Shown piece after piece: positions 1-34,807 of a stretch of DNA of 34,807 nucleotides. The DNA is from Haloparvum sedimenti. GTDB lineage: Archaea; Halobacteriota; Halobacteria; Halobacteriales; Haloferacaceae. The DNA lies in contig NZ_LKIR01000068.1 of assembly GCF_001462205.1 (NCBI RefSeq), positions 36,229 through 71,035 of the forward strand, in the 5' to 3' direction. How positions within the stretch are numbered: the stretch's first letter is position 1; each line of letters opens with the position of its first letter. A model generated the notes under the pieces. It had not been told where the DNA came from and made no database searches. It saw nothing but the letters and a program-made list of their open reading frames with translations. Both the position numbers and the translations under genes were made by a program.

Positions 1-210
1 TACCGCAGGCAGCCCGGACCGTCTCACGACGGCCGGTCGAGCCGGCTGGGGCTTTCTGGGTGTTGCTGTCCAGATCAGCAGGATCGACAGCAGTGTCAAA
101 AACGTCGTACAGAGAGCCGGCTGGGGCTTTCGAGATGGTGCTGTCCAGATCAGCAGAATAAGCAACGGAGACAGAAGATCCACAACCGTAGTACAGAGAG
201 CCGACAGTAA
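1..210 (-). repeat. Dispersed structured repeat, copy A (partial)
   Basis: Read on the minus strand, this stretch carries two good 5' modules and a third degenerate one of the element also found at 13853-14320 and 18780-19345. The helix-forming string (plus-strand TCGAGCCGGCTGGGGCTTTC) lies at 37-56. A second copy starts about 75 bases to the right (near 112-131), and a decayed one lies near 190-205. Each good module is preceded on the minus strand by a small hairpin, TGCTG-loop-CAGCA. The copy leaves the window at base 1 in the same apical sequence as copy D, so its 3' half is not visible. It follows the 3' end of the membrane protein gene at 256. Nothing else fills 1-255. Confidence 0.8.
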
Positions 211-255
211 CTCTCCGACCGTACCGGTTCCGACTGGGGGATCGACATCAACCCC

Positions 256-1014
256 TCAGATCAGCGCCGCGATCAGGGAGAACCCGGCCGGCACCGCGGC
301 CGCGGCGACGGCGCTCGACCGCGGGAGGTCGTGGAACGACTCGCCCGCGGCCGCGAAGAGCCACCACTCCAGCGAGACGGTCACCAACGACACAACCAGT
401 ATCCACGGCTCGACCGTTCCGAACGCGGCGAGCACGTCGTCCGCGAGCGCCTCCATGCCGGCGCCGGTGACGGTCGCGGAGCGCAGCGCCGCGTAGATCA
501 GGGCGAGCGCGGCGGCCATGCGGAGCAGCTCCGGCACGAGCGCCCACGCGGCCGCGGTCAGCGAGGCGCCGAACCGAGCGCTGCCGCCCGCGAACCGCGC
601 TGCGGCGTGGAACACGCCGGCCGAGAACACCCACCAGAGCAGGACGCCGAGGAAGCCGTAATGGACGTACCCGCCGACGGCGTCCCGGAGCTCGGAGCCG
701 GCGTCGACGTCGATGTACTCGGGTTCGTCGCAGCCCGACGCGAAGGGGTCGTCGGTGTCGTGGACGCCGTCGGTGCCGTGCTGCTCGCAGACCCATTCGG
801 GGGGCCGGTCGGGGTTCTCGACGGTGACGGTCGCGTCGATCGTCGCGTCGAAGACGGCGCCGAGGGTGACGATCCCGAGGCTCACACCGACCCCGACCGC
901 GAGGACGACGAGGAACGCGGTCCCGAGCGACGGCGAGCGGCGGTCGAAGAAGCGGTTCGGGGCGGTCGCGGCGCGGCCGAGGGCGGCGCGCAAGCGGGCG
1001 AACGTGGAGGGCAC
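256..1014 (-). CDS. Yip1-family integral membrane protein
   Basis: This 252-residue protein resembles haloarchaeal proteins annotated as Yip1 domain proteins. After a short basic N-terminus there is a hydrophobic helix ([19 protein letters not shown]). A polar, acidic loop with two cysteines (CEQHG and SGCDEP) follows, and then about four more hydrophobic segments. I chose the GTG at 1014 because the upstream in-frame extension to 1200 is arginine/proline-rich and runs antisense into pth2. The gene is divergent from pth2. Its role is unknown; Yip1 proteins of eukaryotes act in membrane traffic, but that function cannot be carried over to archaea. The membrane location is clear; the family name is moderately supported. 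Confidence 0.75.
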
Positions 1015-1098
1015 GCGCGGAGCCTCTCGGCGCGCCGGCAAGGGCTTTTCGTCCGGTCGCGGCGGCTCGTGAGAGCAACTCTCCCCCAAGTAGCCACA

Positions 1099-1106
1099 CC
1101 TAAAGC
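1099..1106 (+). promoter_or_regulatory. TATA-like box of pth2-truD
   Basis: CCTAAAGC is centred about 27 bases before the pth2 ATG, the position expected for a leaderless haloarchaeal transcript. Confidence 0.45.
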
Positions 1107-1128
1107 CGCGGCCGCGCAGAGGGCGAGT

Positions 1129-1467
1129 ATGAAGCAGGCCATCGTCGCCCGTGCGGACCTGGGAATGGGCGAGGGGAAACTCGCCGCACAGGTCGCCCAC
1201 GCCTCGCTGTCGGCGTTCCAGGACGCCGGTCGGCGAACGCGCAAGAAGTGGCAGGGCGAGGGACAGAAGAAGGTCGTCCTGCGCGGCGACTCCGAGTCAC
1301 AGCTGTTCGAACTCGCCGACAAGGCCGACAAGGAGGGGATCCCCTACGCGATCGTCCGGGACGCCGGCCACACCGAACTGGAGCCGGGCACCGTCTCCGC
1401 GCTCGCGGTCGGACCGGCCAGCGACGACCTGGTCGACCGCGTCACCGGCGACCTCCCGCTGTACTGA
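1129..1467 (+). CDS. pth2: Peptidyl-tRNA hydrolase, Pth2 type
   Basis: The 112-residue length and sequence match the archaeal/eukaryotic Pth2 family, which cleaves the ester bond between peptide and tRNA on drop-off peptidyl-tRNAs and so recycles tRNA. The diagnostic N-terminal stretch [11 protein letters not shown] (residues 16-26) contains the family's Lys and His. The central [10 protein letters not shown] and the C-terminal [15 protein letters not shown] are also typical. The stop overlaps the truD start (TGATG), implying cotranscription and probably coupled translation with another tRNA-related enzyme. The ATG at 1129 is preceded by a TATA-like box at the leaderless distance. Confidence 0.95.
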
Positions 1468-2855
1468 TGCGCGAGGCCCACCCGGTCGAGCGCGCGGTCG
1501 GCATCGACCACTACGTCAGCGACGCGGACGGCATCGGGGGTCGACTCCGAACCAGCCCCGAGGACTTCCGCGTCCGCGAACTGGAGGCGTTCTCGGTCGA
1601 ACCGCTCGAGTCGCCCACGGGCGCGTACCCCCACCTCGTCTGTCGGGTCACGCTCCGCGACTGGGACACGAACGACTTCGTCCGCCGCCTCTCGGACGCG
1701 ATGGGGATCAGCCGCGAGCGCGTCTCGTGGGCCGGCACGAAGGACAAGCGCGCGGTCACGACCCAGTTGATCTCCGTCCGCGACGCCGACCCCGAGGACC
1801 TTCCCGAGGTCCGCGACGCCGAGATCGAGGTCATCGGCCGCGCGGGGCGCGCGCTCACCTTCGGCGACCTGGCGGGCAACGCCTTCGAGATCCGAGTCCG
1901 TGACGCCGAGCCCGACGCTCGCGAGCGCGTCGCGGCGATCGCCGCCGACCTCCGCGCGTTCGCGGTGGGAGCGGAGAACGCTGACGAGGAGGCGCCACTC
2001 GACCCCGACGACCCGGTCGGCGTCCCCAACTACTTCGGCCAGCAGCGCTTCGGCAGCCGGCGCCCCGTCACCCACGAGGTGGGCCTCGCGGTCGTCCGCG
2101 GCGACTGGCGTGAGGCGGTCCGGCTGTACGCGGGCAACCCCCACGAGAGCGAGCCGACGGACACTCGTGAAGCGCGTGCGCTCGTGGACGAGCAGTTCGC
2201 GAGCGACGCCGCCGACTGGGACGCCTGCCTCGAGGAGATGCCGGGCAAGCTCCGGTTCGAGCGCGGCATGCTCCACCGGCTCGCGGAGGCCGACGCGCCC
2301 GCGGACGCTCCGGAGGCGGTGTGGCGCGAGGCGCTCGAGGCGGTCCCCTCGAACCTCCAGCGGCTGTTCGTCAACGCGGCGCAGTCGGCCCTGTTCAACC
2401 GGATCCTCAGCGAGCGCCTCGAACGGGGGCTCCCGTTCGGCGCGCCGGTCGACGGCGACGTGGCGTGTTTCTCCGATACGGACGCCCCCGCGGAGCTGTA
2501 CGCGCCTGACACCGACCGACTCCAGCGCGTCTCCGAATCGCGCGTCTCCATCGTGGAGCGCCACTGCCGCCGCGACCGCGCGTTCGTCACCGCGCCGCTG
2601 GTCGGAACCGAGACCGAACTCGCCGACGGCGAACCCGGCGAGATCGAGCGCGAGGTGCTCGCTGAGGCGGGAGTCGAGCCGGCCGACTTCGACCTCCCGG
2701 GTGAGTTCGGCTCGACCGGGACGCGGCGAGCGATCCTCGTGAAGACGGACCTCTCCGTCGACGACGACCTCACCTTCTCGTTCGCGCTCCCGAGCGGCTG
2801 CTACGCGACGGTGCTGCTGCGGGAGTTTCTCAAGAGCGGGCCGCTCGACCTGTAG
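1467..2855 (+). CDS. truD: tRNA pseudouridine(13) synthase TruD
   Basis: TruD converts uridine 13 (bacteria) or position 13/35-type uridines of tRNA to pseudouridine. The 462-residue protein has the family signature GTKDKRA at residues 90-96, with the catalytic aspartate at D93. The later block [19 protein letters not shown], the insertion-domain region and the C-terminal [16 protein letters not shown] are also characteristic. The ATG shares its A with the pth2 stop, so the two are an operon. The protein is longer than E. coli TruD (about 350 residues), as usual for archaeal and eukaryotic members with a larger insertion domain. Confidence 0.95.
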
Positions 2856-2926
2856 CGACCGCGTTACAGAAATCGGTCTGGGACGACCGGGTTACAGAAA
2901 ACGCGCCCGTTCGACCGCGCTACAGC
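2856..2926. repeat. Three 28-base-spaced direct repeats
   Basis: CGACCGCGTTACAGA (2856), CGACCGGGTTACAGA (2884) and CGACCGCGCTACAGC (2912) are spaced exactly 28 bases apart in the convergent gap between truD and the small gene. The third copy includes the stop codon of the small gene. CTGTAGCG at 2850-2857, covering the truD stop, is complementary to CGCTACAG at 2917-2924, so the gap can also fold. A termination or transcript-end structure is possible. Confidence 0.6.
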
Positions 2927-3150
2927 ACGCCGACGACCACGACGCCGACCGCGAGCAGGACCCCGAGCGCGACGAACACGGCGTGCTCCGGGACGATGGA
3001 CTCCGGTTCGATCGGCTCGTCGCCGGGACTCGTCTCCTCGACGACGCCGTCCGGCCCCACCTCGTCGATCGAGAAGCGCCAGTCGCCGCCCTCGTCGTCG
3101 GCCGCGTCCGCGTCGGCCGCGTCGCCGACGGGGTCGTCGCTGCGACTCAT
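2920..3150 (-). CDS. Small acidic protein with C-terminal membrane helix
   Basis: This 76-residue protein has an acidic cytoplasmic-type N-terminal part containing GDWRFSIDEVGPDG (residues 22-35) and ends in one hydrophobic helix (AVFVALGVLLAVGVVVVGVL). This gives a tail-anchored topology. I recognise it as a conserved haloarchaeal small protein type but cannot assign a function or a secure family number. The ATG at 3150 is preceded by a TATA-like box (3173-3180). A tail anchor is notable because a Get3-like ATPase is encoded in the same window, but a client relationship is only a guess. Confidence 0.75.
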   Translation of the reverse strand: MSRSDDPVGDAADADAADDEGGDWRFSIDEVGPDGVVEETSPGDEPIEPESIVPEHAVFVALGVLLAVGVVVVGVL

Positions 3151-3172
3151 GAACGGACGTAGTCGACCGTCC

Positions 3173-3180
3173 GATAAATG
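3173..3180 (-). promoter_or_regulatory. TATA-like box of the small tail-anchored gene
   Basis: Plus-strand GATAAATG (minus CATTTATC) is centred 27 bases upstream of the ATG at 3150. Confidence 0.5.
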
Positions 3181-3243
3181 GTTGGCGGGCTCCCCGTGGT
3201 TCGAAAACGCGCGGGGGTCGCCTCCCTGCGTGGCGGCTGCAGC

Positions 3244-5001
3244 CTACCTGTGTCGCCCTTCGGCGGTCACGTCGCCGTCGTAGACGACGCCGCGCTCGCC
3301 GTCCACGGTGACCACGTCGCCGTCCGCGACCGTCGGCGGGAGCGCCGCGCCGGAGATCATCGGGATGCCGAGCTCGCGGGCGACGACCGCGGGATAGCCG
3401 GTCATCCCCTCGCGGGCGTCGATGATGCCGGCCAGCCCGGAGAGGTCGCCGGAGAACTCGCCCTCGAAAGCGGCGTCGAGCGCGACGATCGAGCCGTCCG
3501 GGACCGCGTCGAGGTCGCCGTCGTCGGTGCGCGCGATCGGTGCCGCGACGTGGCCCGCGACCACGGCCTTCCCCGAGGCGAGCGTCTCGGCGGCGACGTG
3601 GACCTTCAGCGTGTTCGTCGTGTTGGTCCCCTCCAGTTCCGTCATCATGCCGGAGAGCACGACGAGCGTGTCCCCGGACTCGGCGGCGCCGGCCTCCAGC
3701 GCCGCGTCGACGGCGTTGTCGAGGACGCGTTCCATGTCCTCGGCGTAGTCGGTGTACTTCGGACGCACGCCCCAGGAGAGCGCAAGCTGCCGGCGCACGC
3801 GGTCGTTCGGCGTCGTGGCGACGACCGGGACCGCGGGGCGGAACATCGCCGTCTTGCGGGCGGTGAAGCCGGACTCGGAGACGGCGACGACCGCGTCCGT
3901 GCCGATGTCCCGCGCCAGGTAGCGCGCCGACCGCGCGAGCGCCTCCGTCCGCGACCCCTCGTCGGCGGTCGGGACGCGCTGTTCCCTCGTCTCGGCGTAC
4001 TCGTCGCTGCCCTCGATCTCCCGGACGATCCGATTCATCGTCTCCACGACGTTGACGGGGTCGTCGCCGATCGCCGTCTCGCCGGACAGCATCACGGCGT
4101 CGGTGCCGTCGAGGACGGCGTTGGCCACGTCGGACGCCTCCGCGCGCGTCGGCCGGCGGGAGTGGACCATCGAGTCGAGCATCTCGGTCGCGGTGATGAC
4201 GGGAACGCCCGCGTTGACGCACGTTCGGATGATCCGCTTTTGAATGACGGGAACGTCCTCCAGCGGACACTCCACGCCGAGGTCGCCGCGCGCGACCATC
4301 ACGCCGTCGGCGGCGTCGACGATCCCCGCCAGGTTATCGACCGCGCCTGCGCGTTCGATCTTCGCGATGACGGGGATGTCCTCGGCGCCCCGTTCCTCCA
4401 GTCCGTCGGCGATCCGGTAGACGTCGTCGGCGTCACGCACGAACGAGGCGGCCACGAAGTCCGCCTCCGCGCGGGCGGCCAGATCCAGCTCCGCCTCGTC
4501 GGAGGGGGTGATCAGGTCCACGTCGATGGCGACGCCGGGCAGGTTGACGCCCTTCCGGGAGCCGAGCTGTCCCCCGGAGTCGATCCGCGCGATCACGTCC
4601 GCGCCCTCGACGCGCTCGACGGTCGCCTCAATGCGGCCGTCGTCGAGCAGCACCGTGTCACCCGGTCCCGCGGCCGCGATGGAGTGGGTGAGTCCGACCG
4701 CGCTCGGCGTCGCGTCGTCGCCCTCGTGGAACCGCACCTCGGAGCCGGCCTCCAGCCGGATCGGTTCGTCGATCTCCGCGGTGCGGACCTCCGGCCCCTG
4801 CAGGTCGACCATGACCGCGAGCGGGTCGACGGTCGCGCCGTCGACCGCCCGTACGCGGTCGATCACCTCCTCCCGGTGGTCCGTGGTGCCGTGGCTGGCG
4901 TTGAGGCGGGCGACCGACATGCCGGCGTCCGCGAGCGCGCGGATCGTGGCCCGGTCGTCCGACGCCGGACCCAGCGTACAGACGATCTTGGCGTTTCGCA
5001 T
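3244..5001 (-). CDS. pyk: Pyruvate kinase with C-terminal PEP-utiliser-like domain
   Basis: Pyruvate kinase transfers phosphate from phosphoenolpyruvate to ADP in lower glycolysis. The 585-residue protein shows the N-terminal KIVCTLGPAS, the nucleotide-side ARLNASHG (31-38), the catalytic IAKIE (212-216, K214), MVARGDLGVE (235-244) and TATEMLDSM (270-278). After the kinase and its C-domain, about 100 extra residues form a swivelling PEP-utiliser-like domain, as in some Bacillus enzymes. Its usual T-S-H-A histidine motif reads TGYP (534-537), so it cannot carry phosphohistidine. I chose M10 of the longest frame (5001), which has a TATA-like box (5025-5032) at the leaderless distance. The gene is divergent from the M20 gene across repeat copy B. 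Confidence 0.95.
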   Translation of the reverse strand: MRNAKIVCTLGPASDDRATIRALADAGMSVARLNASHGTTDHREEVIDRVRAVDGATVDPLAVMVDLQGPEVRTAEIDEPIRLEAGSEVRFHEGDDATPSAVGLTHSIAAAGPGDTVLLDDGRIEATVERVEGADVIARIDSGGQLGSRKGVNLPGVAIDVDLITPSDEAELDLAARAEADFVAASFVRDADDVYRIADGLEERGAEDIPVIAKIERAGAVDNLAGIVDAADGVMVARGDLGVECPLEDVPVIQKRIIRTCVNAGVPVITATEMLDSMVHSRRPTRAEASDVANAVLDGTDAVMLSGETAIGDDPVNVVETMNRIVREIEGSDEYAETREQRVPTADEGSRTEALARSARYLARDIGTDAVVAVSESGFTARKTAMFRPAVPVVATTPNDRVRRQLALSWGVRPKYTDYAEDMERVLDNAVDAALEAGAAESGDTLVVLSGMMTELEGTNTTNTLKVHVAAETLASGKAVVAGHVAAPIARTDDGDLDAVPDGSIVALDAAFEGEFSGDLSGLAGIIDAREGMTGYPAVVARELGIPMISGAALPPTVADGDVVTVDGERGVVYDGDVTAEGRHR

Positions 5002-5024
5002 ACCCCGCGATTCGGCGCACGACC

Positions 5025-5032
5025 GCAAAAAG
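5025..5032 (-). promoter_or_regulatory. TATA-like box of pyk
   Basis: Minus-strand CTTTTTGC is centred 27 bases upstream of the chosen pyk ATG at 5001, which supports that start. Confidence 0.45.
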
Positions 5033-5129
5033 CCCCACGATGGAGTCGCCCCCGAGTTAATGTTCGTGAGGGTCGGTGAGACGAGAAACTGCGATACTGG
5101 GTCTACTACGTGCGTTGTTCCATTTTTCT

Positions 5130-5510
5130 GTCAGAAGATGGTGTTTCTGTGTCTGTTGCAGGTCCTGTTGATCGGGACGGCACCACCCAGAAAGCCCCAG
5201 TCGGCTCGCCCGGCCGCGCCTCGCTGCGCTCCTCGCTCTCCGCACAGCCCGCTGCGGTGCTTACGTCGTCGGGGCCGGATCGAGCCGACTGCCCCTTTCA
5301 GTCCCACCCACCGCACCGCAGGCCTCGCACCTCCCCAGCCTCGGCGGCGGCGCGGCCGCGAAAACCGCACCGCAATGCGGCCGCGCCGCCGCCTCCCTCG
5401 CGCGGTCGCGGCGACACAGGGTCGCCGCGGCGCGCGCCGACAGCACAGCACTGCAACCGCAACGCTCCGCGACCGCACAGCACCGCACCGCCACCAGTTT
5501 CAGAAAAGCG
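5130..5510 (+). repeat. Dispersed structured repeat, copy B
   Basis: This copy fills most of the 630-base gap between pyk and the M20 gene. It has one 5' module. Helix 1 is GAAAG-CCC-CAGTCGGCTCG at 5190-5208 pairing with TCGAGCCGACTG-CCC-CTTTC at 5280-5299. Helix 2 is 17 bp, 5343-5359 with 5377-5393, followed by CTCCCTCGCG. A C-to-T change in the 5' arm of helix 1 relative to the other copies is matched by a G-to-A change in the 3' arm. A further hairpin, GCGGCGAC-loop-GTCGCCGC, lies near 5408-5430. The tail is rich in CACCGCA-like words. Open frames here are not conserved as protein between copies. I see nothing but the M20 promoter in 5511-5631. Confidence 0.85.
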
Positions 5511-5600
5511 AGGTGTCTGAATCGGTCTGCATCACTCAGTATCGCTCTCAAGAATGCGGACTATCGGCAATTTCGGTCGTGCAGTCTGCCGGTGAGGGAA

Positions 5601-5609
5601 TCCTTTTGC
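5601..5609 (+). promoter_or_regulatory. TATA-like box of the M20 amidohydrolase
   Basis: TCCTTTTGC is centred 27 bases before the ATG at 5632 and supports that start over the one 15 bases upstream. Confidence 0.4.
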
Positions 5610-5631
5610 GCCGGCCGTGGAAGTCTCGGGC

Positions 5632-7056
5632 ATGAACGCCACGGAGGACGCCGCGGCCGCGGTGGAGTCGCGACGCGATGAGCTCGCAGCGCTCGCGGAC
5701 GACATCTGGGAGCGCCCCGAGCCGGCGCTGGAGGAGACGTACGCGGCCGGGCGCATCGCGGGCGTGCTCCGGGAGCGGGGCTTCGACGTGACCGTCGGCG
5801 CGGGCGGGCTGGAGACGGCCGTCGTCGCGCGCTACGGTGACGAGGAGCCGGTCGTCGGAACCATGGGCGAGTACGACGCGCTCCCGGGGATGTCCCAGCG
5901 CCGGGCCGCCGAGCGAGAGCCCGTGGAGGCGGGCGCGCCCGGACACGGCTGCGGACACAACCTGTTCGGCGTCGGGAGCCTCGGCGGCGCGCTCGCGGTC
6001 GCGGACCTGATCGACGACGGCCTCGCGGGCAGCGTCGTCTACGTCGGCACGCCCGCCGAGGAGAAGGGCGGCGGGAAGACGTACCTCGTGCGCGCCGGCG
6101 TCTTCGACGACCTCGACGCGGTCGTCTCGTGGCACCCCGGCTGGTACAACGCGCCGACGAAGGGCGCGTGCCTGGCGGTGAACGGCTACGAGGTCTCCTT
6201 CGAGGGCGTCTCCTCGCACGCGGCGGCCGCGCCCGAGGCGGGCCGGAGCGCGCTCGACGGCCTCCAGCTGTTCCACACCGGCGTCGAGTACATGCGCGAG
6301 CACGTGCCCGACCCGGTCCGGATCCACTACGTCGTCACCGAGGGCGGCGACGCGCCGAACGTCGTGCCCCCGGAGGCCACCGGCGAGATCCTCGTCCGCG
6401 CGCCCGACCGCGACCTCGTGGAGTCGGTGAGCGAGCGCGTCCTCGACGCCGCCGAGGGCGCGGCGCTGATGGCCGACGTTGACGTGGACGTGACCCAGAC
6501 GACAGGTCTCCACGGCGTGCAGCCGAACGAGACGCTCGGGGATGCGGTCCGCGAGACGATGGCCGACCTCGGCTCGTTCGAGGTCGGGGACGCGGAGACG
6601 GCCGCCGGCCTCCGCGACTCGCTCGGCGACGTGGAGAGCGCGCTCGCGGAACTCCCGGAGTCGGCCAGAGAGAAGGCCCGCGAGGCGGACTACTTCACCG
6701 ACCCGGTCGACGCGGCCGACGCGGGCGAGACGGGATCGTACTCGACGGACTCCGGCGAGGTGAGCCAGGTTGTTCCGCTCGGTCGCTTTTCGGCCGCCAC
6801 GTGGCCGGTCGGCACGCCCGCTCACTCGTGGCAGGCGGTCGCCGCAAGCGGGACCACCGGGATCGACGGCGCGGTCTACGCGTCGAAGGTGATCGGCGCG
6901 ACGCTCGGGCGCCTGATCGCGGACGCGGACCTCCGCGCGGCCGCGACCGCGGAGTTCGAGTCGCGCCGCGAGGGTCCCTACGAACCGCCGATCCCCGAGG
7001 ACGCGGACCTCTACGACCTGCTGGACGTGGAGCGGCGACCGGTCGAGGGAGTCTGA
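5632..7056 (+). CDS. M20 family amidohydrolase, AbgB-like
   Basis: This 474-residue zinc peptidase-fold enzyme resembles p-aminobenzoyl-glutamate hydrolase subunit B and other M20D amidohydrolases, which cleave amide bonds of N-acyl amino acids. Visible landmarks are GEYDALPG (79-86), the metal-binding GHGCGHN (104-110), PAEEKGGGK (141-149) with the catalytic glutamates, and WHPG with H168. The lid domain follows (VSFEGVSSHAAAAPEAGRSA), then a late APNVVPPEA-like stretch. The length suits the family. A link to the pab operon in the same window is tempting, since AbgB releases p-aminobenzoate. The two are 9 kb apart, however, and substrate cannot be read from sequence. Confidence 0.88.
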   Translation: MNATEDAAAAVESRRDELAALADDIWERPEPALEETYAAGRIAGVLRERGFDVTVGAGGLETAVVARYGDEEPVVGTMGEYDALPGMSQRRAAEREPVEAGAPGHGCGHNLFGVGSLGGALAVADLIDDGLAGSVVYVGTPAEEKGGGKTYLVRAGVFDDLDAVVSWHPGWYNAPTKGACLAVNGYEVSFEGVSSHAAAAPEAGRSALDGLQLFHTGVEYMREHVPDPVRIHYVVTEGGDAPNVVPPEATGEILVRAPDRDLVESVSERVLDAAEGAALMADVDVDVTQTTGLHGVQPNETLGDAVRETMADLGSFEVGDAETAAGLRDSLGDVESALAELPESAREKAREADYFTDPVDAADAGETGSYSTDSGEVSQVVPLGRFSAATWPVGTPAHSWQAVAASGTTGIDGAVYASKVIGATLGRLIADADLRAAATAEFESRREGPYEPPIPEDADLYDLLDVERRPVEGV

Positions 7057-7102
7057 GACTCCCGCCGGCGTTTCGAGACCGCGGGCGACCGCGGAGAGAC
7101 GG

Positions 7103-7110
7103 CTTTTAGA
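7103..7110 (+). promoter_or_regulatory. TATA-like box of the phosphopantoate ligase gene
   Basis: CTTTTAGA lies about 28-30 bases before the ATG at 7137, consistent with a leaderless start. Confidence 0.45.
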
Positions 7111-7136
7111 CCCCCGCCGGCCGAGGATCCGTCGTC

Positions 7137-7928
7137 ATGAGCGACGTCGAGATCCCGGAGGACCACCCCCGGTACGAGTCCCTCCTCACGCGCCACCGCA
7201 TCGAGGCGGGCGTCGAGAAGGGGATCACCTCGAAGCAGGGGCTCATCGCGCAGGGGCGCGGGGAGGCGTTCGACTACCTGCTGGGCGAGCAGACGCTCCC
7301 CTCGGCCGACGAGGCGGCGCGCGCGGCCGCCGCACAGCTGTTGCTCGCGGAGCGTCCGGTCCTCTCGGTGAACGGCAACGTCGCGGCGCTGGTGCCCGGC
7401 GAGGTGGTCGCCCTCGCGGACGCGACCGGTGCCGCGATCGAGGTGAACCTGTTTAACCGCACCGCAGAGCGCATGGAGCGCATCGCGGACCACCTGCGCG
7501 AGCACGGCGCGGAAGAGGTGCTCGGCCTGACCGCGGACGGCCGCATCCCGGGGCTCTCCCACGAGCGCGCGAAGGTGGATGCCGAGGGAATCGGCGCCGC
7601 GGACGTGGTGCTCGTCCCGCTTGAGGACGGCGACCGCGCCGCCGCCCTCGCCGAGGCCGGCAAGACGGAGGTCGTGATCGACCTCAACCCCGGATCGCGG
7701 TCGGCGCGCGTCGCGGACGTTCCGATCGTCGACAACATCATCCGCGCCGTCCCGGCCATCACGCGGCACGCCCAGGACCTCGCGGACGCGCCGCGCGAGG
7801 AACTGCAGTACGTCGTCGACTCCTTCGACCGCGAGGAGGCCCTCGCGGACGCGGAACGGGCGATCCGCGAGGGATCGTTCGCGGACGGAGAAGGCGAGAA
7901 CGACGACTCGGTCGAGAGCGCGGAGTAG
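7137..7928 (+). CDS. 4-phosphopantoate--beta-alanine ligase
   Basis: This archaeal enzyme joins 4-phosphopantoate to beta-alanine using ATP, replacing the bacterial PanC route to coenzyme A. The 263-residue protein begins with the strongly conserved block IPEDHPRYESLLTRHRIE (residues 6-23), then GVEKGITSKQGLIAQGRGEAF. It has central LSVNGNVAAL and VNLFNRT motifs and the C-terminal VIDLNPGSRSAR and PIVDNIIRA. These match the family once called DUF137. The last 15 residues are a typical halophilic acidic tail. The gene appears monocistronic. Confidence 0.93.
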   Translation: MSDVEIPEDHPRYESLLTRHRIEAGVEKGITSKQGLIAQGRGEAFDYLLGEQTLPSADEAARAAAAQLLLAERPVLSVNGNVAALVPGEVVALADATGAAIEVNLFNRTAERMERIADHLREHGAEEVLGLTADGRIPGLSHERAKVDAEGIGAADVVLVPLEDGDRAAALAEAGKTEVVIDLNPGSRSARVADVPIVDNIIRAVPAITRHAQDLADAPREELQYVVDSFDREEALADAERAIREGSFADGEGENDDSVESAE

Positions 7929-8036
7929 CGAAATCGCAGTCGGGACCGTTCTCGAACCGGTACAGACACGCTCCGAATGCGTGGGTACGAGTCGCGTTTC
8001 GCGCGTTTCGGCACCGCCGACCGGGACGACCGGCCG

Positions 8037-8043
8037 GTTTAAT
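8037..8043 (+). promoter_or_regulatory. TATA-like box of the stress protein gene
   Basis: GTTTAAT is centred 27 bases before the ATG at 8067. It lies between two CCGGCCG-like words (CGGCCGG at 8031-8037 and CCGGCCG at 8050-8056), a possible small operator. Confidence 0.5.
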
Positions 8044-8066
8044 CTCTCACCGGCCGTAGCTGTCGT

Positions 8067-8486
8067 ATGATCTCGCGGATCCTCGTTCCGATGGACGACT
8101 CGGAGATGGCGAAGCAGGCGCTCACGTACGCCCTGGAGAACCATCCCGACGCCGACATCACCGTCCTGCACGTCGCCGGTACGCCGTCCCGATGGGGCGG
8201 AGCGGCAACATCACTCGCTCTCGAAGACGATGTCGAGGCGGGCGCGGAGGACCGCGCGGAGGACGTGTTCGACGACGCCCACGACCTCGCCGCCGAGTAC
8301 GGGAGACAGATAACCACCGAGGTACAGGTCGGGCATCCGGCCCGGGTTATTTTGAACGCCGCGGAGGAGTACGACGCGGTCGTTATCGGGAGCCACAGCG
8401 GATCGCTCGTCGATCGTCTGATCGTCGGGAACGTCGCCAAGCAGGTGGTCCACAACTCGCCCGTTCCGGTGATCGTCGCTCGGTGA
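8067..8486 (+). CDS. Universal stress protein (UspA family)
   Basis: The 139-residue single-domain USP opens with ILVPMDDSEMAKQAL, continues with ITVLHV (31-36) and ends with SPVPVIVAR, all typical. USPs are small cytoplasmic dimers, many of which bind ATP through G-2x-G-9x-G(S/T). Here the motif is G108-SH-S111, then nine residues, then G121-N122. The second glycine is serine and the final Ser/Thr is asparagine. The protein may bind nucleotide weakly or not at all. Haloarchaea carry many USP paralogues and the specific role is unknown. The gene has its own promoter. Confidence 0.9.
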   Translation: MISRILVPMDDSEMAKQALTYALENHPDADITVLHVAGTPSRWGGAATSLALEDDVEAGAEDRAEDVFDDAHDLAAEYGRQITTEVQVGHPARVILNAAEEYDAVVIGSHSGSLVDRLIVGNVAKQVVHNSPVPVIVAR

Positions 8487-8542
8487 TCCTCGCTCCGTTA
8501 CTATCGCCCGGCGATTATCTGTCGGCTCTTACCGCCCCGTGA

Positions 8543-9703
8543 TTACCGCTCTCCCAGCGCCCGCTCGATCCGGTCGAACCCCTCCCGCAGTCGCTCCGCG
8601 GAGTTGGCGAACGAGAGCCGGAGCTTCCCCCGTCCGGTCTCGCCGAAGCCGCTCCCGGGCGCGAGCACGACGCCGTGGTCCTCCAGCAGGGTCCGCGCGA
8701 ACGCCATGTCGTCCTCGACGCCCGCGGGGTCCAGAAACGCGTAGAAGGCGCCCTCCGGCCGCGGGGCTGAGAGGCCGTCGATGGCGTCGATGCGCTCGAC
8801 CACGAGATCGCGACGACGCTCGAAGGCGCGCTTCATCTCGCGGACCGGCTCCTGCGGTCCGGTGAGCGCGGCGATGGCGGCGTGCTGTGCGACGCTCGAC
8901 GCACACGCCGTGGTCGACTCGCGGACCTTCGTCGCCTCGTCGAGGACGTGAGGGTCACCCGCGAGCCAGCCGAGCCGCCAGCCCGTCATCGCGTACGTCT
9001 TCGAGCAGGAGCCGACCGTCAGGACGTGGTCGGGGTGGCCGGTCTCCGCGGCGATCCCCCGCGCGTCGCCGTCGTAGCTCAGTCCGAGGTACACCTCGTC
9101 GGCGATCACGTACGCGCCGCAGTCGGCCGCGGCCTCCACGACCGCGCGGCACTTTTCGGAGTCGAAGACGCGACCGGTGGGGTTCGAGGGCGTCGTGAGG
9201 ACGACCGCGCCGGTGTCGGGGCCGAGACGCTCGATCACGCGGTCGGCGTCGAGGTCGTACCCGGTTTCGGCGGGCATCGGGACCTCGACGAACTCGGCGT
9301 CGGCGAGCGCGGCCTGCGTCTCGTAGTTGGGCCACGTCGGTCCCGGCACGACGAGCTCCTCGCCCGGTCCGACCGTGGACAGGACCGCGAGCAGCAGCGC
9401 CTCCATCCCGCCGACGGTGACGAGCACCTCGTCCGCGCCGTGCTGGACGCCGTACTCCCGCGCGAGCGTGTCGCTGATCGCCCGTCTGCACGCCGGGAGG
9501 CCGGCGTTCGAGGTGTAGTGGGTCGCGCCAGCGCGGGCCGCGTCGGCGGCGGCGTCGATGACGTGTTCGGGGGTGTCGAAGTCCGGTTCGCCGACCTCCA
9601 GTCGGACGAGGTCGCGGTCCGGCGGCTGCGCCTCCGCGAGGTCGAACATCGTGCGGATCCGCGACCGCTTCGCGCGGCGGACACGCTCCGTGGGAGTGTG
9701 CAT
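8543..9703 (-). CDS. Class I/II PLP aminotransferase
   Basis: This 386-residue fold-type I aminotransferase is close to archaeal aspartate or broad-specificity aminotransferases. It shows RLEVGEPDFDTPEH near residue 34, the SNPTG motif (173-177), DEVY (202-205), and the PLP-binding lysine K235 in GSCSKTYAMTGWRLGW. The C-terminal GKLRLSFANS carries the carboxylate-binding arginine. I chose the ATG at 9703 because a TATA-like box (9726-9733) sits at the leaderless distance and the upstream extension is low-complexity shadow sequence. The exact amino donor cannot be told. A second family member is encoded at 32815. Confidence 0.92.
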   Translation of the reverse strand: MHTPTERVRRAKRSRIRTMFDLAEAQPPDRDLVRLEVGEPDFDTPEHVIDAAADAARAGATHYTSNAGLPACRRAISDTLAREYGVQHGADEVLVTVGGMEALLLAVLSTVGPGEELVVPGPTWPNYETQAALADAEFVEVPMPAETGYDLDADRVIERLGPDTGAVVLTTPSNPTGRVFDSEKCRAVVEAAADCGAYVIADEVYLGLSYDGDARGIAAETGHPDHVLTVGSCSKTYAMTGWRLGWLAGDPHVLDEATKVRESTTACASSVAQHAAIAALTGPQEPVREMKRAFERRRDLVVERIDAIDGLSAPRPEGAFYAFLDPAGVEDDMAFARTLLEDHGVVLAPGSGFGETGRGKLRLSFANSAERLREGFDRIERALGER

Positions 9704-9725
9704 AACTGCCCCACCGCGCGAGTCG

Positions 9726-9733
9726 GCAAAAGG
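9726..9733 (-). promoter_or_regulatory. TATA-like box of the aminotransferase
   Basis: Minus-strand CCTTTTGC is centred 27 bases upstream of the ATG at 9703. Confidence 0.4.
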
Positions 9734-9777
9734 GGTCGGGAGCCGGCGATGTGGGACGATCCGAGAGGGAGCGGACG

Positions 9778-10884
9778 CTACTTTTCGGCCGCGGGAGCCG
9801 ACGCGCGGTCCGCGTCCTCGATCCCGGCCGGCGGGCCGCCGCCGAACCGGTCGCGGTCGTGCGGCGCGGCGAACTCGAGGTCCGGGCCGCGGGCGACGAT
9901 GCGCGTGGGCGTCACGTCGGGGTGGGTGGTGTAGTAGTGCTCCTTGATGTGGTCGAGGTTCACGGTCTCGGCCACGTCCGCGGTCGTGTAGAGGTCGCGC
10001 AGGTACGGCCAGAGGTGGTCGTACTCGTGGATCTGTTGCACGTTGCACATGAAGTGCGTGTGGTAGACGTGGTCGAAGCGGATCAGCGTCGTGAACATGC
10101 AGATGTCCGCCTCGGTGAGCGTGTCACCGACGAGGTAGCGGCGCTCGCCGAGTTCCTCGTTCCAGCGGTCCAGGGCGCCGAACAGCTCGTCGATCGCCTC
10201 GTCGTAAGCCGATTGCGACTCCGCGAATCCGGCGCGGTAGACGCCGTTGTTGATCGGCTCGTAGATGTCGGTGATGGCCTCGTCGACGCGGGCGACCCCC
10301 TCGGCGTCGAAGCGGCCGTCCGCGGCGCGGTCCGAGTCGTCGGCGTCCTCGGCCTCCGGCAGCAGCGTCGCGTCGTTGCCGATGTCGGTCCCCGCGAACG
10401 CGGTGTCGAGCATCCGGAGAATTTCTCGGGACTCGTTGTTGACGATGGTGTCCTCCTTCTTGTCCCACAGCACCGGAACGGTGACGCGACAGGTCGCGTC
10501 CGGGTCCGCCTTCACGTACAGCTCGCGCATGTAGTCGGCGCCGTGGAGGTGGTCGGGCGTACAGCCCGCCTTCTCGGGCGTGAACTGCCAGCCGTCCTCG
10601 CCGCGCCACGGGTCCACGACGGAGACCGAAATCGCGTCCTCCAGTCCGAGCAGCGACCGCGCGAGCAGGGCTCGGTGCGCCCACGGGCAGGCGTAGGAGA
10701 CGTAGAGGTGGTACCGCCCCGCCTCGGGCTGGAGGCGCTCGTCCGGCTCCGCGTCGACGTGGTCCGGGATCGCCGACCCCGCGAGCCAGTTTCTGAAGGT
10801 GGTCTCGCCGCGCTGGAACGCGCCCTCCTCGTCGGTCGCCTCGTAGGTCTCCGTCCGCCACTCGCCGTTCACGAGCTGGTTCAT
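9778..10884 (-). CDS. Xi-class glutathione S-transferase homologue
   Basis: The 368-residue protein matches the Xi class (glutathionyl-hydroquinone reductases). It has a thioredoxin-like N-terminal domain with YACPWAHR (64-71; catalytic cysteine C66), a WDKKEDTIVNNESREI stretch in the middle, and an all-helical C-terminal domain with LVGDTLTEADICMFTTL. Xi enzymes remove glutathione from glutathionyl-quinones through the active cysteine. Haloarchaea generally lack glutathione and use gamma-glutamylcysteine, so the real thiol partner is probably different (inference). The start at 10884 is supported by the palindromic box GGTTAACC at 10908-10915. The acidic insertion around AEDADDSDRAADG is a halophilic feature. 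Confidence 0.9.
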   Translation of the reverse strand: MNQLVNGEWRTETYEATDEEGAFQRGETTFRNWLAGSAIPDHVDAEPDERLQPEAGRYHLYVSYACPWAHRALLARSLLGLEDAISVSVVDPWRGEDGWQFTPEKAGCTPDHLHGADYMRELYVKADPDATCRVTVPVLWDKKEDTIVNNESREILRMLDTAFAGTDIGNDATLLPEAEDADDSDRAADGRFDAEGVARVDEAITDIYEPINNGVYRAGFAESQSAYDEAIDELFGALDRWNEELGERRYLVGDTLTEADICMFTTLIRFDHVYHTHFMCNVQQIHEYDHLWPYLRDLYTTADVAETVNLDHIKEHYYTTHPDVTPTRIVARGPDLEFAAPHDRDRFGGGPPAGIEDADRASAPAAEK

Positions 10885-10907
10885 GCTCCGAGGATGGGGC
10901 GCCGCGC

Positions 10908-10915
10908 GGTTAACC
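10908..10915 (-). promoter_or_regulatory. TATA-like box of the GST gene
   Basis: GGTTAACC, a perfect palindrome, is centred about 28 bases upstream of the ATG at 10884. Confidence 0.45.
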
Positions 10916-10993
10916 GTTCGGCGAGGGTGAGTATACCGGGTGACGCGGGTGTCACCGGCTCGAACTCCCGTTTCGATCCGGGACCGCGACCGG

Positions 10994-11037
10994 CATGCGG
11001 TCGACACGCGGCCGGCACGCGCCCAGCACGCGCCCGG
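10994..11037. repeat. Four 11-bp tandem repeats in a divergent promoter region
   Basis: CATGCGGTCGA, CACGCGGCCGG, CACGCGCCCAG and CACGCGCCCGG follow each other without gaps. The unit is about one helical turn, so a protein bound to each would sit on the same face of the DNA. The array lies in the 288-base divergent gap between the GST gene and the gene at 11173, about 25 bases before a TATA-like box at 11060. Regulatory use is inference. Confidence 0.5.
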
Positions 11038-11059
11038 CAACATTCCCGAGACCCGGTGC

Positions 11060-11066
11060 GTTTAAG
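11060..11066 (+). promoter_or_regulatory. TATA-like box upstream of the 11173 gene
   Basis: GTTTAAG is centred 27 bases before an ATG at 11090 that opens a 12-codon frame. It is 110 bases before the main start at 11173, so this promoter would make a transcript with an 80-base leader. Confidence 0.4.
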
Positions 11067-11089
11067 CGGCCGAGGCTCCCAGCGGAGGT

Positions 11090-11128
11090 ATGGCCGCACA
11101 GGCGATTGGTCGCGTTCCGCGACGGTAA
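11090..11128 (+). other. Possible 12-codon upstream ORF
   Basis: ATG to TAA encodes MAAQAIGRVPRR. The ATG lies where transcription from the box at 11060 would begin, so it would be read first on a leaderless message. The stop is 45 bases before the ATG of the following gene, in a different frame. It could be a leader peptide or chance; there is no further support. Confidence 0.25.
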
Positions 11129-11172
11129 CCGCACGACCACCGAGAGCCGATCCGCCGGCGGCAGTGATTGTG

Positions 11173-11979
11173 ATGTTGACTGAGACCGACGAGCACGCAG
11201 TGGCGCGTACCGGACTGGACGCGGCGGCGCTCAAGCCCGCCGAGTGCGACGTGTCGCGGGGGGCCGACCTCCCCGTTGACGCCGTCGCCATCGACTACGA
11301 GGGCCGCGGGCACGTCCCGGAGCCGGACGCTCTCGCTGCCCTCGCCGACGAGACGCAGGTGTACCTCACCACGCCGGTCCGCGCCGACGGCTACGACCCC
11401 CTCGGCGACGACTCGCTGCTCGCCGACGTGCCCGACGGCGTCCGCCGCGTCCTCGTGGCGGGCCACGGCGCCTACCTCTCCGAGGCGGAGTCCGAGAAGG
11501 CGGTCGCCCCGCGGATCGGCGCCGCCCGCGAGACGGCACCCGACGCGTGGGTCGGCACCGAGGGCGTCGAGCGACTGGCGATGGCCGCGGGCGGGACCCA
11601 GTACGAACTGCTCTCCCGGTCCACGGAGCGGGACCTCCGCGCGCTTCGCGCGACGGGGTTCGACGGCGAGGTCGCCGTCTACGCGCCCACCGTCCTGACC
11701 GACGACACCGACGAGGCGCTCGACGCGGTCGGCGCCTACGCCGCCCGACGCCGGCCCGTCGCCCGCGCGCTCCCCGACGGCGCCGCCACCGACGCCGCAG
11801 CGACCGACCGCGCCCGCGAGGTGCTCTCCGCGGCGGTCCACGACTTCGCGCTCGTCGGCACGCCCGAGGAAGTCCGCGAGCGCGTCGACGCCCTTCGCGA
11901 GGCCGGGGCGGACCGCGTCGTCGGCTACCCCGCTCGCGGCCTCGACGACTTCCTCGGTCCCGCCGACCGTTCCTTATAA
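11173..11979 (+). CDS. Haloarchaeal conserved protein, luciferase-like/TIM-barrel-like
   Basis: I recognise this 268-residue protein as a conserved haloarchaeal type (probably the family numbered DUF7388), without a known reaction. The N-terminal TGLDAAALKPAECDV and AVAIDYEGRGHVPEP are distinctive. The C-terminal stretch FALVGTPEEVRERVDALREA resembles the last helix region of F420-dependent luciferase-like proteins, which suggests a TIM-barrel relative. No cofactor motif is certain. The ATG at 11173 is preceded by in-frame GTG codons at 11164 and 11170, so the start could be slightly earlier. Its stop codon lies inside the promoter of the next gene. Confidence 0.75.
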   Translation: MLTETDEHAVARTGLDAAALKPAECDVSRGADLPVDAVAIDYEGRGHVPEPDALAALADETQVYLTTPVRADGYDPLGDDSLLADVPDGVRRVLVAGHGAYLSEAESEKAVAPRIGAARETAPDAWVGTEGVERLAMAAGGTQYELLSRSTERDLRALRATGFDGEVAVYAPTVLTDDTDEALDAVGAYAARRRPVARALPDGAATDAAATDRAREVLSAAVHDFALVGTPEEVRERVDALREAGADRVVGYPARGLDDFLGPADRSL

Positions 11980-11980
11980 G
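11973..11980 (+). promoter_or_regulatory. TATA box of the DAO gene, overlapping a stop codon
   Basis: CTTATAAG is centred about 27 bases before the ATG at 12004. The TAA stop of the preceding gene (11977-11979) is part of this box. The same octamer serves the genes at 18277 and 21078. Confidence 0.65.
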
Positions 11981-12003
11981 CACCACGCGGCGAAGCGTCG
12001 GGT

Positions 12004-13221
12004 ATGCCCCCGCACGTCGCCGTGGTCGGCGGCGGCGCCGTCGGCGTCACGACCGCCGGCGACCTCGCCGCCCGCGGCGCCGACGTGACCCTGTTCGAGC
12101 GCGAAACGGTCGCCAGCGGCAGCTCCGGCCGCGCCGCGGGCGTGCTGTACGACGCCTACGCCGAGGACGTGGACGCAGAACTCGCGGCGCGGTCGATGGA
12201 GCGCTTTCGCGACCTCGCCGGCCCCGGTCCGGAGGGGTTTTCGTTCAGCGAATGCCCGTACGTCATCGCCGTCCGCGAGGGCGACGAGACCGCTGAGGCG
12301 CTGCCAGCCACGGTCGAGCGCATGCGCACACACGACCGCGCGGTGTCGCTCGTGGCCCCCGAGGAGCTCGCGGACGCCTTCCCGCTGGAGACGGACGACC
12401 TCGCCGCGGCCGCCGTCGCGGAGAACGCCGGCTACGTCGACCCGGCCGCCTACACCGAGGCGATGGCCTCGCGCGCTCGGGAACTCGGCGTCGAGATCCG
12501 GGAGGGGACGCCGGTCGGGCTTCCTCGGACCGATTTTTCTGAAACTGCGGACGGCCCCGCTCTCCTGATCGGAGACGACAAGGACGGTGGCGACCGCGAC
12601 GACCCGGACCGCGAGCGGTTCGACGCGGTGGTCGTCGCGGCGGGCGCGCACACGAAGCGCCTGTTCGCGGCCGCCGGGCGTCCGCTGGCGATCAAGCCCT
12701 ACCGCGTGCAGGCGTTGACGAGCGCGGCGCCGTACGACGGTCCGATGGTGTACGACGCGACCGCGGGCGTCTACTTCCGGCCGCACCCGACAGGCCTGCT
12801 CGGCGGCGACGGGACGGAGCCGGTCGAGGCGGACCCCGACACCTACGACCGAATCGGCGACGACTGGTTCGTGGACAACGTGGCGGCCGCGCTCCGGGAG
12901 CGCGCGGAGTACGCGGTCGACCCCGAACGCGCGTGGGCCGGGCTCTGCACCGCGACGCCGGACGGCGACCCGCTCCTCGGCGAGGTCGAACCGGGGCTGT
13001 TCGTCGCCGCCGGCTGGCAGGGCCACGGCTTCATGCGCGCGCCGGCCCACGCCGAGGCGCTCGCGGAGATGGCGCTGGAGCGCGCGGAGCGGGGACTGCC
13101 GAGTTCGGCGGCCGACGCGGAGGATTCCCTCGACGCCGCCATCGCCCCCTTCGATCCGACGCGGTTCTCCGGCGCGGAGGAGTTCGAGATCGCGGAAGGG
13201 ATGTCGGTCGAGAACCGCTGA
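12004..13221 (+). CDS. FAD-dependent oxidoreductase, DAO family
   Basis: This 405-residue flavoprotein belongs to the D-amino acid oxidase/sarcosine oxidase/glycine oxidase group. It has the N-terminal FAD-binding motif VAVVGGGAVGVTTAGDLA (GGGAVG at 9-14), the following VTLFERETVASGSSGRAAG, the central FDAVVVAAGAHTKRL, and the C-terminal GLFVAAGWQGHGFMRAPA typical of the FAD site. Such enzymes oxidise secondary or primary amines and pass electrons to oxygen or a partner. The substrate cannot be told. The acidic insertion GDDKDGGDRDDPDRE is probably a halophilic loop. The gene has its own TATA box and converges on the Rieske gene. Confidence 0.9.
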   Translation: MPPHVAVVGGGAVGVTTAGDLAARGADVTLFERETVASGSSGRAAGVLYDAYAEDVDAELAARSMERFRDLAGPGPEGFSFSECPYVIAVREGDETAEALPATVERMRTHDRAVSLVAPEELADAFPLETDDLAAAAVAENAGYVDPAAYTEAMASRARELGVEIREGTPVGLPRTDFSETADGPALLIGDDKDGGDRDDPDRERFDAVVVAAGAHTKRLFAAAGRPLAIKPYRVQALTSAAPYDGPMVYDATAGVYFRPHPTGLLGGDGTEPVEADPDTYDRIGDDWFVDNVAAALRERAEYAVDPERAWAGLCTATPDGDPLLGEVEPGLFVAAGWQGHGFMRAPAHAEALAEMALERAERGLPSSAADAEDSLDAAIAPFDPTRFSGAEEFEIAEGMSVENR

Positions 13222-13227
13222 GGAGGA

Positions 13228-13233
13228 GTTTTT
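13228..13233 (+). terminator. T-run after the DAO gene
   Basis: GTTTTT lies 7 bases past the stop at 13221 in the short convergent gap. Short T-runs are the usual archaeal intrinsic signal. Confidence 0.4.
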
Positions 13234-13257
13234 GCGAAAGCGGGGGTCGGCCGCGCG

Positions 13258-13722
13258 TCAGTTCCCGGTGAAGTCGATCCGCGAGCCGCCGGCCTCCTCG
13301 TCGCGCTCGGCGGGGCCGGCGCGGACGAACTCGTAGTCGTCGTCGGTGAGGTACACCGCGCCGTCCTCGGCCGTCACGGCCACGCGGTCGAGCGTCGCGC
13401 CCTCGCAGGGGCCGAAGTTGCAGTAGCCGGAGTCGCCCTCGAACGTCGCGCCGTGCTTGCGACAGAAGATCTCGCCGTTCCGCACGAAGCCGCCGTCGCC
13501 CTTGTTCAGGCGCACGTCCGTCCAGTGCTGGCAGTAGTTTCGGTAGGCGGCGACGCCGTCCGACAGCCGGATCAGTAGGGCTTCGACCTCGGGGGCGCCC
13601 GCCTCGTCCGCGCCCACGTCGCCGGTGTCGTCGGCCACCTCGCCGACCGGGCGGAGCGTCACGAGCAGCGTGGCGTCGTCGGGGACCTCCGCGAGGTCCG
13701 CGACGCGCCGGTCCTCGTCCAT
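13258..13722 (-). CDS. Rieske [2Fe-2S] domain protein
   Basis: The 154-residue stand-alone ferredoxin-like protein has both Rieske cluster boxes: C64-x-H66 in NYCQHWTDV and C87-x2-H90 in IFCRKHGATFE. These are followed by GYCNFGPCEGATL, which matches the Gly-Pro loop. There is no signal peptide or membrane helix, so it is probably a cytoplasmic electron carrier and not a cytochrome bc subunit. The extra cysteines C101 and C106 flank the loop. The ATG at 13722 follows a TATA-like box at the leaderless distance. It is convergent with the DAO flavoprotein, so a shared redox role is only a possibility. Confidence 0.9.
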   Translation of the reverse strand: MDEDRRVADLAEVPDDATLLVTLRPVGEVADDTGDVGADEAGAPEVEALLIRLSDGVAAYRNYCQHWTDVRLNKGDGGFVRNGEIFCRKHGATFEGDSGYCNFGPCEGATLDRVAVTAEDGAVYLTDDDYEFVRAGPAERDEEAGGSRIDFTGN

Positions 13723-13745
13723 GTCCGCGGCGAGGTGCGCGCGGC

Positions 13746-13753
13746 GTTTGAAC
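13746..13753 (-). promoter_or_regulatory. TATA-like box of the Rieske gene
   Basis: GTTTGAAC is centred about 27 bases upstream of the ATG at 13722. Confidence 0.45.
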
Positions 13754-13852
13754 GTTCCGCGTTCCGGAGCGACTCGTACCGCTTCGCGAGCGCTCTCGAG
13801 GATTTCCGTACGAAGTGGTACGTGTGAGGTCCGATCGTGTGGGGGTATCCAG

Positions 13853-14320
13853 TTCGAAAGCCCTCGACGGCTGTCCGGACGGCGATTTTTCTGTTCCTGT
13901 TGTCGGTCATGCTGATCGGGACGGCACCACCCAGAAAGCCCCAGCCGGCTCTCTGTACGATGTTCCTGTTGTTTATCCTGCTGCTGGGGCCAGCAACACC
14001 CAGAAAGCCCCAGCCGGCTCGACCGGCCGCGGCACACTCTGCGCTCCTCGCTCTCCGCAACACCCGCTGCGGTGCCTGAGACGGAGTCTCAGACTAGCGA
14101 GTGCTTCGCTCTCGCGTCGCTTGAGGCGCCGGGGCCGGATCGAGCCGGCTGCCCCTTTCAGTCCCACCCCGCACAGCACCGCAACCGCGCCGCAACCGCA
14201 GCCTCGCACCTCCCCAGCCTCGGCGGCGGCGCGGCCGCGGAACAGCACCGCACCGCAGGCGGCCGCGCCGCCGCCTCCCTCGCGCGCGTTCCTCGCGCGC
14301 GCCGACCGCCGTGGATACTG
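13853..14320 (+). repeat. Dispersed structured repeat, copy C
   Basis: This complete copy occupies the 643-base gap between pabC and the Rieske gene. Its 5' modules start at about 13856 (decayed), 13934 and 14003. Helix 1 pairs GAAAG-CCC-CAGCCGGCTCGA (14003-14022) with TCGAGCCGGCTG-CCC-CTTTC (14140-14159): 5 bp, a symmetric CCC/CCC internal loop and 12 bp. It then extends by CCGGCC/GGCCGG after a bulged A. The apical part holds CTGAGAC-GGA-GTCTCAG. Helix 2 is a perfect 17 bp, 14222-14238 with 14259-14275, then CTCCCTCGCG and a GCGCGCG-TTCCT-CGCGCGC hairpin. I see nothing else in 14321-14365. Confidence 0.87.
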
Positions 14321-14365
14321 AACGGACGGCCGTGAGCACTCTCCCACCGTGGTTGTGGGTTGCTG

Positions 14366-15295
14366 TCAGTCGTCTCCGTAGTGGACGCGTTCCACGCGCC
14401 GCGCGTACAGCCGCGCGAGCAGCGTCGTCAGGGGACCGGCGTCGCGGTCGGCGTTTTCGGGCGTCGCGTCGCCGGGCGTCACGTCCACGCCGTCGACGGT
14501 CGCGACCGGCCGGACCTCCCACGTCGAGTTGGTCAGAAAGACTTCGTCGGCGTCGCGCACGTCCGCGGGGGTGAGTTGGTCCTCCTCGACCGGGATCCCC
14601 TCCTCGGCCGCGAGGTCCAGCACGGTGTCTCTGGTGACGCCGGGCAGCACCGGTCCGTCGAGCGAGGGGGTTCTGAGTCCGCCGTCGTCGACGAGGAACA
14701 GGTTGGAGGTCGCGCCCTCCGCGACGTATCCCTCGGCGTCGCGGAGCATCGCCTCGTCGGCGTCCGAGCTGCGGAGTTCGAGCCGCGCGAGGATCCCGTT
14801 GAGGTAGTTGTGCGTCTTCGCGTCCGCCGGGATGGCGCGGTCGGGCACGCGCTGGGTCCTGACGGTCTGGAGCGCGGCGGGACCGTCCCAGACCGGCTCC
14901 GCGTCGGGCGCGGTCCCGCCTCGCGGGAGCGGTGAGACGTAGACGACGACGGTGGGGTCGACCGCGGGGTCGGGGTCGAGTTTCCCCGGCTGGACGCCCC
15001 GGGATATCGAGAGCTTCACGTACGCGTCCGCGAGGTCGTTGGCCGCGAGCGTCTCGTCGACCCGGTCTTTCAGGTCCGCGTCCGTCAGCCCGTGGTCCAT
15101 CCCGAGCGTCTCGCAGGTCCCGCGGAGGCGGTCGGCGTGGGCGTCCCACCGGAAGACCTCGCCTCCGTACGCGCGCATCGTCTCGAAGGCGGCGTCGCCG
15201 TACATGAACCCGCGGTCCCGGACGTTCACGGTCGCCTCCGCGGCCGGAACCAGTTCGCCGTCGACGTGGTACAGCAGGTCCGCGGCGTCGGTCAT
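14366..15295 (-). CDS. pabC: Aminodeoxychorismate lyase / class IV aminotransferase
   Basis: The 309-residue fold-type IV PLP protein has NVRDRGFMYGDAAFET (24-39), the PLP lysine K160 in DAKTHNYLNGILA, and the EGATSNLFLV block near 193. By sequence alone it could be a branched-chain aminotransferase. The context decides for PabC: its ATG overlaps the stop of pabA (ATGA), and pabB is upstream. PabC releases pyruvate from 4-amino-4-deoxychorismate to give p-aminobenzoate for folate-type cofactors. It is the last gene of the operon, and repeat copy C begins beyond its 3' end. Confidence 0.88.
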   Translation of the reverse strand: MTDAADLLYHVDGELVPAAEATVNVRDRGFMYGDAAFETMRAYGGEVFRWDAHADRLRGTCETLGMDHGLTDADLKDRVDETLAANDLADAYVKLSISRGVQPGKLDPDPAVDPTVVVYVSPLPRGGTAPDAEPVWDGPAALQTVRTQRVPDRAIPADAKTHNYLNGILARLELRSSDADEAMLRDAEGYVAEGATSNLFLVDDGGLRTPSLDGPVLPGVTRDTVLDLAAEEGIPVEEDQLTPADVRDADEVFLTNSTWEVRPVATVDGVDVTPGDATPENADRDAGPLTTLLARLYARRVERVHYGDD

Positions 15296-15963
15296 CGGAG
15301 CCCCGCCTCCCACGTCTCGCAGGTCGCCACGAAGTTCTCGACCATCCGCTCGCCCGCGTCGGTGAGGATGCTCTCGGGGTGGAACTGCACGCCGACGTGC
15401 GGCTTTTCGCGGTGGCGAACGCCCATCACGACCTCGCGTTCGTCCTCGGTTCGGGCGGTCTCGATCAGGTCGTCGGGGAGGTCCTCGCGCTCGACGCACA
15501 GCGAGTGGTAGCGGCCGACCGAGAGCCGGTCGGGCAGGCCGGCGAAGACGCCGGTTCCGTCGTGGCTGATCGTCGAGGGCTTGCCGTGGACGACCTCCCG
15601 AGCGTGGCCGACCGGCGCGCCGAGGCTGGCACAGAGCGCCTGGTGGCCCAGACAGACGCCGAGAATCGGCCGATCGAGCTCCCACACGTCCATCGAGACG
15701 CCGGCCTCCCGCGGCGTTCCCGGCCCCGGCGAGACGACGACGCCGTCGGGATCCATCGCGCGGATCCCGGCGAGATCGACCGCGTCGTTGCGCCGGACCG
15801 TCACCGCGCCGGCGACCGTTCCGACGTACTGGACGAGGTTGTAGACGAACGAGTCGTAGTTGTCTATCACGAGCACCCGGGCCTCCGAGTCGCCCGCGCC
15901 GGGCCGCCAGCCCGCGGCGGCCGCGGAGTCGTCTCCTTTCGGCCCCGCGCTCGCGTCAGTCAT
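15292..15963 (-). CDS. pabA: Aminodeoxychorismate/anthranilate synthase glutaminase subunit
   Basis: This 223-residue class I glutamine amidotransferase has [17 protein letters not shown] (30-46), the oxyanion SPGPGTP (78-84), the nucleophile C104 in GVCLGHQ, and the late GVQFHPES with the catalytic His and Glu. It supplies ammonia to its synthase partner. TrpG and PabA cannot be separated by sequence here. The partner pabB overlaps by 8 bases and pabC by 4, which argues for p-aminobenzoate. About 28 N-terminal residues of low-complexity acidic/alanine sequence precede the domain, so a start closer to VLVIDNYDS is possible. Confidence 0.9.
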
Positions 15964-17596
15964 CGCTCGCCTCCTGGTCGCCGCGGGCCTTCCCGCTGCC
16001 GACGGCGTCATCCGTCTCTCCGGCCGCGTCCACGCGCAGGTCCGCCGCCGCGAGCGCCTCGTCGATGGCGGTCACGAGCGCGCGCCCCTTCGCCAGCGTC
16101 TCCTCGTACTCCGCGTCGGGGTCGGAGTCGTGGACGATGCCGGCGCCAACGCGCAGGTGGTACTCGTCGGCGTGTCTGACCAGCGTCCTGATGATTATGT
16201 TCAGCGTCGCGCGCCCGTCGAGCCCGAATATGCCCATCGATCCGGTGTAGGGCCCTCGGCGCGTCGGCTCCAACTCGTCGATTATCTCCATGGTCCTGGG
16301 CTTGGGCGCGCCGGTAATGGTGCCGCCGGGGAAGCAGGCGGCGACTGCGTCCGCGAGCGTGGCGTCCGGGCGAGCGCGTCCCTCCACCAGCGAGACGAGG
16401 TGCATCACCTCGCTGTAGCGGTCGACGCGGCGATACTCGGTCACGTCGACGCTGCCGAACTCGCAGACCTTTCCGAGGTCGTTTCGTTCGAGGTCCACGA
16501 GCATGGCGTGTTCGGCGCGCTCCTTCTCGTCGCCGGTCAGTTCGGCCTCCAGCGCCGCGTCCGCTTCCGAAGTCCCGCCGCGGGGTCGCGTGCCCGCGAT
16601 GGGCTCCGTCGCGAGTCGGTCTCCCTCGCGGTCGAGCAGGAGTTCGGGGCTGGCGCTCACGAGGTCGACGCCGCTGTCGGCGGCGCCACGGCCGTCGTTT
16701 TCTCCCGCTCTCGGCCGCGCGAACTCCAGTAGGCCCGAGTAGGGCGCGGGGTTCACCTCCCGGAGCGCGTCGTACGCGTCGACCGGGTGGACCGCCGCGG
16801 GGGCGACGAGGCGCTGGGAGACGTTCGCCTGGAACGTGTCCCCCTCGCGGACGTGCGCTTTCACGCGGCGAACCGCGTCCGCGTACGGTTCTCGGCCCGA
16901 CTCGCTCCGAAAGGTCGCGTTCTCCGCGTCCGGTTCCGGTGCCGGGCCGGCCTCCGGGCCGCCCGTCTCGATCCGGTCCACGAGGTCGACCGCCCGCGCG
17001 ACCGCCTCGTCGTAGACGCCGTCGCAATCCGTCGCTCCACCCGAGACGCGCGGACAGACGGTGATCCGGAGCGTCACCGGGCCCCCCTCGGGGGTCGGGC
17101 ACTCCCACGCGGCCAGCCGGTCGAACATCGCGGCGTCGAGGCGGGGGAGTCCGCGGTCGTCGACGGTACCGTCCTCGGGAAACGTCTCCAGTTCGCGGGC
17201 GGCGTCGTAGGAGAGCCAGCCGAGGACGCCACAGGGGAACGGCACCTCGCAGTCGCCGCGAGCGAGGTCCTCGTCGGCCAGCAGTCCGTCGAGCGCCGCG
17301 AGCGTCGGAGAGTCGCGCCGGTAGTCGCCCGTCCCCGCGTCCGGGTCGGACTCGCGGACGACCGCGTCCGGGCCGACGCGGAGCCGCTCGACCGGGTCCA
17401 CGCCGAAGTAGCCCCAGCCGGTCTGGCCGCCGGTCGTCTCCAGGAACGCGCCGCCCGGCCCGTCGCGAGCCCGCCGGTAGGCGTCGAAGGGGTCCGCGAC
17501 CGTCGTCCGGACCTCGACGGGGACGCGGGCGCCGCTCGGGGCCGCCGCTGCGGTCTCGCGGAAGGCGGCCCGGTCCGTCCGGACGGTGTGGGTCAT
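15956..17596 (-). CDS. pabB: Aminodeoxychorismate synthase component I (TrpE/PabB family)
   Basis: The 546-residue chorismate-utilising enzyme shows [15 protein letters not shown] (249-263), [10 protein letters not shown] (312-321), PIAGTRPRG (332-340), [12 protein letters not shown] (367-378) and [18 protein letters not shown] (422-439). It would aminate chorismate at C4 with ammonia from the adjacent PabA. The PIAGT form has alanine where E. coli PabB has its active lysine (PIKGT), so motif alone is closer to TrpE-like and Bacillus-type PabB. The pabB-pabA-pabC order with overlaps makes p-aminobenzoate synthesis the better reading; anthranilate synthase is the alternative. It is the first gene of the operon. 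Confidence 0.88.
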
Positions 17597-17657
17597 CGTT
17601 GCAGAGGAGTCGTCACCGGCGCGTGAAACAGTTGTGGTGTCCGGCGACGACGCGGCC

Positions 17658-18134
17658 TCAGAACTCCTGGGCCCGCTCGATCCACGTCGCGGCGCGGTTC
17701 TCGCCCACGTTCGCGCCCTCGGCGACCTCGGCCGGGTCGGCGTCGGCCAGGTCGGCCACGGTCTCGATGCCGATGTTCGAGAGCCGGTCGGCGTACGCCG
17801 GGCCGATGCCCTTGATGGAGTCGACGGCGGTGCCGTCCACCTCGCCGGCGTCCTCGTCGACTTCCACGTCCTCCGATTCGGGGCCGGCCGCCTCCGCGGG
17901 CTCGGCCGCCTCGGTCGGGTCCGCGGCGGCGTCCTCCTCGTCGACGAGCGACTCGGTCGAGGCGGCCGCGTCCGTCTCCGTCGCGACCGGTTCGCCGTCG
18001 GAGCCGTCTCCGTCCGTCGAGTCGGGCTCCTCGTCGGGCTCGTGCTCGACGGTCACCTCCGTGTCGCTCCGAGCGGGCTCGTCGCCGGAGCCGCCGATTC
18101 CGAGTTTCTCCTTGAGTTTCTGCAGTAGCGCCAT
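17658..18134 (-). CDS. Acidic protein with C-terminal helix-hairpin-helix domain
   Basis: This 158-residue protein has three parts. There is a basic amphipathic N-terminus ([15 protein letters not shown]), a long disordered acidic linker rich in Glu, Asp and Ala (about residues 18-100), and a C-terminal domain, [20 protein letters not shown] onward, with two GIGP/NIGI-type hairpins. This is the helix-hairpin-helix fold found in DNA-binding proteins and also used for protein contacts. I know of no assigned function. I chose the ATG at 18134 over an upstream TTG because a TATA box lies 28 bases before it. The gene is divergent from the membrane protein at 18277. Confidence 0.8.
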
Positions 18135-18157
18135 CGGCGACAATTAGGACAGGTGGG

Positions 18158-18166
18158 TATTTAAAA
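18158..18166 (-). promoter_or_regulatory. TATA box of the HhH gene
   Basis: Plus-strand TATTTAAAA (minus TTTTAAATA) is centred 28 bases upstream of the ATG at 18134. It is one of the strongest boxes in the window. Confidence 0.6.
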
Positions 18167-18206
18167 GCCGGCGGCGGCCGGGCCGCTCGCCCGAACGCCC
18201 CGACTT

Positions 18207-18228
18207 GGTCGCCGGACAGCCGGCGACC
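18207..18228. promoter_or_regulatory. Palindrome in a divergent promoter, candidate operator
   Basis: GGTCGCCGG (18207-18215) and CCGGCGACC (18220-18228) are perfect inverted arms around ACAG. They lie between the two divergent promoters, 17 bases before the TATA box of the gene at 18277. A dimeric regulator site or a small hairpin are both possible. Confidence 0.45.
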
Positions 18229-18244
18229 CTCCCCGGTGTCGCCC

Positions 18245-18252
18245 CTTATAAG
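18245..18252 (+). promoter_or_regulatory. TATA box of the four-helix membrane protein gene
   Basis: CTTATAAG is centred about 28 bases before the ATG at 18277, which selects that ATG over the upstream in-frame one at 18205. Confidence 0.65.
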
Positions 18253-18276
18253 GTGGTGGCGGCCGAATTCGGGTTC

Positions 18277-18735
18277 ATGTCCGTTCTCGACGCCGTGATG
18301 TGGACGGTCCATGTCGCGTTCGCCGCACTCTGGACCGGTAGCGTGCTGTTCGTGGTCGCCACCATCCTCCCGTCCGCGACCGCCGGGGAGATCGGCTCCG
18401 AGGCCTTCGGGAGCATCGTCGACCGCCTGCGGTGGATCACCCGGATCTCCGCCGTCGCGTTCCTCGCCTCCGGCGGGCACATGGCCGGCACGCGCTACGA
18501 CGTGGGCACGCTGACGGGAACCGGCAACGGGCACCTCGTTCTGACGATGCTCGGCCTCTGGGTCGTGCTCACCGGCCTCGTGGAGGTCGCCGGGAGCAAG
18601 GTGGAGTCGGGCGTCGACGAGGGCAAGCTCCGCGAGCCCGCTCGCGACGCGAAGCCCTTCTTCCTCGCCGCGGCCGCGGTCGCGGTGCTGCTCCTGATCA
18701 CCGCGGGGCTGCTGGCCAGCAACGCGCTGGCCTGA
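18277..18735 (+). CDS. Four-helix integral membrane protein, CopD/DUF-like
   Basis: The 152-residue protein has four hydrophobic segments: VMWTVHVAFAALWTGSVLFV (8-27), ISAVAFLASGG with a following His-Met, HLVLTMLGLWVVLTGLVEVA, and FFLAAAAVAVLLLITAGLLA. The HVAFAALWTGS pattern and the HM after helix 2 recall the CopD-like/DUF2269 group of small membrane proteins, some of which bind haem or copper. That placement is tentative. There is no signal peptide beyond the first helix. The gene is monocistronic, with its own TATA box and a divergent neighbour encoding an HhH protein. Confidence 0.8.
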   Translation: MSVLDAVMWTVHVAFAALWTGSVLFVVATILPSATAGEIGSEAFGSIVDRLRWITRISAVAFLASGGHMAGTRYDVGTLTGTGNGHLVLTMLGLWVVLTGLVEVAGSKVESGVDEGKLREPARDAKPFFLAAAAVAVLLLITAGLLASNALA

Positions 18736-18779
18736 GAGAGACGGGTCGAACGTCTCGGCCGGCTCTCGCTCATACGCTG

Positions 18780-19345
18780 CCGTGCTCATTTCTGGTCCTG
18801 CTGCTTGGAACAGCACCACCCAGAAAGCCCCGGCCGGCTCTCCGCACGACGTTTCTGCGACTACTGTTGATCCTGCTGATCGGGACGGCACCACCCAGAA
18901 AGCCCCGGCCGGCTCGACCGGCCGTCGTGAGACGGTCCGGGCTGCCTGCGGTAGCGGGCTGCCGGGCTGCGACTCACGGGCTCCCGCTCGTTCCTCGTGG
19001 GAACGCGGCACGCTCTGCGCGCTCGCGCCTCTCCACACAGCCCGTCGCGAGTGCTTGTCTGGCGAGACGGTCCGGGCTGCCTGCAGTGGCGGGCTGCCGG
19101 GCTGCGACTCGCTGACTCTCGCTCGGCAGGCTCGCGAGAGCGGCGCCGGGGCCGGATCGAGCCGGCTGCCCCTTTCAGTCCCACCCCGCACAGCACCGCT
19201 CCGCAGCCTCACGCCTCCCCAACCTCGGTCGCGGGCCGGCCGCGAAACCGCAACGCTGCGCGAGAGACAAGCTCTCGCTGGCCTCCGGCGTGCGGTAGCG
19301 CGCCGGAGACACCGCAGCGCGGCCGGCCCGCGGCCTCCCTCGCGC
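18780..19345 (+). repeat. Dispersed structured repeat, copy D (long form)
   Basis: This is the longest copy, in the 771-base convergent gap before the MATE gene. It has two 5' modules. Helix 1 pairs GAAAG-CCC-CGGCCGGCTCGA (18898-18917) with TCGAGCCGGCTG-CCC-CTTTC (19157-19176), with one G-T wobble. The apical part contains a 47-base direct duplication (18929-18975 and 19064-19110). Each half holds a GCCTGC/GCGGGC hairpin with loop GGTA or AGTG. Helix 2 is 18 bp (19227-19244 with 19318-19335). Three pairs differ from copies B and C on both strands, and one is a wobble. Inside it are two hairpins, 19260-19278 and 19283-19308. The 15-bp tandem array follows directly. Confidence 0.87.
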
Positions 19346-19465
19346 GCGCCGACCGCATCAGCGCCGACCGCATCAGCGCCGACCGCATCAGCGCCGACCG
19401 CATCAGCGCCGACCGCATCAGCGCCGACCGCATCAGCGCCGACCGCATCAGCGCCGACCACATCA
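19346..19465 (+). repeat. 15-bp tandem repeat, eight units
   Basis: GCGCCGACCGCATCA is repeated eight times head to tail. Seven units are perfect and the last has one G-to-A change. It is attached to the 3' end of repeat copy D. The first unit grows out of the CGCGCGCCGACC that also ends copies B and C, so the array probably arose by local expansion of the element's end. There are no spacers, so it is not CRISPR. Translation in any frame gives only five-residue repeats such as VGADA. Confidence 0.95.
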
Positions 19466-19506
19466 GCACCACGATCACCCCGTAGCCGTTCCGTGAGAGT
19501 TCGTCC

Positions 19507-20934
19507 TCACTCGTCGGCGGTCGGTCCGCCACCGGCTTCGATCGCCGTCTCGTCGACGTACTTCTCCGACCACGTGCCGCGGCTGTACCACGCCAGCGCG
19601 AGCAGGCAGCCGACCACGTCGCCGAGGACGACCGCGAGCCAGATCCCGTCCTCCGCCCAGCCGAGCGTGAACGCGAGCAGGTAGGTCGCGGGGACGCGAA
19701 CGACCCACAGCGTCGCCACCGAGAACAGCATCGCGGTCTTGGTGTTGCCGGCGCCGCGGAACGTCCCCAACAGGATCTGCAGGACGCCCATGGGGACGAA
19801 CATGAACGCCGCGATCTGCAGGTACTCGACGCTGTACGCCAGCGCGTCGGCGGTCCCCCCGGCGGTCAGGAAGACGCCGGCGATCGGCGAAGGGACGAGG
19901 AAGACGACGGCGGTGAGCAGCGCCATCACCCCCGCGGTGACGCCCATCGCCAGCCGGGATCCGCGCTCGGCGCGGTCGGGACGCTCGGCGCCAAGGTTCT
20001 TCCCGACGACGGTGTCAACCGCCTGCGAGAGCCCCAGCGCGGGCAGAAACACGAGCGAGACGATCCGATTGCCGAGGCCGTAGGCGGCCACGACCGGCGG
20101 CGAGAACGTCACCACGATCGCGGTGAGGGCGATGAACGCCAGCGAGGAGGCGGACTGCTCGACCGCGCTCGGGACCCCGAGACGGACGATGTCGCCGACG
20201 TCGGAGCGGTTCAGGGTCAGGTCCTCCCGCCGGATGTCCGGGCCGGCGCCGGTGCCGAACAGGACGTATAAGCCGAGGACCGTGGCCACGAACCGCGAGA
20301 AGACCGTCGCGAGCGCGGCCCCCTGGACGTCCAGCGCGGGGAACGGCCCGATCCCGAAGATCAGCAGCGGGTCGAGCGCGACGTTGACGGCGACGGAGAC
20401 GACCATCACCCGCATCGGCGTGCGCGTGTCGCCGTAGCCGCGCATCAGCGAGACGAACACGAAGAAGCCGAACAGGAACGGCGTTCCGAGGAAGAACACC
20501 CGCATGTACGCCGACGCCAGCGGCACGATCCGCTCCTGCGTGGCCGCGTCGGCCGGTAGCAGCGCGAGCATCGGGTCCGTGACGACGTAGCCGACGGCGC
20601 CGACCGCGACCGCGACGAGCGTGACGAAGACGAGCGTCTGCCCCGCGATGCGGTCGGCGTCGCGGTCGGCGCCGGCGCCGCTGTACTGCGCGATCAGGAT
20701 CGCGCCCGCGGCGGTGAAGCCGCCGCCGATGGAGATCAGGAAGAAAACGATGGGAAACGCGAGGCTGAGCGCGGCGACCGCGTCCGCGGAGTAGGCGCCC
20801 AGAAACGCCGTGTCCGCGACGTTGTACGCCACCTGCAACAGCTGGATGACGACCATCGGCCACGCGAGCGCGATCATCGGTCCGAGGAGGTCGCCCTCGG
20901 TCAGCCGGCTCGCAACGTCGGGTTCGGAGGGCAC
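19507..20934 (-). CDS. MATE family multidrug/cation exporter
   Basis: This 475-residue polytopic membrane protein has about twelve hydrophobic helices in two similar halves. Landmarks are LAWPMVVIQLLQVAYNVADTAF at the start, VSLMRGYGDTRTPMRVM in the middle, and LLGTFRGAGNTKTAMLFSV in the second half. The paired RG-G(D/N)T(R/K)T loops are characteristic of MATE proteins. MATE transporters export organic cations or drugs using a sodium or proton gradient; in a haloarchaeon sodium is likely but unproven. The start is GTG at 20934, with a TATA-like box at 20958-20965. The gene faces away from mtnP. Confidence 0.93.
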   Translation of the reverse strand: MPSEPDVASRLTEGDLLGPMIALAWPMVVIQLLQVAYNVADTAFLGAYSADAVAALSLAFPIVFFLISIGGGFTAAGAILIAQYSGAGADRDADRIAGQTLVFVTLVAVAVGAVGYVVTDPMLALLPADAATQERIVPLASAYMRVFFLGTPFLFGFFVFVSLMRGYGDTRTPMRVMVVSVAVNVALDPLLIFGIGPFPALDVQGAALATVFSRFVATVLGLYVLFGTGAGPDIRREDLTLNRSDVGDIVRLGVPSAVEQSASSLAFIALTAIVVTFSPPVVAAYGLGNRIVSLVFLPALGLSQAVDTVVGKNLGAERPDRAERGSRLAMGVTAGVMALLTAVVFLVPSPIAGVFLTAGGTADALAYSVEYLQIAAFMFVPMGVLQILLGTFRGAGNTKTAMLFSVATLWVVRVPATYLLAFTLGWAEDGIWLAVVLGDVVGCLLALAWYSRGTWSEKYVDETAIEAGGGPTADE

Positions 20935-20957
20935 TACGGACCGTCAGCACCCCGGGG

Positions 20958-20965
20958 CTTATGAA
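20958..20965 (-). promoter_or_regulatory. TATA-like box of the MATE gene
   Basis: Minus-strand TTCATAAG is centred 27 bases upstream of the GTG at 20934 and supports that unusual start. Confidence 0.5.
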
Positions 20966-21045
20966 CTGCCGTGAAACCTGTTGACGCTTGCCGATGCCTG
21001 CTCTCCGGCTCCCAGCGGGCGGAGGCCGGCCGTCCCGGTTCAGTC

Positions 21046-21053
21046 CTTATAAG
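21046..21053 (+). promoter_or_regulatory. TATA box of mtnP
   Basis: CTTATAAG is centred about 28 bases before the ATG at 21078. Confidence 0.65.
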
Positions 21054-21077
21054 TGCGGAGCGACCGCAGGTCGGGGT

Positions 21078-21947
21078 ATGAGCAAGATCGGCTTCATCGG
21101 CGGGAGCGGGATCTACGAGGCGCTCCCGCTGAACGACGTGCGCGAGGAGGAGTACGACACGCCCTACGGCGAGCCTTCCGACGCGGTGACGGTCGGCGAG
21201 TTCGCGGACACGGGCAAGGAGGTCGCGTTCCTCCCGCGGCACGGCTCGAACCACGGCGCCTCGCCCACGGACCTGCCGTACCGCGCCAACATGTACGCGC
21301 TGAAGCAGGCGGGCGTGACGCACGTCTTCGCCTCCAACGCGGTCGGCAGCCTGAAGGAGGAGCTGGAGCCGGGCACGCTCGTCGTCCCCGACCAGATCTA
21401 CGACCGGACGAAGCACCGCGAACTCTCCTTCTACGGCGACGGCGTCGTCGTCCACCAGCCCTTCGCGGACCCGTACAGTCCGGAACTCGTCGACCACCTC
21501 ACCGACGCCGCGGAGGCCACGACCGACGACGACACGAAGGTCGTGAAGGGCGGCACCTACGTCTGCATCGAGGGACCGCAGTACTCCACGCGCGCGGAGT
21601 CGGAGTTCTACAGGGCACAGGGGTGGGACGTGGTCGGGATGACCGCCATCCCGGAGGCCAAGCTCGCCCGCGAGGCGGAGATGGCCTACGCGACCATCGC
21701 GGGCGTCACCGACTACGACGTCTGGAAGGCGGACAGCGAGGTGACCTTGGAGGAGGTTCTGGAGAACGCCGAGGAGAATCAGGCCGCGATCAAGGCCGCG
21801 GTCGAGGAGGCCGTCCGCACGCTCCCGGACGACCACGAGTGTGAGGCCCACACGTCGCTCGAAGGGACGATAAACACCCCGAGCGAGGCGATCCCGGCCG
21901 AGACCCGCGAGCGCGTCGACCCCCTGCTGGGCGAGTACCTGGACTGA
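21078..21947 (+). CDS. mtnP: S-methyl-5'-thioadenosine phosphorylase
   Basis: The 289-residue purine nucleoside phosphorylase-fold enzyme starts with IGFIGGSGIYEAL and has FLPRHGSNH, the active-site CIEGPQYSTRAESE, and VGMTAIPEAKLAREAEMAYA followed by TDYDVW. It phosphorolyses methylthioadenosine to adenine and methylthioribose-1-phosphate, salvaging the by-product of polyamine and related S-adenosylmethionine reactions. A broader purine substrate range is possible, since archaeal members often also take inosine or guanosine. The PEAKLAREA stretch is the MTAP-type form. The gene is monocistronic with its own TATA box and a T-rich 3' hairpin. Confidence 0.93.
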   Translation: MSKIGFIGGSGIYEALPLNDVREEEYDTPYGEPSDAVTVGEFADTGKEVAFLPRHGSNHGASPTDLPYRANMYALKQAGVTHVFASNAVGSLKEELEPGTLVVPDQIYDRTKHRELSFYGDGVVVHQPFADPYSPELVDHLTDAAEATTDDDTKVVKGGTYVCIEGPQYSTRAESEFYRAQGWDVVGMTAIPEAKLAREAEMAYATIAGVTDYDVWKADSEVTLEEVLENAEENQAAIKAAVEEAVRTLPDDHECEAHTSLEGTINTPSEAIPAETRERVDPLLGEYLD

Positions 21948-21980
21948 CCGCGACGGACGCGCTCCGGGACGCTCCGGCGG

Positions 21981-21992
21981 GCGATTTTTCGC
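21981..21992 (+). terminator. T-rich terminator after mtnP
   Basis: GCGATTTTTCGC, 34 bases past the stop at 21947, joins a T-run to short complementary ends. Confidence 0.45.
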
Positions 21993-22029
21993 TACTGTGT
22001 TAAGGAGTCACACGTTTGTCTGACACACA

Positions 22030-22035
22030 TTTATA
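22030..22035 (+). promoter_or_regulatory. TATA box of the smc operon
   Basis: TTTATA is centred 27 bases before the ATG at 22059. It is a consensus haloarchaeal box and supports that ATG over one 15 bases upstream. Confidence 0.65.
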
Positions 22036-22058
22036 CCGCTCCCGTGACCACTGCGCCC

Positions 22059-22475
22059 ATGAGCAATCGGGTCGAGGAACTCGAGGGGCAGGTCGCCGAG
22101 CTGCAGGCCGCAGTCAACGGGCTGACGGAGGAGCTCGTGGAGATGAAAGAGCGCGTCCGGCAGCTCGAGGACGCGTCCGAGGCCCGCGAGGCTCGCGAGG
22201 CCGCCGCGTCGACTGCGCCGGCCGAGCCGGCCGCGGCGGAGACGGACCAGCCCGCGGCCGGGCCGACGGCCGCCGAGTCCGGCCCGAGCGAGCACACCAC
22301 CAAGAGCGACAAGCGCGTCGAAGTCGTCGAGTCGACGGGCGAGGCGGACGCCGACGGCGCCCACGGCGGGGCCGCGGACCCGGGCGCAGGCGACGCCGAA
22401 GGGGGTAAGGCCGCGGAGGACGCAGACGCGAGCGAAGAGGGCGAGTCCGAGGACGGCGACATCATCGTCGCGTAA
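22059..22475 (+). CDS. Small coiled-coil protein upstream of smc
   Basis: The 138-residue protein begins with a clear heptad coiled coil, NRVEELEGQVAELQAAVNGL and on to about residue 42. The rest is a disordered acidic, alanine-rich tail ending in DGDIIVA. I recognise the type as a haloarchaeal conserved protein found just before smc (probably DUF7518). It has no enzymatic motif. The gene is the first of the operon, 27 bases before smc, and a partner role in the SMC-kleisin complex is a reasonable guess. The coiled coil may mediate oligomerisation. Confidence 0.82.
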   Translation: MSNRVEELEGQVAELQAAVNGLTEELVEMKERVRQLEDASEAREAREAAASTAPAEPAAAETDQPAAGPTAAESGPSEHTTKSDKRVEVVESTGEADADGAHGGAADPGAGDAEGGKAAEDADASEEGESEDGDIIVA

Positions 22476-22502
22476 CCGGCGGGCCGCCCAGAGCCAGCCA
22501 GC

Positions 22503-25500
22503 ATGCACATCAAGGAAGTCGTTCTGGACAAGTTCAAGAGCTTCGGGCGGACGACGAGGATCCCCTTCTACGAGGACTTCACGGTCGTCACCGGTCCGAA
22601 CGGCTCGGGTAAGTCGAACATCATCGACGCGGTGCTGTTCGCGCTCGGGCTGGCACGCACCCGCGGGATCCGCGCCGAGAAGCTGACCGACCTGATCTAC
22701 AATCCCGGTCACGACGGGGACGAGGAAACCGCCGGGCCGAGCGAGGCCTCCGTCACGGTGATCCTCGACAACGAGGACCGCGCGCTCGAGCGGAGTCAGG
22801 TCGTCTCCGCGGCCGGCTCCGAGAACGTCGGCGACGTGGACGAGATCACCATCAAGCGGCGCGTCAAGCGCACCGAGGACAACTACTACTCCTACTACTA
22901 CCTCAACGAGCGCTCGGTGAACCTCTCGGACATCCAGGACCTGCTGGCCCAGGCCGGCGTCACGCCGGAGGGGTACAACGTCGTCATGCAGGGCGACGTG
23001 ACCGAGATCATCAACATGACACCCTACCAGCGTCGGGGGATCATCGACGAGATCGCGGGCGTCGCGGAGTTCGACGCGAAGAAGGAGGCCGCCTTCGAGG
23101 AGATGGAGGCGGTCGAGGAGCGGATCGGCGAGGCGGACCTCAAGATCGGCGAGAAGCGGGACCGCCTCGACAGGCTCGCGGACGAGCGCGAGACCGCGCT
23201 GGAGTACCAGGAGTACCGCGACGAGGTCGAGCAGTACCGCGGCTACCTCAAGGCGGCCGAGCTGGAGGAGAAGCGCGAGACGCTCGGCGAGATCGCCGAC
23301 GACATCGCCGAGAAGGAGGCCGAACTCGCGGAGCTCCAGGAGGAACTCGACACCCGGCAGGGGAAGGTCACCCGGCTGGAGACGGAGCTCTCACGACTCA
23401 ACGACGAGATCGAGAGCAAGGGCGAGGACGAGCAGATCGCGATCAAATCGGAGATCGAGGAGGTGAAAGGCGACATCTCCCGCATCGAAGGCGAGATCGA
23501 GAACGCGGAGGAGCGCGCGCAGGAGGCCGAGACCGAGCGCCGGAACGCGTTCGTCCAGATCGACCGCAAGCAGGAGACGATCGACGATCTCGAGGGCGAC
23601 ATCAAGGAGGTCAAAGTCGAGAAGGCCTCCGTGAAGGCGGAGATCGCGGACAAGCGGTCCGAGCTCGCGGACGTGCAGGCGGAGATCGACGGCATCGACA
23701 CGCAGTACGACGAGCTGAAGGCGGAACTCGCGGATCAGAAGGAGCGGCTGGAGGCGGTCAAGTCCGAGAAGAACGACAAGCAGCGAGAGAAAGACCGACT
23801 GCTCGACGAGGCGCGTCGCCGCTCGAACGCCGTGAGCGAGGCCCAGACCGAGCTGGAGGAGGCCCACGAGTCGATCCCGGACCTGAAGGCGCGGATCTCG
23901 GAGCTGAAGGGCGAACTCGACAAGGCGGAGCGCAACCGCGAGACGATCGAGTCGACGGTCGAGGAGCTGTTCGCCGAGAAGGCGGAGCTGCAGGAGCGGC
24001 TCGACGAGATCGACGAGACGCTGCGGGGCAAGCAGAACGAGTACGCGAAGCTGGAGGCGAACGCCGACCAGCGCGGCGACAGCTCCTGGCCCCGCGCGGT
24101 GACGACGATCAAGAACGCCGGCGTCGACGGCGTCCACGGCGCGGTCGGCGAACTCGGCGCGGTCGACCCCGAGTATGCGGAGGCGTGTGAGACCGCCGCG
24201 GGCGGTCGGCTCGCGAACGTCGTCGTGGACGACGACGGCGTCGGCGAGACGTGTATCGACCACCTCAAGAGCCGGAACGCGGGCCGGGCGACGTTCCTCC
24301 CCATCACGGAGATGGACGACCGGAGCCTGCCGCGGAAGCCCTCGATGCCCGGCGTGGTCGACTTCGCGCGCAACCTCGTCGACTACGACAGCGAGTACGA
24401 GTCGATCTTCTCGTACGTGCTCGGGTCGACGCTGGTCGTTGAGGACATGCGGACCGCCCGCGACCTGATGGGCGACTACCGCATGGTGACGCTGGAGGGC
24501 GACCTCGTGGAGAAGTCGGGCGCGATGACCGGCGGTTCCGGCGGCGGTTCGCGCTTCTCGTTCACGAAGTCGGGCGGCGGCAAGCTGGAGCGGCTCGCCG
24601 AGGAGATCTCGGAGCTGGAGGACGAGCGCCAGGCGCTCGACGCCGAGATCCGCGAGCTGGAGTCGGACATCGACGACGCCCGCGAGCGGAAGAGCGACGC
24701 GGCCGACCGCGTGCGCTCGGTCGAGTCGGACATCGAGCGCGCGGAGGCGGACCTCGCGGACCAGCAGGACCGCATCGAGGAGCTCGAGGACGAACTTGAG
24801 GAGCTCCGCGAGGAGCGCGAGGCGGTCGACGAGGAGATGGCCGCGATCGACGACGCCATCGAGGAGCTGAACGCCGAACAGACGGAACTGGAAGCCGAGA
24901 TCGACGATCTCGAGAGCGAGCTGGCGGACTCCCGGATCCCGGAGCTGTCCGATCGGGCCGACGAGATCCGCGAGGAGATCGGCGACCTCGAGGACAGACA
25001 GAGCAAGCTCGACGGCCGGCTCAACGAGCTCCAGTTGGAGAAGGAGTACGCTGAGGACGCGGTCGACGACCTCCACGAGACGGTCGAGAAGGCGCAAAAC
25101 CGGAAGGCGGACGCCGAGGAGACCATCGCCGACTGCGAGGACCGCATCGCCGAGAAGCAGGAGCTGCTGGAGGAGAAACGCGAGGCGATCGCGGACTTAG
25201 AGGAGGAGCTCGCGGAGCTGAAAGAGGAGCGCGAGGCGCTCCGCGAGGACCTGGCGGACGCGAAGGAGTCCCGCGACGAGCAGAAGGAGGAAGTCAACGC
25301 GGTCGAGTCGACGCTCGCGGACCTGCAGGACAGACAGGACCGGCTGGAGTGGGAGGTCGACGAGTTGGCCTCGCAGGTCGGCGAGTACGACCCCGAGGAG
25401 ATCCCGGACCACGACGAGGTCGAGAGCCGGATCGCCACGCTGGAGGGGAAGATGGAGGCGCTCGAACCCGTCAACATGCTTGCCATCGACGAGTACGACG

Positions 25501-26093
25501 AGGTGGAGGCGGAGCTGGACGACCTCCAGGAGCGCCGCGACACCCTCGTCTCCGAGCGCGACGCCATCGAGGAGCGCATCGAGAGCTACGAGGCCCAGAA
25601 GAAGGAGACGTTCATGGACGCGTTCGACTCGATCAACGAGCAGTTCCGGGAGATCTTCTCGCGGCTCTCGGCGGGGACGGGCGAGCTCGTCCTGGAGAAC
25701 CCCGAGGACCCCTTCGAGGAGGGGCTGACGATGAAGGCGCAGCCGGCGGACAAGCCGGTCCAGCGGCTCGACGCGATGAGCGGCGGCGAGAAGTCGCTCA
25801 CCGCGCTCTCGTTCATCTTCGCCATCCAGCGGCACAACCCGGCGCCGTTCTACGCGCTCGACGAGATCGACGCGTTCCTCGACGCGGTCAACGCCGAGCG
25901 CGTCGGCGAGATGATCGAGGAGCTCTCCGACGACGCGCAGTTCGTCGTCGTCGGGCACCGCTCCGCGCTGCTGGAGCGGGCCGACCGCGCGATCGGCGTG
26001 ACGATGCAGGGCGACAACGTCTCCGCCGTCACCGGGATGCAGTTCGGCGGCGACGGCGACGACGAGGGCGAGGAGGTTCCGGCCGATGACTGA
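22503..26093 (+). CDS. smc: Chromosome segregation protein SMC
   Basis: This 1196-residue SMC ATPase has the full architecture. There is an N-terminal head with Walker A GPNGSGKS (31-38), a long coiled coil, a hinge from about 525 to 680 (containing AVGELGAVDPEYAEA and the glycine-rich GAMTGGSGGGS), and a second coiled coil. The C-terminal head has the ABC signature LDAMSGGEKSL (about 1088) and Walker B FYALDEIDAFLD (about 1115). It dimerises at the hinge and, with the kleisin ScpA, compacts and organises DNA. The scpA start overlaps its stop by 8 bases, so subunit ratios may be set by coupled translation. Confidence 0.97.
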   Translation: MHIKEVVLDKFKSFGRTTRIPFYEDFTVVTGPNGSGKSNIIDAVLFALGLARTRGIRAEKLTDLIYNPGHDGDEETAGPSEASVTVILDNEDRALERSQVVSAAGSENVGDVDEITIKRRVKRTEDNYYSYYYLNERSVNLSDIQDLLAQAGVTPEGYNVVMQGDVTEIINMTPYQRRGIIDEIAGVAEFDAKKEAAFEEMEAVEERIGEADLKIGEKRDRLDRLADERETALEYQEYRDEVEQYRGYLKAAELEEKRETLGEIADDIAEKEAELAELQEELDTRQGKVTRLETELSRLNDEIESKGEDEQIAIKSEIEEVKGDISRIEGEIENAEERAQEAETERRNAFVQIDRKQETIDDLEGDIKEVKVEKASVKAEIADKRSELADVQAEIDGIDTQYDELKAELADQKERLEAVKSEKNDKQREKDRLLDEARRRSNAVSEAQTELEEAHESIPDLKARISELKGELDKAERNRETIESTVEELFAEKAELQERLDEIDETLRGKQNEYAKLEANADQRGDSSWPRAVTTIKNAGVDGVHGAVGELGAVDPEYAEACETAAGGRLANVVVDDDGVGETCIDHLKSRNAGRATFLPITEMDDRSLPRKPSMPGVVDFARNLVDYDSEYESIFSYVLGSTLVVEDMRTARDLMGDYRMVTLEGDLVEKSGAMTGGSGGGSRFSFTKSGGGKLERLAEEISELEDERQALDAEIRELESDIDDARERKSDAADRVRSVESDIERAEADLADQQDRIEELEDELEELREEREAVDEEMAAIDDAIEELNAEQTELEAEIDDLESELADSRIPELSDRADEIREEIGDLEDRQSKLDGRLNELQLEKEYAEDAVDDLHETVEKAQNRKADAEETIADCEDRIAEKQELLEEKREAIADLEEELAELKEEREALREDLADAKESRDEQKEEVNAVESTLADLQDRQDRLEWEVDELASQVGEYDPEEIPDHDEVESRIATLEGKMEALEPVNMLAIDEYDEVEAELDDLQERRDTLVSERDAIEERIESYEAQKKETFMDAFDSINEQFREIFSRLSAGTGELVLENPEDPFEEGLTMKAQPADKPVQRLDAMSGGEKSLTALSFIFAIQRHNPAPFYALDEIDAFLDAVNAERVGEMIEELSDDAQFVVVGHRSALLERADRAIGVTMQGDNVSAVTGMQFGGDGDDEGEEVPADD

Positions 26094-27105
26094 CGGCTAC
26101 GTCCCGGACGTGAGCCTCTCCGAGCGCGACGACGAGGACGACGGCGGCGCGGCCGACGACGCGGCCGGCCCCGCCTTCGGCGCCCCCGCCGAGAACGGCG
26201 CTTCGGCGACCGGCGCCGCGGAGAACGGCACCGCGGACGACGAGTCGGTCGAGGCGGGGGGAGGGCCCGAATCCGGCGCAGTTCCGGACATCGAGCACCC
26301 CGACGCCGCGGACGACGACGAGGTCGAGCCGGTCGAGCTGCTCGTCCAGCTCGCGGAGGAGGGGGAGATCGAGCCGTGGGACATCGACATCGTGCAGGTG
26401 ACCGACGCGTTCCTCGAGAAGCTGGACGCGACCGACCTCCGGACCTCCGGCCGGGCGCTGTTCTACGCCAGCGTCCTCCTGCGGATGAAGGGCGACGAGA
26501 TGATGGCCGAGGACGACGCGGACGACGAGCCCGACAAGGAGCCGTGGGAGACCGCCATGGAGGGCGGCGAGCCGGCGCCCGACGCCGACTTCGACCCCGT
26601 CTCGGAGCTGGAGGCGGAGATGGACCGCCGGCTGGAGCGCAAGAGCACCCGCGGCTCCCCGGAGACGCTGGACGAGCTCGTCCGCGAGCTGCGCGACGCA
26701 GAGCGCGGGACGTGGTGGAAGGACTCCCGCGAGTACGACACCTCGGCGTCGCCGCAGGGGTACGACCGCGGCACCCAGACCGTCGACTACCGCGCCGGGG
26801 ACGAGTTCCGCGGGGAGCACGAGCCGACCCAGGAGGAGGTCACCGGCGGCACCCACGACGAGGACATCGAGGAGGTCATCGAGGACGTGCGCGCCGCGCT
26901 GGACGAGCAGTACGGCAAGGGCCGCGAGGAGGTCCTGTTCGCGGAGGTCGCCGACGCCGGCGGCCGCTCGTTCATGACGTTCCTCGCGCTGCTGTTCCTG
27001 GCCCACCGCGGCGGGGTCGAACTCCGACAGGACGAGTTCTTCGGCGACCTCTGGATCCGCGACCCCGCGGCCGCGACCGGCGAGGCGGAAGCGGTCGCGG
27101 ACTGA
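26086..27105 (+). CDS. scpA: Segregation and condensation protein ScpA (kleisin)
   Basis: This 339-residue kleisin links the SMC heads. After about 75 disordered acidic residues comes the N-terminal SMC-neck binding helix bundle (VEPVELLVQLAEEGEIEPWD through ALFYASVLLRMKGDEMM, about 79-138). A long linker follows. The C-terminal winged helix, about 260-335, includes FMTFLALLFLAHRGGVELRQ and DLWI. The acidic N-terminal extension is longer than in bacterial ScpA and is a halophile feature. It overlaps smc by 8 bases. No ScpB gene is recognisable in the window. Confidence 0.93.
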   Translation: MTDGYVPDVSLSERDDEDDGGAADDAAGPAFGAPAENGASATGAAENGTADDESVEAGGGPESGAVPDIEHPDAADDDEVEPVELLVQLAEEGEIEPWDIDIVQVTDAFLEKLDATDLRTSGRALFYASVLLRMKGDEMMAEDDADDEPDKEPWETAMEGGEPAPDADFDPVSELEAEMDRRLERKSTRGSPETLDELVRELRDAERGTWWKDSREYDTSASPQGYDRGTQTVDYRAGDEFRGEHEPTQEEVTGGTHDEDIEEVIEDVRAALDEQYGKGREEVLFAEVADAGGRSFMTFLALLFLAHRGGVELRQDEFFGDLWIRDPAAATGEAEAVAD

Positions 27106-27179
27106 GCGACGACCCTCCGGACCCGTCTCACCGCGACCGAGTAGGAACGTTGAGGGGGATACGAGGAGAGCGAGAAGCC

Positions 27180-27464
27180 GTGAGTCCCACCGTCCAGGAA
27201 CTTCGAAACGCGATCCGAGCGGCGACGGGCCGCTTCGAACGGGAAGTTGAGGCGTCGTTCACGAAGGAGGAGCTGCGAGCGATCTGTGAGACGCTCAGAA
27301 TCGGCGTCGACGGGGCGGGACAGTCGTCGACGTCGCGAATGCGCCGACTCGTGCGGGCGCACGTCGGCATCGCGGAGTCGCCGGAGGCGGCCGACGACTC
27401 CACGTTCCGGAAGGCCGATCTCCGAGCGATCGCTGACGGGGTCGGAGCGGAGGTCGAATCGTAA
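27180..27464 (+). CDS. Small protein with two HeH/SAP-like repeats
   Basis: The 94-residue protein contains two copies of a short helix-extension-helix-like unit, FTKEELRAICETLRIGV (27-43) and FRKADLRAIADGVGAEV (76-92), around a basic middle (SRMRRLVRAHV). Such units occur in DNA- or RNA-binding SAP/HeH/Rho-N domains, so nucleic acid binding is likely but unproven. I do not recognise a named family. The GTG at 27180 is the best start; upstream in-frame sequence is shadow of scpA. It lies 74 bases after scpA in the same direction, so it may be read with the smc operon. Confidence 0.7.
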   Translation: MSPTVQELRNAIRAATGRFEREVEASFTKEELRAICETLRIGVDGAGQSSTSRMRRLVRAHVGIAESPEAADDSTFRKADLRAIADGVGAEVES

Positions 27465-27512
27465 CCGGCGGTCACCCGAGCACGTCGGATCGCGTTCTCC
27501 CGACCGTCACCG

Positions 27513-27519
27513 CTTAGTC
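27513..27519 (+). promoter_or_regulatory. TATA-like box of threonine synthase
   Basis: CTTAGTC is centred 26 bases before the ATG at 27542. Confidence 0.35.
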
Positions 27520-27541
27520 GTCTCCGACACCTGCTCCCGAC

Positions 27542-28747
27542 ATGTCCGTTCTCTCCTGTTACGCCTGCGGTCGGACCGTCGAGGCTCCGGCCGCGCCCCG
27601 GTGTGAGTGCGGCGAGCCGCGGTGGTTCGAGACCGACCCCGACGCGCTCGCGGCCCTCTCGTGGCCCGACTCGCTGGACGCCCGCGCGTGGGCCTTCGCG
27701 GACCTCCTGCCGGTCGACCCGCCCGCGGCGGGCGTGGGGGCGGCCGCCGGCGGAACGCCGCTCGTGCGCACGCCGACGCTGGACGAGTACGCGGGCGTTC
27801 GCACGTTCGTGAAGGACGAGGGGCTGAACCCGACCGGCTCGTTCAAGGACCGCGGCACGGCGGTGGGGATCGAGCTCGCGCTCGCGGAGGGCGCCGACGC
27901 GGTGGGCACCGTCTCGCACGGCAACATGGCGATGTCGACCGCGGCGGGGGCCGCGGCCGCGGGCCTCGACTGCGTGGTCTGCGTTCCGGCCGACATCTCC
28001 GCGGAGCGTCTGCGGAACATCGCCCGGTACGAGCCCCGGATCGTCCGCGTCGAGGGGGACTACGGCCGGCTCTACTACGACGCGCTCGAGGTCGGTCCCG
28101 AGCGCGGCGTCCGGTTCGTCAACTCCGACACGCCCGGCCGCGTCGCCGGACAGAAGACGACAGCGCTGGAGGCGCTCGCGCAACACCGCGCGCGGACCGG
28201 CGCGGTCCCGGACGCGATCGTCCTGCCGACCTCCTCGGGCGGGCACGCCAGCGGCGCGTACAAGGCCCTGCTGGAACTTCGCGCCGCCGGCCTGCTCGAC
28301 GAGGCGACGACGCCCCGGCTCTATCTGGTGCAGGCGGCCGCCTGCGCCCCGGTCGCGGCGGCGTACCGCGACGGCCGCGAGGACGTGACGCGCGTCGAAC
28401 GCGGTGAGACGGTCGCGTACTCCATCGCCAACCCGGACCCCCCGAGCGGGACGCGCGCGCTGCACGGCGCGCGGGAGACGGGTGGCGGCGCCGTCGCGGT
28501 CGAGGACGAGGAGATCCTGGACGCACAGCGCCGCCTCGCCGCCGAGGCGGGCCTCACGGTCGAGGCGTCCTCCGCGACGGCGCTGGCCGGCGCACGCCGG
28601 CTCGCCGCGGACGGGGAGCTCGACCGGGAGAACTCCGTCGTCTGCGTGGCTACGGGATCGGGGTTCAAGGAGTCCGTCGGCGCGGTCGCCGGCGGCGAGG
28701 TCGACGCCGAGACGGTGGCGCTCGACGAGTTGGGCGACCGGTTATAG
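27542..28747 (+). CDS. thrC: Threonine synthase (PLP-dependent, zinc-ribbon form)
   Basis: The 401-residue fold-type II PLP enzyme has an N-terminal cysteine motif (C6, C9, C21, C23 in SCYACGR and RCECGEP), as in archaeal threonine synthases. It has the PLP lysine K102 in NPTGSFKDRGTAVG, VSHGNMAMSTAAGAAA, and the phosphate-binding SSGGHASG. The C-terminal VCVATGSGFK completes the site. It would convert O-phosphohomoserine to threonine. Haloarchaea carry several paralogues, and some act on other substrates, so the exact reaction is less certain than the family. It is monocistronic and converges on the DUF192 gene. Confidence 0.88.
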   Translation: MSVLSCYACGRTVEAPAAPRCECGEPRWFETDPDALAALSWPDSLDARAWAFADLLPVDPPAAGVGAAAGGTPLVRTPTLDEYAGVRTFVKDEGLNPTGSFKDRGTAVGIELALAEGADAVGTVSHGNMAMSTAAGAAAAGLDCVVCVPADISAERLRNIARYEPRIVRVEGDYGRLYYDALEVGPERGVRFVNSDTPGRVAGQKTTALEALAQHRARTGAVPDAIVLPTSSGGHASGAYKALLELRAAGLLDEATTPRLYLVQAAACAPVAAAYRDGREDVTRVERGETVAYSIANPDPPSGTRALHGARETGGGAVAVEDEEILDAQRRLAAEAGLTVEASSATALAGARRLAADGELDRENSVVCVATGSGFKESVGAVAGGEVDAETVALDELGDRL

Positions 28748-28775
28748 GTGAGGGCGGGTCGTGCGGGGAGCCGCG

Positions 28776-29135
28776 CTACTCCACCAGTTCCACGATGTCG
28801 CCCGGTTCCACGTTCTCGGCCGCACCCGCCGGGAGTTCCACGACGAGGTCCGCGCTCGCGCGGCCGAACCCCACGAACGGCCTGAGCCGCTTCTTGTGAA
28901 CCACCTCGGGGCCGCGGATCCACAGCGCGTCGATGGCGAAGGGGACGAACAGCATGTGCAGCGTCCGCGGCCGCGGCTCGTCGAACCGGAACGCGAGGCC
29001 GTAGCCGTCCGGGACCGACCGCCGGAACATCAGGCCGCGGGCCTGTTGGAGCGTCGTGTCCGCCGTCTCCACGTCGCTCGCGAGCGTGTCGGCCTGCCGG
29101 TCCTCCAGCGGGCCGTAGCGGTGGACGAGTCGCAC
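28776..29135 (-). CDS. DUF192 family protein
   Basis: The 119-residue protein matches the DUF192 family. It has the core ARGLMFRRSVPDGYGLAF, a LHMLFVPFAIDALWI stretch (hydrophobic strand with the family's N/H-x-x-x-x-PIDxxF-like pattern), the late GRASADLVVELPAGAA and the final VEPGDIVEL. Many family members have a signal peptide; this one does not and appears cytoplasmic. The function of the family is unknown. The start is GTG at 29135, with a TATA-like box at 29159-29166. Confidence 0.88.
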   Translation of the reverse strand: MRLVHRYGPLEDRQADTLASDVETADTTLQQARGLMFRRSVPDGYGLAFRFDEPRPRTLHMLFVPFAIDALWIRGPEVVHKKRLRPFVGFGRASADLVVELPAGAAENVEPGDIVELVE

Positions 29136-29158
29136 GAGCGCACGTCGCTCGCCGGCGA

Positions 29159-29166
29159 CTTAAACG
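29159..29166 (-). promoter_or_regulatory. TATA-like box of the DUF192 gene
   Basis: Minus-strand CGTTTAAG is centred 27 bases upstream of the GTG at 29135. Confidence 0.5.
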
Positions 29167-29265
29167 CTCGCGGCCGAGTCTGGGGTGGCGGTCCGGCGGT
29201 TCCGGCACCCTCGCGTGACCGACCGCTACCCCAACCGCTTTGCCGCCGACGGTGGACCCCCGAGT

Positions 29266-30015
29266 ATGCCCGAGACCGAGACGGATTCGGACCTGTACGC
29301 GATGACGTGGGAGGAGGCGGCCGAGGCGGTCGCCACGAGCGACCTCGCGGTGCTTCCCACGGGCAGCATCGAGCAGCACTCCACGCACCTGCCGACCTCG
29401 ACGGACACGCTGCGAGCCGACTACCTCTCCGCGGAACTGGTCGAGGCGGCGCCCGACCACGGCCTCGAGCTGCTCCGCCTGCCCACGCTCCCGTTCGGCT
29501 ACTCCGAGCACCACATGCGGTTCCCGGGGACGATCACCCTCTCGCGCGAGACGTACGTCGACGCCGTCGTGGAGATCGGCGAGTCGATGGCGGCCCACGG
29601 CGTCGACCGCCTGCTGTTCCTGAACACCCACGGCGGCAACAAGGAGCCGCTGGCGATGGCCGCCGACCGGCTCGGCCGCGAGACGGCGCTGACCGTCCAC
29701 TTCGTCCACTGGACGGACTTCGCTCGCGAGGACCTCGAGGAGGCCTTCGGCGAGGGGTGGGGCCACGCCGGCGACCACGAGACGAGCTTCGTGGAGCTGT
29801 ACCGGCCCGACCTCGTCCGCGAGTCGAAGAAGGAGCCGCAGAAGGCCCGCGAGCTGCCCGAGACGCGCTCGTACGAGTACTTCGACGAGGTGACGGAGCT
29901 CGGCGGGCTCGGCGATCCGACCAACTCGGACACGGACGTGATGGAGCGCGTCGTGGGCGACACGACCGCGAAGATCCTCGAGGCGGTCGCCGAGGACATC
30001 GAGGCCGGTTGGTAG
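29266..30015 (+). CDS. Creatininase family metal-dependent amidohydrolase
   Basis: This 249-residue protein has the family's metal-site blocks: LPTGSIEQHSTHLPTSTD (30-47) with Glu, His and Asp ligands, the FPGTITLS stretch, NTHGGN (120-125), and GDHETSF with the later Glu. Known members include creatininase, the mycofactocin peptidase MftE and ArfB, the archaeal deformylase of riboflavin and F420 synthesis. In an archaeon ArfB is a good candidate, but the substrate cannot be read from sequence. The protein is cytoplasmic, probably zinc- or iron-dependent and oligomeric. The gene has only a weak TATA-like box (CGCTTTGC near 29236). Confidence 0.88.
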   Translation: MPETETDSDLYAMTWEEAAEAVATSDLAVLPTGSIEQHSTHLPTSTDTLRADYLSAELVEAAPDHGLELLRLPTLPFGYSEHHMRFPGTITLSRETYVDAVVEIGESMAAHGVDRLLFLNTHGGNKEPLAMAADRLGRETALTVHFVHWTDFAREDLEEAFGEGWGHAGDHETSFVELYRPDLVRESKKEPQKARELPETRSYEYFDEVTELGGLGDPTNSDTDVMERVVGDTTAKILEAVAEDIEAGW

Positions 30016-30032
30016 CCTGACGCCGGTGAGGG

Positions 30033-30069
30033 TTTATAAATAACTACCGACGCCCCACCGTTCAAATAC
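30033..30069 (+). promoter_or_regulatory. Two TATA-like boxes before the zinc protein gene
   Basis: TTTATAAATA (30033-30042) is the strongest match to a TATA box but would start transcription about 25 bases before the ATG at 30090. TTCAAATAC (30061-30069) is weaker and sits at the leaderless distance. Confidence 0.5.
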
Positions 30070-30089
30070 GGGGCCGCACAACGGCGGTC

Positions 30090-30668
30090 ATGGAGCGGAC
30101 ACCGGACGGGACGCCGGTCGGCGTCGACGACCCCTACGCGGTCGCGGGCGTCTGCGACCACCTCACGGACGACGGGCGCTGTCGGTTCGCGCTCGACCGC
30201 GCCGGCGACGACCCGGAGTTCGCGGCCGCGCGCCGCCGCGACGGCTACGCCTGCCACGTCGGCGAGGACGGGAGCTGGCGCGCCTGCCCCCACTATCGGT
30301 CGACGACCGCGAGCCGTGAGTGCGCCCGCTGCGGGCTTCCCGAGGTCCGCATGGCGCACGACGACGCCCGGCCCATGCTGGAGGAACACCACCTGATGTA
30401 CGGCGACGCGGCGCGGGAGTCCGAGGCCGGCGGGGCCGTCGATCCGGACGACTCCAGCGAGCTCGACGACCTCGACGACGCCGGGCCACACGAGATAACG
30501 GTCGCGCTCTGTCGGTGGTGTCACGCGAAGGTCCACAAGTCGTTCGCGCGGATCGACGACGAGGCCAGTCCGGACCCCGAGGCGCTCGCCGAGCGGGAGT
30601 CCCGGCGGAGCAGGGAGCAGGACGAGTTCGGCTTCTCCGCGGCCAGTGAGCGCTATGGCGAGGAGTGA
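30090..30668 (+). CDS. Conserved haloarchaeal HNH-like zinc protein
   Basis: The 192-residue protein has two cysteine-rich parts. The N-terminal part carries C22, C31, C55 and C66 (VCDHL, GRCRF, YACHV, RACPHY). The C-terminal part reads C78-x2-C81, EHHLMY with E99-H100-H101, and ALCRWCHAKVHKS with C141-x2-C144-H145 and H149. That is the order of an HNH/treble-clef nuclease with structural zinc. I recognise the family as haloarchaeal (probably DUF7097), without known activity. An acidic insertion separates the two halves of the site. It could be a real nuclease or a retired fold used for binding. Confidence 0.8.
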   Translation: MERTPDGTPVGVDDPYAVAGVCDHLTDDGRCRFALDRAGDDPEFAAARRRDGYACHVGEDGSWRACPHYRSTTASRECARCGLPEVRMAHDDARPMLEEHHLMYGDAARESEAGGAVDPDDSSELDDLDDAGPHEITVALCRWCHAKVHKSFARIDDEASPDPEALAERESRRSREQDEFGFSAASERYGEE

Positions 30669-30732
30669 GAAATGGCGTCGACAGGCGGCGCGTTCGGGAA
30701 AGCAGCCTGCAACCGGCGGATCCATCGCTTCC

Positions 30733-30739
30733 TTTTTAA
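30733..30739 (+). promoter_or_regulatory. TATA box of the GGGP synthase gene
   Basis: TTTTTAA is centred 28 bases before the ATG at 30764. Confidence 0.6.
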
Positions 30740-30763
30740 CCGCCGGGGGGCGTTTCCTCCCCA

Positions 30764-31468
30764 ATGAGTAATCCGTGGGAAGACTGGGACCACATCCTGA
30801 AGGTCGACCCCGACAAGGACCTCGTCGGCGACGAGACGTTCGAGGACGTCTGCGAGACCGGGACGGACGCGCTGGAGATCGGCGGCACGCTCGACATGAC
30901 CGCCGACAAGATGCAGCGCGTCATCGACGCCTGCGCGAAGTACGACGTGCCGATCTATCAGGAGCCGTCGAACCCCGCGGTCGTCGTGGACGACCCGGCG
31001 CTGGAGGGGTACCTGATCCCGACCGTCTTCAACTCCGAGTCGCCCTTCTGGATCGTCGGCGCGCACAAGGAGTGGGTCCGCATCGAGAACGGCCTCGACT
31101 GGGACCGCACCCACACCGAGGCGTACATCGTGATGAACCCCGACGCGTCGGTCGCGGAGTACACCGAGGCGGACTGCGACCAGTCCGCGGAGGACGTGGC
31201 CTCCTTTGCCCGCGTCGCCGAGAAGATGTTCGGCCAGGAGATCGTCTACGTGGAGTACTCGGGCACCTACGGCGACCCCGAGAAGGTCGCGGCCGCCGAC
31301 GAGGCGCTCGACGATGCGACCCTGTTCTACGGCGGCGGCGTCCACGACTACGAGACCGCTCACGAGATGGGAAGTCACGCGGACGTGATCGTCGTCGGCG
31401 ACCTGCTCCACGAGGAGGGCGTCGACGCCGTCCGCGAAACCGTCCGCGGCGCGAAGGACGCGCAGTAG
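30764..31468 (+). CDS. Phosphoglycerol geranylgeranyltransferase (GGGP synthase)
   Basis: This 234-residue TIM-barrel enzyme makes the first ether bond of archaeal membrane lipids, joining geranylgeranyl diphosphate to sn-glycerol-1-phosphate. Visible blocks are [12 protein letters not shown] at the N-terminus, [66 protein letters not shown] and the phosphate-binding [11 protein letters not shown] with [13 protein letters not shown]. The length fits the group I haloarchaeal form. It has a strong leaderless promoter and a T-run just after the stop. Confidence 0.95.
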
Positions 31469-31471
31469 GGC

Positions 31472-31477
31472 GTTTTT
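31472..31477 (+). terminator. T-run after GGGP synthase
   Basis: GTTTTT lies 4 bases past the stop at 31468, in a 49-base convergent gap. Confidence 0.45.
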
Positions 31478-31517
31478 CTGCCGTCGGGTCGCCCAGCGGT
31501 CCGAGGTGCGGGGCCGA

Positions 31518-32717
31518 CTAGGCCAGACAGGCGGCGACGACGCGCAGCGCCGCCTCGCCGCGCACCTCCTCGGCCAGCAGGGGCACGCGCTTCACGTCGC
31601 GGCCGCGGAACAGGTCCGTCGCGCGCCCGAGGGCGTCCTGCTGGACCTCCCAGCGGCGCTGACAGAACTCGCAGTCCTCGAGGTTCGGCGAGACCACCCA
31701 CTCGGGGTCGACGCCGGTCGCGGCGGCGTTTTCGTCCCCCGCCGCTCCGCCCTCGGCGCCCGCCACGTCGGCCACGTCCGCGAGGTCCTCCATCACGCGG
31801 TTGACGACGAGCGTGTTCACCGGGATGTCGAACTCGTCGAGGCGGGCGACCAGTCGCTCGGTCTCCACGACGCTCATCTCCTCGGGAACCATCACGGCCC
31901 GGAAGTCCGTCTTCGCGGGGTCCTGCAGGACCGCGCGCAGGCGCTCGATGCGCTCGCGGAGCTCGTCGAGGTCGGCGCTCGGGTCCGGCTCCTCGTCCCC
32001 GCCGCCGAACATGCCCGTGATGCCGTCCATCATGCCCGAGAAGCGCTGCCGGAGCTTCATCACGCGGCCGAGCATCGAGTCCATCACCTCGGGTAGCTGG
32101 AGGAGCCGAAGGGTGTGGCCGGTCGGCGCGGTGTCGACGACGACGCGGTCGAAGCGCGGGTCGTCGAGGTACTCCAGCAGCTGCCGCATCGCGGCCGCCT
32201 CGTCAGCGCCGGGGACCGTCCCCTCCAGCAGGCCGCCCGCGGGACCCTCGCCGTCGGTCGAGCCGCCAGCGGCACCGCCCATACCCCCCATCCCGCCCAT
32301 CGCCTCGCCCATCTCGCCGAGGCCGCCGAGGGGGTCGGCGTCGGCGCCGAACATCCCCTCCTCCATCGCCGCGTCGGGATCGATCTCCGCGGCGAAAAGC
32401 GGCGCGTCGGCCCGGATACGGGTCGGCTCCGCGGGCACGTCGACGTCGAGCGTGTCCGACAGCGAGTGGGCCGGGTCCGTCGAGACGACGAGCGTCGGGA
32501 CGCCCGCGGCCGCCGAGGCGAGTCCGGTCGCGGCCGCCATCGTCGTCTTACCGACGCCGCCCTTCCCGCCGTAGAGCACGTACTCCGGGGCGTCGACGGT
32601 CTCGGGGAGCGGCGCGCCCTCGGTCGCGGTCAGGGTTTCCCCACCCGCGTCGGCGTCGACCGTTTCGGCCGCGTCGTCGTCGACCGTCTCGACCGGCTCG
32701 ACGTCGATCTCGTCCAT
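31518..32717 (-). CDS. Get3/ArsA-type ATPase (TRC40-like)
   Basis: The 399-residue single-domain P-loop ATPase has the deviant Walker A GGKGGVGKTT (50-59), STDPAHSLSD (79-88), and VDTAPTGHTLRLL (194-206). A methionine/glycine-rich stretch at 121-152 and SGMMDGITGMFGGG (about 227-240) sit where TRC40 proteins hold their hydrophobic client-binding helices. A CEFC pair (349-352) matches the zinc-bridged dimer of Get3. The arsenite-binding cysteines of ArsA are not evident. Delivery of tail-anchored membrane proteins is the likely role, by family. The acidic N-terminal 40 residues are disordered. The start at 32717 is the only ATG after the shadow extension. Confidence 0.9.
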   Translation of the reverse strand: MDEIDVEPVETVDDDAAETVDADAGGETLTATEGAPLPETVDAPEYVLYGGKGGVGKTTMAAATGLASAAAGVPTLVVSTDPAHSLSDTLDVDVPAEPTRIRADAPLFAAEIDPDAAMEEGMFGADADPLGGLGEMGEAMGGMGGMGGAAGGSTDGEGPAGGLLEGTVPGADEAAAMRQLLEYLDDPRFDRVVVDTAPTGHTLRLLQLPEVMDSMLGRVMKLRQRFSGMMDGITGMFGGGDEEPDPSADLDELRERIERLRAVLQDPAKTDFRAVMVPEEMSVVETERLVARLDEFDIPVNTLVVNRVMEDLADVADVAGAEGGAAGDENAAATGVDPEWVVSPNLEDCEFCQRRWEVQQDALGRATDLFRGRDVKRVPLLAEEVRGEAALRVVAACLA

Positions 32718-32814
32718 GTGGCCCGGGAGGACGGGCCGCCTTGTGTACCCGTCGGTCGCGGGCTCGGCGGGGCCGTCCGCGGACCGGGCTCGGTGTCGAA
32801 CGCCGCGGTACCGC

Positions 32815-33915
32815 CTACGAGAAGTAGTCCGCCAGCCGCTCGGCTGCCTCGACGGCCCGAGGGGTGACCAGCGCGAACCGGATCCACTCCTCACGTGCGG
32901 TGCCGAACGTCTCGCCGGGCATGCCCGCGACGCCGGCCTCGTCGACGAGTTTCTTGACGTTCGCCATCGTGCCGGGGAAGCCGTCGAAGCGCGCGAGGAC
33001 GTAGAACCCGCCCTCGGGTGTCGTGTACTCCGCGCCGGCCGTATCGAGCGCGGCGGTGAACGCGTCGATGCGTTCCTCGAGCATGCCGCGGGCCTCCGCG
33101 TAGTAGCTCGGGGGCGTCTCGCGGAGCGCGTGGAGGACGGCGTACTGGGAGGGGCGCGGGCCGGTCACGTTGACGAGCATGTGGCGCGTGCGGGCGGCCC
33201 CGACGTGTTCCTCGGGGAGGATCGCGTAGCCGACGCGGAAGCCCGTGATCGCCATCGACTTGGAGAAGCCGCCGGTGACGATGCGGTTCGGCGAGTCGAT
33301 CCGGAGCGCGCTCTCGAAGGAGCCCGTGTGGTCGAACGCCTCGTACACCTCGTCGACGACGACGAGCGCGTCGTGGGCCTCGGCGAGGCGGACCACCTCG
33401 GCGACGGCCTCGGGGTCGTAGACCGCGCCGGTCGGATTGTTGGGCGTGTTGCACATCACGAGCGCGGTCTCGTCGCTCATCGCCTCGCGGACGGCCGCGA
33501 GGTCGAGGCCGCCGTCGCGCGCGGTGGGGACGAGCCGCTGGGTCCCGCCGAGCATCTCCACCTTCCCCGGGTAGTAGGGGTAGACGGGGTCCATCAGGAG
33601 CGCCTCGTCGCCGGCGTCGCGGTCGAGCGCGCGCGCCATCGCGAGGTAGTTCGCCTCGCCGGTGCCGACGGTGATCACGACCTGCTCCGGGTCGACGCCG
33701 CGCCGCTCCGCGACCGCGATCCGGAGCTCCCGGAGGCCATCGCTCGGCGGGTACTGGAACGCGTCCGGCGAGAGCTCCGCGTACTCGGAGAGGGCGGTCC
33801 GCAGGGCCCCGGGCGGCTCCCAGTCGGGGTTCCCGCTCACCATGTCGATGACGTCGCCGTCCGCGCGGGCCGCGTACTGCATCACGTGGAAGAACTGCGG
33901 CTCCTCGTACTCCAT
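32815..33915 (-). CDS. Class I/II PLP aminotransferase
   Basis: This 366-residue fold-type I aminotransferase has MVSGNPDWEPPGALR (25-39), the NNPTG motif (159-163), DEVYEAF (188-194), the PLP lysine K219 in GGFSKSMAITGFRVGY, and the final EEWIRFALVT with the substrate-binding arginine. It differs clearly from the one at 8543 (for example SKSMAITG against SKTYAMTG), so they are separate paralogues. Aromatic, aspartate or alanine specificity cannot be told. The gene is divergent from the YdjM-like gene, with a perfect inverted repeat between them. Confidence 0.92.
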   Translation of the reverse strand: MEYEEPQFFHVMQYAARADGDVIDMVSGNPDWEPPGALRTALSEYAELSPDAFQYPPSDGLRELRIAVAERRGVDPEQVVITVGTGEANYLAMARALDRDAGDEALLMDPVYPYYPGKVEMLGGTQRLVPTARDGGLDLAAVREAMSDETALVMCNTPNNPTGAVYDPEAVAEVVRLAEAHDALVVVDEVYEAFDHTGSFESALRIDSPNRIVTGGFSKSMAITGFRVGYAILPEEHVGAARTRHMLVNVTGPRPSQYAVLHALRETPPSYYAEARGMLEERIDAFTAALDTAGAEYTTPEGGFYVLARFDGFPGTMANVKKLVDEAGVAGMPGETFGTAREEWIRFALVTPRAVEAAERLADYFS

Positions 33916-33952
33916 GTGCGGTCCTCGGTGGCGGTCCCCGTGGCTCTTTCGT

Positions 33953-34013
33953 CCGCGGCACGGCTCCCGGCCGACCGCGGACGCCGACCGGGTGGCCGGG
34001 AGCCGTGCCGCGG
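33953..34013. repeat. Perfect 20-bp inverted repeat between divergent genes
   Basis: CCGCGGCACGGCTCCCGGCC (33953-33972) is exactly complementary to 33994-34013, with a 21-base spacer. It lies in the 173-base gap between the aminotransferase (start 33915) and the membrane hydrolase (start 34089). On the aminotransferase side it begins about 38 bases upstream of the ATG, near where its promoter should be. It could be an operator, a cruciform or a decayed insertion end. It shares no sequence with the dispersed element beyond general GC richness. Confidence 0.9.
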
Positions 34014-34088
34014 ATGGTCACCGGGAGCCCCGCGCCCGCGTCGCCGTCGAGGGAAACGCTTGAGTCGGTCCCGGGAAGAGAACGCGCC

Positions 34089-34580
34089 ATGAACAAACGC
34101 GGCCACGTCCTGAACGCGCTGCTTCTGGCGATCGGGCTCGGGTTCGTCCTCGAACCGGCGGTCGATGTCGCGACAGCCGAGAAGATCGGGCAGATCACGG
34201 TGCCGATCGTCCTCGGAGCGCTGTTCCCGGACGTGGACACCGCGTTCGGCAAGCACCGGAAGACGCTGCACAGCCTGCCGGTGCTCGCGGTCGTGATGGC
34301 GTACCCGGTCGTCTTCGACAACCTCCACTTCGTCTGGATCGGCGTCCTCACCCACTACCTGCTCGACGTGGTGGGCAGCAAGCGCGGCATCGCGCTGTTT
34401 CACCCCTTCTGGGGCGAGGAGTTCGGGATCCCGGTCGGCGTGACCACTTCCAGCAAGTACGCGGACTTGGTGACCGTGATCATCACCGGCCTGGAGATCG
34501 CGGCGTTCTGGGCGGTTCACACCTACGTCGTGGACCTCGACGTGGACCTGTCGGCCGCTTCGCAGGCGATCGGGGTCTGA
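34089..34580 (+). CDS. YdjM/DUF457-like membrane-bound metal-dependent hydrolase
   Basis: The 163-residue membrane protein has the pattern LGALFPDVDTAFGKHRKTLH, whose Asp and His residues are the putative metal ligands. A second block follows, GVLTHYLLDVVGSKRGIALF, then HPFWGEEFGIPVG. About four hydrophobic helices are visible (start, 40s, 75-95, and the C-terminal VTVIITGLEIAAFWAV). The family is related to the LexA-regulated YdjM and is predicted, not proven, to hydrolyse phospholipid-type substrates. The ATG at 34089 follows a weak TATA-like CGCTTGAG at 34057-34064. Confidence 0.85.
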   Translation: MNKRGHVLNALLLAIGLGFVLEPAVDVATAEKIGQITVPIVLGALFPDVDTAFGKHRKTLHSLPVLAVVMAYPVVFDNLHFVWIGVLTHYLLDVVGSKRGIALFHPFWGEEFGIPVGVTTSSKYADLVTVIITGLEIAAFWAVHTYVVDLDVDLSAASQAIGV

Positions 34581-34624
34581 GACCTCGGCCGGTCCCCGCG
34601 CACCTCGCATCTCGTCGGTCGGGA

Positions 34625-34807
34625 GCCGGGGAGAATGCGGTGCTGATTCGGATGCGGTGCTGGTGCGGTCGCGGTGCGGGACGGTGCTGTGCTGTTGGCG
34701 CGCGCGAGCAACGCGCGCGAGGGAGGCGGCGGCGCGGCCGCCTGCGGTGTCTCCAGCGCGCTACTGCACGCTGGAGGCCAGCGGGACGCGGTTTGTCCCG
34801 CGCTGCG
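34625..34807 (-). repeat. Dispersed structured repeat, copy E (partial)
   Basis: Read on the minus strand from the window edge, this is the 3' half of a long-form element. It has the two inner hairpins (plus-strand 34781-34787 with 34795-34801, and 34751-34758 with 34769-34776), the right arm of helix 2 (34725-34741), CTCCCTCGCG, a GCGCGCG hairpin, and a tail rich in CAGCACCGCA words down to about 34630. Its left arm and helix 1 lie outside the window. I see nothing in 34581-34624. Confidence 0.82.

Follow-up and report, generated by a model that had tools for sequence, protein, structure and literature searches.

A long-range helix at positions 5190-5299 of the window, the stretch of 34,807 nucleotides from Haloparvum sedimenti analysed here, exists and is under selection for pairing, which we consider close to certain. 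This helix 1 forms the closing part of a folded module of about 110-250 nt that recurs across the Halobacteriales. The module consists of a 5-bp outer helix P1, a symmetric loop that is purine-rich on the minus strand, and a hypervariable, compensated inner helix P2, which is capped by an exchangeable apical domain of type I or type II, or by almost none. As far as Rfam and the literature were searched, the family of folded intergenic repeats to which it belongs is previously uncatalogued.

Helix 1 in the window

Three copies of the helix (B, C and D) had been described in the first-pass annotation of this DNA, and their features are collected in Table 1. In copy B, P1 pairs GAAAG with CTTTC, and an internal loop with CCC opposite CCC leads to P2 of 11 bp, the twelfth position (C5209 opposite T5280) being a mismatch. 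The proposed inward continuation of CCGGCC with GGCCGG was found in this copy beyond the bulged A5279. The compensated change from C-G to T-A that had been reported for copy B is the pair T5201-A5288, and it recurs in 7 copies of the genome. Copy C pairs as described, with a P2 of 12 bp, and the change from A-T to G-T in copy D is borne out by its second pair, which is G.T. The paired segments had been placed 70 to 240 bases apart; pairing at long range holds, however this range was slightly too narrow, the distance from arm to arm being about 100 (B), 147 (C) and 269 (D) bases. With at most one mismatch, CAGAAAGCCCC has 7 matches in the window, where 0.3 are expected.

Table 1. Positions of the repeat copies and their parts in the window
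Feature	Position	Strand	Remarks
Partial further copy, opposite orientation	1..176	+	two 5' units; 3' arm just beyond the window
Imperfect inverted repeat at the left end of the copy B unit, CGATACTGGGT	5092..5102		common to 8 copies
5' unit preceding the 5' arm of copy B	5148..5189		repeated unit of about 75 nt, 1-5 tandem copies in most elements
Copy B, P1 arm 1	5190..5194	-	GAAAG on plus, CTTTC on minus; P1 supported by the C-G switch in genus g2
Copy B, internal loop CCC	5195..5197	-	GGG on minus
Copy B, P2 arm 1	5198..5208	-	11 bp; includes T5201 of the T-A pair
Copy B, inward extension CCGGCC	5210..5215	-	
Copy B, type I apical domain	5216..5272	-	CGACGACGTAAGCACCGCAG..GAGGAGCGCAGCGAG on minus; type I alignment and its fold
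Copy B, extension partner GGCCGG	5273..5278	-	followed by the bulged A
Copy B, P2 arm 2	5281..5291	-	A5288 compensates T5201
Copy B, internal loop CCC, 3' side	5292..5294	-	GGG on minus
Copy B, P1 arm 2	5295..5299	-	CTTTC on plus
Conserved tail 3' of copy B, AGTCCCACC	5300..5308	-	most of GGGTGGGACT on minus
Copy B, 3' domain	5343..5393	-	17-bp GC stem 5343-5359 / 5377-5393; sequence varies between copies, complementarity kept (by inspection)
Right imperfect inverted repeat, ACTCAGTATCG	5534..5544		
Copy C, two tandem 5' units	13892..14000		spaced by 69 nt; the second continues into the 5' arm (14001)
Copy C, arm 1 (P1, loop, P2)	14003..14022	-	R1 covariance-model match 13997-14177, minus, E 1e-8
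Copy C, arm 2 (P2, loop, P1)	14140..14159	-	same R1 match, 13997-14177
Copy D, arm 1	18898..18917	-	
Copy D, arm 2	19157..19176	-	R1 model detects the 3' part only, E 0.01
Fifth copy, 3' domain, opposite orientation	34691..34749	+	

Copies in the Haloparvum sedimenti genome

The genome containing the window is a 3.24-Mb draft. It holds 152 matches to the 5' arm with at most one mismatch (reversed-pattern control: 3) and 98 matches to the 3' arm GCCCCTTTCAGTCCCACC with at most two mismatches (reversed-pattern control: 0). When a copy is scored as paired if its 5' partner forms at least 8 of 12 pairs, 81 of the 98 3'-arm copies qualify. Among the other 17, many are compact or truncated or lie over an assembly gap; they include copies with fused arms (L066, L076, L097), one at an assembly gap (L046) and one with a farther partner (L031). 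Copies with missing or non-complementary arms are thus not the frequent case that would speak against the helix. Pairing is kept with compensated changes among the genomic copies, which agrees with the covariation expected by the first-pass annotation. At position 4 of P2 the 81 paired copies read CG 59 times, CA 11 times, TA 7 times, GC and TG once each, and two carry other combinations; on the minus strand the path of change is G-C to G.U to A-U.

The layout of most elements is a single 3' arm combined with one to five 5' arms in tandem. The spacings of the 5' units (69, 75, 78 and 81) hinted at codons; coding units were rejected, as spacings of 68, 73, 77 and 80 occur too. The two outer inverted repeats around copy B agree at 10 of 11 positions and are present in only 8 of the 98 copies of this genome, copy B included. 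No target-site duplication is obvious by eye beside copy B.

Further features accompany the copies. Within the 3' domain, at 5343-5393 and 14218-14280 in the window and at equivalent positions of other copies, another GC-rich stem is flanked by CCTCCCCARCCTCG and CTCCCTCGCGCG and takes many very different yet complementary sequences among the copies within one genome. Seven copies (L067, L070, L073, L081, L083, L087, L097) have a second conserved 3' extension, CGGACGTTTTTCAGCGAT..GACTCCCGCCGTGAGTGCAG, which trails many copies without the CGATACTGGGT ends. Small hairpin modules (CGCGGGACAAACCGCGTCCCGC.. and AAAATCGGAGATTTTCGAGCAGCC..) form insertions at constant places in 7 and 11 of the 98 copies, either in the loop of the 3' stem (L036, L046, L079, L093, L104) or at the junction (L042, L061, L076, L096, L101, L105). 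Just past copy D, at 19346-19465, the window contains eight near-perfect head-to-tail copies of the 15-bp unit GCGCCGACCGCATCA. A tRNA-like gene lies directly behind the degenerate copy L099, about 160-250 nt beyond the 3' arm.

Covariation of the stems and apical domains

P1 appeared to be constant (GAAAG/CTTTC) before the genomes of one genus, g2, were inspected. In 22 genomes of this genus, CAAAG/CTTTG occurs at 1306 places, the outermost pair being C-G and not G-C, and single-sided forms of either kind are absent from these genomes. Among the collected copies, the outermost pair is G-C in 172 and C-G in 27, and in none is it mixed. As the 1306 C-G copies are accompanied by no single-sided form, it is proven that the outer helix is maintained by pairing, and this is the clearest single result of the analysis.

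In the relatives, P2 forms 9.8 of 12 pairs, against 7.2 with shuffled partners, and next to GAAAGCCC it comprises 48 distinct helix sequences in which pairing is kept. Both types of apical domain covary as well. The alignment of 43 type II copies on the minus strand yields 37 pairs, 22 of them with double changes versus 12 after shuffling; 96% of the cells are paired, compared to 85% when shuffled and about 40% when slid, and none of 500 shuffles matches the observed value on any of five measures. For type I, aligned from 37 copies including copy B of the window, 21 of 29 pairs show double changes. There are also conserved unpaired positions, namely CTAT/ATAT, GGG/GGG and the tail GGGTGG(G)ACT.

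The folded strand

The mismatches within the helices are unevenly distributed. A set of distinct helices gathered without favouring either type of wobble contains, in plus-strand reading, 57 A/C mismatches, which become G.U on the opposite strand, and 18 G/T mismatches, the nominal p of 7e-6 ignoring the kinship of the copies. The P2 position changed in copy B behaves alike, with CA 11 times and TG once. Because of this excess, the minus, G-rich strand is probably the one that folds; the mismatch test is blind to the difference between RNA and single-stranded DNA. The wobble counts of the type I RNAalifold structure were left out of the comparison, since its optimum shifts P1 into a G.U register. 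A simple replication-strand bias is absent in genome G033, whose 65 copies are divided 34 to 31 between the strands. Read on the minus strand, the module is GGGTGG(G)ACT-GAAAG-GGG-C, P2 and the apical domain, then G-GGG-CTTTC.

Strongly palindromic, GC-rich stems such as these may also be kept complementary without any selection, by template switching (quasipalindrome correction) or by gene conversion between copies, and several GC stems of the 3' domain do seem to be swapped as blocks. This process predicts neither the strand bias of the mismatches (57 versus 18) nor conserved unpaired loops, tail and apical motifs, and in all 1306 copies of genus g2 the outer pair is exchanged while the neighbouring bases are unchanged. 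We regard it as a very improbable account of the family.

The internal loop

The CCC/CCC loop of the plus strand corresponds to GGG facing GGG on the minus strand. In the 81 paired copies of the genome the 5' arm reads GAAAGCCC in 80 and the 3' arm CCCCTTTC in 78. Over all loci collected, GGG/GGG is found in 158 of 172 copies with GAAAG/CTTTC or GAAAG/CTTTG, and a second state, GGC..GGG (GGCGA/GAGGG on the minus strand), in 11-12 of these 172. The second state occurs in the type II copy L309 of the own genome, in other genera, and on plasmids such as pNRC100, pNG600 and pJ7-1. The first-pass annotation had taken the loop to be identical in all three copies; within the genome the loop is near-invariant, whereas it is not invariant in the wider family. 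The contact with a protein or ligand that the annotation suggested for the loop is a conjecture.

A strict three-tier G-quadruplex, built from four G3 tracts between P1 and P2, looked attractive because the first sample had been selected on the tail. It was downgraded, as the tracts are not kept in all copies: among 31 copies unselected on the tail, 10 have GGGnGG and 4 lack both tracts, while two-tier tracts persist in most. A two-tier G-quartet or a purely G.G junction may form instead.

Distribution

The 3' arm is present in 265 of 392 Halobacteriales genomes, at 0 to 138 copies per genome. A pattern in which only GAAAGCCC and CCCCTTTC are fixed, 80-110 nt from each other, detects both arms at this common spacing in 206 of the 392 genomes and in 66 of 95 genera; its reversed control gives about 6 matches overall. 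A covariance model built from type II copies recovers copies B and C of the window on the minus strand (E about 1e-8); when 148 genomes sampled from the phylum were searched with it, all matches listed lay within the Halobacteriales. Genomes of genus g2 hold about 17-134 diverged, structurally intact copies each, and the copy number drops to zero in near-complete relatives. Tail-to-tail inverted pairs of elements, with 25-45 nt between the 3' arms, were seen in several genomes (L135, L137, L192, L194, L307).

Rfam (4227 families, gathering cut-offs of the covariance models) has no match in the window, and in 8 loci of relatives the sole matches above the cut-off are a tRNA and an S15 leader next to the element, with one further match below threshold. 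Searches of the literature by core sequence and keyword found no description of this repeat family. A viral origin was rejected: exact GCCCCTTTCAGTCCCNCCC is absent from 2.9 million viral contigs, and there is no match in phages.

A plasmid relative upstream of an SSB-like gene

Copy B used as a BLAST query matched 29 plasmids of haloarchaea. The first 16 were inspected, and in 12 of them, as well as in pNRC100, pNG600 and pJ7-1, the module starts a conserved, hairpin-rich stretch that ends just upstream of a gene of about 290 amino acids. The C-terminal part of its product resembles the OB fold of archaeal SSB/RPA (NF005553, E 7e-14 to 1e-18, below the cut-off of the model). A 541-bp version of the stretch is found, whole or in part, in 167 plasmid records. 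Examples of the stretch of about 540-600 bp, which is not in Rfam, are L257:2501-3077, L258:2444-3022 and L303:3919-4634 (pNRC100, about 146383-147098), among others.

This RPA/SSB-like leader (pNRC100 146465-147069) opens with a type I module of the same fold. In contrast to the dispersed copies, it extends over about 540 bp with further hairpins, occurs mostly once to a few times per plasmid and is fixed before one gene; its loop is often in the GGCGA/GAGGG state. The SSB-like neighbour is a link of the family to single-stranded DNA, and not a proof.

Genomic context and possible nature of the element

Gene calls rest on a simple rule of GC content by codon position, under which single assignments may be wrong. 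By this rule 34 copies of the own genome lie between convergent genes and 7 between divergent ones, and relatives show a weaker convergent excess (21 versus 14). Between co-directional genes the two orientations count 18:15 in the own genome and 16:23 in the relatives, with no clear bias. The convergent excess of the own genome speaks for a cis-acting 3'-end element of the neighbouring genes, such as a terminator or a processing or stability hairpin, which would be retained for ending transcripts. However, the balance of co-directional copies (18 versus 15), the weak excess in relatives and the non-syntenic site of copy B, which adjoins a pyk gene while 26 pyk loci of other genomes contain no element, render this function quite improbable; cis-regulation was rejected for lack of an orientation bias toward co-directional genes.

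The family may instead be a structure-dependent, non-autonomous dispersed element, a reading for which recognition by shape and mobility are both inferred and to which we give about an even chance. Its spread and upkeep would require that a folded single strand, by the mismatch data preferably the minus strand, is recognised, presumably through its shape, the conserved loop and the tail and not through the sequence of the stems; the element would be tolerated mainly in intergenic DNA. Such a reading is suggested by copy numbers of 0-138 per genome, the lack of orientation bias and of synteny for copy B, the tandem 5' units, the tail-to-tail pairs, the outer repeats shared by 8 copies, and the fact that some copies are plasmid-borne. 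Against it, no pair of filled and empty sites was found, no target duplication was established, and no transposase emerged as a partner. The strong divergence of copies within a genome would fit long-standing functional loci as well.

Two candidates for a partner were rejected. As for a TnpB right end or omega-RNA remnant, 4 out of 30 TnpB genes have the motif at a distance of 1.5 kb or less, about as expected from motif density, and G133 is a genome without TnpB that contains 138 copies of the motif. As for dependence on a Y1 transposase, PF01797 has no match in G104, G133 and G041 (84, 138 and 56 copies), and 10 and 5 matches in G060 and G144, both of which have 0 motif copies.

The main rival of the dispersed element is a large family of structured non-coding RNA genes, transcribed from the G-rich strand and sharing a role in trans such as binding of a common protein; the compensated stems would then reflect ordinary RNA evolution. 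Covariation with an excess of one wobble type on one strand, the conserved unpaired positions (CTAT/ATAT, GGG/GGG, GGGTGG(G)ACT) and the roughly 17-134 diverged, intact copies per genome of genus g2 are in line with it. It does not account for the zero copies in near-complete relatives, and neither an AT-rich, promoter-like peak at a fixed distance upstream of the G strand nor a 3' U-run was seen. We consider it somewhat unlikely. A more specific proposal, which we deem unlikely, is a class of structured non-coding RNAs (or strand-specific single-stranded DNA signals) private to the Halobacteriales, with up to about 130 loci per genome, a junction of G.G or two-tier G-quartet type that would require molar potassium for its stability, and a connection to SSB via the plasmid version.

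In any case, the data add an order-wide, strongly covarying archaeal element that is absent from Rfam and from the literature searched. If RNA folds, a large class of haloarchaeal non-coding RNA has been missing; if single-stranded DNA folds, the element would be an archaeal analogue of attC and other sites that are recognised by their structure. With the covariance model and the exchanged outer pair of genus g2 the family can be tested directly, and Halobacterium salinarum, in standard use as a laboratory archaeon, carries a related structure on pNRC100.

Comparison with known systems

Bacterial REP/BIME and ERIC sequences are imperfect intergenic palindromes, present in dozens to hundreds of copies and often between convergent genes; REP copies retain their sequence and accompany a Y1 (RAYT) transposase. 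The present element is similar in its many intergenic imperfect palindromes and its convergent-gene excess, but differs from REP in that its stems vary with compensation and its copy number does not track Y1. The attC sites of integrons have conserved outer arms, a variable complementary stem, a terminal structure of 0 to more than 100 nt and a preferred strand. Outer arms that are kept, a variable paired stem, a variable apex and a strand preference give our element what may be a likeness of form only, and neither cassettes nor arrays were seen here. As to the terminal inverted repeats of MITEs, the imperfect outer repeats (10 of 11 positions) are limited to 8 of 98 own copies, and TnpB and Y1 were the candidates examined as parents.

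Among haloarchaeal repeats, the PATEs and SMRs of Haloquadratum are transposase-free, non-coding and dispersed, with palindromes and heterogeneous copies, and PATEs are defined by near-terminal palindromes in common with IS605-type transposons (PMC3119063). The present family resembles PATEs in being non-coding, transposase-free, dispersed, palindromic and heterogeneous, and the small hairpin modules inserted at its palindromes recall the SMR-A insertions. It is set apart from the description of PATEs in that neither TnpB nor Y1 accompanies it, that 206 of the 392 Halobacteriales genomes contain its arms, and that its stems vary yet stay complementary.

Follow-up and report, generated by a model that had tools for sequence, protein, structure and literature searches.

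The question raised by this locus is why the two arms of one hairpin change together between dispersed copies, and what kind of molecule, on which strand, the hairpin would form. The hairpin, helix 2, occurs in copies B, C and D within a 34,807-nt stretch of Haloparvum sedimenti DNA (contig NZ_LKIR01000068.1, positions 36,229 to 71,035), hereafter called the window. Re-reading of the sequence agreed with the coordinates and letters of all three helices as first described. Copies B (5343-5393) and C (14222-14275) carry GGCGGCGGCGCGGCCGC and its perfect complement, while copy D has the left arm GGTCGCGGGCCGGCCGCG (19227-19244) and the right arm CGCGGCCGGCCCGCGGCC (19318-19335). As the sequence-only reading had stated, pairs 4, 9 and 10 differ between B/C and D on both sides and in a complementary manner. 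It had also described pair 3 of D as a wobble, which is correct for the plus strand (T·G), but on the minus strand, the one favoured family-wide, this pair is a C·A mismatch. The folding of helix 2 in B, C and D lies far below that of shuffled sequence, with z values from -4.9 to -8.3, and copy D, taken alone, folds better on the plus strand, contrary to the strand bias of the family.

The number of copies in the window's genome was assessed with the conserved 20-mer CTSCCCCTTTCAGTCCCACC, allowing at most three mismatches, and the reversed pattern served as the control. The 20-mer occurred 100 times, 50 times on each strand, and the control once; with copy D as the query, 68 matching places were found (40 of 199 candidates scored). 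Ninety-four copies were taken with their flanks, and the 88 that could be parsed were sorted by helix type, of which there are about ten. Type I, to which B and C belong, has 42 copies, type II, that of D, 17, type IV 10, type V 6, and the rest fewer. Several of these types are present as near-identical copies, and 12 different perfectly paired 14-bp forms of helix 2 exist. Both arms belonged to the same type in 86 of the 88 copies, against 29% expected if the arms were independent. The exceptions were L002, a mosaic of two types, and L015. Thus, the arms do not vary independently, and those of D are not an unrelated palindrome but a helix type of the same family.

Among the 43 distinct helix 2 sequences, 96.7% of the cells were paired (81.6±0.9 when shuffled), 13 of 17 pairs showed double-sided changes (6.7±1.2 when shuffled) and 91 cells were double-changed (31±3 when shuffled). 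The covariation score was 0.375, compared to 0.119±0.011 in the shuffles, and when the partner was slid by one to three positions it reached at most 0.076 in every register. As the covariation exceeds that of the shuffles and is lost on sliding, helix 2 is real. What was not supported was the history proposed for the difference between B/C and D, namely three compensatory pair changes with a wobble as the intermediate. The letters are complementary as claimed, but the helix type of D is common to 17 copies, and replacement of a whole helix between copies explains the difference in one step. Three separate events are therefore unlikely; D carries a different helix type.

Helix 2 forms one part of a larger dispersed, non-coding folded element of haloarchaea. 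Read 5' to 3' on the minus strand for copies B, C and D, the element consists of helix 3, helix 2, a linker, the 18-mer GGTGGGACTGAAAGGGGC, helix 1, GGGGCTTTC and small tail hairpins; the placement of helix 1 between GGTGGGACTGAAAGGGGC and GGGGCTTTC comes from the aligned contexts of 18-mer matches. A scan of 84,980 prokaryotic species found the exact 18-mer in at least 109 stretches of other genomes, and all 80 of the records listed were haloarchaeal. It was absent from the viral contigs scanned, so viruses do not commonly carry the element. Matches to a covariance model built on helix 1 were found in 27 of the roughly 33 Halobacteriales genomes sampled and in none of about 164 other sampled genomes of the phylum; among the genomes sampled in the phylum, the element is restricted to haloarchaea.

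The arms of helix 1 are almost freely variable, with 76 distinct 10-nt arms in 92 copies from many genera, and 945 of 1012 cells (93%) in these 92 copies were Watson-Crick pairs, as opposed to 472±16 (47%) with shuffled partners. RNAalifold placed double-sided changes in 22 of 26 pairs of the helix 1 alignment. The named 21-pair structure of helix 1 (A1) was 92.4% paired, with compensatory changes in 18 of 21 pairs and 274 double-changed cells against 90±8. The closing helix GAAAG/CTTTC becomes CAAAG/CTTTG in another genus. The order-wide alignment further shows conserved internal loops within the covarying helices, and a tandem GA/GA lies inside the covarying helix 3. At some loci (L065, L090, L109, L138, L153, L158 and L160) helix 1 is missing or a stub, e.g., GGGACTGAAAGGGGCCGGGGGCTTTC, the hairpin being gone almost exactly at its base. 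Two helix 1 units facing each other, about 25-30 bp apart and with their sense strands outward, were also seen (L073, L077, L085, L086, L088, L142, L154, L158, L165 and L277).

All parts of B, C and D lie on the minus strand of the window unless stated otherwise. In copy B, the helix 1 domain spans 5190-5308 (model R1, 96.4 bits), and the type I helix 2, identified by sequence and folding, is followed by a long form of helix 3 at 5398-5438, read from the sequence. The corresponding parts of copy C are the helix 1 domain at 14003-14168 (model R1, 61.1 bits), a type I helix 2 identified in the same way and a short form of helix 3, CTCGCGCGCGTTCCTCGCGCGCG, read at 14279-14304. In copy D, the type II left arm of helix 2 was assigned from the sequence and the 17-copy helix type, and the complementary arm from sequence and folding. 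The loop between them (19245-19317, unstranded) is a nested module with two further hairpins, defined by inverted repeat I7 and folding. Other copies have this module too, in the loop of helix 2 and, in some cases, in helix 1. The 18-mer of D, supported by the genome-wide pattern search and the sequence, lies at 19168-19185; the helix 1 arm adjoining GGGGCTTTC was read at 18907-18923 and its partner, with a one-base bulge, at 19150-19167. The tail of D (18781-18906, repeat family D3) consists of duplicated tandem units of a small hairpin and GGGGCTTTC. On the other side, where helix 3 has collapsed, D adjoins about eight copies of the 15-bp tandem repeat GCGCCGACCGCATCA (19346-19475, unstranded; repeat family D2). 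Two further copies lie on the plus strand and cross the edges of the window: the 3' part of one at 1-176 (inverted repeats I1-I5; whole in L014), and the 5' part of another, with helix 3, a helix 2 arm and the nested module, at 34691-34807 (I6, I7 and I23; whole in L008).

Small hairpin modules inserted in helix 1 and helix 2 loops were seen in the window (19245-19317 and 34742-34801) and in L003, L005-L009, L018 and L020, and a second module (GAAAATCGGAGATTTTC...) is nested within the first. The 3' end of the element, i.e., the helix 1 arm with GGGGCTTTC and the small hairpin, is tandemly duplicated two to three times in the window (18781-18915 and 13892-14020) and in L021 and L027. Two more repeats flank many copies, CACTCACGGCGGGAGTTCCGCCC... 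and GATACTGAGTGATGCAGACCGATTCAGACACCTCG... (L003, L010, L012 and L014; L007, L017, L028 and window 5496-5560).

Orthologous loci give an idea of how the helices evolve. Several species of a related genus have the element in the same gene gap, at the asd locus, and the helix 2 arms GTCAGTCGCC, GTCGGGCGGCC, GTCGCTGGC and GTCGGTCGCC each have their own matching complement. At the same locus, L288 and L297 differ by one compensated pair of helix 1, CCGTGAGG/CCTCACGG against CCGCGAGG/CCTCGCGG. Of 39 species in one genus, two have the element at the 3' end of the EF-2 gene, an insertion polymorphism; the downstream flanks of the two copies are alike, while helix 1 is entirely different yet paired in both. 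The flanks of the EF-2 loci with and without the element are too diverged to place the element ends. From these comparisons we infer that whole helices are replaced in place, most simply by gene conversion or re-insertion, and that unpaired products are rare. The central claim of the sequence-only reading, that both arms change jointly and far beyond drift, holds within the genome, at orthologous loci elsewhere and across the order.

The one-sided changes bear on which strand folds, since they should favour G·T over A·C on the folded strand. On the written strand, helix 1 shows 31 A·C and four G·T across genera (p=3.5e-6). In helix 2 of the window's genome, 32 A·C and eight G·T cells were found on this strand; counted by distinct events the bias is weak alone (16:8, p=0.15). 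At the inner pair 48-103, the minus strand has C-G 31 times, U-G 13 times, U-A 7 times and C·A never. The excess of A·C on the written strand supports a folded form made of one strand, namely the minus strand in copies B, C and D. The T·G of D (C·A on the minus strand) is an exception to this bias. A strand-biased mutation rate could produce the wobble bias instead of a fold; weakly against this, no excess of sense C-to-T was found among unpaired 20-mer variants. It had been said that covariation does not distinguish RNA from single-stranded DNA (ssDNA). This still holds in part, but the strand can now be named as the minus strand.

The surroundings of the copies were considered for signs of transcription. 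In the window's genome, the sense 5' end was preceded by a TATA-like sequence in 3 of 85 cases, and the control stretch gave 2 of 85; autonomous transcription from a TATA promoter was rejected for lack of a signal in that genome. In another genus, TATA-like stretches were seen by eye ahead of several of the asd copies. Helix pairing was 96.7% in the 30 copies with an opposed upstream gene and 94.1% in the 53 with a co-directional one, counts that are approximate as the gene calls are based on codon scores and some frames are wrong. As pairing is equally good in both groups, its preservation does not depend on read-through transcription.

Relatives of helix 1 were also found on 41 haloarchaeal plasmids, nearly all of them intergenic, and the gene orientation around annotated plasmid copies is not consistent, all arrangements occurring. 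On megaplasmids of five haloarchaeal families, about 400-630 nt separate one copy from a divergent gene whose product is a conserved OB-fold, SSB-like 'DNA-binding protein' of about 290 amino acids (L345, L346, L347, L348, L350, L351 and L352, positions ~900-1640), and the DNA between the copy and this gene is strongly conserved and rich in hairpins.

The explanation that we consider best, with about an even chance of being correct, is a mobile element kept foldable by selection on a single strand of minus polarity, most likely RNA. Judging from the ortholog comparisons, copies would reach new sites and be overwritten in place by other copies, so that whole helices would be swapped in one step. 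The rarity of copies with mismatched arms is taken to reflect selection for the fold. What is selected would be a single strand of one polarity, as the wobble bias supports, and most likely RNA; the conserved unpaired motifs may be putative binding sites for a trans-acting partner. The wobble bias, the conserved internal loops and the tandem GA/GA in helix 3 point to RNA, while the absent promoter signal, the indifference of pairing to the upstream gene and the inconsistent orientation on plasmids speak against an obvious RNA. More specifically, and more doubtfully, the element may be an undescribed RNA that most haloarchaeal genomes contain, in as many as about 100 copies, and that is kept foldable while it spreads and is overwritten, is either selfish or serves the host, and has its own protein partner.

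Alternatively, the folded form could be ssDNA of the same strand, at a replication fork or as an intermediate of conjugative transfer or transposition, bound by a protein acting on ssDNA and with no role as RNA, which we regard as possible, if rather doubtful. Such a form needs neither a promoter nor a co-directional gene, and it too tolerates G·T. The copies cut off nearly precisely at the base of helix 1 (GGGGCCGGGGGCTTTC; L138, L153 and L158) resemble products of hairpin loss in DNA replication, the SSB-like gene lies close to the megaplasmid copies in several families, and IS605-type TnpA genes, whose products act on ssDNA hairpins, are present. However, a C-G/U-G/U-A series is typical of RNA, as are conserved internal loops, no dedicated enzyme gene was found within the element, and the association with plasmids may reflect one inherited backbone.

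It is improbable that the fold is unselected, with the arms matched by quasipalindrome correction or template switching and the copies overwritten by gene conversion. Whole-helix replacement at orthologous loci, the ten helix 2 types of one genome with several in near-identical copies, and the mosaic L002 would all fit such a process. On the other hand, it predicts G·T to equal A·C, contrary to the 31:4 ratio (A·C:G·T) of helix 1, it leaves the order-wide conservation of unpaired motifs and internal-loop bases unexplained, and arms of different type were seen in just two of 88 copies. Least probable of all, an element acting in cis at the 3' ends of neighbouring genes (as a terminator or mRNA stabiliser) would fit the window's genome, where by approximate counts convergent genes border 24 of 49 gaps with the element against 1 of 22 without it, but it is very unlikely given that other genera lack this enrichment (9 of 67), that plasmid copies occur in all arrangements and that pairing is independent of gene orientation. 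A simple 3'-UTR role is, by the convergent-gap count and the indifference of pairing to orientation, unsupported outside the window's genome.

Rfam gave no match above the gathering score for the whole window or for window 18700-19500, and at the element loci of eight other records only tRNA was above the cut-off; chance microRNA matches and one true tRNA at permissive E-values were discarded. No earlier description of the element was found in open-access papers. Among known systems, the palindrome-associated transposable elements (PATEs) and the small mobile repeats (SMRs) of type SMR-A of Haloquadratum walsbyi are haloarchaeal, transposase-free elements of more than 100 copies with palindromes near their ends (PMC3119063). 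SMRs of this species are inserted within PATE palindromes, different repeats occupy identical sites between strains, and core-deleted short forms exist; the palindromes resemble the ends of IS605-type transposons (PMC3119063). The present element is similar to PATE/SMR-A in copy number, end palindromes, nested elements, swapping at identical sites and core-deleted forms, here those without helix 1. Like PATEs, which lack terminal inverted repeats and a transposase gene, it has its palindromes close to the termini, with helix 3 at one side and helix 1 at the opposite one, and contains no conserved ORF. PATEs also insert without target duplication, a trait for which the EF-2 loci, with their diverged flanks, were compared. 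Unlike those of PATEs, its palindromes do not resemble IS605 ends, and R1 finds none at the IS605-type genes L355, L356 and L357. The element as an IS605 end was rejected, the R1 match beside L354/L219 being a separate copy with the IS inserted in its tail. In L219, an IS605-type transposon (positions 1-1940; tnpA 238-642, tnpB 649-1893) lies in the tail of a copy without helix 1. Neither sense-strand covariation nor an order-wide conserved 18-mer is described for PATEs (PMC3119063).

REP/BIME sequences of the GTAG and CGTC families are dispersed intergenic palindromes of high copy number, often in head-to-head pairs, and REPs are 20-40 bp long with a GTAG or CGTC tag adjoining the stem (PMC3733652). 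The element shares with them its intergenic dispersal, high copy number, head-to-head pairs and stems that vary with pairing kept. It differs in its length of about 120-500 nt, its several helices and its conserved internal loops. Aligned across the order, helix 1 has GGGGC/GGGGC at its foot, the GTAG/CGTC tag being missing. A RAYT transposase is associated with REPs; a search of the present data for Y1 transposases in general gave four matches. HEARO/omega RNAs are large structured non-coding RNAs with many copies per genome. The element resembles these in copy number and in its large structured form, here predicted as RNA, but no nuclease gene is associated with it at the copies examined, and an Rfam match is absent. 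The element is nearest to PATEs/SMRs and REP/BIME, and the defining features tested for each kind were not found in it.

The element is among the commonest non-coding features of haloarchaeal genomes, yet neither Rfam nor the open-access literature searched appears to describe it. The covariation of its helices is very clear within a single genome, which makes its function directly testable, and with about 100 natural copies in one genome, selection on the fold and gene conversion can be separated.
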